Shown: positions 1 through 51,759 of the stretch, piece after piece
Numbering within the stretch: the stretch's first letter is position 1
Layout of the letters: each line of letters starts with the position of its first letter
Source: Planctomycetaceae bacterium
Lineage (GTDB): Bacteria; Planctomycetota; Planctomycetia; Planctomycetales; Planctomycetaceae
Assembly: GCA_947476295.1 (NCBI GenBank)
Contig: CANJQC010000024.1
Location: forward strand, 1 to 51,759
DNA: 51,759 nucleotides
Direction of reading: 5' to 3'
The notes under the pieces: generated by a model
Told to the model about the DNA's origin: nothing
What the model saw: only the letters and a program-made list of their open reading frames with translations
Database searches by the model: none
Position numbers and translations under genes: made by a program

Positions 1-159
1 GAAGGCCACGGGCGGCGGGGCAAGGCGCTGAAGGCTGACTAAGTTCTGGAGTATCGCAACACGAAGCTGGCCACGGTCGAAGCGAAGGCATGGGATGAAG
101 CATTGACAGAAGACGTCGGGCAGGCGAAGGACTACGCCGCCAAGCTGGCGACTCCGGCT
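1..159 (+). pseudogene. Remnant of type I restriction enzyme HsdR (N-terminal part)
   Basis: Frame 1 translates to a stretch very like the N-terminal nuclease region of HsdR: GRRGKALKAD, a stop codon at 40-42, then VLEYRNTKLATVEAKAWDEA and VGQAKDYAAKLA. The E-x-K in VEAKAW matches the conserved nuclease motif of HsdR proteins. A TAA stands where the family normally has an aromatic residue (KADYVLEYRN pattern). HsdR similarity ends at about base 147, where a 15-nt piece (145-159) identical to part of the repeat at 344-358 begins. No methylase or specificity gene is present. The upstream part lies outside the window. It is a dead fragment, not a working restriction system. Confidence 0.75.
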
Positions 160-788
160 GCATCGTGTTCCGGCTGCATCGTGCCCGGCTACCCGGAACT
201 CAAGCCGTTGGCTCCAGATTTCTGGACTCGATTCTGGCACGCGTATTTCGTATCTCAATAAGAACGGGCTTATCCGGTTGACCGAATCGTAGCTGGAGTC
301 GCCAGACTTCGTGGATTCGATTAAACGCAAGAACCACCGAAGTCTGGCGACTCCGGCTACAAGAGAAACAGAGGGGACATTGTACTTATTCAGTAAAGCA
401 CAATGCAACTTCCGGCACACACGGTTGGATTAACTCAGATTTTCGGGTACACAGAGATTCAAGGGTCTAATCTGCACTCGAGTCAGGAAGTTCTTTTACG
501 CAACACCGACAACGTGTGTCGCATGCAATTTTGGTCGTCATCGCTGCTGCGGTAAGTCTTTTGATTTCAGGATCGGATATGTTGGCCCTCCGAGCCTGAA
601 ACTCGCAACTTCAAAACTCACGCTTCGGGTTACAAATCGAGTGCCATTGGGCGATGGCTGGCCCACCGGAAGGATTTACTGAATTGTTCAACGTCAAAAA
701 TCTGGATGCCGCGAAGTAGAACGTCTCTCTCGTTTAACTGCAAACCGCAGGCGAGTGTTTTGTTTGCACGCCGGATGGGATATCAATC
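160..788. other. Gene-free stretch upstream of the ceramidase fusion
   Basis: No supported gene. It begins with a degenerate duplicated segment (the CCGGCTGCATCGTG motif occurs near 155 and again near 170) and contains the hairpin repeat at 290-359. The rest, about 360-780, has no recognisable homology and is presumably the promoter region of the next gene. GGGA at 777-780 is a plausible ribosome binding site 8 nt before the ATG at 789. Confidence 0.5.
290..359. repeat. Palindromic repeat, family 1 (GGAGTCGCCAGACTTCG)
   Basis: The left arm (290-314) and right arm (334-359) are inverted copies with one mismatch and one single-base gap. They enclose a loop of about 19 nt. The core reads GGAGTCGCCAGACTTCG. 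A 15-nt piece of the same element recurs at 145-159, where the hsdR remnant ends. Confidence 0.8.
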
Positions 789-3700
789 ATGACCGTGCGA
801 GTGCTGAGTTTCCTGTCGATCGTGGTTTGTGGATTCATAACGGATGGTTTGATTGCGGACGAAGCTGCGAAGGGCATACTCCTTGCCGGCGCAGCGATGG
901 TAGATGTGACACCTGCGCAGTTTCCGGTCATCGTTAATGGCATGGTCGAAGAACGTACGGCGACGATGGCCCACGATGTGCTGATGTCCCGAGCGCTGGT
1001 GCTGGACGATGGAAAGGAGCGTATAGCCATCGTCGTGGTCGATAGTTTGATGCTGACTCGATCCATGTTGGACGATGCCAAAGACCAGGCTCAGAAACTG
1101 ACGGGGATTCCGACGAATCGCATATTGATCTCGGCGACACATACCCATTCGGCTCCGTCAGCCATGCCATGCTTGGGAAGTCGCGTTGATCCTGAGTACG
1201 CTCAGTTCCTGCCCGGACAGATTGTCCGCAGCATTGTCCACGCGAACGAAAAACTGACTCCGGCCAAGGTTGGCTGGGCGGTGGTGACCGACGATCGGCA
1301 CAACAATTGTCGTCGCTGGATCTTTCGATCTGATCGAATGACGATGGCAGATCCATTTGGGCAGCACAATGTGCGGGCTCATATGCATCCCGGGCATATG
1401 AGCCCCAATCATATCGGTCCATCAGGGCCTGCGGATACAGATCTGACAGTGGTCTCAGTGAAGACGACCGACGACAAACCATTGGCCGTGCTGGCCAACT
1501 ATGCGATGCACTACTACGGTTCGCCGCTTGTGTCAGGAGACGTCTGCGGCCGATTTGGATTGAAGTTTGCAGAGCTCATCGGCGCGACGAATCAGCAGCC
1601 AGGGTTTGTTGGAATTCTGTCACAGGGCACCAGTGGCGACAGCATGTGGATGGACTACAGCCAGCCCGCTCAACCGAATGATCTTGATGCTTATGTGAAG
1701 GCCTTGGCGGAAGGTGCGGTGCGGGCTTGTGAATCGATTCAATACCGATCCGACATCACGCTCGCGATGGCGGAAGAAATGCTGAAACTGAAACGGCGAA
1801 CTCCTGATGAGGCTCGTCTCAAATGGGCTCACGAACTCGTCGCCAAGGTCGGTGATCGCCTGCCGGGAGGCTGGTCGGAAGTGTATGCATTCGAGCAATT
1901 GCGATTGCATGAGGATCCAACGGCGGAACTCAAGCTGCAGGCGATTCGCATTGGTGATTTTGGCATCACAGCGATTCCCGACGAAGTCTTCGGCATTACG
2001 GGCATTAAACTGAAGAACCGCAGTCCTCTCAAAGCCACAATGAACATCGAACTCGCCAACGGCGCCGAGGGCTATATTCCTCCGCCGGAGCAACATAAAC
2101 TCGGCGGATACACCACATGGCCAGCTCGTACGGCAGGGTTGGAAGTGCAGGCAGAGCCACAGATCGTGGAAGCGCTGACACGCCTGCTGGAGCAGGTCGC
2201 TGGAAAGCCTCGGCGCGAAACCATCGACGAACAACACGCATACGCGAAGGCCGTTGTGGAATCGAAGCCAAAGGCGTTCTGGCGGATGGGGGAGATTGAT
2301 TCTGTAGGGTGGGACCAGCTGCCGCCAGGCAGCGCCGGCCCACGGAATTCAGGCACCACAAATGGTGGGCCGGCGCTCGCGTTGCTCGCTGGTCCCACCC
2401 TACCGAATGCTGCTCGCTGTGCGGATGCACTTGGCGACAATCACGCCCTCTACGAAGACGGCATCGCGTTTTATCTGCCGGGACCTAAGGGTGACGGGCT
2501 CAATCAGCATCCCCGAGGCAATCGCGCTGCCCACTTTGCAGGTGGGCGAGTTGCCGCGAAAGTTCCAAAACTTGGCAAAGTTTACAGCGTCGAATGCTGG
2601 GTCTGGAACGGTTTCCCGAACAGCGAGCGAGCCGTCACGGGCTACTTCGTTTCCCGAGGTTCAAATGGCGATGCAATCGCGGCGGGTGATCATCTGGGTA
2701 TCGGTGGGAATTACATGAATCAGGGCTGGGACGGCAAGCTGCTCCTGTTCAACGGCAATGATCGAAACGAATCGCTCACCGGTCGCACGGTTCTGGAAAC
2801 TCGGACGTGGCACCATGTGGCGTTTGTGCGCAGCGATCGCCACGTCACGGTTTATCTGAATGGCCAGCCCAAACCGGAAATTGAAGGTGACCTTGAGCCC
2901 ACATTTTCTGAGAGCAACGACGACATTTTCCTTGGTGGCCGAAATGATCGCCTGTTCGGACTGGAGGGGCGGCTCGATGAAGTGGCGTTGTATGATCGAG
3001 CCTTGACTGCCGACGAGGTTGCCGGGCATTATGCATCCGCAAGACTCAGGAACCCTCTGCAGGTGGGAGAATCGCAGCCAATACCCAATCCGCCACCTCT
3101 GTCGCCGGAAGAGTCACTCAAGGCAGCACATGTGCGAGAGGGGTATGAGTTACAGTTGGTCGTATCCGAGCCGCTGGTGATCGACCCTGTCGCCATTGAC
3201 TGGGGACCGGATGGAAAACTGTGGGTCGCCGAGATGGCCGATTATCCATCCGGGATGGACAACAACGGGCAGCCCGGTGGGCGCATTCGATTTCTCGAGG
3301 ACAAAGACAAAGACGGGAAATATGAAACATCGACCGTGCTGCTAAACGACATCCCTTTTCCCACCGGCGTAATGGCGTGGGGCAAGGGAATCATTGTCAC
3401 TGCCGCTCCGGAAATCTTTTACGCAGAAGACACCAGTGGCGACGGCAAAGCGGACATCCGCAAGACGCTGTTTTCAGGATTTCGTGAAGGCAATCAGCAG
3501 CTGCGAGTCAACGGTCCGCGCTGGGGACTGGATAACTGGATCCATTGTGCAAGCGGCAGTCATCATGCTGGCTACGGAGCAGACAGTCAAATCCTGTCGC
3601 ATGGGACGAACCAGAAGTTCGCTATTGGAAGTCGGGACTTTCGCATCCGGCCGGACGAGGGTCTGATCGATCCGCAAAGTGGTCCGTCGCAGTTTGGCCG

Positions 3701-6158
3701 TAATCGAGATGCCTGGGGCAACTGGTTCGGTGAGCAGAATAGTTATCCTTTGTGGCACTACGTTCTGGAAGATCCTTACATCCGCCGCAATTCTCATTTC
3801 GCTCCGCCCGACCCACGTCATCTGATGACGCCATCGAATCCACCGGTTTATGCGGCGACACCTCCTGAAAAACGTTTTCACAGCTTTGAGGAATCCGGAC
3901 GCTACACTTCCGCCTGCTCGGGGATGGTGTATCTGGATGAGCTGTTGTTTGGAGCCGAAAGCAGTTCCAGCCTCCCGACCACGGCTTCCGCCGAAGGCGG
4001 ACCGCTGCGAGAGAAGGCCAACGAACTAGGGGCCGATCAGCCACATGCCTCCCGGGGGCGCGACGAAGTCGAGAAGTCCTTTCCGGCAGAAAGGACCTAC
4101 TTGCGCGGCCTAGGCGTCCAGCACACCTTCACCTGCGAACCGTTCAGCAATCTCGTACAGCACAATCTCCTCATCGATGACGGTGTGAGTTTTCGACTTG
4201 AACGCGATCCTGCGGAAGCTGATGCGAAAACCGATTTCTTTGCGTCCGAAGATCGTTGGTGCCGACCGGTCATGGTTCGCACCGGCCCCGATGGGGCACT
4301 TTGGATTGTGGATATGTATCGGTACATGATTGAGCATCCACAATGGCTGCCCAAAGAGGGGCAGGATGAACTGCGACCGTACTTTCGATCGGGCGATGAT
4401 CGAGGCCGCATTTATCGCATCGTGCCAAAGACGACCAATAGCAAGACTGGCGAGCATGACGGCGTTAGCGACCCCAAAAATTTCCCGCGCCTGGATCATC
4501 TATCGAAAACTGAACTCGTCGCATCACTTGAAAGCTCCAACGGTTGGCAACGTGATACAGCTCAGCGGCTGCTGGTAATGGCGCAGGACAAATCGGTGGT
4601 CGCCGATCTTGAACTGCTCGTCACTGAGAGTCCGCAACCGCTGGCTCGACTGCACGCATTGTGTACGCTCGATGGCTTGAATGCACTGACGCCGAAGATT
4701 GTCGAATCGGCTTTGCGGGATGACCACCCCGGCGTTCGACGGCACGCGGTTCGGCTGACTCCGGCTGCGAGAGTGCCACTCGCGTCTCTGGTGACCATGA
4801 CCAAAGATCCAAACGCCAAAGTGCGACTGCAGCTGGCATGTGTTGCGGGAGAGTTCAGGGAAGGACTGGCGGGGAAGATATTGGGTGAGCTGCTGGTCTT
4901 GGACACCGATCCGTACCTGCGAGCTGCCGTGATTAGTTCGTTGAATTCGGAAAACATCAAAGATGTGATTGATCGGTTTGGTGCGATCGTGCAACAGGAC
5001 GCAGCGCAGCACGAGCCGGGCGTCACCGAAATGCCGGGCTTTTCCGCCAGTGATCGCAATGAATTCAGCAGCATTTTGTTTGGACAAGTGGCAGCAATTG
5101 CCAATGACGATGACATCATTCGATCGATCCTGATGACCTGCGATGAATCCGGCAAGCGATTGTATTCATGGCAAATGATGTCACTGGCGAACATGCTGGA
5201 TCGCCTCAATGCTCGTCGCTGGTCGGTGTCAGACCACATGAAACCGAAAGAGCACTCTCAGGTCACCGCAGCAATTCAGATTGCCAGACGAGTCGCTGCA
5301 GATTCGTCTGCCGAGGAAATTCTTCGTGTCGCTGCAATACCGCTGCTGTTGCGAGGTTCGGAAGCCGATGAAGACCGAGCGGTGTTGCGGTCATTGCTTT
5401 CCCCGCAGATTCCTGTCAGCGTTCAGGAAGCTACCATTCGGCATCTCGGTCTGCAATCGGACGAGTCTGTCGCAGATATCCTGCTGACTGGCTGGTCGTC
5501 GCATTCGCCCTTACTTCGTACACAGATACTGACTGTGCTCTCGAGTCGCGGTGAATGGGTGATTCGCCTTGTGGCTCAGATGGAATCAGGCTCCGTTGCC
5601 GCTGCGGAAATCGATGCCTCCATGCGACAGCGACTGTTGACAACTCGCGATATCGCTATCCGTGAGCGACTCGAAAAGGTCTTCACGTCCGAAACATCGG
5701 CCGATCGCAAAGCCATAATGGAATCTTTTCAGCCCGCATTGAAACTCACCGGCGATGCGGCTCGCGGAGCCCTCATGTTTGGTAAGAAATGTGCCAACTG
5801 CCACAAGCAGGGCGGTATCGGCCACGAAGTTGGCCCGAATCTCGCATCGCTCACGACGCGAACTCCGGAGTCCCTCTTCACCGCCATCCTCGACCCCAGC
5901 GCTGCCGTGGAAGCCAAATATCTGAACTTCGTCGTCGCCACCACCGCCGGCCGCAGTGTCATCGGCATGCTCTCCACCGAAACCGGCAGCAGTATCACGC
6001 TGCTTGCCGCGGAAGGCAAAACCGAATCCATCCTCCGCACCGACATCGAAGAACTCCGCAGCACCGGCAAATCTCTGATGCCGGACGGGGTCGAAAAGGA
6101 CCTGACGCAGCAGGACATTGCGGATGTGATTGAGTACGTGAGGACGCTGCACAAGTAG
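789..6158 (+). CDS. Giant exported fusion: ceramidase-like + LamG + PVC dehydrogenase/propeller + HEAT + cytochrome c
   Basis: A 1789-aa protein with a signal peptide (residues 1-24, ending GLIADEA). Residues about 28-460 match neutral/alkaline non-lysosomal ceramidases: ATHTHSAP at 116-123 carries the zinc-binding histidines, and GTSGDS lies in the region of the catalytic serine. Residues about 540-750 form a LamG/concanavalin-like sandwich (WHHVAFVRSD, GRLDEVALYDRAL). Residues about 776-1210 match the planctomycete membrane-bound dehydrogenase/beta-propeller domain (DWGPDGKLWVAEM, GPDGALWIVDMYR). HEAT-like repeats follow, then a C-terminal haem-binding domain with CANCH at 1668-1672. Export to the envelope and oxidation or hydrolysis of a lipid or glycan-like substrate is inferred. 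Two stretches (residues about 506-538 and 1057-1107) are repeat-derived insertions. The ATG at 789 follows GGGA at 777-780. Confidence 0.85.
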   Translation: MTVRVLSFLSIVVCGFITDGLIADEAAKGILLAGAAMVDVTPAQFPVIVNGMVEERTATMAHDVLMSRALVLDDGKERIAIVVVDSLMLTRSMLDDAKDQAQKLTGIPTNRILISATHTHSAPSAMPCLGSRVDPEYAQFLPGQIVRSIVHANEKLTPAKVGWAVVTDDRHNNCRRWIFRSDRMTMADPFGQHNVRAHMHPGHMSPNHIGPSGPADTDLTVVSVKTTDDKPLAVLANYAMHYYGSPLVSGDVCGRFGLKFAELIGATNQQPGFVGILSQGTSGDSMWMDYSQPAQPNDLDAYVKALAEGAVRACESIQYRSDITLAMAEEMLKLKRRTPDEARLKWAHELVAKVGDRLPGGWSEVYAFEQLRLHEDPTAELKLQAIRIGDFGITAIPDEVFGITGIKLKNRSPLKATMNIELANGAEGYIPPPEQHKLGGYTTWPARTAGLEVQAEPQIVEALTRLLEQVAGKPRRETIDEQHAYAKAVVESKPKAFWRMGEIDSVGWDQLPPGSAGPRNSGTTNGGPALALLAGPTLPNAARCADALGDNHALYEDGIAFYLPGPKGDGLNQHPRGNRAAHFAGGRVAAKVPKLGKVYSVECWVWNGFPNSERAVTGYFVSRGSNGDAIAAGDHLGIGGNYMNQGWDGKLLLFNGNDRNESLTGRTVLETRTWHHVAFVRSDRHVTVYLNGQPKPEIEGDLEPTFSESNDDIFLGGRNDRLFGLEGRLDEVALYDRALTADEVAGHYASARLRNPLQVGESQPIPNPPPLSPEESLKAAHVREGYELQLVVSEPLVIDPVAIDWGPDGKLWVAEMADYPSGMDNNGQPGGRIRFLEDKDKDGKYETSTVLLNDIPFPTGVMAWGKGIIVTAAPEIFYAEDTSGDGKADIRKTLFSGFREGNQQLRVNGPRWGLDNWIHCASGSHHAGYGADSQILSHGTNQKFAIGSRDFRIRPDEGLIDPQSGPSQFGRNRDAWGNWFGEQNSYPLWHYVLEDPYIRRNSHFAPPDPRHLMTPSNPPVYAATPPEKRFHSFEESGRYTSACSGMVYLDELLFGAESSSSLPTTASAEGGPLREKANELGADQPHASRGRDEVEKSFPAERTYLRGLGVQHTFTCEPFSNLVQHNLLIDDGVSFRLERDPAEADAKTDFFASEDRWCRPVMVRTGPDGALWIVDMYRYMIEHPQWLPKEGQDELRPYFRSGDDRGRIYRIVPKTTNSKTGEHDGVSDPKNFPRLDHLSKTELVASLESSNGWQRDTAQRLLVMAQDKSVVADLELLVTESPQPLARLHALCTLDGLNALTPKIVESALRDDHPGVRRHAVRLTPAARVPLASLVTMTKDPNAKVRLQLACVAGEFREGLAGKILGELLVLDTDPYLRAAVISSLNSENIKDVIDRFGAIVQQDAAQHEPGVTEMPGFSASDRNEFSSILFGQVAAIANDDDIIRSILMTCDESGKRLYSWQMMSLANMLDRLNARRWSVSDHMKPKEHSQVTAAIQIARRVAADSSAEEILRVAAIPLLLRGSEADEDRAVLRSLLSPQIPVSVQEATIRHLGLQSDESVADILLTGWSSHSPLLRTQILTVLSSRGEWVIRLVAQMESGSVAAAEIDASMRQRLLTTRDIAIRERLEKVFTSETSADRKAIMESFQPALKLTGDAARGALMFGKKCANCHKQGGIGHEVGPNLASLTTRTPESLFTAILDPSAAVEAKYLNFVVATTAGRSVIGMLSTETGSSITLLAAEGKTESILRTDIEELRSTGKSLMPDGVEKDLTQQDIADVIEYVRTLHK
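2304..2403. repeat. Palindromic repeat, family 2, in frame inside the fusion gene
   Basis: Perfect 16-nt outer arms (GTAGGGTGGGACCAGC at 2304-2319, its complement at 2388-2403) and perfect 12-nt inner arms (GCGCCGGCCCAC at 2332-2343, complement at 2365-2376). The element encodes residues about 506-538, a Gly/Pro/Ala-rich stretch between the ceramidase-like and LamG domains, and the reading frame stays open across it. Confidence 0.85.
3958..4110. repeat. Palindromic repeat, family 3, in frame inside the fusion gene
   Basis: Contains the hairpin GTCCTTTC-CGGCA-GAAAGGAC within 4074-4102 and a smaller one, TCCGCC-GAA-GGCGGA, near 3990. The first is shared, in the opposite orientation, with the intergenic copy at 36384-36413, where a comparable second hairpin (TTCGCC...GGCGAA) follows. 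Here it encodes residues about 1057-1107, which interrupt the conserved step from DELLFG to HTFTCEP in the propeller domain. Exact borders are uncertain. Confidence 0.6.
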
Positions 6159-6388
6159 CCTCTACGGGCAGGCGTCGCGACGGAATGGACTTCGATCTGA
6201 GCATACTGGAAGCTGCATACGTCACTACCGGGACTTGCAGCAGCAACAACTGAATCCACATCACTTTGACCGCCATGTTCTTCTTCTGTGACGGACTCGC
6301 TGTTACAATCATTTCGCAGATCGATCCAGTTGAAGGACCGGATCGCTCTGAATTTTTTCTTTGATCTTCCTGATCCCGGATCATCCGC
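6159..6388. other. Intergenic region before the PSD1-type gene
   Basis: 230 bp with no gene. TTACAAT near 6303-6309 could serve as a -10 element for the downstream gene, but no convincing -35 sits at the right spacing. Confidence 0.3.
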
Positions 6389-8848
6389 ATGGGAACTCGC
6401 TGGATAGTGCTCGCTGGATTTCTGTTTGGCCCGGGGGCGGTGCTATGCGCGCAAACGCCGATGCAGGGAGACGTGCGGTTCAATCGGGACATTCGACCGA
6501 TCCTGTCGAATCATTGTTTTCAGTGCCATGGCCCGGACCTGCGTTCGCAGAAAGGCGGACTGCGTCTGGATATTTGGGATCGGGCAACAGGGACGACGGA
6601 TTCCGGACGTGCGGCTATTGTGCCGGGACATCCGGATCAGAGTTCGCTGATGGAGCGTGTTCGCTCGCATGATGCGGAATCAGTGATGCCTCCCGTCGAA
6701 ACTGGGAAACCCCTCAATGTTTTTCAGATTCAGTTGTTGAACGACTGGATTGCGTCAGGTGCGGAATACGAGCAGCACTGGGCCTATCTGCCGATTCAAC
6801 GGCCGGAATTGCCGCAGCCGGAGAATGCTGCCTGGGGACGAAATGAGGTCGATGCGTTTGTCCTGTCGCGTCTGGAACGCGAACAGTTGCAGCCTTCAGA
6901 GGAGGCGGACGCAGCGACACTCTTTCGGCGACTGTCGCTCGACCTCACGGGACTACCACCGTCGGTTGCGGATGTCGATGCCTTTGTGCAGGAGCTTGCT
7001 CAGACAAACGTCACTTCATTGGCTGAGCCTAGTGCTGGCAAACCGGCCGCAACCGAGGCATTCATAGACGATCGTGCGAATGAGGTGTATTTGCGCTGGG
7101 TGAACCAGCTCCTGAAGTCGCCGCATTATGGCGAACGTATGGCGGTGGACTGGCTGGATGCAGCACGATTTGCTGATACCAATGGATACCAAGTGGATCG
7201 CGATCGCGAAATGTATCCGTGGCGTGACTGGGTGATCAATGCATTCAATTCCAACATGCCGTTCGATCAGTTTACTTTGGAACAGATTGCCGGCGACCTG
7301 CTGCCCAATCCGTCGCTGAGTCAAAGAATTGCGACAGGGTTCCATCGCAATCACATGCTGAATGAGGAAGGCGGAGTTATTCCGGAGGAGTTTCTGGCGG
7401 AATATTGTGCCGATCGTGTCGAAACAACGGCCACTGTCTGGCTGGGGCAGACGCTGAATTGTGCGCGATGTCACGACCACAAGTTTGATCCGTTCACTCA
7501 GCGGGATTTCTACGGGCTGTACGCTTTCTTCCACAGCATTTCTGAAGGTGGCATTGGAAACTACGGGGCCAATATTCGACGGAATGCACCGCCTGTCATT
7601 CAGTTGCCTGCTCCTGAGATTGAGCAGCAGATCGCCGATTTGCGTCGCGAACAGGACGACATTGCTAAGAACCTGCAGTCCGCCAGCGGCGAACATCAAA
7701 TTTTGTCGGAACGAGCCAAGGCGATTCCCGGACTGATTGAAGCACTCGATCTCCAGATTCCTACGACTCTGGTCATGCAGGAGTTGCCTGAACCTCGAGT
7801 CACCAGAATCCTGGAGCGTGGTGCATACAGTCAGCTCGGAGACATCGTCAGCGCAGAGACACCCGTGGTGTTGCCAAAGCTATCGGCCGGGATTCCTCGA
7901 AATCGACTGGGGCTGGCGCGATGGCTGACCGATTCCGCCAACCCGCTGCCGGCTCGAGTCACGGTGAATCGTTTTTGGCAGTCAATCTTTGGAACTGGAC
8001 TGGTGAGGACCTCCGAAGATTTCGGGACGCAGGGCGAGACTCCGAGTCATCCGGAACTGCTGGACTGGCTGGCCGCCGAGTTCGTCAGCAGTGGCTGGGA
8101 CGTGCAGCACATTTTGCGACTAATCGTGACAAGTTCCACCTATCGTCAAAGTTCACGTCGGACGGACGAACAGCAGCAGCATGATCCGGAGAACCGACTG
8201 CTGGCACGAGGCCCTCGATTTCGGCTGCAGTCGGAGTTTATTCGTGATCAGGCTCTCTTTGTGAGTGAGCTGCTGGTGGCGAAGATCGGTGGACCATCAG
8301 TAAAGCCTTATCATCCTCAGGGCTTGTACGAACAGATCACTGCAGGGAACGGGACCAACGTTTACGTCGAAGGGACGGGTGACGATCTCTATCGCCGCTC
8401 GATGTACACCTACTGGAAGCGATCGGTGCCCAATCCGGCGATGTTGGCGTTTGATTCACCGTTTCGTGAAACCTGCAATGTGCGAAGAACTCGGACGAAT
8501 ACACCGCTGCAGGCTCTAAACCTGATGAACGATCAGACGTATGTCGAGGCGGCGCGGTTACTGGCCGTGAGAATACTGCGTGAGGGAGGCCCAACTTCGG
8601 AATCCCAGGTGACGCTGGGATTCCGCCTCGTTTTGTCCCGTTTGCCGCGGCTTGGTGAGTTGAAGATTCTGACGTCGGCTTATGATCGCGCCCTTCAGGG
8701 GCTTCGCGAGGACGCGGCAGCCACCGAGGAACTGTTGAAGGCGGGAGCAACATTAGTCGCATTCGAGGGAGATCGGTCGGCACTGGCGGCGATGACGATC
8801 GTGGCCAGCACAATTCTGAACCTCGACGAAGCCATCATGAAGGAATAA
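6389..8848 (+). CDS. PSD1/planctomycete cytochrome C protein (PSCyt1-DUF1549-DUF1553)
   Basis: An 819-aa exported protein with a signal peptide ending near ALCAQT. CFQCH (residues 43-47) begins a PSCyt1-type haem-binding domain containing GPDLRSQKGGLRLD. DUF1549 follows at about 150-370 (RLSLDLTGLPPS, WLDAARFADTNGYQ, CARCHDHKFDP). DUF1553 lies at about 500-780 (NRLGLARWLTDSANPL, NRFWQSIFGTGLVRTSEDFG). At 819 aa it is shorter than many relatives because the linker between the two DUFs is brief. It lies 6 bp before a DUF1501 gene, the partner with which such genes are normally paired. The family is thought to act in envelope-associated degradation of complex polymers; the exact substrate is unknown. 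Confidence 0.92.
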   Translation: MGTRWIVLAGFLFGPGAVLCAQTPMQGDVRFNRDIRPILSNHCFQCHGPDLRSQKGGLRLDIWDRATGTTDSGRAAIVPGHPDQSSLMERVRSHDAESVMPPVETGKPLNVFQIQLLNDWIASGAEYEQHWAYLPIQRPELPQPENAAWGRNEVDAFVLSRLEREQLQPSEEADAATLFRRLSLDLTGLPPSVADVDAFVQELAQTNVTSLAEPSAGKPAATEAFIDDRANEVYLRWVNQLLKSPHYGERMAVDWLDAARFADTNGYQVDRDREMYPWRDWVINAFNSNMPFDQFTLEQIAGDLLPNPSLSQRIATGFHRNHMLNEEGGVIPEEFLAEYCADRVETTATVWLGQTLNCARCHDHKFDPFTQRDFYGLYAFFHSISEGGIGNYGANIRRNAPPVIQLPAPEIEQQIADLRREQDDIAKNLQSASGEHQILSERAKAIPGLIEALDLQIPTTLVMQELPEPRVTRILERGAYSQLGDIVSAETPVVLPKLSAGIPRNRLGLARWLTDSANPLPARVTVNRFWQSIFGTGLVRTSEDFGTQGETPSHPELLDWLAAEFVSSGWDVQHILRLIVTSSTYRQSSRRTDEQQQHDPENRLLARGPRFRLQSEFIRDQALFVSELLVAKIGGPSVKPYHPQGLYEQITAGNGTNVYVEGTGDDLYRRSMYTYWKRSVPNPAMLAFDSPFRETCNVRRTRTNTPLQALNLMNDQTYVEAARLLAVRILREGGPTSESQVTLGFRLVLSRLPRLGELKILTSAYDRALQGLREDAAATEELLKAGATLVAFEGDRSALAAMTIVASTILNLDEAIMKE

Positions 8849-8854
8849 TTCGCT

Positions 8855-10300
8855 ATGAATCAGAATCTGATGCGATCGATTGCAAGGCGGCAATTTGTTG
8901 TCGGCTCATCAGTTGCTGCGGGTCCCGCAGCGCTGGCTTCGCTGTTGTCAGCGGACGATTTTCGAGCTGACGGATCGGCCTCGATGAATGCTCGCATGGC
9001 CCATCATCTTCCGCGAGCGCGTCGGGTGATCTGGCTGACACAAGCGGGAGCCCCTTCGCAGCTGGAGTTGTTTGATGATAAGCCAATGCTCCGGGAACAG
9101 TTTGACAAAGATCTCCCGGAATCCGTGCGCCGTGGTCAGCGTCTTACCGGAATGACGTCGGGGCAGGCGCGTTTCCCGGTGGCTCCGTCAGCCTATCGAT
9201 TTCGCCAGCACGGCGATTCCGGAATCTCGCTGAGTGAGATTCTGCCGCACACAGCTCGAATCGCCGACAGACTGTGTGTGATTCGGTCGCTGCACACGGA
9301 AGCCATTAATCACGACCCGGCGATGACATTGCTGCAGACCGGTCATCAGATTGCCGGACGCCCGTCTGCCGGTGCATGGCTGTCCTATGGGCTGGGGTCC
9401 GAGAATTCTAACCTGCCGGCCTTCGTGGTGATGATTTCGCGACCGAGCGGTCCAACCAACGCTCAACCGCTTCACGAACGAATGTGGGGGTCCGGCTTTC
9501 TGCCGCCTCGGTATCAGGGAGTTCGATTCAGTCCTGGTAAGGACCCGGTGCTGTTCCTTTCGAATCCGGCCGGAATCACCACCGCACGTCGGCGAGCCAT
9601 GCTCGATGATCTGGCAGCCCTGAATCAACTGAAGTACCAGGACACTCGGGATCCCGAAACTCAGGCTCGAATCGATCAGTATGAAATGGCGTTCCGTATG
9701 CAAAGTTCAGTGCCGGAACTGGCGGACTTATCCGGCGAATCGGCGAGCGTGTTCGAACAGTACGGACCAGAATCCGTAAAGCCCGGTACATTTGCCGCGA
9801 ACTGCATTCTGGCTAGACGTTTGGCAGAACGCGGTGTTCGATTCATTCAGTTGTATCATCGAGGCTGGGATCAGCACGGTAGTTTGCCCAGTGGAATTCG
9901 GAGCCAGTGTTATGATACCGATCAGCCGTCCGCAGCGCTTGTCGAAGACCTGCAGTCACGAGGTTTGCTCGATGATACGCTGGTTGTATGGGGCGGTGAA
10001 TTTGGGCGCACCGTGTATTCACAGGGGAAGCTCACTTCATCAGACTATGGTCGTGATCATCATCCGGCATGCTTTTCGATGTGGATGGCGGGTGCGGGAG
10101 TACGATCAGGAATGGTGTATGGGGAGACTGATGATTATTCGTACAACATCGTTCGCGACCCGGTCCACATCCACGACCTGAATGCCACAGTTCTGCATCT
10201 GCTGGGGATTGACCATAAACGCCTCACGTTTCGCCATCAAGGCCGCGACTTTCGCCTGACCGACATTCACGGCGAAGTTATTCAGGCGGTACTTGCCTGA
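8855..10300 (+). CDS. DUF1501 domain protein, Tat-exported
   Basis: A 481-aa protein. The N-terminus has a twin-arginine pattern, SIARRQFVVGSS (Arg11-Arg12), followed by a hydrophobic alanine-rich stretch. The body matches DUF1501, a sulfatase/phosphatase-fold family: RVIWLTQAGAPSQLELFD, the GWDQHGS motif, WGGEFGRT and GRDHHPACFSMWMAG. The start lies 6 bp after the stop of the PSD1-type gene, so the two are very likely co-transcribed. This pairing is characteristic of planctomycete genomes. Tat export suggests folding, and possibly metal loading, in the cytoplasm. The enzymatic activity of the family is not established. Confidence 0.92.
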   Translation: MNQNLMRSIARRQFVVGSSVAAGPAALASLLSADDFRADGSASMNARMAHHLPRARRVIWLTQAGAPSQLELFDDKPMLREQFDKDLPESVRRGQRLTGMTSGQARFPVAPSAYRFRQHGDSGISLSEILPHTARIADRLCVIRSLHTEAINHDPAMTLLQTGHQIAGRPSAGAWLSYGLGSENSNLPAFVVMISRPSGPTNAQPLHERMWGSGFLPPRYQGVRFSPGKDPVLFLSNPAGITTARRRAMLDDLAALNQLKYQDTRDPETQARIDQYEMAFRMQSSVPELADLSGESASVFEQYGPESVKPGTFAANCILARRLAERGVRFIQLYHRGWDQHGSLPSGIRSQCYDTDQPSAALVEDLQSRGLLDDTLVVWGGEFGRTVYSQGKLTSSDYGRDHHPACFSMWMAGAGVRSGMVYGETDDYSYNIVRDPVHIHDLNATVLHLLGIDHKRLTFRHQGRDFRLTDIHGEVIQAVLA

Positions 10301-10319
10301 CAAGGGCTGAGAGCCCTTG
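10301..10319 (+). terminator. Short hairpin directly after the DUF1501 stop codon
   Basis: CAAGGGCT-GAG-AGCCCTTG is a perfect 8-bp stem starting right after the TGA at 10298-10300. There is no T-tract after it, so it may be a transcript end stabiliser or weak terminator. Confidence 0.35.
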
Positions 10320-10513
10320 ACCCGGTTCGAACCCAAGACATCCGCCCAAATTCATCTTGGCATTGACCAGAACGCCGCTTTCCAGCAAAATCAGTGGCTT
10401 CAATCTCATCGGCAGCTAAAACTGCCGGAAAAACCGACGTCTCTCGAATCTCAAAAGAGTATCCCGACCGCATTCTTGCTGCGGTTCAGGCTCGCATTGG
10501 CTAACGTGTTTTC

Positions 10514-12052
10514 ATGACCGCAGGCACAAAACCGGACCGCTTCGAACTCGCCCGACTGGAGAAGCTAGAGAAAATAGAATCTCTGGGGCATGACCCATGG
10601 GGGCAGCGTTTCGACAATCATGAAGCGATTGTGGGCGTTCGAGAACGTTGCCCTGCCGAATCCGGGATCGATGGCGATACGGTGCGAGTCGCGGGCCGCA
10701 TCCGAGGACGCCGTAAAGCCGGTAAGTTGCGATTTATCGACCTGCAGGATCAAACCGGACGAATTCAACTGCTGTTTTCGCGCGGCGAATTGACTGAGGC
10801 GCAATGGGAACTGATGAGCGCGCTGGACGACGGCGACATCATTGGGATCGACGGCGTTCTGCGTCGCACAAACACGGGCGAAGTCTCAGTGTTTGTCAAG
10901 GAACTGACGGTGCTGTGCAAGTCTCTCACGCAGCCACCGGAGAAGTTCCATGGCCTGAAAGACGAAGAGACGCTCGTAAGGCAGCGGTATCTGGATCTCA
11001 TTTACACCGACGGCGCTCTGGACCGCTTGTTGCAGCGGTCGAAGATCATCGATTCCGTCCGCCAGACGTTGCGCGGTCAGAATTTCTATGAAGTCGAAAC
11101 ACCGGTGCTGCACGCCGTCGCTGGTGGAGCAGCCGCGCGTCCGTTCATGACGCATCACAATGCGCTCGACATGGAACTGTTCCTTCGCATCGCGCTGGAG
11201 CTGCATTTGAAGCGATTGATGGTCGGCGGAATTGAACGAGTCTACGAAATCGGCCGAGTGTTCAGAAATGAAGGAGTCGATGCGACTCACAATCCTGAAT
11301 TCACCATGATCGAGATTTATCAGGCGTACGGCAACTACGAATCCATGATGGATCTGACCGAACAGATCATCGTCAATGCGGCTAAGACTGTCAGCAGCGC
11401 GCTGCAGCTGCCGTGGGGCGAAGACGGTGAGATGATTGAACTTACAACACCCTGGCCACGCAGAAAGTACGCGGACCTCTTTCGCGAACATGCAGGCTGT
11501 GATATGCACGATGCCGCAGCGGTAGAAGCGGTGGCTAAGAAATTCGGCATTGAAACCAACGGCGTTCATCCAGACGTGATCGTCAATGAAGTCTTTGAAA
11601 AGACCGTGGAAGATCATCTGCAGGGGCCGATCTTCGTCATCGATTATCCTGCGTCAATCTGTCCGCTCACCAAACGCAGCCAGTCTGATCCGGCGATTGC
11701 TGAAAGGTTTGAGCTATATATTCGCGGCATGGAACTGGCAAATGCATATACCGAACTGAACGACCCTCGGCTGCAGGAAGAACTTTTCCAGACTCAACTT
11801 GCGGGGTTGTCGGCTGATGATTCCATGGCGAAAATGGACCACGACTTTGTTCGAGCGTTGAAGGTCGGCATGCCGCCTGCCGGTGGTCTGGGGATCGGAA
11901 TTGACCGACTGGTGATGCTGCTGACCAACAGTCGCGCGATTAAAGATGTGATCTTCTTCCCGTTAACGCGTCACGAAGACGCTGTAGTACAACCAGCGGG
12001 TTCTAAAAAGTCCGAACCTAAGGTTCCTGATAGTGTGGCAACTGTAGAGTGA
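10514..12052 (+). CDS. lysS: Lysyl-tRNA synthetase, class II
   Basis: A 512-aa protein of normal length for bacterial class II LysRS, which charges tRNA-Lys in the cytoplasm. The N-terminal OB-fold anticodon domain spans about 55-150 ([19 protein letters not shown]). The catalytic core has motif 2 [18 protein letters not shown] near residue 250 and motif 3 [14 protein letters not shown] near residue 456. [20 protein letters not shown] matches the family's substrate-binding stretch. The gene stands alone, with 213 bp upstream and a palindrome immediately downstream. Confidence 0.97.
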
Positions 12053-12056
12053 CACG

Positions 12057-12120
12057 TTTAGCCCGACGCCGGAGGCGAGGAGTGAATTCGAACCAGCCTC
12101 GCCTGCGGCATCGGGTTAAA
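12057..12120. repeat. Palindromic repeat, family 4 (GCCGCAGGCGAGG)
   Basis: 24-nt inverted arms at 12057-12080 and 12097-12120 with three mismatches, two of which would be G-U pairs in RNA. It lies 4 nt after the lysS stop, so it may act as a transcript-end hairpin. The core GGCGAGG recalls other planctomycete intergenic repeats. Confidence 0.75.
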
Positions 12121-12181
12121 TGACTGATAACCTGCAGCTCAAGTTCCTGAATCCTGACAAGTCTGCAACGGAGTGCGTTCG

Positions 12182-13780
12182 ATGTACAAGCTGCTGCTGT
12201 GTGTTCGATATTTGCGAACTCGCTACATCGCGTTGGCCAGCATCATCAGTGTGATGCTGGGCGTCGCCACGATGATTGTTGTCAACAGCGTGATGGCTGG
12301 CTTCACATCTGAGATGCGAGATCGTCTGCACAATTTTCTGGCAGACATCGTGATTGAATCCCGCACGATGGAAGGTATTGATGACACGGATCGGCAGCTG
12401 GCAGCGGTGGAGGCTGCTGCGGGAGAATATATCGCAGCCATGACGCCCACGATCGATGTGCCGGGCATGATCATGTTTGAAGATCCATACAACGGCAAGA
12501 CGATCACAACGCAGGTGATGATTCAGGGAATTGATCCCGAAAGCAAAGGTCTTGTAGGGCCTCTGCGAGACTATCTCGCAAGCTACAATCCTGAGATCGA
12601 AGACGGCGTTGTGATTCGCGAAGCAGAGCGCAGCCGTGCCGAACCACTCAGTTGGGAGCTAACAGCATCCGCAGCCCGGTACCGCGAAGAAATGAAACGC
12701 CAGGAAGCGTTGGAAATTCGGGGTGCCTTTGAAGACGACTCATTGTCGGTTACGAATACGCCGCATGAAAATCGTGCGATCGATGATTCGCCGGATTTTG
12801 ACCCTGTGTCTTCCAATCCAAGTACGAATGCCGCGGCCGATGAAAGCAAGCCTCTGGATGATGACGCCTTTCTTCAGGATCCGTTGGTTAAGCAGCCCGA
12901 GTCTCAGATCCAGACGGGAGCCTATCCGGCTCGCGTTTATATAGGCGAAGGCATTGTGAGTTTTCAAGCTCAGGATCCAGACACTGGCAAGCTGCACAAG
13001 GTGATGTTGCGGCAGCCCGGCGATGATATCATTCTCAGCACAGTCACAGTTGGCAGACCGCCGGAAATCGTCAAGATGAATGCCACGGTTGTGGATTCTT
13101 TCCGCAGTGGCATGAATGAATACGATACAAGCATTGTGCTGATGAACATTAAAGAGTTGCAGAAGAATCGCGGCATGCATCTGGACAATGCAATCACGTC
13201 GATCCACATTCGGCTAAAGAATTATGACGACGCTCCGAAAGCGATCGCCGCGTTGCAGGGTGCTTTTCCCCCGGGCACGGTGACCATTAAGACATGGGAA
13301 GAAAAACAAGGGCTGCTGTTGTCAGCAGTCGAAGTGGAAACCGCCATTCTGAACGTGCTGTTGTTTCTGATCATCACAGTGGCAGGCTTTGGAATCCTAG
13401 CGATCTTTTACATGATCGTCGTGGAAAAAACTCGCGACATCGGAATTCTGAAGTCGCTGGGAGCCAGCTCCAATGGAGTCATGTCCATCTTCCTGTACTA
13501 CGGTCTGGGGCTTGGCATTGTGGGCAGTACAGCGGGTGTGGCTCTCGGGCTGGTGTTTGTGCGGTACATCAATCAGATCGAAGATGGCTTAAGCTGGGTG
13601 ACCGGACGAAAAGTTTTCGACGAAAAGATCTACTACTTCTTTGAAATTCCAACCTACGTCAATCCCGTCATGGTGCTTTCAGTGGCGTTGGGTGCCATCG
13701 CGATCGCAGTCCTTGCCAGTATCCTGCCCGCCCGCCGCGCTGCACGACTGCATCCCGTGCGAGCATTGAGGTTTGAATAA
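12182..13780 (+). CDS. ABC transporter permease, LolC/LolE (FtsX) family
   Basis: Inner-membrane permease of about 532 aa. One N-terminal membrane segment (about residues 16-40, IALASIISVMLGVATM) is followed by a long periplasmic domain and three C-terminal segments (ILNVLLFLIITVAGFGILAI, the GLGLGIVGSTAGVALGL stretch, and VMVLSVALGAIAIAVLASI). The end, ARRAARLHPVRALRFE, is typical of the family. The ATG at 12182 is preferred over the upstream in-frame GTG at 12173 because GGAG (12170-12173) lies 8 nt before it and overlaps the GTG. The periplasmic part has an acidic, low-complexity insert around residues 190-240 (DDSLSVTNTPHE to SKPLDDDAFLQD) that most family members lack. With the downstream ATPase it forms a LolCDE-like lipoprotein-release or MacB-like exporter. 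Confidence 0.88.
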   Translation: MYKLLLCVRYLRTRYIALASIISVMLGVATMIVVNSVMAGFTSEMRDRLHNFLADIVIESRTMEGIDDTDRQLAAVEAAAGEYIAAMTPTIDVPGMIMFEDPYNGKTITTQVMIQGIDPESKGLVGPLRDYLASYNPEIEDGVVIREAERSRAEPLSWELTASAARYREEMKRQEALEIRGAFEDDSLSVTNTPHENRAIDDSPDFDPVSSNPSTNAAADESKPLDDDAFLQDPLVKQPESQIQTGAYPARVYIGEGIVSFQAQDPDTGKLHKVMLRQPGDDIILSTVTVGRPPEIVKMNATVVDSFRSGMNEYDTSIVLMNIKELQKNRGMHLDNAITSIHIRLKNYDDAPKAIAALQGAFPPGTVTIKTWEEKQGLLLSAVEVETAILNVLLFLIITVAGFGILAIFYMIVVEKTRDIGILKSLGASSNGVMSIFLYYGLGLGIVGSTAGVALGLVFVRYINQIEDGLSWVTGRKVFDEKIYYFFEIPTYVNPVMVLSVALGAIAIAVLASILPARRAARLHPVRALRFE

Positions 13781-13806
13781 TCTGAATGCGTCATGGAACA
13801 TAACTG

Positions 13807-13839
13807 TTGGCGAGCGGCAGGGCGTCAGCCCTCCGTGTA
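13807..13839. repeat. Palindromic repeat, family 5 (GGCGAGCGGC...GCGTCAGCC), short copy
   Basis: TTGGCGAGCGGCAGGGCGTC followed by AGCCCTCCGTG, with internal hairpin AGGGC-GTCA-GCCCT. It shares GGCGAGCGGC and GCGTCAGCC with the copy at 19638-19706. It lies between the permease and ATPase genes, which are 99 bp apart. Confidence 0.65.
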
Positions 13840-13879
13840 AGTTTTTGAATCATGCGATCCTAGTTCGAGACATACCACA

Positions 13880-14614
13880 ATGGCTGAGACCATCAAAATG
13901 ACAAAGCCACTGATTTCTGCCGAAGCGATTTCAAAGTCGTATTTCAAGGGCCAGCACAAAATCCCCGTGCTTCAGGGAGCCGGATTGAAAGCCAATCGCG
14001 GTGAGTTTATTTCCGTGATCGGGCAAAGCGGCTCAGGGAAGAGTACGCTTTTGCACGTCATGGGACTCCTAGATTCACCGGACATCGGCGAAGTCATCCT
14101 GGACGGCACTCGCATCGACAACCTGAATCAGAAAGCCCGCGACCAGTTGCGCAATCACGTCTTCGGATTCATCTTTCAGTTCTATCATCTGCTGCCGGAA
14201 CTCTCGCTGCTCGAGAACGTCATGACGCCACTTATGATTCGGCACTCGATATTCGGTTACTGGGCGAAGCGAAAAGAGATTCGCGACGCGGCGATGGATA
14301 TTATCAATCAGGTGGGCCTTAGCCACCGTATCAAACATCGTCCGTCTGAGTTGTCCGGCGGCGAGATGCAGCGAGGAGCCATCGCGCGTGCGTTGGTTGG
14401 CAAACCGGAAATCCTGTTGGCCGATGAGCCCACCGGGAATCTGGACGCAGTGACCGGTCGCGGGATTATGGAGCTGCTGAATTCGCTCAACGAAAACCAA
14501 AAGCTCACGATTGTCATGGTTACTCACGACGAAGCGATTGCCGCCCAGGCTCACCGCACAGTACGACTGGCCGAAGGCCGCATCCAACTCCACGCCCGCG
14601 AAGACGCCGCCTGA
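13880..14614 (+). CDS. lolD: ABC transporter ATP-binding protein, LolD-like
   Basis: A 244-aa ATPase. Walker A GQSGSGKST is at residues 48-56; the FIFQFYHLLPELSLLENV stretch is typical of the LolD/MacB group; the signature is LSGGEMQRGAIARAL and Walker B is ILLADEPTGNLD, followed by the H-loop VMVTHDE. It lies 99 bp after the LolC/E-like permease, with a repeat between them, so a common transcript is likely. It would power the release of outer-membrane lipoproteins or a related export step. The symbol reflects family membership; MacB-type partners cannot be excluded. Confidence 0.88.
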   Translation: MAETIKMTKPLISAEAISKSYFKGQHKIPVLQGAGLKANRGEFISVIGQSGSGKSTLLHVMGLLDSPDIGEVILDGTRIDNLNQKARDQLRNHVFGFIFQFYHLLPELSLLENVMTPLMIRHSIFGYWAKRKEIRDAAMDIINQVGLSHRIKHRPSELSGGEMQRGAIARALVGKPEILLADEPTGNLDAVTGRGIMELLNSLNENQKLTIVMVTHDEAIAAQAHRTVRLAEGRIQLHAREDAA

Positions 14615-14870
14615 GACGTGTTGTATGCGTCCCATGTAACGGGATGGCGACTCACATTTCAGCAGATTCGGCAGGTTTGAGAACCGATTCCATCCAAAAA
14701 ACGCTGAACTGGTTCTCTGCTCACGCAAAATTCACGATGACCGGCACAATGGCGCTTCCAACGAATGGCCAATGCCCTAGAGTCACGTCTAATGCACTGG
14801 TGCGGATGCCCGCAGCCGTTTGCGAGGATGCTTCAAAACACATTGGCTGAATTCTACGGAACAGATTCGT

Positions 14871-15488
14871 ATGGCCTTCCCAAAACCATTTTTCCGTTGG
14901 CGACCTCACCCGTGGCATGGGCTGGAAGTCGGCCCGAATCCTCCCCATCTGGTGCATGCGTTCATTGAGATCTCACCCTTCGACCTCGTCAAATACGAAG
15001 TGGACAAAGTGACCGGCTACCTGCGGGTCGATCGCCCGCAGCGAACTTCGTCACAGCCGCCAGCGCTGTATGGTTTTGTGCCTCGCACATTCTGTGGATC
15101 GCGCGTTGCTGCACTTATGCCCAAGGCTCGTAAAGGGGATGGCGACCCCCTGGACATCTGCGTACTCAGCGAGCGACCAATTACCAAGTCGGAAGTTATC
15201 GTCACGGTCCGCGTGATCGGTGGCCTGCCGATGCTTGATGGCGGCGAAGCCGACGACAAAATCATCGGCATTCTGGCGCAGGATATGATCTGGTCGCATG
15301 TCGAAGACCTAGATGAGTTGCCTCAAGCTCTGGTTCAGCGATTGCGGCACTACTTCACGACCTATAAAATGATGCCGGGCGACACGACTCAACAGGTTTC
15401 CATCGACCATATCTACGATCGTGCGCACGCGGAAAAAGTGATCCTAGCCGCCATGGCCGACTACGACGACGAATTCGGCGGCGAGTGA
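14871..15488 (+). CDS. ppa: Inorganic pyrophosphatase, family I
   Basis: A soluble 205-aa enzyme that hydrolyses pyrophosphate and pulls biosynthetic reactions forward. Family I features: [16 protein letters not shown], the [10 protein letters not shown] stretch, the metal-binding signature [10 protein letters not shown] and the second acidic pair in EADDKIIG. An in-frame ATG lies upstream at 14820, but [17 protein letters not shown] from 14871 begins near the usual family start, with GGAA upstream. The gene converges on the adenylate kinase-like gene, 33 bp away end to end. Confidence 0.9.
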
Positions 15489-15521
15489 CCTTGCGTTAGA
15501 AAATTATGTGCGGCCGATCGC

Positions 15522-16172
15522 CTAAAGTTCGGGAGTTTGCAGTTCCTCTTCGCGGAGGTTAGCTTCGAACAATTCGTTCTGAACCGGTATCAGGCACTTC
15601 AGGATAGAATAGACAACTTCCGACGGCGATCCGTTCGCATCGACTTCGTGGATGATGGCCGGATCGTACTGCTGCAGGACCGGTGCGGTCACTTCGCGAT
15701 AGATATCGAACCGGCGACGAATGATCACTTCATTTGCATCGTCGGTCCGGTTTTCGCGAATCGCGCGGCGACGAATTCGGTGAATCATGTCTTCTTCGTC
15801 AGAACACTTCAGGTAGATCACCCGATGAATTTCTAGGTGTTCCTGAACTATCTCCACCTGATGAACGTTGCGCGGCATGCCATCCAGAATCAGCAGGTCT
15901 TCGCGTGGCTTGAACCATGACAGCGCAACATATGCTTCGACCGCTTTCCGCCAGATCTTAATCGTGAGTTCATCCGGCACTAACTCACCACGGGAAATGT
16001 GTTTGTAGACTTCCCGACCATTCGGTGAACCAATATCGATGGAACGAAACACGTCGCCAACCGACAGATGAAAAAATCCGGGAATATTGGCGAGAATTTT
16101 CCCCTGAGTTCCTTTGCCGACGCCAGGAGGACCAAACAGAGGAACGCAACGATATCGCGGTTTAGTCGTCAT
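15522..16172 (-). CDS. adk: Adenylate kinase family nucleoside monophosphate kinase
   Basis: A 216-aa protein. P-loop GPPGVGKGTQGK near the N-terminus, NMP-binding region with LSVGDVFRS, DGMPRNVHQVE in place of the usual DGFPRT, and a LID region with RRRAIRENRTDDANEVIIRR. The LID is short and has no zinc-binding cysteines. It would balance AMP, ADP and ATP. The divergent DGMPRN motif and extended C-terminus suggest a planctomycete-type second adk rather than the ribosomal-operon copy, so its exact nucleotide preference is uncertain. Confidence 0.8.
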   Translation of the reverse strand: MTTKPRYRCVPLFGPPGVGKGTQGKILANIPGFFHLSVGDVFRSIDIGSPNGREVYKHISRGELVPDELTIKIWRKAVEAYVALSWFKPREDLLILDGMPRNVHQVEIVQEHLEIHRVIYLKCSDEEDMIHRIRRRAIRENRTDDANEVIIRRRFDIYREVTAPVLQQYDPAIIHEVDANGSPSEVVYSILKCLIPVQNELFEANLREEELQTPEL

Positions 16173-16442
16173 TCTCTCTTTCCTGTGAACGGCAGCCCAA
16201 TTTCATGCCATAGCGATTGAGCCGATGATGATCAGCATCGCCACATGTCCGGTTGGCTGCAGGCCGCGAAAGTATGACGTCGCCTCGATCCCCTTGCCAG
16301 CAGTCGACAAAATTAAGTCTCCGGACTGCAACCCCTGAGAATATGCCGGCTGCGGAACACAGAAGGGCAACCTGTATAAACAGGTTGCCCTTGGTATCTG
16401 TCAAGTTCTACCCAGACCACCCCGCGGCCAACGGCAGGATTG
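16173..16442. other. Intergenic region between the lipoprotein and adk-like genes
   Basis: 270 bp with no gene. Apart from the hairpin at 16363-16392, nothing was recognised. Confidence 0.4.
16363..16392 (-). terminator. Perfect 13-bp hairpin downstream of the lipoprotein gene
   Basis: AAGGGCAACCTGT-ATAA-ACAGGTTGCCCTT, a perfect stem with a 4-nt loop, about 50 nt past the lipoprotein stop on the minus strand. The T-tract is weak on both strands. A terminator is the likeliest role. Confidence 0.5.
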
Positions 16443-16772
16443 TTATTCGGTCTTTGGTGCGTCAGCAGCCGGAGCATCGGCTTTTGGCTCTTCCGTCGTT
16501 GGAGCATCAGCAGCCGGTGCTGGTGCTGGTGCTGGTGCTGCTGCATCAGCAGCCGGAGCATCAACCTTTGGTTCTTCTGTCTTCGGAGCGTCAGCATCAT
16601 GCGCATGAGCATCTTCGTCTCCGTGCGAAGGCGGCGCTACGGCGCCACCAGCCACACCAGAACCAGCTCCGCCGCCGCTCGCGCCTGACGTACTCTCGCC
16701 TGGCGTGCATCCCAGCATCCAAGACACACTTCCCAGCAATACCAGCGTGCTTAGTGATCGAACAAATTTCAT
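16443..16772 (-). CDS. Small Ala/Pro/Glu-rich lipoprotein
   Basis: 109 aa. A positively charged N-terminus and hydrophobic core are followed by the lipobox WMLGC, so the mature protein would be lipid-anchored at about Cys22. The mature part is low complexity: a Gly-rich spacer, an acidic His-containing patch (HGDEDAHAHDADAPK), then repeats of the type PKTEEPKVDAPAADA and TTEEPKADAPAADA. It looks like a flexible anchored tail; the His/Asp patch could bind metal, but that is speculation. No known family was recognised. The repeated DNA can expand or contract easily. Confidence 0.75.
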   Translation of the reverse strand: MKFVRSLSTLVLLGSVSWMLGCTPGESTSGASGGGAGSGVAGGAVAPPSHGDEDAHAHDADAPKTEEPKVDAPAADAAAPAPAPAPAADAPTTEEPKADAPAADAPKTE

Positions 16773-16966
16773 TATCCCAGCCTTTCAAAAAACAATCGTT
16801 TATACCCAGAATCGCGACGCCTAAACCGTCTGTCCCAGCGGCTAAGCGACAGCTAAACCCTACAAAGAGGCGGTTGAAAATCAATACTCTGCCATCGCGA
16901 AAATAACCAAGTTCCACAATTGAGGCTGGATCATGCGGAAACAAGGGATACATTGCGCAAACTTGG

Positions 16967-18412
16967 ATGAATCAAAGTGTTCTGCGACCCATTTTCTGCG
17001 AAATTTTTCTCATGGACGGTGAAGAAACAGAAGCACGGCAGCCGGACAATGAGTCGATGTTTGCCGATTCCGCTGCTTTGATTGCGCCGCGCGACAAGGT
17101 TCGGACGTTTCCCACAACGCCGGGCGTTTATCTGATGAAGGACGCTCAGGGTCGGGTCGTGTACGTGGGCAAAGCCGTCAATCTTCGCAGCCGTGCTGGC
17201 AGCTATTTCACAAAGGCTGCTGAAACGGACCTGCGAACAGCAAGACTCATTACAGAAATTGCGGACATCGACTTCATCGACGCCGATAGTGAAGTCGATG
17301 CTCTGTTGATTGAATCACGACTCATCAAGGATATTCAGCCGCGCTTCAATGCGTTGCTGAAAGACGATAAGACGTTTCCTTATCTGCAGATCACAACCCG
17401 CGAAGATTTTCCGCGAGTTGAGTTTACTCGGCAACCCAAGACATCCGGCGTCAAACTGTACGGTCCGTTTACCAGCGCCGGGCAACTGCGAGGTACCATC
17501 GCTGTACTGCAGCGGATCTTTCGATTCCGTACCTGCACGCTGGATATCGCCGAGAACGATGAACGCTGGCGATGGTTTCGTCCGTGCCTTCTGGCCAGCA
17601 TCAATCAATGCACGGCCCCCTGCAACATGCGAGTCAGCAAAGAGGATTATCGCGAAGATATTCGACGACTGCGCGTCTTTCTGGACGGCGGCAAAGCCAG
17701 CCTGCTCAAAGAACTGGAGGCTGCAATGCTGTTGGCATCAAAAGAACTGAAGTTTGAAAAAGCGGCACGAATCCGTGATGAGATTGAAGCTTTGAAAAGT
17801 CTCAGCCAGCGCGGCGACCTAGAAAGTCACGCTCAGCCGGAAGTCTTTTACATCGATCCGCAGAAAGGATTGGCCGGCCTGAAGAAAGTACTCAAACTGT
17901 CGGAACTGCCGCGACGAATTGAAGGAGTGGATATCGCTCACTTGCAGGGTAGCGAAACGGTCGCCAGTCTGGTGCAGTTTATCGACGGGCTTCCGTTCAA
18001 GCCGGGCTACAAACGCTACAAAATTCAGTCCGTGGAAGGCATCGATGATTTCGCCTCCATGCGAGAAGTGATCACGCGGCGATTTCGCAGGCTGTCGCAG
18101 GAAGGCGAATCGTTTCCTGACCTGTTGCTCATCGACGGCGGCAAAGGACAACTGAGCGCGGTCATGGAGACCTTCTCAGTTCTCAATATTACGCCACCCA
18201 CTACGATCTCACTCGCCAAACGTGAAGAAGAAATTTACGTGCCTGGCGAATCCGAACCTCTGCGACTCAGCCGCCACGCCTACAGTCTCCGTTTGCTGCA
18301 GTACGTCCGCGACGAAGCGCACCGCTTCGCCCAACACTACCACCACATGCTCCGCCGCAAAACTACGTTCGACGACGTTAAACCGAAGAAAGGTCGAAAG
18401 CGGGAGCCCTGA
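16967..18412 (+). CDS. uvrC: UvrC-like excinuclease subunit, short form
   Basis: A 481-aa protein against the usual ~600. The GIY-YIG nuclease lies at about 48-125 (TPGVYLMKDAQGRVVYVGKA), the UVR motif near 245-265 (LKFEKAARIRDEIEAL), and the RNase H-like 5' nuclease at about 315-460 (EGVDIAHLQGSE, LLLIDGGKGQLSAV, VRDEAHRFAQHYHH). Two parts are missing: about 100 residues that normally lie between the UVR motif and the 5' nuclease, and the C-terminal helix-hairpin-helix domain. The protein ends with a basic tail, KPKKGRKREP. The start is uncertain; ATGs at 16967 and 17012 are possible. It would make the dual incisions of nucleotide excision repair. Its end faces the metallopeptidase gene, 6 bp away. 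Confidence 0.9.
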   Translation: MNQSVLRPIFCEIFLMDGEETEARQPDNESMFADSAALIAPRDKVRTFPTTPGVYLMKDAQGRVVYVGKAVNLRSRAGSYFTKAAETDLRTARLITEIADIDFIDADSEVDALLIESRLIKDIQPRFNALLKDDKTFPYLQITTREDFPRVEFTRQPKTSGVKLYGPFTSAGQLRGTIAVLQRIFRFRTCTLDIAENDERWRWFRPCLLASINQCTAPCNMRVSKEDYREDIRRLRVFLDGGKASLLKELEAAMLLASKELKFEKAARIRDEIEALKSLSQRGDLESHAQPEVFYIDPQKGLAGLKKVLKLSELPRRIEGVDIAHLQGSETVASLVQFIDGLPFKPGYKRYKIQSVEGIDDFASMREVITRRFRRLSQEGESFPDLLLIDGGKGQLSAVMETFSVLNITPPTTISLAKREEEIYVPGESEPLRLSRHAYSLRLLQYVRDEAHRFAQHYHHMLRRKTTFDDVKPKKGRKREP

Positions 18413-18418
18413 GATGCA

Positions 18419-19366
18419 TTAATCTTTTTTAGCCAACGTCCGCGAATTCTGCATCAAAACCACATGTGCCTGTACGTCGTTGAAATAGTTCGGCACTGCC
18501 GCTTCAAGGGAAGTCAGCATGCGAGGCGGCGTATTTGACGTTTCAAGGCTTGCGAGATACTGAAGCAACACCTCGGTGGTTTCGTCCGACGTTTGAAGCA
18601 TGTAGTGGACCCATCCCCATGCTTCCGCGTAATCCCGCTGAGTCATATCACGGAAATCTGTCAGCATTTCCAGGCGAAACAGATTCGGACTCCAGTTTTC
18701 CTGCTTTGCCGTTTCCCACTCCAGCACATGCGCAGCATGAACGGCACCGGGGATATTTGGATCAACTTCGAAGTATTCCGCAAGGCCTTCATCCAGCCAA
18801 AGCGGGACAGTTTTCAGACTGGCATGCAGCAGCCCGTGACTAAACTCATGACGCAGATCTTCCTGCACCTGTGGACTCAGGAACGAATAGACAGCAAGCT
18901 CTCGGCTGGTTCCGACAAAGTAAGCACGCCGGGGAGGAAGATTCTGCCACGTAGTATTCATGTAGTAACGATACGACGCTTCATCGCTGAACAGATAAAC
19001 GTTGACCGGATCACGTTGCTCAGGAAGCCGCAAAGTGGAGAACAGGCGTTCGCGAAGTTCTTCCAGTTCCTGCACCAGCACATTGTCCGCATCCAGCTTC
19101 ACGTTGCTGTGAATCACGAAGTGCTTTGAATTCACGGAATGCTGAGACGGCAGATCGGTTGAGTATGTCGACTTCGGTGTCGACTGGCATCCGCATAGCA
19201 GAACAACCATCACCAAGCAGCAAAACCACGGCACCCTTCGCAGGGCACAACGCTGCAATTGAATTGTCAGGGTGGAGGAGTTTGGCACGGCGTAAGCACC
19301 AGTTTTTTTTGCGATACAGCTGCAGCTTCGGAGAGGTGTTCGCTGCAATCTAGGAGGTAGGATCAC
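18419..19366 (-). CDS. Predicted lipoprotein zinc metallopeptidase (DUF1570-like)
   Basis: Up to 315 aa. A hydrophobic stretch ends in the lipobox LLCGC, so it is probably a lipoprotein. The body has HEFSH (zinc-binding HExxH) and, about 20 residues later, WLDEGLAEYF with the third-ligand glutamate, a gluzincin arrangement seen in DUF1570-type peptidases of planctomycetes. The start is uncertain: the ATG at 19366 would give an unusually long, charged N-terminus before the signal, and a downstream GTG or TTG may be used. Substrate unknown. Confidence 0.75.
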   Translation of the reverse strand: MILPPRLQRTPLRSCSCIAKKTGAYAVPNSSTLTIQLQRCALRRVPWFCCLVMVVLLCGCQSTPKSTYSTDLPSQHSVNSKHFVIHSNVKLDADNVLVQELEELRERLFSTLRLPEQRDPVNVYLFSDEASYRYYMNTTWQNLPPRRAYFVGTSRELAVYSFLSPQVQEDLRHEFSHGLLHASLKTVPLWLDEGLAEYFEVDPNIPGAVHAAHVLEWETAKQENWSPNLFRLEMLTDFRDMTQRDYAEAWGWVHYMLQTSDETTEVLLQYLASLETSNTPPRMLTSLEAAVPNYFNDVQAHVVLMQNSRTLAKKD

Positions 19367-19815
19367 TGTTCGATCCCAACGATATGGTGGCAGACGATCG
19401 CAGTTCCGGCAAGACGGATGACGGATCGCAACACACAGTTCACCTAAGCCTCCCGCTTTATCTATCTTTCAGGTTGTGAATTTTCCGTCCGGCACAGGAG
19501 CGAACTCTTAGCGGTCAAAACTACGCAAAAAGTCGAATTACCAAAGACTCGCTGTATCCCTCTCTTTTCAGAATCTCCTGTTTTGACATGCAGGACCGGT
19601 GGCCCGAATAGACTCCGCGCGGTCCTGAGTGAGAGAATTGGCGAGCGGCATGCGTCAGCCGCTATAAAAACGAGGTACTGGAGGGTTCACGCCGCTCCGC
19701 TCGCCAGACTCGTTTCCGGCAGCCTGAATTCTTGCGTATCATGATGCACTTGATGATCGTTTGATATACTGCCTAATGTTCAAGAATCGTTTCGCCTCAT
19801 CATGTCTGCATCGTC
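19367..19815. other. Intergenic region upstream of rdgB
   Basis: About 450 bp between divergently oriented genes. It contains the family 5 repeat at 19638-19706. A TATACT at 19765-19770 may be the -10 element for rdgB, with no clear -35. The rest (19367-19630) shows nothing recognisable. Confidence 0.4.
19638..19706. repeat. Palindromic repeat, family 5, longer copy
   Basis: TGGCGAGCGG at 19639-19648 is repeated inverted at 19697-19706. Inside is GCGGC-ATGCGTCA-GCCGC. It shares GGCGAGCGGC and GCGTCAGCC with the copy at 13807-13839. Confidence 0.7.
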
Positions 19816-20427
19816 ATGTCATTCCGCACCATCGTCCTTGCCAGCCGTAACAAAAAGAAGACTCGAGAAGTCAGTGAGATCCTTGCTGCAGGCGGATTCT
19901 CCGTGATTCCTGTGACCGATTTTCCTGACATACCTGAAGTTGATGAAGATGGCCAGACGTTCGCTGAGAACGCAGCAAAGAAAGCAACGCAGGTCGCGCG
20001 ACAACTGAACCAGTGGGTGATCGGTGAAGACAGTGGTTTGATAGTCGACGCGCTGAATGGGGCACCGGGAATCTATTCCGCTCGTTACAGCGGCGCAGAC
20101 GCCACTGACGAACGGAACAATGCTAGGCTGATCGCCGAACTCGCTACGATTTCTGATGACAAGCGCGGCGCGGGTTACATTTGCAGTGTTGCTCTTTCGA
20201 ATCCTCAGGGGAAAATACGCATTGCCTGCGAAGGAACGTGCCGCGGCAGGATTTTGCGAGAAGCGAACGGTGAAGGCGGATTCGGTTATGATCCGTATTT
20301 TCTGATCCCTGAATATCATCTGACATTCGGCCAGCTCAGTTCGGTCGTGAAGCATCGACTGAGTCACCGAGCGAGGGCGTTCGCGAAGTTCATTCCGTTG
20401 CTGCAGAACATCTGTCACGAGTTCTGA
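19816..20427 (+). CDS. rdgB: RdgB/HAM1 family non-canonical purine NTP pyrophosphatase
   Basis: A 203-aa protein of normal family length. It removes ITP, dITP and XTP from the nucleotide pool. Seen motifs: the N-terminal ASRNKKKTREV substrate loop, DGQTFAENAAKKA, GEDSGLIVDALNGAPGIYSA with the catalytic Asp, GGFGYDPYFL and KHRLSHRARA near the C-terminus. It ends 56 bp before the likely start of the metallophosphoesterase gene, so the two may be co-transcribed. Confidence 0.93.
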   Translation: MSFRTIVLASRNKKKTREVSEILAAGGFSVIPVTDFPDIPEVDEDGQTFAENAAKKATQVARQLNQWVIGEDSGLIVDALNGAPGIYSARYSGADATDERNNARLIAELATISDDKRGAGYICSVALSNPQGKIRIACEGTCRGRILREANGEGGFGYDPYFLIPEYHLTFGQLSSVVKHRLSHRARAFAKFIPLLQNICHEF

Positions 20428-20483
20428 TATACCCCTTTTCCAAAGTGTTTAAAGTCAAAACCGGGTTCACGGACGAACGTTAC

Positions 20484-21656
20484 ATGCAACAGCTCACCAG
20501 CTGGTCGATATTTTTGCTGAGCTGCATCGGCCACACCGAACTGTGGGTGATGGTTGTTAATCGCTCACATGCCTTTCCCATAAAATGCACGCACTTACGG
20601 AAGTTTCGCGCGCTGCACGACCTAGCGATCGTCATATTTCCGTGGCTGTTGTTATGGAAGTGCGGCCTCAACAGTGGCGGGCTGTTGACAGGCGGTTCGC
20701 TGGCGGATCAGACAACTTTCTGGCGCATCACAATTATGATCACCCTGTTGGCAGCGATTCCATGGTTCCTTGGAATCCTCCGCTGGCAATGGAGGCGTCG
20801 CTTCGAATTTCACAAAGTTGCATCTCGCGAAGTTTTCGACGTACTCGCGCTCGCACGACTGGGGAAAACTTCCGGTGATATCCGTGGTTCCCGCTGGCAT
20901 CCATCGATCGTTTGGCCGTGGAATGAGGTTTTTACGCTGGAAGTCAACGTCAAGTCCATTCCAACGTCCAATCCCCTCGCAACTTCCCGTCGTCCATTGC
21001 GGGTTGTGCATCTTTCGGACATGCATTTCATCGATTGTCCGGGCGCTGATTACTATCGGTTCGTCGTAAAGAAAACAGTCGAACTCGATGCCGACGCCAT
21101 TGTGTTTACCGGTGATCTGATTGACAAGCCGGAACTGCTGGAGACGGCTGTGGAAATTCTTCGGCCTCTTACCAAAGTCGCCCCGTGCTTCTTTATTCTG
21201 GGCAACCACGACTGGCGTTATGACTACGAATACTTTCGCTCAACGCTTGCCGCATCCGGCTGGAAATGCGTCACTGGTTCGCACGAACGGATTCAGCTTG
21301 CCGACCGAAACGTACTTTTCGCCGGTTCTGAACTGCCGTGGATCGGCGTTGCTCCGCCTTCCGTTGAACACGCTGGCGTTGACTTGCGAATCCTGCTGAG
21401 TCATTCTCCTGACCAGTTTCGGTTTGCTCAGAAGAGCGGCTACGACGTCATGCTGTCCGGTCACACACACGGCGGCCAAGTCGTGTTGCCAGTCATCGGC
21501 CCTGTGTATGCTCCCAGCATCTACGGTGTCAGTTTTGCTGCCGGGTTGTTTCACCTGAACAAACTCACGCTGCACGTCTCCCGAGGTATCGGTGCGAAGG
21601 ATCCATTGCGCTGGCGTTGTCGTCCAGAACTGACGTGCTTGGAGATATTTTGCTAG
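20484..21656 (+). CDS. Membrane-anchored metallophosphoesterase
   Basis: About 390 aa. Two or three hydrophobic segments in the first 110 residues (SWSIFLLSCIGHTELWVMVV, IVIFPWLLLWK, IMITLLAAIPWFLGIL) anchor it. The calcineurin-like domain then has all main motifs: HLSDMHF, FTGDLID, LGNHDWRYD, LLSHSPDQ and SGHTHGGQV. The ATG at 20484 is preferred because it begins the first hydrophobic segment; an in-frame GTG lies at 20445. It resembles YkuE/YaeI-type phosphoesterases, some of which act on lipids, but the substrate is not shown here. Confidence 0.85.
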   Translation: MQQLTSWSIFLLSCIGHTELWVMVVNRSHAFPIKCTHLRKFRALHDLAIVIFPWLLLWKCGLNSGGLLTGGSLADQTTFWRITIMITLLAAIPWFLGILRWQWRRRFEFHKVASREVFDVLALARLGKTSGDIRGSRWHPSIVWPWNEVFTLEVNVKSIPTSNPLATSRRPLRVVHLSDMHFIDCPGADYYRFVVKKTVELDADAIVFTGDLIDKPELLETAVEILRPLTKVAPCFFILGNHDWRYDYEYFRSTLAASGWKCVTGSHERIQLADRNVLFAGSELPWIGVAPPSVEHAGVDLRILLSHSPDQFRFAQKSGYDVMLSGHTHGGQVVLPVIGPVYAPSIYGVSFAAGLFHLNKLTLHVSRGIGAKDPLRWRCRPELTCLEIFC

Positions 21657-21663
21657 GAGTTGG

Positions 21664-22716
21664 TCACTCTGGAATGAACGACGTCGATTCATCCACAGCC
21701 AAACAGAACGCCGTGATCAGATCGGCTGCATGTTCCAGATCAGATTCTGCAACCAGTTCAACCGGGCTGTGCATGTAGCGATTGGGAATAGTGACAAGGC
21801 CTGTCGCACAGCCACCGCGAGCGACCTGAATGGCGGCTCCGTCATTGCTGGCGGGATAGCCAAGTGCGTTGATCTGTACGGGGATCGATAACTTCCTGGC
21901 TGTCGCAAACAGCAGTTCAAAGACTCCAGGATTTGCGTTTGGGCCGCGCACCAGCACTGGCCCCTTGCCGATTTCAATTTTTCCGAATTCATTGTGATCG
22001 ATGCCAGGGCAGTCAGTTGCATGAGTCACATCGACTGCGATCGCCACATCCGGATTGACGTTAAAAGCACTTGTCGTCGCGCCGCGAAGTCCGATCTCTT
22101 CCTGAACGGCAGAGACCGCTACGATTTTGGCCTTCGGCTGTGCGTCGGCCAGTTTTCGCAGAGCGGTCATAATCACCCAAACGCCTGTTCGGTCGTCCAT
22201 AGCGACACCGGAAAGACGTCCATTCCGTAATTGACGCAGGCATGGTTCCGGTGTGACAGAATCGCCGATCCGGACGATCGTTCGCGTTTCCGCCTCTGAG
22301 GCCGATCCGATGTCGATCCACACGTCTTTCATCTTCGGCACATTCTTGCGTTCCTCCGGATCAAGCAGGTGAATGGGTTTCCGCGCGATGACGCCGGGGA
22401 TCGGGCCGTCTTCCGTATGAATCTGCATTCGCTGTCCGAGCAGAATCTGCATGTCCCACCCGCCCACCGGATTCACTCGCACAAATCCATGGCTGTCAAT
22501 GTGACGAACAATCAGCCCAATTTGATCACAGTGTGCGTCGAGCAGAATCGTGGGACTGCCGCCGGGGTTGACGGTCGCAAGCACGTTTCCATGCACGTCG
22601 GTGGAGACCTCAGCCGCGAACTCGGCCGCAAACGCACGCACCACGTTTTGAACACATTGTTCGACACCGGATACTCCGGGAGTCTGCAACAGGTCTTTGA
22701 GAAACGCATCGGGCAT
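21664..22716 (-). CDS. M42 family aminopeptidase (glutamyl aminopeptidase/endoglucanase family)
   Basis: About 350 aa, a cytoplasmic two-metal peptidase. Family motifs with metal ligands: LLDAHCDQIGL, SGVAMDDRTGVWV, QEEIGLRGATTSA, AVDVTHATDCPG and NRYMHSPVEL. The ATG at 22716 (MPDAFLKDLLQTPGVSG) fits the usual family start better than the upstream in-frame codon at 22770, which would overlap the preceding gene. It lies 31 bp after the DUF2156 gene and is probably the last gene of a three-gene operon. It would trim peptides, probably downstream of proteolysis. Confidence 0.9.
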   Translation of the reverse strand: MPDAFLKDLLQTPGVSGVEQCVQNVVRAFAAEFAAEVSTDVHGNVLATVNPGGSPTILLDAHCDQIGLIVRHIDSHGFVRVNPVGGWDMQILLGQRMQIHTEDGPIPGVIARKPIHLLDPEERKNVPKMKDVWIDIGSASEAETRTIVRIGDSVTPEPCLRQLRNGRLSGVAMDDRTGVWVIMTALRKLADAQPKAKIVAVSAVQEEIGLRGATTSAFNVNPDVAIAVDVTHATDCPGIDHNEFGKIEIGKGPVLVRGPNANPGVFELLFATARKLSIPVQINALGYPASNDGAAIQVARGGCATGLVTIPNRYMHSPVELVAESDLEHAADLITAFCLAVDESTSFIPE

Positions 22717-22747
22717 AAATGTGACTCTTTGCAAGTTGTGTGGACTT

Positions 22748-23938
22748 TTATTTCCACATACTTCTGACAAGATTTCCGACGTTCGGCCTAATGCCGCCCG
22801 TGGTCACCAGAAAAGACGAAATTGAGCGAAACGATGTTTTGGGAGTCACGCAGATGTAGCGGTTGACAAATCGTGGACGGAAGCGACTCTTGAAATAGTC
22901 CTGCCCGCGTGTGTTGAACAGAAAATTGAGACGCTTGTACCACATCGCCATCGCGATGTGGACCATCCAGTACGGCGGCGGTGTCGTCTTTTCTTCCATA
23001 CCCTTACCGGGTACAAGGCACAGTGAAACGCATTTGACACCTTCCGCCTGAAGGCGATCAATCACATCGCGAAACAAGAACGGAATCGTGCCACGCGGGG
23101 CGTCGCTGCGTTTTCGATAGGTTTCAAACGCCCATGCACGACCATTGAGCATCGGACTACAGGCGAGAAATCCTTCCGTCCGACCGGTCGTCCGCGAGCG
23201 AGCCAGAAATAATCGTCGCCGAAACAACGCAAAGGGATCGAACTGGCCTTCCAGCAGCCGCAGCGGCTTTGGATACGTGCGCGGCTTCAGATCTTCCTGC
23301 AGAATCTCCACCAGTTCATTCGCCAATGCGTGGCGTTCTGAATCATTGCGCACTTCGACAACTTCAAGGCCAGCGCGCCGACAAAAACTTGTTTGCCGAC
23401 GAACCCATTCGAAATCCTTACCCTGCCATGTGATCGCGCCAAGATCCAGCAGCGGCTCTTCACCGAACTTCGAGACTTCGAAGCCCGCATCCACAAAGAG
23501 CGGCGCATCTTCCGCTCCGATTGCATACGCCACCAATGTCGTTCGCTGAGCATCACAGACACGTTTCAACCACCGCACCATATCCGGCTTCAATTCGTCC
23601 GGTGCCATGAGTGAACCAGAAACATGCCAGCAGCGTCCGTGCGGCAGAACACTGATCAGTCCCTGCCGGCATGGTGTTTCCAGAAATGAACCATTAGAAA
23701 TCACGATGTCATAAGATTCTGCAGATGTCGCATATTCAAACGCAAACTGCTCCATGCGGATACGTTCTGCGGGTGTCAGCATACTGCGGCAACGGGGCTG
23801 AACATCGTTCAGCGACCACGGATCAATTGCCACAACCGGGTGCATCCCCGTTATCGATGGTTCAGCCGTATCGGTGACACCGAGCGTCATTCTTGCGGAT
23901 TCTTTCGGGGTCGGGGGAGCACTAGCGCCAAAGCACAT
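22748..23938 (-). CDS. DUF2156 protein, MprF C-terminal-like (lysyl-phosphatidylglycerol synthase fold)
   Basis: 396 aa if the first ATG is used; a second start at 23890 is possible. The C-terminal two thirds matches the aminoacyltransferase half of MprF: GFLACSPMLNGRAWAFETYR, RSDAPRGTIPFLFRDVIDRL, VSLCLVPG and FKSRFRPRFVNRYICV. No membrane flippase half is present. The first start overlaps the GNAT gene by 17 nt, so translation may be coupled. The fold is also GNAT-like, so the operon would hold acyl/aminoacyl transferases acting on lipids or peptides. Substrate unknown. Confidence 0.75.
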   Translation of the reverse strand: MCFGASAPPTPKESARMTLGVTDTAEPSITGMHPVVAIDPWSLNDVQPRCRSMLTPAERIRMEQFAFEYATSAESYDIVISNGSFLETPCRQGLISVLPHGRCWHVSGSLMAPDELKPDMVRWLKRVCDAQRTTLVAYAIGAEDAPLFVDAGFEVSKFGEEPLLDLGAITWQGKDFEWVRRQTSFCRRAGLEVVEVRNDSERHALANELVEILQEDLKPRTYPKPLRLLEGQFDPFALFRRRLFLARSRTTGRTEGFLACSPMLNGRAWAFETYRKRSDAPRGTIPFLFRDVIDRLQAEGVKCVSLCLVPGKGMEEKTTPPPYWMVHIAMAMWYKRLNFLFNTRGQDYFKSRFRPRFVNRYICVTPKTSFRSISSFLVTTGGIRPNVGNLVRSMWK

Positions 23939-24986
23939 GAAGGCGATGAACGGGTGGAAGTTGTTCTGGTTGCTGCGTCCATGTGATCAGCACTTGCGAG
24001 TCTGCTGGTTTACAAAACCAGCCCCAGCGCAGAAATGTTCCCGCTGGGTAGTCTCCGGTTCGAAGTTTCAATGCTACAACGCAAGCAAGCTCTCGCAACC
24101 GCGCCAGCGAAGAATTCAGCAATTCCGCTCGGGCTCGCGCGGATAATTCTGAGATCAACACCAAGTCCAGTATACCAACGTTTTCCAGAATTTTTCCGTG
24201 AATCGGCAAGACATGGTAACCGATACATCCGCGCACCTCACCCTGTTCTTCCGCGACCAGGGCGTGACTAAAACCCTGAAGCCCGAGTTGTCGAGCCAGC
24301 CGGTTTTCATCCCAGATCAGCCGCAAATCGCAGTGTCGCGTGGCGAGTTCAGCGAGTTCCAGGCAACGCGGCAAATCTTCAGCCTGCATTGGGCGAATAA
24401 GAATTCCCGGTGTCTGCCGCAGTTTCGAAAGTTTCAGGAATGGGCCGGATATTCCTGTCAGGCGTCCTTCCCAGCGGTTGACGTTCCACGCTGCGGCTCT
24501 TGGTGGGTCAAGGACGCGCGCCCAAAATCCAACTCGTTTTCCAAATGAGACCGACTTGCCTTCTGATTTCTTCCAAAATCGCAGGCCAAGCGAGGCGTTC
24601 GAACCAAAATAGCCAAACCCCAGCTTGAATTGTCGCCCCTGATCCCGCAACAAAGTTCGAGACTCTTCATTCAGCAGATGTGCAATGCCCTTACCGCGAT
24701 ACGCAACCGGTACGCTAAGCCAACTCGCTTGAGCGGCTTCGATCAATTTACCCGCAATCTGAAAAGTCATTGGAAAATGTAGCAACGTTCCGGCCGGGCG
24801 CTCGCCATCGTAGACGCTGAGCGTTCGATTCGTCGAGTCTGGTTCGTCCAGTCGCAACTGCCACCGAAAATAATCGCCGCTCCAGTGTGGAACCGCCATC
24901 GCCCCTGCGTAGGTCGATTTCCATGCGGAGACAACAAACTCAGCGAGCTCTTCGGGCGTCCCGTCAAATGGTCGAACCGCAAACAT
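23922..24986 (-). CDS. Tandem GNAT-type acetyltransferase
   Basis: 354 aa. The N-terminal half has the acetyl-CoA-binding stretch SWLSVPVAYRGKGIAHLLN, and a second GNAT-like half starts near residue 200 (ILIRPMQAEDLPRCLELAE) with a less conserved CoA loop (AEEQGEVRGCIGYHVL). First gene of a likely operon with the DUF2156 and M42 genes; its end overlaps the next start. Substrate not identifiable. Confidence 0.75.
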   Translation of the reverse strand: MFAVRPFDGTPEELAEFVVSAWKSTYAGAMAVPHWSGDYFRWQLRLDEPDSTNRTLSVYDGERPAGTLLHFPMTFQIAGKLIEAAQASWLSVPVAYRGKGIAHLLNEESRTLLRDQGRQFKLGFGYFGSNASLGLRFWKKSEGKSVSFGKRVGFWARVLDPPRAAAWNVNRWEGRLTGISGPFLKLSKLRQTPGILIRPMQAEDLPRCLELAELATRHCDLRLIWDENRLARQLGLQGFSHALVAEEQGEVRGCIGYHVLPIHGKILENVGILDLVLISELSARARAELLNSSLARLRELACVVALKLRTGDYPAGTFLRWGWFCKPADSQVLITWTQQPEQLPPVHRLHVLWR

Positions 24987-25538
24987 GATTCATCCGGAAG
25001 CGTATCACGGTAGAACACGACGCCGTTAGCGCAGACCAATGGACCGGCCTCCTGATCAACTGGGACAGCGGGAGTCTACAGGGCGCCATTATGATTGTCA
25101 CCTGGCTTTCATGTTCAGGGATCGGCCAATCGAAAAATCGAGAATCTCCAACGTAAGCACCCGGTCAGGAATATGTTGGCATAAATCGCTTAACGGCGAG
25201 CCGCAGGCGTAGGCGGAAGCACGCCGGATTCGCCTACGCCTGCGGCTCGCCTTAAACGAAAAAACTTATGCATGAGTGCTTACGTCGGCGACACTCAGCG
25301 ATGCTGTGCGGGCACTTCAGCAGTTCCTGCCGGAGATCAGGACGCCGTAATGCGGTAGGCAAGTTTCCGGGCGAATGAGGACGGCGTGATACGAAAGTCG
25401 CTGTTGTGTGAGGCTGTCCTTCGTCGTAAAAAGCGACGAAGGATGTCTCCATTCTGCACGAATTTTCATCAACGCACTTTGGCAGGGATCACCTCACGCT
25501 CCTGTGACGGAAGCGTGTATAGTCCGATTCCGGCCACT
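24987..25538. other. Intergenic region with nested palindrome
   Basis: About 550 bp without an intact gene. It contains the nested palindrome at 25151-25285. From about 25380 onward the sequence may be degraded coding DNA belonging to the broken MscS-family gene, but the homology is too weak to place. Confidence 0.4.
25151..25285. mobile_element. MITE-like nested palindrome, family 6
   Basis: Terminal inverted repeat ACGTAAGCAC at 25151-25160 and its exact complement at 25276-25285 enclose a second, longer inverted repeat: 25188-25216 against 25231-25258, nearly perfect, with core GGCGAGCCGCAGGCGTAGGC. No coding capacity. A small non-autonomous element or a strong RNA/DNA hairpin are both possible. 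Confidence 0.6.
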
Positions 25539-26213
25539 GAAGTGCCGCAGGTAGATCTCTCGCTGCTGAATCAACAGATGCTGCGTCTGGTGTGAGGCTC
25601 AGCCTGCATTCTGTTTTTCACAATCTGCTGGGGTATCTGGGGACAGGTTCTGCCAGCATTGCAGGTGTTCAGCAGGATTGAAATCTTTGCCAACTTTGTC
25701 TCAGGTTTGATCATTTTGTTTGAACGACCGGTTCGCATCGGAGATGTCGTGACGATCGATAGTGTGACGGGCTGCGTGTCGCGAATCCAGATTCGAGCGA
25801 CGACGATCACCGACTGGGATCGCAAGGAATACATCGTTCCAAACAAAGAATTCGTCACTGGAAAGCTGCTCAACTGGACTTTGTCAGACAAGACAAACCG
25901 GATCGTTGTCAGGATTGGGGTTGCGTATGGCACAGACACCGAAAATGCGCTGTCGATGCTGCAGCAGATTGCAGACGAACACCCATTGATTCTGAGAGAT
26001 CCGCCGCCAGTGGTTGGCTTTGAAGGCTTCGGTGAAAGTAGTCCGGATTTGGTTTTGCGTTGTTTCCTGCCAAGTCTCGACAACCGTCGGAAAGTCATCA
26101 CACAACTGCATGGGATGATCGATCGCCGGTTCAAAGAAGCCGGATTGGATGGCGGAACGATCGCAGACAGCCAATTGGCAACCGTTTTCACCAAAATCGG
26201 GCGTTCGCCCTGA
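25539..26213 (+). pseudogene. Broken MscS/KefA-type mechanosensitive channel gene
   Basis: One frame reads EVPQVDLSLLNQQMLRLV, a TGA stop at 25593-25595, then LFFTICWGIWGQVLPALQVF and directly EIFANFVSGLIILFERPVRI. In KefA/MscK-type channels the LPAL segment and the EIFANFVSGL pore-flanking segment are separated by about 100 residues holding further membrane helices. Here they are fused, so an internal deletion is added to the stop. The C-terminal beta domain is well preserved (RATTITDWDRKEYIVPNKEF, LLNWTLSDKTNR). From the ATG at 25659 a 184-aa soluble fragment could be made. It lacks the pore helix and could not form a channel. Confidence 0.75.
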
Positions 26214-26282
26214 AAATTGCTTCTGAACGTCCTGAAATCTTGTGCGAGTCTGGAAATGCGGCAGTCTGCCTGATCGGACGGG

Positions 26283-26311
26283 TTTACATGAATTCGCAAA
26301 CCCGATATATC
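26283..26311 (+). promoter_or_regulatory. Candidate sigma-70-type promoter for acpP
   Basis: TTTACA at 26283-26288, 17-nt spacer, TATATC at 26306-26311. The ACP start codon is about 125 nt downstream, leaving a long leader. Confidence 0.45.
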
Positions 26312-26437
26312 TTCCCCACGATTCGCGGACCGGAGCACAGCCTGTGATGGAACAGGCCACCGGAAGAGTTCCACGAAGGACCGGCAGTGGGGAGGAAATT
26401 CACTGTTGGTGTTTTGTTTCGCTGGAGGAATTTATCA

Positions 26438-26668
26438 GTGTCGATTGAAGAAAAAGTGATTGGTATCGTCAGCGATCAGCTCGACGTTCCGAAGGAAGAG
26501 ATTTCTCGCGACAGTTCATTTGTCGATGATCTTAAAGCAGACTCTTTGGATATCGTTGAACTTGTCATGGCTCTGGAAGATGAGTTTGACGTCAAGATTC
26601 CGGATGAAGACTATGACAAGATCAAGACTGTTGGGAACGCGATTACGTACATCGAAGGCAAGTCCTGA
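26438..26668 (+). CDS. acpP: Acyl carrier protein
   Basis: A 76-aa acidic protein. The GTG start at 26438 follows GGAGG (26424-26428) at ideal distance and gives [15 protein letters not shown], the normal ACP start; a longer ORF from 26387 would add an unrelated leader. The phosphopantetheine attachment serine is Ser36 in [17 protein letters not shown]. It carries growing fatty-acyl chains. fabF follows 157 bp downstream, the usual acpP-fabF order. Confidence 0.96.
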
Positions 26669-26825
26669 TCCTGTTTACTTGCACTCTCCGGACTGGCGGA
26701 TCACTGCTGGCGTCTGTTCTGCACAGTACAGCGTTCCGCGCTGCGCTGTCAGGATTGATTCAGACAACTCGCTGGCGCGGAATTTCCAGCCGGGGTTGCG
26801 AGTATATTTTTGCTTCGCGAGCTGA

Positions 26826-28073
26826 ATGATGTCACGTCGTCGAGTTGTAGTGACAGGTCTCGGCGTCGTCACCGCACTTGGCTGCGAACTGGACGACGTC
26901 TGGGAAGCAGTGTGTGCCGGACGAAGTGGTGTCGGGTTCATTCAACGGTTTGACTGCCGGGACTTCAAGGTTCGGTTCGGCGGAGAAATCCCCAACTTCA
27001 TTGTCAGCGAACATATTGCGTTCGATGCGAAGGAAGAGCGGCGTACCGATCGTTTCTCTCAGTTCGCGCTCGTCGCGGCAGACAAAGCAATTCGACAGGC
27101 GGCGATCGATTTCACACAGGGCGATCCGTATCGCTACGGCGTGCTGGTGGGAAGTGGGATCGGCGGACTGAACGAAATTGAAACGCAGCATTCGATGCTG
27201 TTCGATCGGGGTCCGGATCGGATCTCCCCGTTTATGATCCCGAAGCTGATCATTAACGCAGCCAGTGGTAATATCTCCGTGCGTTGGGGACTTCGCGGCC
27301 CGACTGGCGCAGTCTGCACGGCGTGTGCGTCGGGTACAAATGCAATCGGTGATGCGTCTCGCATCATTCAGTTGGGTGTGGCCGATGTGATGATTGCGGG
27401 GGGATCGGAAGCCGGGGTCACGCCCATGGGCATCGCGGGATTCGCGCGGACAGGAGCCCTTTCGACTCGCAATGACGCACCCCATCAGGCCAGCCGTCCG
27501 TTCGATCGTGATCGCGACGGATTTGTGCTGTCGGAGGGTGCCGGAATTCTGGTACTTGAAGAGCGTGACTTCGCGATGAAACGCGGAGCCACAATTCTGG
27601 GCGAAGTGTTGGGCTATGGACAGTCCGCTGATGCGATTCATCTGACAGCACCCGATCCGAAAGGTGCCGGTGCCGCTTATGCGATGAACGCCGCACTGCG
27701 GGATGCCGGTTTGCGTTCGGACGAAATGGATTATATTAACGCTCATGGTACGGGCACGCCGCTCGGCGACATCGCCGAAACCAACGCGATCAGATCGGTA
27801 TTCGGCAGTCATGCCGATTCGCTCGCGGTGTCCAGTACCAAAAGCCAGCTTGGCCATCTGATGGGAGCGTCCGGTGGAGTGGAATCGGCATTTTGTATCA
27901 CGGCCATGCTGCGTCAGATCGCCCCCCCCACGATCAATCTTGATGAACCGGACCCACAGTGCGATCTGGATTATGTCCCGAATCGATCTCGCAACATGCG
28001 GATTCGCAGAACCATGAAAAACAGTTTTGCGTTCGGGGGGCATAATGCGTGCGTGGTCTTCGGTGAGGCGTAG
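26826..28073 (+). CDS. fabF: Beta-ketoacyl-ACP synthase II
   Basis: A 415-aa condensing enzyme of normal length that elongates fatty acids on ACP. Catalytic residues are visible: Cys167 in CTACASGTNAIGDA, His307 in INAHGTGTPLGD, Lys339 and His344 in TKSQLGHLMGASGG. The N-terminus MMSRRRVVVTGLGVVTALG is typical; either of two adjacent ATGs (26826, 26829) may be used. It follows acpP and ends 5 bp before arfB. Confidence 0.97.
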   Translation: MMSRRRVVVTGLGVVTALGCELDDVWEAVCAGRSGVGFIQRFDCRDFKVRFGGEIPNFIVSEHIAFDAKEERRTDRFSQFALVAADKAIRQAAIDFTQGDPYRYGVLVGSGIGGLNEIETQHSMLFDRGPDRISPFMIPKLIINAASGNISVRWGLRGPTGAVCTACASGTNAIGDASRIIQLGVADVMIAGGSEAGVTPMGIAGFARTGALSTRNDAPHQASRPFDRDRDGFVLSEGAGILVLEERDFAMKRGATILGEVLGYGQSADAIHLTAPDPKGAGAAYAMNAALRDAGLRSDEMDYINAHGTGTPLGDIAETNAIRSVFGSHADSLAVSSTKSQLGHLMGASGGVESAFCITAMLRQIAPPTINLDEPDPQCDLDYVPNRSRNMRIRRTMKNSFAFGGHNACVVFGEA

Positions 28074-28078
28074 CTGCG

Positions 28079-28501
28079 ATGCTGGAGGTCAACGAGCAAA
28101 TTCAGATTCCCGATTCTGAATTCACCTTTGCGTTTTCGCGCAGCGGTGGTCCGGGCGGACAGAATGTCAACAAAGTCTGTTCCAAGGCACTTTTAACATG
28201 GGATGCGACGCGATCGCCGTCGATCCCGCAGGACGTTCGCGAACGCTTTCTGATTCGCTATCCCCGTCGAATGAACAAGGACGGAATGCTGCTGATCACC
28301 AGTCAACGCTACCGCGACCAGAGCCGAAACACTCAGGATTGTCTGAACAAACTTGTCGAATTGCTTTTGAGCGTCGCGGTCGCCCCGACAAAACGCAGGG
28401 CCACCGGTCCTTCACGGGGAGCCAAACAACGTCGGCTGAACGATAAGCACCTGCGTTCCGACAAAAAACAGTCCCGCCGCCGTCCGACTCCGAACGATTG
28501 A
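28079..28501 (+). CDS. arfB: Peptidyl-tRNA hydrolase/ribosome rescue factor ArfB
   Basis: 140 aa. The catalytic GGQ is at residues 26-28 within SRSGGPGGQNVNKV. The protein ends in a long basic tail (KRRATGPSRGAKQRRL, KKQSRRRP) of the kind that enters the empty mRNA channel of a stalled ribosome. Length and layout match ArfB/YaeJ rather than full release factors. It starts 5 bp after fabF, so co-transcription is likely. Confidence 0.92.
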   Translation: MLEVNEQIQIPDSEFTFAFSRSGGPGGQNVNKVCSKALLTWDATRSPSIPQDVRERFLIRYPRRMNKDGMLLITSQRYRDQSRNTQDCLNKLVELLLSVAVAPTKRRATGPSRGAKQRRLNDKHLRSDKKQSRRRPTPND

Positions 28502-28640
28502 GCGGACGTTGCGGAGCAACTTCACTCAAAAGCACGCCTTGATCTCTGTTGAATTCGGCGAAGCGTTGCCATAATCTACTTCGACGCGTCCTGAATTGTT
28601 CGTCTGAATTCCAGATCCCTTCTGTCACATCGAGATCACC

Positions 28641-29375
28641 ATGCTGCGTTTCGTCACTATGATGCTCGTCTGGTCTGTGTGCATTGTTGTCCGAGCAGAT
28701 GATGTCGTGAAGGCTCCGGAAGAAACCGGTAAGTTCGCTACGATCTTCAATGGAACGGATCTGGCCGGCTGGGATGGAGACCCGCAACTTTGGTCCGTAA
28801 AAGATGGCGTGATTCACGGTGAGACGACTGCGGAACACGCAGCCAGTGGCAATACATTTATCATTTGGAAGGATGGCGTCACAAGAGACTTTGAACTGCG
28901 ACTTTCTTTTCGTTGCAATGCAACAAATAACTCGGGAATCCAGTACCGCTCTAAGCACAATACCGAAGGCAATGTTCGCAACAAGTGGGTCGTTCGCGGA
29001 TATCAGCATGAGTTGCGTAACGAAATTACGATGCCAAACGTGTCAGGCTTTATCTATGACGAAGGCGGCAAACGTGGTCGCATTTGCCTTGTGGGGGAGA
29101 AAGCATCATGGGAAGCCGGCAGCAAGAAAGTCACGGAAGTACTTATCGATCAGGATGGCTGGAAGGAGCTATTCAAACTTGACGACTGGAACGATGTCGT
29201 CATCATCGGTAAGGCAAATCATTTGCAGCACTACATGAACGGTCGGCTGATTTTGGACTTCACGGATAACGATCCTGATCTGGCTTTGCTGGAAGGCGTG
29301 CTGGCGCTGCAGTTGCACGCTGGAAAACCGATGTGGACGGAGTTCAGGGACATTCGCATCAAAGAATTGAAATGA
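28641..29375 (+). CDS. DUF1080 (3-keto-disaccharide hydrolase-like) secreted protein
   Basis: A 244-aa protein with a signal peptide ending near VVRAD. The jelly-roll DUF1080 domain fills the rest: FNGTDLAGWDGD, WSVKDGVIHGET, DFELRLSFRCNATNNSGIQY and a C-terminal LQLHAGKPMWTEFRDIRIKE. Some members hydrolyse 3-keto-disaccharides; others are carbohydrate-binding. The family is greatly expanded in planctomycetes. The next gene on this strand starts 48 bp downstream. Confidence 0.92.
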   Translation: MLRFVTMMLVWSVCIVVRADDVVKAPEETGKFATIFNGTDLAGWDGDPQLWSVKDGVIHGETTAEHAASGNTFIIWKDGVTRDFELRLSFRCNATNNSGIQYRSKHNTEGNVRNKWVVRGYQHELRNEITMPNVSGFIYDEGGKRGRICLVGEKASWEAGSKKVTEVLIDQDGWKELFKLDDWNDVVIIGKANHLQHYMNGRLILDFTDNDPDLALLEGVLALQLHAGKPMWTEFRDIRIKELK

Positions 29376-29423
29376 CGGTCGCGATGATTGATTTTTCCCA
29401 CAAATCGGCACGGAGTTTTTCTG

Positions 29424-30536
29424 ATGGGGTTATTTGACAAGCTGCGGAATGAACTGGTCGATGTCATCGAATGGGTCGATGATTCGCGACACACGCTCGT
29501 CTGGCGTTTTCCTCGCTATCAAAACGAAATCAAGAACGGTGCGCAGTTGATTGTGCGGCCGGGGCAGGTCGCACTCTTTGTCCATCGAGGACAGATTGCA
29601 GATGTGTTCGAACCGGGTCATTATGAACTCAAGACAGACAATCTGCCAATTCTAAGCACGATTGCCGGCTGGAAGTATGGCTTCAACAGCCCGTTTCGAT
29701 CTGAAGTGTATTTCGTCAGCACAAAGCAGATTACAGATCTGAAATGGGGCACGCCTAATCCCATTATGATGCGTGATCCGGAATTCGGTCCCATCCGAAT
29801 TCGAGCGTTTGGTACGTATGCTGTCAAAGCGGCGGATGCAAAAGCACTGCTGACAGAGCTTGTCGGCACCAGCCAAGAGGTCGATGCGGATGCGGTGACG
29901 GAACTGCTGCGATCGATCATCGTCAGTTGCGTCGCAGAGCTTCTGGGTTCGTCAAACATTGCGGCGCTGGATCTGGCTGCAAAGTACCGTGAGTTTGGTG
30001 AAACACTGCGCAAATCGGTCCAAGAAAAAATCGACGACGAATACGGTCTGGAAATACCGCAATTGGTCATCGTCAACATCTCAATGCCTGAAGCCGTAGA
30101 GAAGGCACTGGATACTCGAACAAGTATCGGCGTGATCGGCGACCTTGGGAAATTCCAGCAGTACCAGATGGGTCAGGCCATGGCAGCCGCTGCTGAAAAT
30201 CCAAGTGGCGGTGGTGCGGCCGAAGGCATGGGACTGGGTCTCGGCATGGCCATGGCCGGCCGCATGATGCAGCCGGGAATCTTCCCGCCGACCGCAGCAG
30301 CACCAGCGATGCCTCCGACGCTGCCATCTGCATGGCACGTGGCAGTCAATGGTCAGGGACAGGGGCCGTACAGTCCGGATCAGGTCGTGAGCGGGATCGC
30401 TGCCGGCCAGATCACAAAATCGACACTCGTTTGGTCCGCAGGCATGGCTGGCTGGGTCGCGGCAGGTCAGGTTCCTCAACTGGCCCCAGCCTTCGGCTCG
30501 CCAGCACCTCCACCAATCCCACCGGCACAGCCCTGA
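29424..30536 (+). CDS. SPFH domain protein with C-terminal GYF-type domain
   Basis: About 370 aa. The N-terminal ~240 residues match the YdjI-type SPFH/band 7 family (IVRPGQVALFVHRGQIADVF, FGTYAVKAADAKALLTEL, QLVIVNISMPEAVEKALD). A Gly/Ala/Met-rich linker leads to a GYF_2-type domain (GPYSPDQVVSGIAAGQI, WSAGMAGWVAAGQVP). The ATG at 29424 follows GGAG and begins the family-typical MGLFDKLRNELVDVIEW; the longer ORF from 29388 is not needed. Such proteins form membrane- or virion-like scaffolds, and the GYF-type domain probably mediates protein binding. Confidence 0.88.
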   Translation: MGLFDKLRNELVDVIEWVDDSRHTLVWRFPRYQNEIKNGAQLIVRPGQVALFVHRGQIADVFEPGHYELKTDNLPILSTIAGWKYGFNSPFRSEVYFVSTKQITDLKWGTPNPIMMRDPEFGPIRIRAFGTYAVKAADAKALLTELVGTSQEVDADAVTELLRSIIVSCVAELLGSSNIAALDLAAKYREFGETLRKSVQEKIDDEYGLEIPQLVIVNISMPEAVEKALDTRTSIGVIGDLGKFQQYQMGQAMAAAAENPSGGGAAEGMGLGLGMAMAGRMMQPGIFPPTAAAPAMPPTLPSAWHVAVNGQGQGPYSPDQVVSGIAAGQITKSTLVWSAGMAGWVAAGQVPQLAPAFGSPAPPPIPPAQP

Positions 30537-30570
30537 TCGTTCTGCATCCACGCCAATGGCGTGAGCGCAG

Positions 30571-32655
30571 TCAATCCTTGACAGCCGGGAATTTTTCTCC
30601 CACCACGATCACTTTGCGCCTTTCAGGGGGCGTGGCTCTCCACCGTTCGCGTTTCTTTTCTTTGGGCTGTTCTGCCGGTGGATGATCTTTGCCGTCGGCT
30701 TGGAGTTTTGGATTGATGGCGTCTGTTAATGGAATCAACAGATCGGGCTGCTCTGCAGACAGATCTGCGACCGGGGTTGGCACAGGTTGATCCTCCGGGA
30801 GTCCTACCTGCAGATCGGCAGGAAGCGGAACTGGAGGAACGGGAGTCGATGGAACTTCCGTGCCGATGGAAGGTGTGCGGATCTCGGTCTGTTCGGTGTC
30901 AGCGATTTGCGGTGGTGATTCGATATGAGTTTCTGAGACGATGTCAGTTTGCGGTGCGGGCTGAGGCCCGAACACTCGTATTTTATCCCCTGAGACAACT
31001 GTCGTGAGAGAATTGTCCGACGAACGAGCTGGTGCCGGAGTTGGAGTCAAAGTGACGGCCGGTAAGACAGCCGCAGCAGGTGCTTCAGGAACCACAGCGG
31101 GAACTGACGCCGCAGATTCAGTTTTCAAGTCAAACCCTTTCGCCGCAGCAGTAGGTGCGGGATTCATGTCCGACTTTTCTTCTCCTTCGGCGGGTGGTAC
31201 ATTTTCGCCCGACTCGCCGGCGTCAATCTTATCCGGCACTGGGGCATCCGGCACAATCAGGATTGGTGCGGTCAGTGCTTTCGGCGCACCATTTGAATCG
31301 ACACCTGACGATTCCATCACTGGCGTTTTGACGGCTTCCGGAGTTTCGACGACTGGAGCGTCCAACAGGGCATCGGCCGTCTTGACTTCCTTGCTGTTTG
31401 AAATCGTATGCGTCTTCGGCGCGCCCTGTGCGATATTCGGGGCAACTGCGGTGATACGATCGAGATAGATACTGAGCGCACTGGTCGCATGATACAATGG
31501 TGAACAACTCACAAACGCCTTGCGATTCGCCATCAGATCATTTGAAGTTGCTTCGATCGCGCGCCGCACCCACGGAGCATTGAGTTCCTGGGTCGGAAGC
31601 GCCATCATGAGGAACTCCAGCAGATGTCCGCTGCTGGCCATCCGCTTATCGAAGTCCTGCTTGAACTCACGGCCTCGGAAATAGTTCGACGACAGCGTGC
31701 CGTTGGAGTTTTGCTGCATCCGAGCTGTCTGGATATAGCGGCGAATCTTTTGCTCAGCTTCCTGCCAGACACCCACGAGCGGTTTCCCAGATCGAAGATA
31801 CACGTTTCTTGCATGAGCTAAAGCGAAAAGACCGTGCGTTCCACCACATGGAGCTCCTTGCAGGGACTTACCCACCTCAATCTTCACGAGGCGTTCAATG
31901 CTCCATTTTTCGCCCTGTGCATTGGTCCATTCGGCATCCGGAGGCAGGTAGCGACTGAGTGCCCAAAGCGTCCAGGTAACTTCTTCCTTCTCGTTGACCG
32001 TCATCTTGGCGTACGTGAGCATGTCACGCATGGAGACTGGCCCCTGAGGCGTATTGAACTGCGTTTCCAGTGGCACGCCGCTCATCGAAAGGATCGCGAC
32101 GAACTGATTGATGTGACCTTCAAACGCATACGGCTTGTTGTAGGGATGGCCTCGACCAACTGTCATCATTTCCCAGGCATTGTTGCCTCCGCGTCCGGTC
32201 AGCACACGAACCTGAGTCTTCTGAAACCAGCTTTCGTTTTCAAAGGTCGGTCCGGTTTTTATCCATTCAAGGCAACTGACAGGCTGGCCATTGTGTCGAA
32301 TCAGAAAGTCTTCACGTAGTGCAAGCATCCCATGCATAATCTGCCATGGGGTATGTTCTGCGGTAGACAAGAGTCGCCGCCGCTGAGCGTCCCGAGTTTC
32401 ATAGACGAGTTTCACCAGCGGGTCTTTTGCCTGCTGAATTGCCAGCGGCGTGGGACGCATCACTGCATTCGACGAATGCTCATCAATTGTGACCTGTGGT
32501 TCATCAATCGGTGAATTCAGTTCGTTATCGCCGATCGGAACACGACCAGGCGAAAGCTTAATCTGGGCGTTAACCGGATTGCTCTGAAATATGCCAATCA
32601 GCGCCACGATCGGCAAGAACCGCCGAACCTTGAAGTGCAACTCCACGATCGCCAT
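30571..32655 (-). CDS. Long exported protein of unknown function
   Basis: About 694 aa. The ATG at 32655 with GGGAG upstream begins a signal peptide (FLPIVALIGIFQSNPVNAQ); the longer ORF from 32805 would bury it. Residues about 90-410 are mostly helical with conserved-looking patches (TPWQIMHGMLALREDFLI, GHINQFVAILSMSGVPLE, GGTHGLFALAHARNVYLR), recalling alpha/alpha-toroid proteins, but I recognise no named family. The C-terminal ~280 residues are Pro/Ala/Glu-rich and probably disordered, ending in a basic segment. It stands alone, with a long gap upstream. Confidence 0.75.
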   Translation of the reverse strand: MAIVELHFKVRRFLPIVALIGIFQSNPVNAQIKLSPGRVPIGDNELNSPIDEPQVTIDEHSSNAVMRPTPLAIQQAKDPLVKLVYETRDAQRRRLLSTAEHTPWQIMHGMLALREDFLIRHNGQPVSCLEWIKTGPTFENESWFQKTQVRVLTGRGGNNAWEMMTVGRGHPYNKPYAFEGHINQFVAILSMSGVPLETQFNTPQGPVSMRDMLTYAKMTVNEKEEVTWTLWALSRYLPPDAEWTNAQGEKWSIERLVKIEVGKSLQGAPCGGTHGLFALAHARNVYLRSGKPLVGVWQEAEQKIRRYIQTARMQQNSNGTLSSNYFRGREFKQDFDKRMASSGHLLEFLMMALPTQELNAPWVRRAIEATSNDLMANRKAFVSCSPLYHATSALSIYLDRITAVAPNIAQGAPKTHTISNSKEVKTADALLDAPVVETPEAVKTPVMESSGVDSNGAPKALTAPILIVPDAPVPDKIDAGESGENVPPAEGEEKSDMNPAPTAAAKGFDLKTESAASVPAVVPEAPAAAVLPAVTLTPTPAPARSSDNSLTTVVSGDKIRVFGPQPAPQTDIVSETHIESPPQIADTEQTEIRTPSIGTEVPSTPVPPVPLPADLQVGLPEDQPVPTPVADLSAEQPDLLIPLTDAINPKLQADGKDHPPAEQPKEKKRERWRATPPERRKVIVVGEKFPAVKD

Positions 32656-33333
32656 TGGGATGACTCCCACGCAGTCAATATAGCTGGTAAATAGTAAATC
32701 ATGCGCGGAATTGTCCGACGCCCCACTGTCTGTTTTCGACCAGACCGAAGATGCTCTTAAATCCATCACATCCCGCTGAATAGGAATTTTCGTTCCTTTA
32801 AGCACTTGAAATAATCCCTGCGTGCAGTGGAAGAATTGACAAATTTCTGCAGGCGTGAACTTCTGGGCATAACACCTGACTCATCTTCGCACGTCATGCC
32901 GCTATACCCGCGCGGCATTGCCTCGCGCCATGATTTACATGAGTAGTAACGGCGACACTCAAAACACAATCGTTCCGCTGGACGTTGAACAGATTGCGTT
33001 CGGTATCTCGGCAACTTTCAACACAGAGGCGGCCTGCCGAAATCCGGGACTGCGCCCAATTCCCGATCAAAAACTCTTCGATTTGACGCACGGCTCTGGA
33101 GTTGGTAAAATCTGCCATCTGCTTGATTACCCCGCCTGCGTGTTCGGATCCTGCCTGAAGTTAATCTTTCCTTGTGCGACTTTGAAAAAAGTCCCGTTAA
33201 GATTTTGTCTGCCGGTTTCTGCCATTCCGCCGGGTTCACTGCGGAATAAACAAAGACGACCCCTTTTTGTTGCGTTGAGGGACCAGCGCGTGATGATGGA
33301 ATGGAATCCGTGCTCAAGTTGGCGGAGGATTCG
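32656..33333. other. Long gap without a supported gene
   Basis: 678 bp between divergent genes. Open frames exist in both directions (such as 32918-33361 plus, 32894-33118 minus) but none shows a family motif or good start. It presumably holds the two promoters; no convincing -35/-10 pair was seen. Confidence 0.4.
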
Positions 33334-33933
33334 ATGCGTTGTCCGGTGTTATGCAGTCTGACGTTCCTGTTGACGATGTATCCGCTCTCCAGAGTTGGAC
33401 TTACGGACACTTTGGAGGTCACTCTGAGCGAAGGCGACGTCGTCCCGGTATTCGAAGCCAAGGGAACGGACGGAATGGTTTGGCGATCAGAAGATCACGT
33501 CGGCAGGAAATTCATCGTCGTTTATTTCTATCCAGCCGATCTGACCAGTGGATGTACTCGACAAGCTTGCGGTTTTCGAGACCAGATGAAAGAACTCGAA
33601 GAAGCAGGTGTGGAGGTTGTGGGTGTTAGCGGAGATTCGGTAGATAATCATCAACTGTTTGCCAAGGTCAATTCGCTCAATTTTTCGTTGTTGTCCGATG
33701 AAGATGGGAGAATTTCAAAAGCATTTGGTGTTCCCGTCCGCGAAGGCGCTACAATCACACGGATGTTGGATGGAGTGGAAAGATCGCTCGTTCGGGGCGT
33801 GACAGCAAGTCGCTGGACATTTCTGATTGACGCTGAAGGCCGCATTGCTCAAAAGAATACGGCAGTTGATGCCGAGCAAGATTCAAAGAATATTCTGGAA
33901 ACCGTTCGACGATTGACGGCCCAAGCCGAATAA
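33334..33933 (+). CDS. Exported peroxiredoxin (Bcp/PrxQ type)
   Basis: About 199 aa. A hydrophobic N-terminus (VLCSLTFLLTMYPLSRVG) suggests export or membrane anchoring. The AhpC/TSA core reads YFYPADLTSGCTRQACGFRD, with peroxidatic Cys74 and probable resolving Cys79 five residues later, the PrxQ spacing. SRWTFLIDAEGRIAQKN is the usual C-terminal strand. It would reduce peroxides with thioredoxin-like donors. The start at 33334 is chosen because it begins the signal-like segment. Confidence 0.88.
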   Translation: MRCPVLCSLTFLLTMYPLSRVGLTDTLEVTLSEGDVVPVFEAKGTDGMVWRSEDHVGRKFIVVYFYPADLTSGCTRQACGFRDQMKELEEAGVEVVGVSGDSVDNHQLFAKVNSLNFSLLSDEDGRISKAFGVPVREGATITRMLDGVERSLVRGVTASRWTFLIDAEGRIAQKNTAVDAEQDSKNILETVRRLTAQAE

Positions 33934-34048
33934 TCGCTAGGCAGTTTTTGGCGACGGATGCTTTTCGGAACGAATCGATTGTGGTGAGACATTCCGTCGT
34001 TTTCGGAGTGTGTTTTGTTGAATGACTCAAACCAGGGAGTTAAAGTGT

Positions 34049-34603
34049 ATGAAGAATTTTGTTTCGTTGTGTGTGATGGGATTGATAGTTTCAGCCTGTC
34101 AGTTCGCGTCGGCGGCAGATCTGAAATCAGGTTTGCAGATTGACGATTTCCCAGCCCCGTTCAACGTCACAGACGTGACCGGGCCACTTGCCGGAAAGAA
34201 GCTCTGCTACCGATGTCAGTACGGTGAGCGTCCGGTTGTGAGCATCTTTGTTCGCAAGATGGACGAGAATACTGCGAAGCTGGTGAAGCAACTTGACGAA
34301 GTTGTCGGCAAGCAGGAAGAAAAGAAAATGGCAGCCTTTGTTACCGTGCTGTCAGACGATCCGGATGCTCAGGAAGCCGGTCTGAAGAAGACCGCCGACG
34401 AGCAAAAGATTGCACACACGCCGCTGACGGTCTTCGAGAATGCTGTTGGCCCGACGAAGTACAAGATCGACGAAAAAGCCAGCGTCACCGTGATGATGTG
34501 GGTCGATAACAACGTGAAAGTCAATCACGCCTACGCCGACGGCGAACTGTCAGAAGAAGCCATCGCTAAGATCATCGAAGACACCGCGAAGATTCTGAAC
34601 TAA
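34049..34603 (+). CDS. Small exported thioredoxin-like protein with CxxC
   Basis: About 184 aa. Signal peptide MKNFVSLCVMGLIVSACQFA ends in ASAAD. The mature part has LCYRCQYGERPVVSIFV, with Cys53-Cys56 as a CxxC-like pair, and a thioredoxin-type arrangement (LTVFENAVGPTKYKID, VTVMMWVDNNVKVNHAY). The ATG at 34049 follows GGGAG. It is close to a planctomycete family usually annotated as hypothetical or thioredoxin-like. A redox role beside the peroxiredoxin 115 bp upstream is plausible but inferred. Confidence 0.78.
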   Translation: MKNFVSLCVMGLIVSACQFASAADLKSGLQIDDFPAPFNVTDVTGPLAGKKLCYRCQYGERPVVSIFVRKMDENTAKLVKQLDEVVGKQEEKKMAAFVTVLSDDPDAQEAGLKKTADEQKIAHTPLTVFENAVGPTKYKIDEKASVTVMMWVDNNVKVNHAYADGELSEEAIAKIIEDTAKILN

Positions 34604-34637
34604 GGCATCGACGTTCGAAGAAATTAAATACACTAAG

Positions 34638-34671
34638 CTGAGGTACCCCGCAGGGTGCCTCAGTTTTTTTT
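34638..34671 (+). terminator. Strong intrinsic terminator
   Basis: CTGAGGTACCC-CGCA... stem closed by GGGTGCCTCAG, one G-U pair, followed by eight T (664-671 of the same thousand). It ends the transcript of the small thioredoxin-like gene and is the clearest terminator in the window. Confidence 0.88.
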
Positions 34672-34751
34672 GCGACGTTGGTGCTCAGGACTGTGCGACA
34701 ATCGCGATGTCAAGGGAAAGCAGATTCGGCAAAGGTGCGATCCGCACGAAC

Positions 34752-36221
34752 TCACATCCGAATAAAGATCTTGTTCTTCTCAAAGTATCGCAGGAACAGC
34801 CACATCAGGAAGAAGTAGACACCGAAGTTCGCCCATGCGTACCAGTGTGGTGGATCGCCCGGCAGAAAACTCTGAACAAGTCCACCGATCAGTCCCTGCA
34901 GGATGTACCCCAGCAACGCATTCACTCCTAAGGTTCTAAACACAGCAACGGAGTAGCCCCATTTGTCGCAGACAACGTAGAAGCTCAGATACACGAGAAT
35001 CGAAAAACCCGCTCCGAACATCGGATACGCAACCGTTCCTCCGCGCTGACTCATCATCCAGTAGTTCCACTGCCGGTAGTACCAGTCGTCAGGAGCCTCT
35101 TTTTTCGCCCTTCGCGTCTTGAGATCATCCGTCTGCAAAATTGACGCCCTGGCCTTGTCCCGTCCCGGATTCGGCGGTCGCCCGAACAGCGGAGGTTCCG
35201 CCAGCATGTTCATTACGCTCTTCCCTTTCCATCTTTCTCCGGCCGGCCAGACAGGATCTTTAGAAAACTTATTCTCGCTCAGTTTCCTGGCTCGTTCACC
35301 AAGTTCTGCCGCAATGGCGTTCTTCTTCGCAGCATCTGGTTCGCTGTCGTTTGAGGCGGACAGTTCTTTAATCGCTGTCCGTTCTGTCAACCAGGCCTGC
35401 GTAGTCGCTTCTGGCACGTCGTACAACCGAGTCCCGCACGACACAACGTATGCCAATCCCATCAGCGAGATCGACCAGATCGCCAACTTCCCGAGCTTCG
35501 GTTGCCCGGGCGTTTCAACGACCGCATCACATGTCAGCGTTCCCATGATCGTTGGAATCGTCCAGGTCAGGAATCCGAAGGGACCGCCGTCGATTCCCGA
35601 CGGACCGGCGTTCACCCACAGATAACCGCCCATCTCGCTCAGTGTTTGAAAGTATCCATCGAATATGTGAGCGTTACCGGAAATGAAGATATGAGCCGCT
35701 ATCGACAACAGCATCCAGACGACACGAACGAGCGCGCCGGCTCGAATCACGGGCAGGATCCACAACGATGTCACCGCAATGTGACCGAGAGTCTGCATCC
35801 ATTCGCGTTTAATCAGTGGATGTAAGGTAAACCAAACGCTTTTCCACAATCCCAGGTCAGGGTTATACAGATCTTTCCAGGTCTCAAACCGATTAGCCCC
35901 GTAGACCACCATCGCCACGAGCATCAATCCCAAGAAACGCCGGAACATGCGGCCATACGCCGAGGAGAGCCCTTGCTCGTGTGCTCGTCTTCCGAACGTC
36001 AGACGAAATGCAAACCCCACCGCAAACAGAAACTGCGGCATGATCGTGTCGGAATAGCTGCAGTAGTTGTGATGATGCTTCAGGATGTCTGGAAATGCAT
36101 CCGTCCCCCCCATGTAGTTCACAAGAAACATTCCGGCCACCGTGTATCCCCGGAATTGATCCAGCGAGTTAATGCGGGGACGCAGGGTTGCAATCGGCGT
36201 CTTTTCTGGGGAACTGGACAT
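34752..36221 (-). CDS. Multi-spanning membrane protein, HGSNAT/DUF5009-like acyltransferase
   Basis: A 489-aa protein with about eight or more hydrophobic segments. The N-terminus NSLDQFRGYTVAGMFLVNYM is the family's conserved start, with the catalytic-type His cluster HHHNYCSYSDTIMPQFLFAV soon after. Central soluble loop (residues about 265-375) rich in charged residues. Relatives transfer acetyl groups across the membrane to sugars (heparan-alpha-glucosaminide N-acetyltransferase group); the substrate here is unknown. It converges on the terminator region of the upstream gene. Confidence 0.82.
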   Translation of the reverse strand: MSSSPEKTPIATLRPRINSLDQFRGYTVAGMFLVNYMGGTDAFPDILKHHHNYCSYSDTIMPQFLFAVGFAFRLTFGRRAHEQGLSSAYGRMFRRFLGLMLVAMVVYGANRFETWKDLYNPDLGLWKSVWFTLHPLIKREWMQTLGHIAVTSLWILPVIRAGALVRVVWMLLSIAAHIFISGNAHIFDGYFQTLSEMGGYLWVNAGPSGIDGGPFGFLTWTIPTIMGTLTCDAVVETPGQPKLGKLAIWSISLMGLAYVVSCGTRLYDVPEATTQAWLTERTAIKELSASNDSEPDAAKKNAIAAELGERARKLSENKFSKDPVWPAGERWKGKSVMNMLAEPPLFGRPPNPGRDKARASILQTDDLKTRRAKKEAPDDWYYRQWNYWMMSQRGGTVAYPMFGAGFSILVYLSFYVVCDKWGYSVAVFRTLGVNALLGYILQGLIGGLVQSFLPGDPPHWYAWANFGVYFFLMWLFLRYFEKNKIFIRM

Positions 36222-36383
36222 CGCGGATCTCGCTGACGGATAAGGAATAAAGGGAACTGAGCGCGGACGAACAAGTCCAGAAGCTAACGCAATTCCTGCT
36301 ACACTGCAACTACATGCCTCAATGGGTAAAACCTTGCAGCTACTTGATAAGCAATCGCAGGGTGTAGTCGCGGATGATCGTTA

Positions 36384-36413
36384 AAGTAGGTCCTTTTCTG
36401 CCGGAAAGGACTT
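36384..36413. repeat. Palindromic repeat, family 3, intergenic copy
   Basis: GTCCTTT-TCTGCCGG-AAAGGAC hairpin. Its reverse complement matches 4074-4102 inside the giant fusion gene except for a single extra base. A second hairpin TTCGCC-GCAA-GGCGAA follows directly. Confidence 0.75.
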
Positions 36414-36449
36414 TCGCCGCAAGGCGAACCGCCATGGGGCAGAAACATC

Positions 36450-36514
36450 AAAGGGGTCAGGCGCAATAGTGTTCGGCACTCTGCTTGCATCGCGTTGTCC
36501 TTGGTGACCCCTTT
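36450..36514. repeat. Palindromic repeat, family 7, diverged copy
   Basis: 10-nt inverted arms AAAGGGGTCA (36450-36459) and TGACCCCTTT (36505-36514). It shares GGGGTCAGG and GTGTTCGGCACT with the near-perfect copy at 45338-45417. Confidence 0.65.
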
Positions 36515-36531
36515 GTTTTGGACGAGAAAAC

Positions 36532-37455
36532 TTACGTGTTGCCGATCACACCAATCGCGTCCCACAGCCAATCGGCGAATGGGCTTTCGATGGCGGCGGC
36601 TGTGGTTATGACATCGGCGTGGCTAAGAGTCGAAGTTGAAAGTCCTGCGGCCACATTCGTGATGCAGGAAATACCAAGCGTGCGCATTCCCAACGATGCT
36701 GCCACCAGTGCTTCCGGTACGGTACTCATCCCGACTGCATCTGCCCCCATTCGCTTGATTGCGAGGATTTCGGCCGGCGTCTCGTAGTTCGGTCCTGTCA
36801 TCATCGCATAAACGCCTTCGTGGATTTGCAGCGGTGAATGGATGTGACGGACCTGGTTACGCAGTATTTCGTTCCACAAGAAATCATGCAACCGGGGCGT
36901 TTTTGAACATCTGGCATTCACGGGCTGGGAACGTACGGGTAATTCAACATGGCCACATTTTGAATGCCGCGTTGCACAAAACGTCGCCACTGAACGCAGG
37001 TGGCTGGTGATGAGCATCAGATTGCCCGGCTGAAAACCGGCTCGAATTCCACCAGCAGCATTGGTTATGATCAACGTCCGAACGCCCAGCGCCCGCAGCA
37101 GTCGAGTCCCGAATTCGACAGCTGCGATTGAATGGCCTTCATAGTAGTGGACGCGGCCCTGCAACATTGCCACAGAGATTCCGTCAATTCGAGCCAGCAC
37201 CAGTCGTCCGGTATGCCCGACCACCTGCGGCAACGGCATTCCCGGAATGACAGTGTACTCCAGCCATTTGCCGCCAGCCGCCAGCATCCTCTCCGCCGCT
37301 AAACCAAGTCCCGATCCAAGAATCACGCCGATCAATGGACAATCGTCGTCTGACATCGGCAACTTGTCACGAACACTCGCTGCGGCATTAGCGACAGCGC
37401 GCGCATCGTAACATTCAGCATTCTGCGATTGTGGATGAGTCTTTTCGAAATGCAT
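36532..37455 (-). CDS. Purine nucleoside phosphorylase, family I trimeric type
   Basis: About 307 aa. It cleaves purine nucleosides with phosphate in salvage. Motifs: GVILGSGLGLAAE, VVGHTGRLVLA, LQGRVHYYEGHS, ITNAAGGIRAG, MTGPNYETPAEI, GMSTVPEALVAA and SCITNVAAGLS. The ATG at 37455 is preferred; the one at 37530 would overlap the preceding gene. The segment after GNLMLITSHL (SVATFCATRHSKCGHV onward) does not show the family's usual loop, so this part is divergent. Confidence 0.9.
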   Translation of the reverse strand: MHFEKTHPQSQNAECYDARAVANAAASVRDKLPMSDDDCPLIGVILGSGLGLAAERMLAAGGKWLEYTVIPGMPLPQVVGHTGRLVLARIDGISVAMLQGRVHYYEGHSIAAVEFGTRLLRALGVRTLIITNAAGGIRAGFQPGNLMLITSHLRSVATFCATRHSKCGHVELPVRSQPVNARCSKTPRLHDFLWNEILRNQVRHIHSPLQIHEGVYAMMTGPNYETPAEILAIKRMGADAVGMSTVPEALVAASLGMRTLGISCITNVAAGLSTSTLSHADVITTAAAIESPFADWLWDAIGVIGNT

Positions 37456-37495
37456 TTCTGGTTCCGCGCGTGGAGCGAATGAACCGGTGCGACTC

Positions 37496-38515
37496 TTAGC
37501 CGGCAGCAGCGGTACCGGCGGCAGCGACATCGGCTCCCGAAAACTTCACATCAATCAGCGTCGAGACTCCGTTACCGCTGGACACATTCACGCCTTTTCG
37601 GAACTGAACTCGCCACACGAACTGCGTACTGTCCTCGACGTTCATGTCACCGTCTTCATCACTGGCAGCAATGAACGTCGAAAGCAATTCGCCCGGTCGC
37701 AGCACCTTTGCGGATTCCTGTCCCACGATTACAAAGTTATTGTCCATCGTATGCAGGTAGTTGAGCCTTCGGGTCGATGCAGAATCACTAGATGATATGC
37801 CGACCGTCAGAAAGGAATTGGCAAGTGCCGCAGCGTCTTTAGCGTCCGCCGGTGTGCGATTTGACATCAGGCCGACGTCGAATGGAGGAAACGCATAGTC
37901 ATCCGCGACGCATTCGAAAGTCAGCCACAACTTCAGCAATGGCTTCGTCGTGAGTTTTTCTTCGACCGTTCCGGACAAAAAACCCTGAAACCACAGTGGT
38001 TCTTTGGTGAGTCGCACTGGAGTCACCACTACATCGCCGAACCGCCGCGATTCTCCAAGTTGCAGTACATGACCATCCGGAAGTTTTGCTCCGTCAGGGA
38101 CTTTGAGAAATTCTTTCGGTGCCAGCGGCCGCAGATCCGGCAGGCTTTCCAGGGCATGGTTTCCAAAGAGCGAGATGCGCCCGGTGAGCAGCAATCCCAG
38201 AAACAGGAGCGTCAGGGCAATCGCATAACCCGCCACTCCGGTGAACAGTTTGCGGCTGACATGTTCAGTGGATGGTGCTGAAGTCTCACCGATGTTCGGC
38301 ACTATGGTTGCCCCTGTCGGCTGACGCCTGCCGCTGGCCGGGGCTGCGCCCGGACCAATAGACGTTTCACATTGGTTTGCCCGCAGCTCCATCACTCCGG
38401 TGTCGGTCGCATAGGCGTTATCGACCGAGTTGAGAAATCCGAATTTCTGTTCACCATCGCTTGATGGTAATGGTTTTTCCGCCACGCCTTTGCTCCCGGA
38501 ACTCAAACACCGCAT
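37496..38515 (-). CDS. One-TM protein of unknown function
   Basis: 339 aa. A long N-terminal cytoplasmic part (about 90 residues, Pro/Gly/Thr-rich) precedes a single membrane segment (YAIALTLLFLGLLLTG), then a beta-rich extracytoplasmic domain with WFQGFLSGTVEEKLTTKPLL and FVIVGQESAKVLRPGELLST. No named family recognised. It lies 40 bp upstream of the phosphorylase gene and is probably co-transcribed. The N-terminal linker includes a probable family 5 repeat copy. Confidence 0.7.
   Translation of the reverse strand: MRCLSSGSKGVAEKPLPSSDGEQKFGFLNSVDNAYATDTGVMELRANQCETSIGPGAAPASGRRQPTGATIVPNIGETSAPSTEHVSRKLFTGVAGYAIALTLLFLGLLLTGRISLFGNHALESLPDLRPLAPKEFLKVPDGAKLPDGHVLQLGESRRFGDVVVTPVRLTKEPLWFQGFLSGTVEEKLTTKPLLKLWLTFECVADDYAFPPFDVGLMSNRTPADAKDAAALANSFLTVGISSSDSASTRRLNYLHTMDNNFVIVGQESAKVLRPGELLSTFIAASDEDGDMNVEDSTQFVWRVQFRKGVNVSSGNGVSTLIDVKFSGADVAAAGTAAAG
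38316..38341. repeat. Probable family 5 repeat copy inside a coding linker
   Basis: On the minus strand this reads CCAGCGGCAGGCGTCAGCC, close to GCGAGCGGCAGGGCGTCAGC at 13810. It encodes PASGRRQPTG in the flexible N-terminal part of the one-TM protein. Confidence 0.45.
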
Positions 38516-38656
38516 TTGTGAATTGGAAATCTAGGGTTTTTGAATGAACTTTGGGAGTGACCAATCGCGAATAAGCCGTTTTTCTAGGCGACATACTGCG
38601 TGGCATGAATGTTGCGTTCTGTAACACACGTAGTTGTGAAAAGGATGCCTCGGTGC

Positions 38657-38683
38657 CTGGACTCTGTACATTTTTGAGTCCAG
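38657..38683 (+). promoter_or_regulatory. Leader hairpin upstream of the ATP-grasp gene
   Basis: CTGGACTC-11 nt-GAGTCCAG, a perfect 8-bp stem about 54 nt before the start codon. It could shape the mRNA leader; no riboswitch family recognised. Confidence 0.3.
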
Positions 38684-38736
38684 ACTGCTTAAATGCGTGA
38701 CAACCAAGCACAGATTCGTGTGGAGAACTTGAGGGC

Positions 38737-40158
38737 GTGACTGAAATCGCGGAAAATTTTGATGAACTTCTGACGTCGGCAGGTGAGCCGCGGCATCCGG
38801 CGTTGTCAGATGGTCTGGCGTCGTTGTCCGCCGAGATGCTTGCGGAACGGCAGCGGCATGCCGAAGAAGAGTTGTTGGAAAAGGGCATAACGTTCGCCGT
38901 TTACGGGCACAATGACGGCAATGAAAAAGTTTGGCCCTTCGACGTCGTTCCACGTCCTGTCGCATGGGACGAATGGCAGATAATCGAATCCGGACTCAAG
39001 CAGCGCATCCGTGCGCTCAATCTGTTTCTGGACGACGTCTACGGCGACGGCAAGATCATGAAGGACGGCGTCGTCCCGGAAGAACTCGTCAAGACCGCAA
39101 AAACGTATCGTCCGGAGTGTCAGGGTTTTCGTCCTCCCGGCGGCGTCTGGACACATGTGGTCGGGACTGACCTTGTGCGAAATCACGACGGCACGATCTA
39201 CGTACTTGAAGACAATCTGCGATGTCCGTCCGGTGTTAGCTATGTGTTGGAAAATCGCGAGATTATGAAGCGTGTGCTTCCGGAAGTTTTTTACGGATCA
39301 ATAATCGCCTCCATTGAAGACTATCCCGAGCGACTGCTGGAAACGTTGCTCAAAACCGCACCGCCGCATATCTCCGCGCCGACAGCTGTGGTGCTGACTC
39401 CGGGCGTTTACAACTCTGCCTACTTTGAGCATTCATTTCTTGCGCAGCAAATGGGCATCGAGCTGGTAAGCGGCAGTGATCTCTTTGTCGATGACGAAGA
39501 CATGGTGTGGATGAAGACCACCCGCGGGCTGCAGCGGGTGGATGTCATCTACCGGCGCATCGATGATGACTTTATCGATCCGGAATTTTTTCGCCCTGAC
39601 AGCATGCTTGGCGTTCCAGGTCTGATGCGAGCTTACCGCAGCGGGAATGTGACACTGGCGAATGCTCCGGGAACCGGCGTGGCCGATGACAAGGCCGTGT
39701 ATCAATATGTGCCGGAAATCATTCGCTACTATCTGAGCGAAGATGCCATTCTGAAAAATGTGCCCACGTATTTGTGTTCCGTCAAGTCCGATTATGATTA
39801 TGTGCTGAGTCATCTGCACGAACTGGTCGTCAAACCGACTAACGAATCGGGCGGATACGGTATTCTGATGGGACCGCAGGCTACAAAGGAAGAGCGCGAA
39901 ACCTGTGCAGATGCAATTCGCAAAGATCCACGAAACTATATTGCGCAGCCAATGCTGACACTGTCGACCGTGCCGACAGTCATCAATCAGACGTTAGCTC
40001 CGCGGCACGTCGATCTGCGCCCGTTCATCCTGTATGGCGAAGACATCTGGGTGCTGCCAGGCGGACTCACACGCGTTGCGCTCAAAGAAGGATCAATGAT
40101 CGTCAATTCCTCACAGGGCGGAGGCAGCAAAGATACCTGGGTGTTGCTGAGAAATTGA
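38737..40158 (+). CDS. Circularly permuted type 2 ATP-grasp protein
   Basis: A 473-aa protein starting with GTG at 38737. It matches the DUF404/DUF407 group: [88 protein letters not shown] and [20 protein letters not shown]. Members are thought to form peptide or amide bonds with ATP. It is paired with an alpha-E gene 107 bp downstream, the usual partner. The transglutaminase-like and proteasome-like genes that often complete this locus are absent from the window. Confidence 0.93.
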
Positions 40159-40265
40159 CGGCGAGTCGCACGACTTTCCGAGTTGAGTTGAAAAAATGAT
40201 CGCTATGATGCGCGTGCCGAGCGGGCATGTGTCAGAGTGGAACACAAAGTTTACGAGTTTCTAAC

Positions 40266-41252
40266 ATGCTGTGTCGCGTTGCTGAATCATTGTTCTGGAT
40301 GAGTCGCTATCTGGAACGCGCTGAAAATCAGGCTCGGTTTATCGACGTAACGTCAAACATTGCTCTGGGATATCGCGGCAGTGAGGTCGATCTGTGGTCG
40401 TCACTGTTGCACGCGGGTGGCGACGTTGAGAATTTCCAGAAGACGTACTCTCTGCCGACTCAGGAAAATGTGATTCGCTACATGCTGTTCGATCCGCAGA
40501 ATTCGAATTCGGTGGTGAGTTGCCTTGCGGCGGCGCGGGAGAACGCGCGATCCATTCGTGAAAACCTGACGACTCCGATGTGGGAGGCGGTCAATCGGTT
40601 TTATCTCCGCGTTCGCAGGGCGGCCTCGGAATCCAAACGCACAATCAGGCAGCCGCACGGTTTTCTGGAACAGATCAAGCGATCGGCGCATCAGGTGCTG
40701 GGCGTGATTCAGGCGACGTGGTCACGCGGCGAAGCGTGGCACTTTTCCAGTCTTGGATATCATCTCGAACGTGCCGACAAGACCTCACGAATTCTGGACG
40801 TCAAGTATTTTATTCTGCTGCCGGACCCGACGCATGTCGGTTCACAGGTGGATGTCGTCCAGTGGGCCGCGCTGCTGGAATCCACCAGTGCGCTGCAGAT
40901 GTATCGCCGTGAGTATGGTCGCATTGAACCGGCGAAGGTTGTAGATTTTCTGATGCTGAATACGCGATTTCCCAGATCGATGCGGTTCTGTGTGCGCGAT
41001 GCAGAAAGCAGTATCAGGGCGATCTCAGGGACACCCCTGCATTCTTTCAGCAATCCCGCAGAACAACTTGTGGCGCAGTTGAACGCCAAGCTCAACTACG
41101 CTCGAGCGACTGATGTGATTGGCAGCGGGCTGCATCAGTTTGTTGATAATTTTCAGTCTCAACTCAATGGCATCGGTGCGGCCGTAGCCGAGAGCTTTTT
41201 TCAAATCAACACGAACACTCAACGCGGAAGGCAATCACAGTCGCAACGTTGA
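40266..41252 (+). CDS. Alpha-E domain protein
   Basis: About 328 aa, all-helical. The ATG at 40266 begins the hallmark MLCRVAESLFWMSRYLERAE; the upstream ORF start at 40227 adds nothing family-like. Further conserved parts: ENARSIRENLTTPMWEAVNR, FSSLGYHLERADKTSRILDV and LNTRFPRSMRFCV. The family nearly always accompanies a circularly permuted ATP-grasp, as here, and is inferred to be part of the same peptide-forming system. It ends 6 bp from the convergent GNAT gene. Confidence 0.93.
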   Translation: MLCRVAESLFWMSRYLERAENQARFIDVTSNIALGYRGSEVDLWSSLLHAGGDVENFQKTYSLPTQENVIRYMLFDPQNSNSVVSCLAAARENARSIRENLTTPMWEAVNRFYLRVRRAASESKRTIRQPHGFLEQIKRSAHQVLGVIQATWSRGEAWHFSSLGYHLERADKTSRILDVKYFILLPDPTHVGSQVDVVQWAALLESTSALQMYRREYGRIEPAKVVDFLMLNTRFPRSMRFCVRDAESSIRAISGTPLHSFSNPAEQLVAQLNAKLNYARATDVIGSGLHQFVDNFQSQLNGIGAAVAESFFQINTNTQRGRQSQSQR

Positions 41253-41258
41253 TCTTCC

Positions 41259-41879
41259 TCAACGCTCAGAAATGCGTCCGGGCCATTCGCGGATTTGTGA
41301 TTCAGCCTCGTCCTCCGTCATTGTTTCGCCAGTGAAACTGTCACGATACAACACCTGAATCGTACGAAAGCCCATCGTTTGGTAGAGTTTGACGGCGGCT
41401 TCGTTGTCCGCAGTGACTTCCAGGACACTGATTCCCATTCCGACCTGCACGAAGCCCTGCAACGCCTGCAGTACCAGTGCGCGGCCAAGACCAAGTCCGC
41501 GATGTTCAGGAATCACGCCGACGTTTTGGATAGATCCAACTCCTCCACTGCGAGTCACACCCTGAATCGTGCCGCAATCGACAGCGGGCCAGTCGGGTTC
41601 TGGCTGAAACACCACCATCCACGTCGCTGCTGGACAGAATGCTGACTGCCCGACAATTTCCTTCATCAGAGCCATGCAGCCTGCGGCTTCTCCGAGACAC
41701 GAAAACACTTTCCCGTCGAGATCCTCGCGGAACGCTCTCCACTTAATTTGCGCATGTCGTTCGAGCAACAGCGAGCGCCACGGAAGCCAGCGATATCCCT
41801 CCGGCAATCGCACGGGCTTCGGCGAGGTGGGCTTCAGATCGATCTGCATGCGATATCGTTTGTATGCCATTGTCGCCAT
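41259..41879 (-). CDS. GNAT family N-acetyltransferase
   Basis: About 206 aa from the ATG at 41879 (or 41870); a longer ORF begins at 41954. The acetyl-CoA-binding motif is NVGVIPEHRGLGLGRALVLQ, followed by LEVTADNEAAVKLYQTMGFR, both typical of GNAT. Substrate unknown. It converges on the alpha-E gene. Confidence 0.88.
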   Translation of the reverse strand: MATMAYKRYRMQIDLKPTSPKPVRLPEGYRWLPWRSLLLERHAQIKWRAFREDLDGKVFSCLGEAAGCMALMKEIVGQSAFCPAATWMVVFQPEPDWPAVDCGTIQGVTRSGGVGSIQNVGVIPEHRGLGLGRALVLQALQGFVQVGMGISVLEVTADNEAAVKLYQTMGFRTIQVLYRDSFTGETMTEDEAESQIREWPGRISER

Positions 41880-41954
41880 CGAATACCTCAATGGACCGTT
41901 CTTATCGCCTTCAGTGAGGCGAACCGGATATATTCTGCCGCAGTCGCGATGCAT

Positions 41955-42492
41955 ACAGCATTCTCGAACTGCCTAAAACGACTTTCCTGCTGCCTGAGAC
42001 GGACGAACGAATCCTGTTATACAGGTCGCCAACCGCTTGAAGCTCAAGGAATCGGCACGATTCAATCTGAACTAGATCTTCCTCTGAATTCCCAAAAGAT
42101 GCCAGCAAAATTTTGTCGATACGGCCAACTCCTCGGAATTGTGACCAGAAAACGTCCGCCGAGCAAATTATCATGCAGGGGCTGATGCCGTTTGAGTCGA
42201 ATTCCGAGAGAATTAACGATGCGGTGACGGAACGCATGACGCGGTAACTGGAGGCACTTCTTTTGATGAGTCACGCCATCCCAACCGGCTGAGATGGCTC
42301 ATTGACTATCGATTCGACGCCGCAAGCTGCCTGAGTTACAACACGGTCCGTTTCGTGTATTCTTTGGGGCTGGTGACTTCCAGCGTTTAGGCTTTCGCAC
42401 AATCGTCCGCATTGCTCTCACATGCATTTTTCGTACTCCTCTCAATTTAACACGTCTGTCCGTCTCACAACCGGGCACAACAGGACGCACCG
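41955..42492. other. Intergenic region between GNAT and oxidoreductase genes
   Basis: About 540 bp (longer if the later GNAT start is used). A small open frame ending at 42247 is not recognisable. A weak hairpin, GCCATC...GATGGC, occurs near 42270-42296. AGGA just before 42493 serves as a ribosome binding site. Nothing else seen. Confidence 0.4.
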
Positions 42493-43491
42493 ATGAAAGC
42501 GCTGACACTTAAACAGATCAAATCGCCCCTCGAACTTCTGGAAAGAGACGAACCGAGTCCGGGTTCTGCTGAAGTCGTTGTGAAACTCACGGCAGCCGCG
42601 CTGAACCGTCGTGACTACTGGATCACTCAGGGAATGTACCCGGGAATCAAACCGCCGGTGGTCCTAGGCTCTGACGGGGCAGGCGTGGTCGATCAAACAG
42701 GCGTCAATGCTGAACCCTTCTGGCAGGATCGAGAAGTCATCATCAACCCAGGGCTCAACTGGGGTCATGACAAATCCGTCCAATCGAATGATTTCACGAT
42801 TCTCGGCCTGCCTCGCGATGGTACGTTCGCGACGAAGGTTGTGGTTGCGGCGTCACAGCTGCATGAAAAGCCGGCCCACTTGAACTGGCAGGAAGCGGCA
42901 GCCCTGCCCCTTGCCGGAGTCACCGCTTATCGCGCACTGTTTTCTCAGGGAGGTCTGCAGTCGGGTGAGACGCTGTTGATCACGGGAATTGGTGGAGGCG
43001 TAGCGACGTTTGCACTGCAGTTTGCTGTGGCTGTCGGCGCTACCGTCTGGGTCACGTCGTCGTCACCGGAGAAAATCCGGCGCGCGATCGATCTGGGCGC
43101 GAAAGGCGGCTTCAATTATCGGGAAGAAGGTTGGTCGAAGCAACTTTTGAAAGCCGCTGGTACACCCAGCCTGATCATCGACAGTGCTGGTGGAGCTGGG
43201 TATGAATCCCTGCTGAGCATTGCCGCCCCTGGCGGTCGGATTATCAACTACGGAGCAACCGCCGGCCCTCCTGAAAAAATTGATTTGTTCAAAGTCTTCT
43301 GGAAGCAGCTCCGGCTGCAGGGCTCCACCATGGGATCACCCGACGACTTTGCACAAATGCTGAAACTGGTCGAGACACACAAAATCCGCCCTGTGATCGA
43401 ACACGTCTTTCCCTTATCAGAGGGCAACGAAGCTCTCCAGTTAATGAAGTCATCCCCTCAGTTCGGCAAGTATGTGCTGACGATTGATTGA
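42493..43491 (+). CDS. MDR family zinc-independent oxidoreductase
   Basis: A 332-aa medium-chain dehydrogenase/reductase. The catalytic-domain start LNRRDYWITQGMYPG and GSDGAGVV are typical; the nucleotide-binding domain has LPLAGVTAYRALFSQGGLQS and GIGGGVATFALQFA. No structural zinc cysteine cluster is visible, so it fits quinone-oxidoreductase-like members using NADPH. Its last 34 bp overlap the end of the convergent HD gene. Confidence 0.9.
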   Translation: MKALTLKQIKSPLELLERDEPSPGSAEVVVKLTAAALNRRDYWITQGMYPGIKPPVVLGSDGAGVVDQTGVNAEPFWQDREVIINPGLNWGHDKSVQSNDFTILGLPRDGTFATKVVVAASQLHEKPAHLNWQEAAALPLAGVTAYRALFSQGGLQSGETLLITGIGGGVATFALQFAVAVGATVWVTSSSPEKIRRAIDLGAKGGFNYREEGWSKQLLKAAGTPSLIIDSAGGAGYESLLSIAAPGGRIINYGATAGPPEKIDLFKVFWKQLRLQGSTMGSPDDFAQMLKLVETHKIRPVIEHVFPLSEGNEALQLMKSSPQFGKYVLTID

Positions 43492-44834
43492 TTTAGAACA
43501 TCCGCAACCAGATCATCCAGGGGCAGACTTGGTGGAATCAGATCACGGATTTCCGGAGCGACGAAGATGCGAACTTTCTTGACGTAGTCGTCGAACTGAG
43601 TCTTCGCCATTGCGTCGACAATCGGGGACACGTCGCGCAGAGGCCGATATTCGTTGCTCGATCGAAACCACACATCTATTCGAAATTCCACCTCGCGATG
43701 TTGTGGCGGAGCGTCGATCAGCACATCTGTCTGTGAAAGTTTTCGTCCAACGAGAGCAGCGAGTCGATCAGTCAGCAGCAACGAACATGCGGCCAGTTGC
43801 GTCGCCGTCATTTGTCGCAGTGCGCGATAAAGTGGTTCCTGATGATAGATACTGTACTCGGCCAGCCGCTTATGCAGCCTGCGACGCTGGCCGAACAGGC
43901 CATCAGTGAGTAACGCGACATCTGTGCCGCTGGCTGTCGAACACAGGCAGCGGATCAGATCAGGTTCCGACATGCGAAACAGCGAAGGGATATCCAGCTT
44001 CGGCAGCAGTTCCAGAACCGATCGGGCAAACATGGTCGTAGCCGAACGTACCGCATGATGCCAATAGACCTCAGTGAACATTACGTACCTCGCAAATACC
44101 ATCATTTCGGCAGCAGTGCGACCTTTGGACGTAATCGCGAGGCCATCGCCGACTTCATTCACGATCAGCGAATTAATGAGTCGATTGCGGTCGAAATGGC
44201 GACCGTAGGGAACTCCGCAATGCTGACTGTCGCGAGACAGATAATCCATCTTATCGATGTCGATGGGCCCAGACAGGATTGAGCGACGCAACCGGCTGCT
44301 TCGCGAATTCGACTTCGCTACCAGCACATCAAGAACCTCAGCGGCCGTGATGTTCCAGTGCGATTCCAGTACATGAGTGAGCTCGCCGTCGGGCTGCAGG
44401 AACTCTTTCGCGAAGACTTCATGGGGCGGCATCTGAGGCAATTCCATGTCCTCGATCGGGTGACAGAACGGCCAATGTCCGATATCGTGCAATAAGGCGG
44501 CGACGATCAGAACTTCCGCATCGTGACGTGAAACAATCTCGGCAAATCTCGCATCACTGCCAAGTTGCCAAAGATATCTCAAAGCGTTGTGATAGACCCC
44601 CAATGCGTGCTCAAACCGCGAATGCGTCGCACCCGGATAGACTTGCGACGCGAGCGCCAGTTGCGTTACATGCCGCAGTCGCTGAAATTCTGCGGTATCC
44701 ACAATCGCTCGCACGCGGGGCGTAAACGGGATGTCCTGCTCGGTCGGAATTCGGATTACTCCGAACGAATTGCCGACCTGTGCGAGTTCTGGGATGTCGG
44801 AATACGGATGGCTCATTCTCAGCATTCTGAACAT
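43458..44834 (-). CDS. HD domain phosphohydrolase (dGTPase-like)
   Basis: A 458-aa protein. HD-domain motifs: FQRLRHVTQLALASQVYPGA then HSRFEHALGVYHNA, ALLHDIGHWPFCH (the HD pair) and DIDKMDYLSRDS. This set matches the SAMHD1/dGTPase-like HD group, which hydrolyses dNTPs or related phosphates. Starts at 44834 or 44816 are both possible. Its 3' end overlaps the oxidoreductase gene by 34 bp tail to tail. Confidence 0.9.
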   Translation of the reverse strand: MFRMLRMSHPYSDIPELAQVGNSFGVIRIPTEQDIPFTPRVRAIVDTAEFQRLRHVTQLALASQVYPGATHSRFEHALGVYHNALRYLWQLGSDARFAEIVSRHDAEVLIVAALLHDIGHWPFCHPIEDMELPQMPPHEVFAKEFLQPDGELTHVLESHWNITAAEVLDVLVAKSNSRSSRLRRSILSGPIDIDKMDYLSRDSQHCGVPYGRHFDRNRLINSLIVNEVGDGLAITSKGRTAAEMMVFARYVMFTEVYWHHAVRSATTMFARSVLELLPKLDIPSLFRMSEPDLIRCLCSTASGTDVALLTDGLFGQRRRLHKRLAEYSIYHQEPLYRALRQMTATQLAACSLLLTDRLAALVGRKLSQTDVLIDAPPQHREVEFRIDVWFRSSNEYRPLRDVSPIVDAMAKTQFDDYVKKVRIFVAPEIRDLIPPSLPLDDLVADVLNQSIVSTYLPN

Positions 44835-45114
44835 TCTTTATGGTTTTAACAAGCGGCCCGGAAGCCGACAAACACGTCTCAAACAAGGCAATCGATCGTC
44901 ATGAATCGATTTCCGAGTTGAGTTTCCGACGCAACTTTGTCACGATGCTGAGCCAGACGCAGACGTCGTTTACGTTGGTCGAACTTTTCTTCCAATTCAC
45001 ATGGATCGGCTACAATCAGCCGTTCGGATGCAAATATGTGATGTTGAGTCGCGAAAATCTTAGTTCAACGCGGTCTGTGTTTTGATCGAAAAAAGGGCGA
45101 AAGCAGAATTTCGA
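44835..45114. other. Intergenic region upstream of infA
   Basis: 280 bp between divergent genes. GGCTACAATC near 45007-45016 could be a -10 region for infA without an obvious -35. No gene. Confidence 0.35.
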
Positions 45115-45333
45115 ATGGCGAAGGAAGAATCAATTCAGGTCGAAGGCAACGTTGTCGAAGCACTGGCGAATACTCAGTTTCGCGTGGAGCTTGAAAACGG
45201 CCATCAGGTTATGGCACACGTTGCCGGAAAAATGCGCAAACACTTTATCAGGATTGTGCCTGGTGACCGTGTGGTGGTCGAAGTTTCTCCGTACGACCTG
45301 AAACGCGGTCGGATCGTGTATCGCGAACGTTAA
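45115..45333 (+). CDS. infA: Translation initiation factor IF-1
   Basis: A 72-aa OB-fold protein of standard length. [20 protein letters not shown] begins it; [20 protein letters not shown] and [20 protein letters not shown] are the classic IF-1 signatures. The ATG at 45115 is chosen over the upstream in-frame start at 45082, which adds an atypical leader. It stands outside any ribosomal-protein operon here. Confidence 0.96.
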
Positions 45334-45337
45334 GCTG

Positions 45338-45417
45338 TTTGGAAATGGGGTCAGGAACCAACTAGCCAAATGGCCAATGGGTGTTCGGCACTATTGGTTC
45401 CTGACCCCATTTCCAAA
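45338..45417. repeat. Near-perfect long palindrome, family 7 (GGGGTCAGGAACCAA)
   Basis: Perfect 24-nt inverted arms at 45338-45361 and 45394-45417, enclosing 32 nt that include GTGTTCGGCACT. It fills the infA-rnhA gap and starts 4 nt after the infA stop. A diverged copy lies at 36450-36514. Confidence 0.85.
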
Positions 45418-45430
45418 ACTGAATACTTCG

Positions 45431-45910
45431 ATGACCTCCGAAACATCTGCCCTGCCATTTGTTCAGCTCTTTACCGATGGTGCCTGTCGAGGAAATCCGG
45501 GACCGGGCGGTTGGGGCTGCATTCTTCGTCATCCCGCCACAAAGACTGAGAAAGAATTCAGTGGCGGCCAGACGCTGACGACCAATAACCAGATGGAACT
45601 TCAGGCCGTGATCGAGGGCCTTAAGCTTTTGACGCGTAGATCTCGTGTCGAAGTCGTCACCGATAGTTCGTACGTGGCAAACGGTTCCAAAGAATGGTTG
45701 CCCGGCTGGAAGCGCAACGGCTGGAACCGCAAAGACGGCAAAAAACTGGTTCCGATCAAGAACATCGAACACTGGAAACAGCTCGATGCGTTGCTCACCC
45801 AGCATCAGATAACTTTCAAGCTCATTAAAGGCCACGCTGGCCACGTTGAAAACGAACGTTGCGATGTTCTGGCCGTTGATGCTGCCGAACGCGCTCGGTA
45901 CTCAAGTTGA
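45431..45910 (+). CDS. rnhA: Ribonuclease HI
   Basis: A 159-aa enzyme that cuts RNA in RNA-DNA hybrids. The catalytic acids are visible: Asp16 in FTDGACRGNPGPGGWG, Glu in NNQMELQAVI, Asp in VVTDSSYVANG and Asp in HAGHVENERCDVLA. An open frame extends upstream to 45377 but that part is the palindromic repeat, so the ATG at 45431 is the real start. Confidence 0.96.
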   Translation: MTSETSALPFVQLFTDGACRGNPGPGGWGCILRHPATKTEKEFSGGQTLTTNNQMELQAVIEGLKLLTRRSRVEVVTDSSYVANGSKEWLPGWKRNGWNRKDGKKLVPIKNIEHWKQLDALLTQHQITFKLIKGHAGHVENERCDVLAVDAAERARYSS

Positions 45911-46472
45911 GTGCGATTTGAAGTCGCCTAAGCTCAGTCACTTCGCCGACTAAGATTCCCTGGCGCCATGAAATGGACCCCGAAATAACTGGGCGATAAC
46001 ATCCCTGGCTAAGTTCACTTCTAAGCCCCCTGACCACCAACAGATCCTGCTGGAAAAATTCGGTCTCAAACTCCTTTCGAAAATAATCCAGAAGAAAATG
46101 GAGTGAGACAAAACACCAAAAAACCCAGAAAACATTGTTTTTTTCATCGAACTGGGGAAGTTGGGTCAGGACCGCTCGACAAATAACTGTCTCTTTTGTA
46201 CCCCTAACCCTGCCCTCTCCCATTCACAGGGGAGAGGAGGATGCGGTCAATTATTTCTCGAAAGTTCCTTACTTCGGGATTTATTAGTGGATATTAGTGT
46301 TCCCTGTTCTACACGTTTCAGAGCGAATGAATGACAGGTGCATGAGCGGCAAACGTGCAGTTGCATTTATTCGGTTGTCCTTCATTCCGTTGTCTCGATG
46401 GCTTTTCGTGGCTTAGCCGGTGCCAATTTCTGGAACCCAGCCGATGGGTGAGGCGATTCACTAAGGCGCAGT
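45911..46472. other. Intergenic region between rnhA and a glycosyltransferase
   Basis: About 560 bp without a recognisable gene. Contains a family 8 repeat at 46213-46237 and A/T-rich runs around 46100-46145. Minus-strand open frames (to 46223) show no family motif. Confidence 0.45.
46213..46237. repeat. Family 8 repeat (CCTCTCCC...GGGGAGAGG)
   Basis: CCTCTCCC at 46214-46221 and GGGGAGAGG ending at 46237 form a hairpin preceded by CCCCTAACCCTG. Related to the element inside the NRPS gene at 50765-50820. Confidence 0.6.
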
Positions 46473-47471
46473 ATGACAATTGAACGGACCACGGTTAAGC
46501 AGGCTGACTTGACGGTGCTCATCTGCACGCTGGATCGTCCGGATTCACTCCGGGAGACGCTTCAGCTACTTGCGCAAAACGACATCGATGGCCTCGATGT
46601 CCTCGTGATCGACAACGCAAATGAGCCCACCGCCAGGGCAGTGACCGAATCGATGTCAGCGGAACTTTCAGTGCGATACCTGCACGAGCCAAAGGCCGGA
46701 AAAGGCCATGCGCTGAATCGTGGACTTGAGGCTGAATGCCTTGCTCCGATCATTGCGGTCCTTGACGACGATATGAGTCCCGGGCCCGAATGGTGCCGCG
46801 GCGTTCTGGATCTGTGCGAGCGTTGGCCGGACTCCGGTGTTTTTGCGGCAGGGTCGTATGTCGTCTGGCCCGAGAACATCGAGATCCCGGAGTGGGTGCG
46901 TCGCGGTGCCGTATCCTGTTGGGCTCTGTCCGTCGTGCGATATGACAAAGAACGGTACACGGCTCCCGGTGAATTCATGAGCGGGAATCATTTCTGGTTC
47001 CGCAGGGACATCGTCGGATCGCGGCGTTTCCCGGACTTCTGGGCTCCGGAGGCTCATTTTACCCTGGGGCTAATTGACGATGGAACGACTGGTGTCGTCG
47101 CGCCCGAGCCTCGCTGCGGACATCGGATCCAGCCCAACCTGCTTCGCATTGATGTCCAGCGGGAGCGGGCCACAAAGATGGGACGCCATCTGGCAAGATT
47201 CCGACTCGAATTTCCAAGGACGGTCCCGCAAGCGAAGATGGCTGCCAATCATCCGCTTCTGTGGAAAGTTCGCTGCCTTGCCAATCTGGCACGCTGGCTG
47301 CTTGTGGCGGCGTCTGTACCGTTGCGGCGGTCCGGCAATCGCATACCGACAGCATTGGTCGCACGAGTCGCAATCGCAAACAATCTCGAGTGCCTTCGCA
47401 GAGGATCGCTGTCGATGGGACGCGGTCTAGCTCCACCGAGGCCTGAGGTATTATCAGACAACCTGGAATAG
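46473..47471 (+). CDS. Family 2 glycosyltransferase
   Basis: A 332-aa GT-A type enzyme. LTVLICTLDRPDSLRETLQL is the nucleotide-binding start, KAGKGHALNRGLE and the metal-binding AVLDDDMSPGPEW follow, then SGNHFWFRRDIVG as acceptor region. A hydrophobic C-terminal stretch (LANLARWLLVAASVPL) may associate with the membrane. It faces the NRPS/PPTase genes tail to tail; whether it decorates their product cannot be told from sequence. Confidence 0.88.
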   Translation: MTIERTTVKQADLTVLICTLDRPDSLRETLQLLAQNDIDGLDVLVIDNANEPTARAVTESMSAELSVRYLHEPKAGKGHALNRGLEAECLAPIIAVLDDDMSPGPEWCRGVLDLCERWPDSGVFAAGSYVVWPENIEIPEWVRRGAVSCWALSVVRYDKERYTAPGEFMSGNHFWFRRDIVGSRRFPDFWAPEAHFTLGLIDDGTTGVVAPEPRCGHRIQPNLLRIDVQRERATKMGRHLARFRLEFPRTVPQAKMAANHPLLWKVRCLANLARWLLVAASVPLRRSGNRIPTALVARVAIANNLECLRRGSLSMGRGLAPPRPEVLSDNLE

Positions 47472-47643
47472 GCTGCGATAAAGTCAGGGAATTTGAACCA
47501 CTCTGAGGTGGTGCCGCGTCTTCGGATAAGTCACAAGGGTAAGCCTGCGGCAGGAAAATGAGTCGCATTTTTTTAAACACTAATCGACGCTGATCGACGC
47601 TAATGAATCGCGGGGCTGCCGTGGAATATGCTTCGGGCCTTAA

Positions 47644-48345
47644 TTAGTGGCGATGAGTGGTCATCGGAGCCAGAACGGCAACGGAACCTGTGTAGCCGGG
47701 TGGTGATTCGATGTCGATGAATGTCAGCTGTGAGTCCCATCCGGCTGGCTGCTCGATGGTGAAACCGCAGCCAATGGCCTTGAGCCCGGCTTCTCGCCGA
47801 GTCCATTCCTGAAAGAATGCCCGCTGTTGCTCGTTGGCCTCCAGAGCGGCCCATGTCCTGTATTGTTCTGGGGAAAACAGCTGCAGGGCGACCCTATCCA
47901 AATCTTTTGGATCCGTGAGTTGCTCGACATCCACGCCCACTTCGCATGAGCCATGGAATGCCAGCAGGACCACGTTGCCGGAATGTGCGACGTTGAAATA
48001 GATGGCTGGCGTCGGCGGACAGCGCTGGACGGATGGCTTTCCAAGGTCGCAGAATTGCAGGATCACCTGGTGCGGCGGTAACCCCATGTACGCTCCCAGC
48101 AGCACGCGCAGCCACGCCCTTCCTGCGGCAAACCGCAGTTGATCCGGACGACATCTGAATCGATCCCTGCGGATCTTCTCGTCGCTCGTGAGTAATGACT
48201 CAAACTGCGCCGACTCCTCATAGCTCTCCGCCAACTGCCCCAGCCAGACCACCGGATCGTCAGATAGTCCGTCTAGTCCTGTGAATGAACTCGCGCTGGC
48301 TTGAAATTCCAGTTCGTTCAGCAGTCGCGGCTTGAGCGGGGTCAT
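47644..48345 (-). CDS. 4'-phosphopantetheinyl transferase (Sfp type)
   Basis: A 233-aa protein. Sfp-family motifs: FNVAHSGNVVLLAF, the magnesium-binding GVDVEQL and FFQEWTRREAGLKAIGCG. It attaches phosphopantetheine from CoA to carrier-protein serines. It lies 214 bp downstream of the NRPS on the same strand, so it is its likely activator; a repeat element separates them. Confidence 0.92.
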   Translation of the reverse strand: MTPLKPRLLNELEFQASASSFTGLDGLSDDPVVWLGQLAESYEESAQFESLLTSDEKIRRDRFRCRPDQLRFAAGRAWLRVLLGAYMGLPPHQVILQFCDLGKPSVQRCPPTPAIYFNVAHSGNVVLLAFHGSCEVGVDVEQLTDPKDLDRVALQLFSPEQYRTWAALEANEQQRAFFQEWTRREAGLKAIGCGFTIEQPAGWDSQLTFIDIESPPGYTGSVAVLAPMTTHRH

Positions 48346-48389
48346 ATGATCGCTCGGTTTGAGATGGGTGTTGTGAGCTGCATGGATTG

Positions 48390-48498
48390 AACAGAAGCAC
48401 GCAAAGGTCGCGAAGGAAAGGCACTGAACAAGTTCAATTCGAAGCCATCTGGGACACTCTGCTTTTGCCCCTCTTTGTTACCTTTGCGGCCTTCTGTT
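48390..48498. repeat. Palindromic repeat, family 9, between NRPS and PPTase genes
   Basis: Imperfect inverted ends of about 30 nt: 48390-48420 (AACAGAAGCACGCAAAGGTC...) against 48467-48498 (...ACCTTTGCGGCCTTCTGTT). Size about 109 bp, no coding capacity seen; MITE-like. Confidence 0.65.
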
Positions 48499-48559
48499 GA
48501 AAAATGCGTTCTTGCACCCTCACCCTGCGGCTCTCCTGAGTCTGTATTCCGCAGGCGAT

Positions 48560-51500
48560 TTATGATTCCGCCAGCAGTCTTCGGAACAGCACTGCAAATG
48601 CCGCCACATTCTCTTCGCTGATCAATGAATGGTGAGTGCCAGCCACTCGATAGAAATCGACTTTGCCGCGGACAAAGCACTTCCAGAATTTCTCGTGTGG
48701 AAACTCTTTAACGTCGTCACCTGCAAATACAACGACGTTTCCGATCCAGGGTTTCGGCCGATAGTTTACAACTGCGGCATCAAAATAGTCGACGATCCTA
48801 CCCTGTTCGACGCTCGGGGCCAGATCGACAGAATTTGACTCCGTTGGCATCTCACGCCGAGTTCCCGGCAGGTGCATCCTTAGCCATTTCAATCGCCGCT
48901 GCAAGTATTGCCAGCGTTTTCCAGCCGGCTGTTTCAGTGCGTTCCGCAGGTGGTAGCCCGCTTTCTTAAATAACGCAGGCGCCGCTATACGCAGGAAGAC
49001 GGACCAACCAACATTGCATGATGCCTGAGTGTCCAGCAATGCCAGCATGTCAACTTTCTCGCCTTGAGCGTTCAATTCCTGAGCGACCGCATACGCAATC
49101 CAGCCACCCAAGGATTGTCCGGCCAGATGGTACGGACCCTGCGGCTGCACTGTGCGAATCTCGCTGGCGTAGTGTCTTGCCATCTCTTCAACCGTCGCGT
49201 GCTTCGGCGATGTTCCATCCAGTCCGATCGCCTGTAATGCATAGACAGGACGATCCGGGCTCAACTGCCTCGCCAGTTGAACAAACCCATAGGCACTGCC
49301 GCCCCATCCATGCATGCAGAAGAGTGGAAGCTCTTGTCCTTTTGTCTGCAGGGGAACCAACGACGTCCAGCGCGGCGTCCAGTCTCGATCGCTGATCCGC
49401 CGAGCCAGTGATTCCACGGTCGGTGACTGAAAGACGTCGGCAATCGACAACTGACAATTCAGCCACTTCTGCATTTCGGACACAAGTCTGGCGGCGAGCA
49501 GCGAATGTCCGCCCAGCTCGAAGAAATTGTCACGGATTCCCACCTGTTCACAGTTCAGGACGGACTGCCAGATAGTTGCGACCTGTCGCTCCAGCTCGTT
49601 CTGCGGAGCCTCGTAAGCACCTCCGCTGGTCACTTCAATGCCCTTGTGATTCGCCAGTGCCTGGCGATCCAGTTTACCGTTCGGTGTCAGCGGCAGTTCT
49701 GGCAAAACGATGAACTGAGTCGGGATCATGTATTCCGGCAGCGTTTTCGACAGCGAGGATCGCAGCTCTGCCGCAGAAAGACTGGCCGGATCCTGCTGTG
49801 TGCTCGACCCAGTTCCCGTAAGCTCGGCAGTGACCAGCCAGGCCACCAGCCGCTTGTCACTCGCCGCCTGTTCCAGCGCAAGCACTGCCACATCACGGAT
49901 CCCCGGCAGGCCCCGGAGCGCTGCTTCGATCTCACCCAGTTCGATGCGGAAACCGCGGATCTTCACCTGATGATCTGTGCGACCGAGAAACTCGATGTTT
50001 CCATCCGGCCGATAACGGGCAAGGTCACCGGTCCGGTACAGACGTGCGTCGGGATCGTCGCTGAATGGATTGGGAATAAACTTTTCGGCGGTTAACTCAG
50101 GGGCGTTCAGATAGCCGCATGCCAGCCCGTCTCCACCCGCATACAATTCACCCACGACACCCAAAGGGACAGGCTGCAGTGACAAGTCCAGCAGATAGAC
50201 CTGTGTGTTGCTGACAGGACGACCGATTGGCACGGATGGAATCAGGTCAGATTCGTCACCCACCGTGTAGCAGCAAGTGAACGTCGTATTTTCTGTGGGG
50301 CCATAGCCGTTGATCAGCCGACAGTTCGGTAAAGCATGCTTTGCCCGGATGACGTGATCCACAGATAACACGTCGCCGCCAGCCAGCAGTTGTCGCAATG
50401 GACGCAATGCGTCGAGCTGTTCGTCCACCATCAGATGAAACAGTCCCGCCGTCAGCCACAGGGTCGTGACATGATATCGACAAATGGCACTGCCGATTTC
50501 TGTAAGTGACGGCTGATCGGGCGGCATGAGAACCAGACGTGCTCCATTCAATAAGGCTCCCCAGATCTCAAAAGTTGACGCATCGAAAGACAGCGTCGAT
50601 AACTGCAGCAGCGTGTCCGCTTCGGTCAGCGAAACGTAGTTGGCGGATTTCACCAGACGCACCACAGCGCGGTGCGGAACCAGAACGCCACGAGGTTCAC
50701 CGGTGGAGCCCGACGTGTAGTTCACGTACGCGGGCGAGGTTGCGGTCGGCTGATGGCTGTCAAGCCCCCTCATCCGGCCTTCGGCCACCTTCTCCCCCGA
50801 TCTCGGGGGAGAAGGGACCGGGGAGTCCGACTGGGTGTCGTTGATGAAGCTGAGACAGCAGGCTTGAGCCACGAACGGGCGATCTTGAACCGAGGAGGCC
50901 GTTGTCGCTTTTTCGGTTCCAGAGAGGGCTCGTTGCAGCAGCGGAGCATGAATCCTTTCTGTCAGGATTATTGCCAGTCGTGCGTCGGTGATCAGGAACC
51001 GCAGTCTTTCTTCCGGCAGTTTAGGATCGAGCGGGACATAGGCGCCGCCAGCCTTCAGGATGCCCAGCAGGCCAACAATCATGTCGAGTGAGCGTTCGAC
51101 ACACAGGCCGACCAGAACTTCCGGGCCGACGCCCAGCGATTGCAGGTGCCGGGCTAGGTGATTGGCTCGGGCATTCAGTTCCGCATACGTCAGGCTCTGG
51201 TCTTCAAACACGACGGCCACTGCATCGGGGGTCCGCACGACCTGGTCTTCAAACAACTGATGCACGCACTTGTCATGTGGGTAGTCGCGAGACGTCTGAT
51301 TCCATTCAACCAGAACCTGATGCCGTTCGGCGGCCGTCATGAGTTCCAGGTGGCTGATGCGTTGATCCGGATCGGCAGTCACAGAACTCAGCATCTGCGC
51401 CCAGTGACCGGACATCCGACTGACGGTTTCCGGGAGGAACAGGTCGCTGTCATATTCCCACTGACAGATCCACTGGTCGTCGATATTCAGAACGCTGAGC

Positions 51501-51759
51501 GTCAGATCGCATTTACTGGTGCCGGTGTCCACTGAGACTGGCTGTGCCGTGGCATTTTCCAGGTGCAGTGTTTGCAGACTTCCCTCCAGCAGCACAAACA
51601 TCACCTGATGCAGCGGATGCTGTCCTGCGTGCCGGTCATGCACGGCCAACTCGACAATCTGCTCGAACGGCAGGTCGGCATGGCTGTAGGCACCCATCAG
51701 CGTGTCATGTACCTGACGCACAGTCTCACGAAAATTCTGGCTTGCTTCCAGTCGTGTAC
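48560..51759 (-). CDS. Nonribosomal peptide synthetase, C(partial)-A-PCP-TE, runs off right edge
   Basis: The frame stays open from 48560 to the window edge (ASQNFRETVRQV continues upstream of the GTG at 51721), so at least 1065 aa are present and the start is missing. Residues below count from 51721. The end of a condensation domain (DLPFEQIVE) is followed by an adenylation domain from about 150 to 660 with YTSGSTGEPRGV, FDASTFEIWG, NGYGPTENTTFT, YRTGDLARY and PNGKLDRQ. The carrier domain has its serine at 740 (LGGHSLLA). A thioesterase ends the chain: GWGGSAYGF, GQSLGGW with Ser870, and His1030-His1031 in AGTHHSLIS. My reading of the ten pocket residues gives DAFWLGGTFK, closest to valine codes. 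A repeat inserts about 20 residues near 298-322. Confidence 0.93.
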   Translation of the reverse strand, partial: TRLEASQNFRETVRQVHDTLMGAYSHADLPFEQIVELAVHDRHAGQHPLHQVMFVLLEGSLQTLHLENATAQPVSVDTGTSKCDLTLSVLNIDDQWICQWEYDSDLFLPETVSRMSGHWAQMLSSVTADPDQRISHLELMTAAERHQVLVEWNQTSRDYPHDKCVHQLFEDQVVRTPDAVAVVFEDQSLTYAELNARANHLARHLQSLGVGPEVLVGLCVERSLDMIVGLLGILKAGGAYVPLDPKLPEERLRFLITDARLAIILTERIHAPLLQRALSGTEKATTASSVQDRPFVAQACCLSFINDTQSDSPVPSPPRSGEKVAEGRMRGLDSHQPTATSPAYVNYTSGSTGEPRGVLVPHRAVVRLVKSANYVSLTEADTLLQLSTLSFDASTFEIWGALLNGARLVLMPPDQPSLTEIGSAICRYHVTTLWLTAGLFHLMVDEQLDALRPLRQLLAGGDVLSVDHVIRAKHALPNCRLINGYGPTENTTFTCCYTVGDESDLIPSVPIGRPVSNTQVYLLDLSLQPVPLGVVGELYAGGDGLACGYLNAPELTAEKFIPNPFSDDPDARLYRTGDLARYRPDGNIEFLGRTDHQVKIRGFRIELGEIEAALRGLPGIRDVAVLALEQAASDKRLVAWLVTAELTGTGSSTQQDPASLSAAELRSSLSKTLPEYMIPTQFIVLPELPLTPNGKLDRQALANHKGIEVTSGGAYEAPQNELERQVATIWQSVLNCEQVGIRDNFFELGGHSLLAARLVSEMQKWLNCQLSIADVFQSPTVESLARRISDRDWTPRWTSLVPLQTKGQELPLFCMHGWGGSAYGFVQLARQLSPDRPVYALQAIGLDGTSPKHATVEEMARHYASEIRTVQPQGPYHLAGQSLGGWIAYAVAQELNAQGEKVDMLALLDTQASCNVGWSVFLRIAAPALFKKAGYHLRNALKQPAGKRWQYLQRRLKWLRMHLPGTRREMPTESNSVDLAPSVEQGRIVDYFDAAVVNYRPKPWIGNVVVFAGDDVKEFPHEKFWKCFVRGKVDFYRVAGTHHSLISEENVAAFAVLFRRLLAES
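50765..50820. repeat. Family 8 palindromic repeat, in frame inside the NRPS adenylation domain
   Basis: CCTTCTCCCCCGA (50788-50800) and its exact complement (50803-50815), next to GGCC-TTC-GGCC (50776-50786). On the coding strand it gives SPPRSGEKVAEGRMRG, just before the YVNYTSGSTG core motif. The frame stays open. Confidence 0.85.

Follow-up and report, generated by a model that had tools for sequence, protein, structure and literature searches.

An in-frame palindrome in a planctomycete gene, very probably a paired GTAG-type REP element with copies in unrelated genes

The palindrome and its host gene

The palindrome at positions 2304-2403 of the window (the whole stretch of DNA analysed, 51,759 nucleotides of a Planctomycetaceae genome) is very probably one copy of a paired GTAG-type REP (REPIN), inserted without breaking the frame of its host gene. 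The outer arms, located by an inverted-repeat search of the window, match perfectly over 16 nt (2304-2319/2388-2403), as a first-pass annotation had placed them, and when extended to 21 nt are 95% matching (2299-2319/2388-2408). The inner arms are likewise perfect, over 13 nt rather than the 12 nt first reported (2331-2343/2365-2377). The palindrome is real and far above chance expectation: folded as single-stranded DNA, the 100-mer reaches -40.1 kcal/mol, where 200 shuffles give -20.8 +/- 2.5 (z -7.6). Three trivial origins were ruled out. Chance was rejected by 100 first-order Markov simulations of the window, which yielded no 16-nt inverted repeats up to 120 bp apart and 12-nt inverted repeats at a mean of 0.35 start positions (maximum 4); an assembly artefact by the same insert, 85% identical, in the assembly of another species; and a known RNA family by the lack of any Rfam match at gathering score in the window.

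A REP unit here consists of a GTAG tag, a stem of GGTGGG(A)CC against GGCCCACC, and an apical hairpin, and two such units face each other head to head. The first unit (2304-2344, 41 nt, + strand) has its tag at 2304-2307 and the apical hairpin GCTGCC/GGCAGC. A variable centre of 19 nt follows (2345-2363), in which 7 of 19 positions differ in the sister species (G001), and the second unit (2364-2403, 40 nt, - strand) carries its tag on the - strand at 2403-2400.

The host gene (789-6158, + strand) encodes 1789 aa, with a weak N-terminal ceramidase match and matches to Laminin_G_3, DUF7133/PVC-type heme-binding, HEAT_2 and cytochrome c profiles. It had been described as a giant ceramidase-like gene; the ceramidase match is present but weak (40.7 bits, residues 33-284), and the strongest domains are DUF7133/PVC-type heme-binding, Laminin_G_3 and a heme-binding domain. 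Within this ORF the palindrome is translated as VGWDQLPPGSAGPRNSGTTNGGPALALLAGPTLP, 34 residues at 506-539, in frame as first described, the range of 506-538 given then being one residue short. The insert comes directly after the motif KPxAFWRLGEI, and homologues that lack it run from this motif straight into the laminin-G-like part. The Pfam LamG match covers residues 597-745 and begins at profile position 17 of 151. A position between two domains is thus approximate, the motif before the insert presumably being part of the LamG fold. In an AlphaFold2 model (mean pLDDT 70.7; insert present in only one other alignment row), residues 104-140, which contain the insert at 106-139, have pLDDT below 50, as do residues 22-54; this gives a slight hint that the insert may be a disordered loop. 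Annotators should note that sequences like VGWDQR..GGPALALLAGPTLR represent translated repeats rather than a protein domain.

Copies across the genome

With up to two mismatches, the 16-mer matches 58+49 sites in the genome that contains the window (G000; 5.99 Mb, 252 contigs) versus 1+3 for the reversed control, and the exact dimer pattern gives 23 dimers versus 0 in the control. The loci fetched around these matches hold at least 110 units at no fewer than 66 places, which upholds the earlier description of the element as amplified. Among the 66 places listed are 40 '+-' pairs, 24 single units and 2 triples, and among the 40 listed pairs 17 are 78 bp long and 7 are 100 bp. The GTAG tag is exact in 86 of the 110 listed units, with GCAG in 12 more, the search pattern itself having started with GTAG. 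Short units have a GGTGGG or GGTGTG stem and partly conserved flanks, and long pairs mostly combine the unit types GAGCAACGCGAGC and GGCTG..AAGCCGC.

Variation between copies keeps the stem paired. Of 140 distinct units taken from G000, G001, G004 and G005, 134 have a standard pair at the variable stem position, against a shuffle mean of 70.8 and maximum of 94; the count is uncorrected for kinship of copies and largely mirrors two subfamilies (G-C and T-A). The pair of head position 13 and tail position 6 is standard in only 57 of the 140. Apical hairpins vary yet pair (GCGGCT/AGCCGC, GTCCGC/GCGGAC, GTCTGC/GCAGAC and GTTCGC/GCGAAC, beside that of the window copy), with weak pairing in the GAGCAACGCGAGC type. 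Exact dimers number 94 in G001, 23 each in G000 and G066, 8 in G015, 4 in G005 and one each in G004, G013 and G043, with none in the remaining 111 of 119 genomes. Neither a target-site duplication nor a firm target motif was found in the listed flanks; a pyrimidine excess directly precedes GTAG in 44 of 53 long units.

Filled and empty sites of the host gene

Host residues 401-700 have matches in 102 of the 119 genomes; 30 homologue loci were fetched, and 29 of them, from a minority of these genomes, were aligned (L179, matching query residues 183-300 only, was left out). The insert is found in G000 and G001 only and is missing from 27 of the 29 aligned homologues, so that the residues are indeed absent from most of the homologues aligned, the outcome for which the first-pass annotation had proposed to look. 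Other extra residues lie at or near the site in seven of the 27 (G004, G005, G015, G006, G007, G008 and G011). The sister copy, on contig CAMAVB010000074.1 of a MAG that bears the label Candidatus Kuenenia stuttgartiensis (the next relatives include a Fuerstiella MAG), is also 100 bp long, keeps the frame and differs at 15 positions (85% identity); on its left side AAAG stands in place of the GTAG tag, and by eye its outer arms have three mismatches. Further along, the G001 host gene holds another REPIN of 100 bp (L152 2566-2665), which is absent in the window. The net inserted length varies by site, at about 108 nt in the window gene and about 75 nt in UvrA, and therefore either something other than a clean 100 bp was added on insertion or the sites have been altered since; the empty sites are too variable for the exact inserted length to be fixed.

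In-frame copies in other genes

Eight of the 66 listed places in G000 fall within a long ORF, 80 or more codons away from either end. Homologues back five in-gene cases, with the same in-frame insertion pattern in unrelated protein genes: the window gene, HypF (C100), a double-length UvrA (C154, protein assigned by NCBIfam scan), an SNF2-type helicase (C85) and a glycosyltransferase (C48). Copies in C25 (a single unit) and at C179:10214 are in ORFs without a Pfam match, and that at C179:8828 probably lies before the true start, since a signal-peptide-like stretch follows it.

The UvrA insert is present in G000 and G001 and missing from 14 other genomes with alignment over the site, which in G012 reads KKG-KTAKRKSDP-F and in G005 holds GGCGAGCGGCAGGGCGTCAGCCCTCCG, by eye close to a different repeat of G000. 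The helicase insert is common to G000 and G001 and missing from the sole other match (G013); that of the glycosyltransferase is again common to both and missing from seven closer homologues, with a short stretch resembling part of a REP unit, by eye, at the site in G004 and G015. The HypF REPIN is found in G000 only, at residues 304-337 inside the YrdC domain, and the Pfam YrdC match is split into two stretches; the residues at this site in G004 might be a worn REP. Loops that take one repeat seem to accept others too. The earlier proposal that inter-domain linkers serve as tolerated sites stands as far as tolerance within genes goes but is too narrow, because a domain is interrupted in HypF and presumably in the window gene, and loops and linkers generally are a better description.

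Elsewhere in the G001 UvrA (L262) there are more REP-derived in-frame stretches, translated VGRRGLSAAGPTLR. In two G001 copies (L227 and L234) the HypF loop is occupied by an unrelated stretch that contains GGGGAGAGGGCYGGGGTGAGGGG and matches once more in G000 locus L145.

Four of the seven 100-bp pairs listed in G000 lie well inside genes, against none of 21 pairs of 74-78 bp. Among long pairs, a length of 1 mod 3 is seen in 7 of 7 in-gene cases and 9 of 20 others (Fisher p 0.022, a post hoc comparison of small numbers). This comparison was made without single units and without pairs or triples of 115 bp or more, counted shared insertions once, drew on 53 fetched G001 dimers of the 94 exact ones, and includes the C179 ORF without a Pfam match. 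One frame per strand is closed by the TAG of the tag and another by GTGTGA.

A candidate transposase

Eleven Y1_Tnp matches were found in G000, ten of them above the family cut-off. One of these genes, at C19:47-598, sits between inverted REP units (2-42 and 616-647) on a contig that stops 1 base past the outer unit, and its protein is assigned to the NCBIfam REP-associated tyrosine transposase (RAYT) family (173.6 bits, cut-off 80). The other ten Y1_Tnp genes of G000 have no such flanking unit in the stretches fetched. The three RAYT homologues with 85-88% identity (in G001, G004 and G005) are all repeat-flanked, making four of the four closest loci. Across 30 RAYT loci, at least one GTAG-type head (up to 3 mismatches) occurs in 19 and none in 11, the distant loci being without a chance control. 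Dimers and RAYT do not coincide throughout, as dimers are present without a RAYT hit at E <= 1e-30 in G015, G066, G013 and G043, the assemblies being incomplete. We infer that the C19 RAYT is the probable mover of the element, which agrees with the biochemistry of other RAYTs, where according to one study GTAG is important and cutting takes place at CT near the REP (PMC8266576). The first-pass annotation had called the element mobile or amplified: amplification is directly seen, and mobility is suggested by the copies, the empty sites and the repeat-flanked RAYT gene together.

Another repeat, CGGCGAGCGGTTGGGCGTCAGCCCTCCG, flanks a second Y1_Tnp gene, C111:12092-12325, in inverted pairs (L072, which is G000 C111:11000-13400, and L141). 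It has 33 matches in 19 G000 loci, and UvrA contains it in frame near residues 247-305, 1701-1728 and 2060.

Proposed origin and alternatives

Taken as a whole, we regard the following account as highly likely. A REPIN of two head-to-head GTAG-tagged REP units would have entered the host gene before the split from G001, spread by a RAYT, a Y1/HuH single-strand transposase that presumably recognises the GTAG tag and hairpin. Selection would remove most coding insertions, leaving those of suitable length and frame as additional loops, about 34 residues long and with no established function. The copy in the host gene would owe its persistence to having landed in frame and free of stop codons, at a loop able to accommodate additional residues.

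In the four in-gene REPINs common to G000 and G001, frame and exact length are kept in every case. Over these copies dN is 0.074 inside versus 0.058 outside and dS is 0.129 versus 0.520, giving ratios of 0.57 versus 0.11. This hints at relaxed constraint on the inserted peptide, faintly so because the higher ratio comes mostly from the low dS inside. By gene, dS inside/outside is 0.214/1.389 in the window gene, 0.211/0.456 in UvrA, 0.127/0.235 in the glycosyltransferase and 0/0.233 in the SNF2-type helicase. Arms of the shared copies differ at 18 of 315 positions versus 13 of 76 in the centres (p 0.003). A G000-G001 comparison of intergenic copies offered one candidate with both flanks (C8:18715), which was left out as its orientation is reversed. 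Conversion, hairpin constraint or base composition could each account for the low inside dS and the smaller share of differences in the arms. It is conceivable, though rather unlikely, that the in-gene REPINs of the genus are, once inserted, kept close to the family consensus in their DNA, via conversion between copies or arms or via hairpin selection. If so, these genes would contain a stretch that evolves with the mobile DNA population and less with the gene.

The constancy of frame and length in all four shared copies, and a dN inside only slightly over that of the flanks, would also fit an inserted peptide that was recruited as a useful loop and is kept by protein-level selection. We judge this improbable, since 27 of the 29 aligned homologues manage without the insert, the same peptide type recurs in unrelated proteins, and model confidence is low at residues 104-140 of the model. 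A palindrome maintained for its RNA hairpin, by which the host transcript would be paused, stabilised or attenuated, is a poor candidate as well: the G001 copy has three outer-arm mismatches and lacks the left tag, homologues exist without the insert, and the window is without an Rfam match, even if the 180 nt around the palindrome fold as RNA at -99.5 kcal/mol (z -5.0) and differences between species are fewer in arms than in centres. Least credible, and very improbable, is a classical MITE dependent on a transposase specific for terminal inverted repeats. Single units at 24 of the 66 listed places, a tag and hairpin in every unit, a repeat-flanked RAYT gene and the lack of a duplication in the listed flanks all speak against it, even though the perfect 16-bp terminal inverted repeats and the 100-bp length would suit such an element.

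Relation to known systems

GTAG REPs with head-to-head dimers and RAYTs have been described in Planctomycetes too ('R. baltica'), and in-gene GTAG REPs have been in print since 2013, including uvrA dimers of Opitutus terrae and Thioalkalivibrio (Di Nocera et al. 2013, PMC3733652). As in that superfamily, the element described here has a GTAG end tag, a stem-loop with complementary changes, many dispersed copies often found as inverted head-to-head dimers, an association with a RAYT, and in-frame insertion. It differs from the families in the available part of that paper in sequence and genus and in having long units with an extra apical hairpin; the paper may nonetheless already include this sequence family. 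Being a GTAG-tagged REP dimer, the element has its nearest known counterpart in the GTAG REPs that Di Nocera et al. 2013 described within genes. That work already covers the essentials, and the present case is a clean new example.

The arrangement also resembles the REPINs and RAYTs of Bertels and Rainey 2011 (PMC3116915), in which two inverted REPs around a spacer form the unit and the RAYT gene is repeat-flanked. By the published definitions of REPIN and REPtron (PMC6006769, PMC3116915), the relevant feature is found here, a RAYT-family Y1 transposase flanked by the same REP. For TnpAREP, cleavage, strand transfer and excision have been demonstrated (PMC8266576), whereas the present system is known from sequence alone.

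The first-pass annotation had drawn a comparison with the palindromic elements of Rickettsia, which are likewise palindromic, repeated, in frame in unrelated genes and tolerated, and which at about 150 bp are longer than this 100-bp REPIN (PMC10969869). According to Di Nocera et al. the Rickettsia repeats carry a CGTC tag, and for repeats so tagged their study found no dedicated transposase (PMC3733652); the tag here is GTAG and not the CGTC of the R. conorii repeats. The comparison therefore holds for in-frame insertion in unrelated genes and is otherwise an analogy.

Among the open-licence papers listed for planctomycete REPs, REPINs and RAYTs and for intragenic REPs with RAYTs, none dealt with this host gene or genus. 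The present case adds, to the published REPs that have turned into protein parts, a planctomycete example with filled and empty sites within one genus. With its shared and unshared copies one can study the frequency at which such insertions are tolerated, the lengths and frames that permit it, and whether they continue to evolve as mobile DNA.

Further inverted repeats in the window

Three further inverted repeats, their arms 16 nt or longer and up to 120 bp apart, lie in the window, at 295-354, 25195-25251 and 45338-45417. The region 289-360, upstream of the host gene, holds a second GTAG-type inverted pair, GTAGCTGGAGTCGCCAGACTTCG / GTAGCCGGAGTCGCCAGACTTCG, with no other matches in the 391 kb of G000 loci examined. 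The repeat at 25195-25251 consists of GGCGAGCCGCAGGCGTAGGCG and its complement, and that at 45338-45417 is a long inverted repeat with TTGGAAATGGGGTCAGGAACCAA-like arms.
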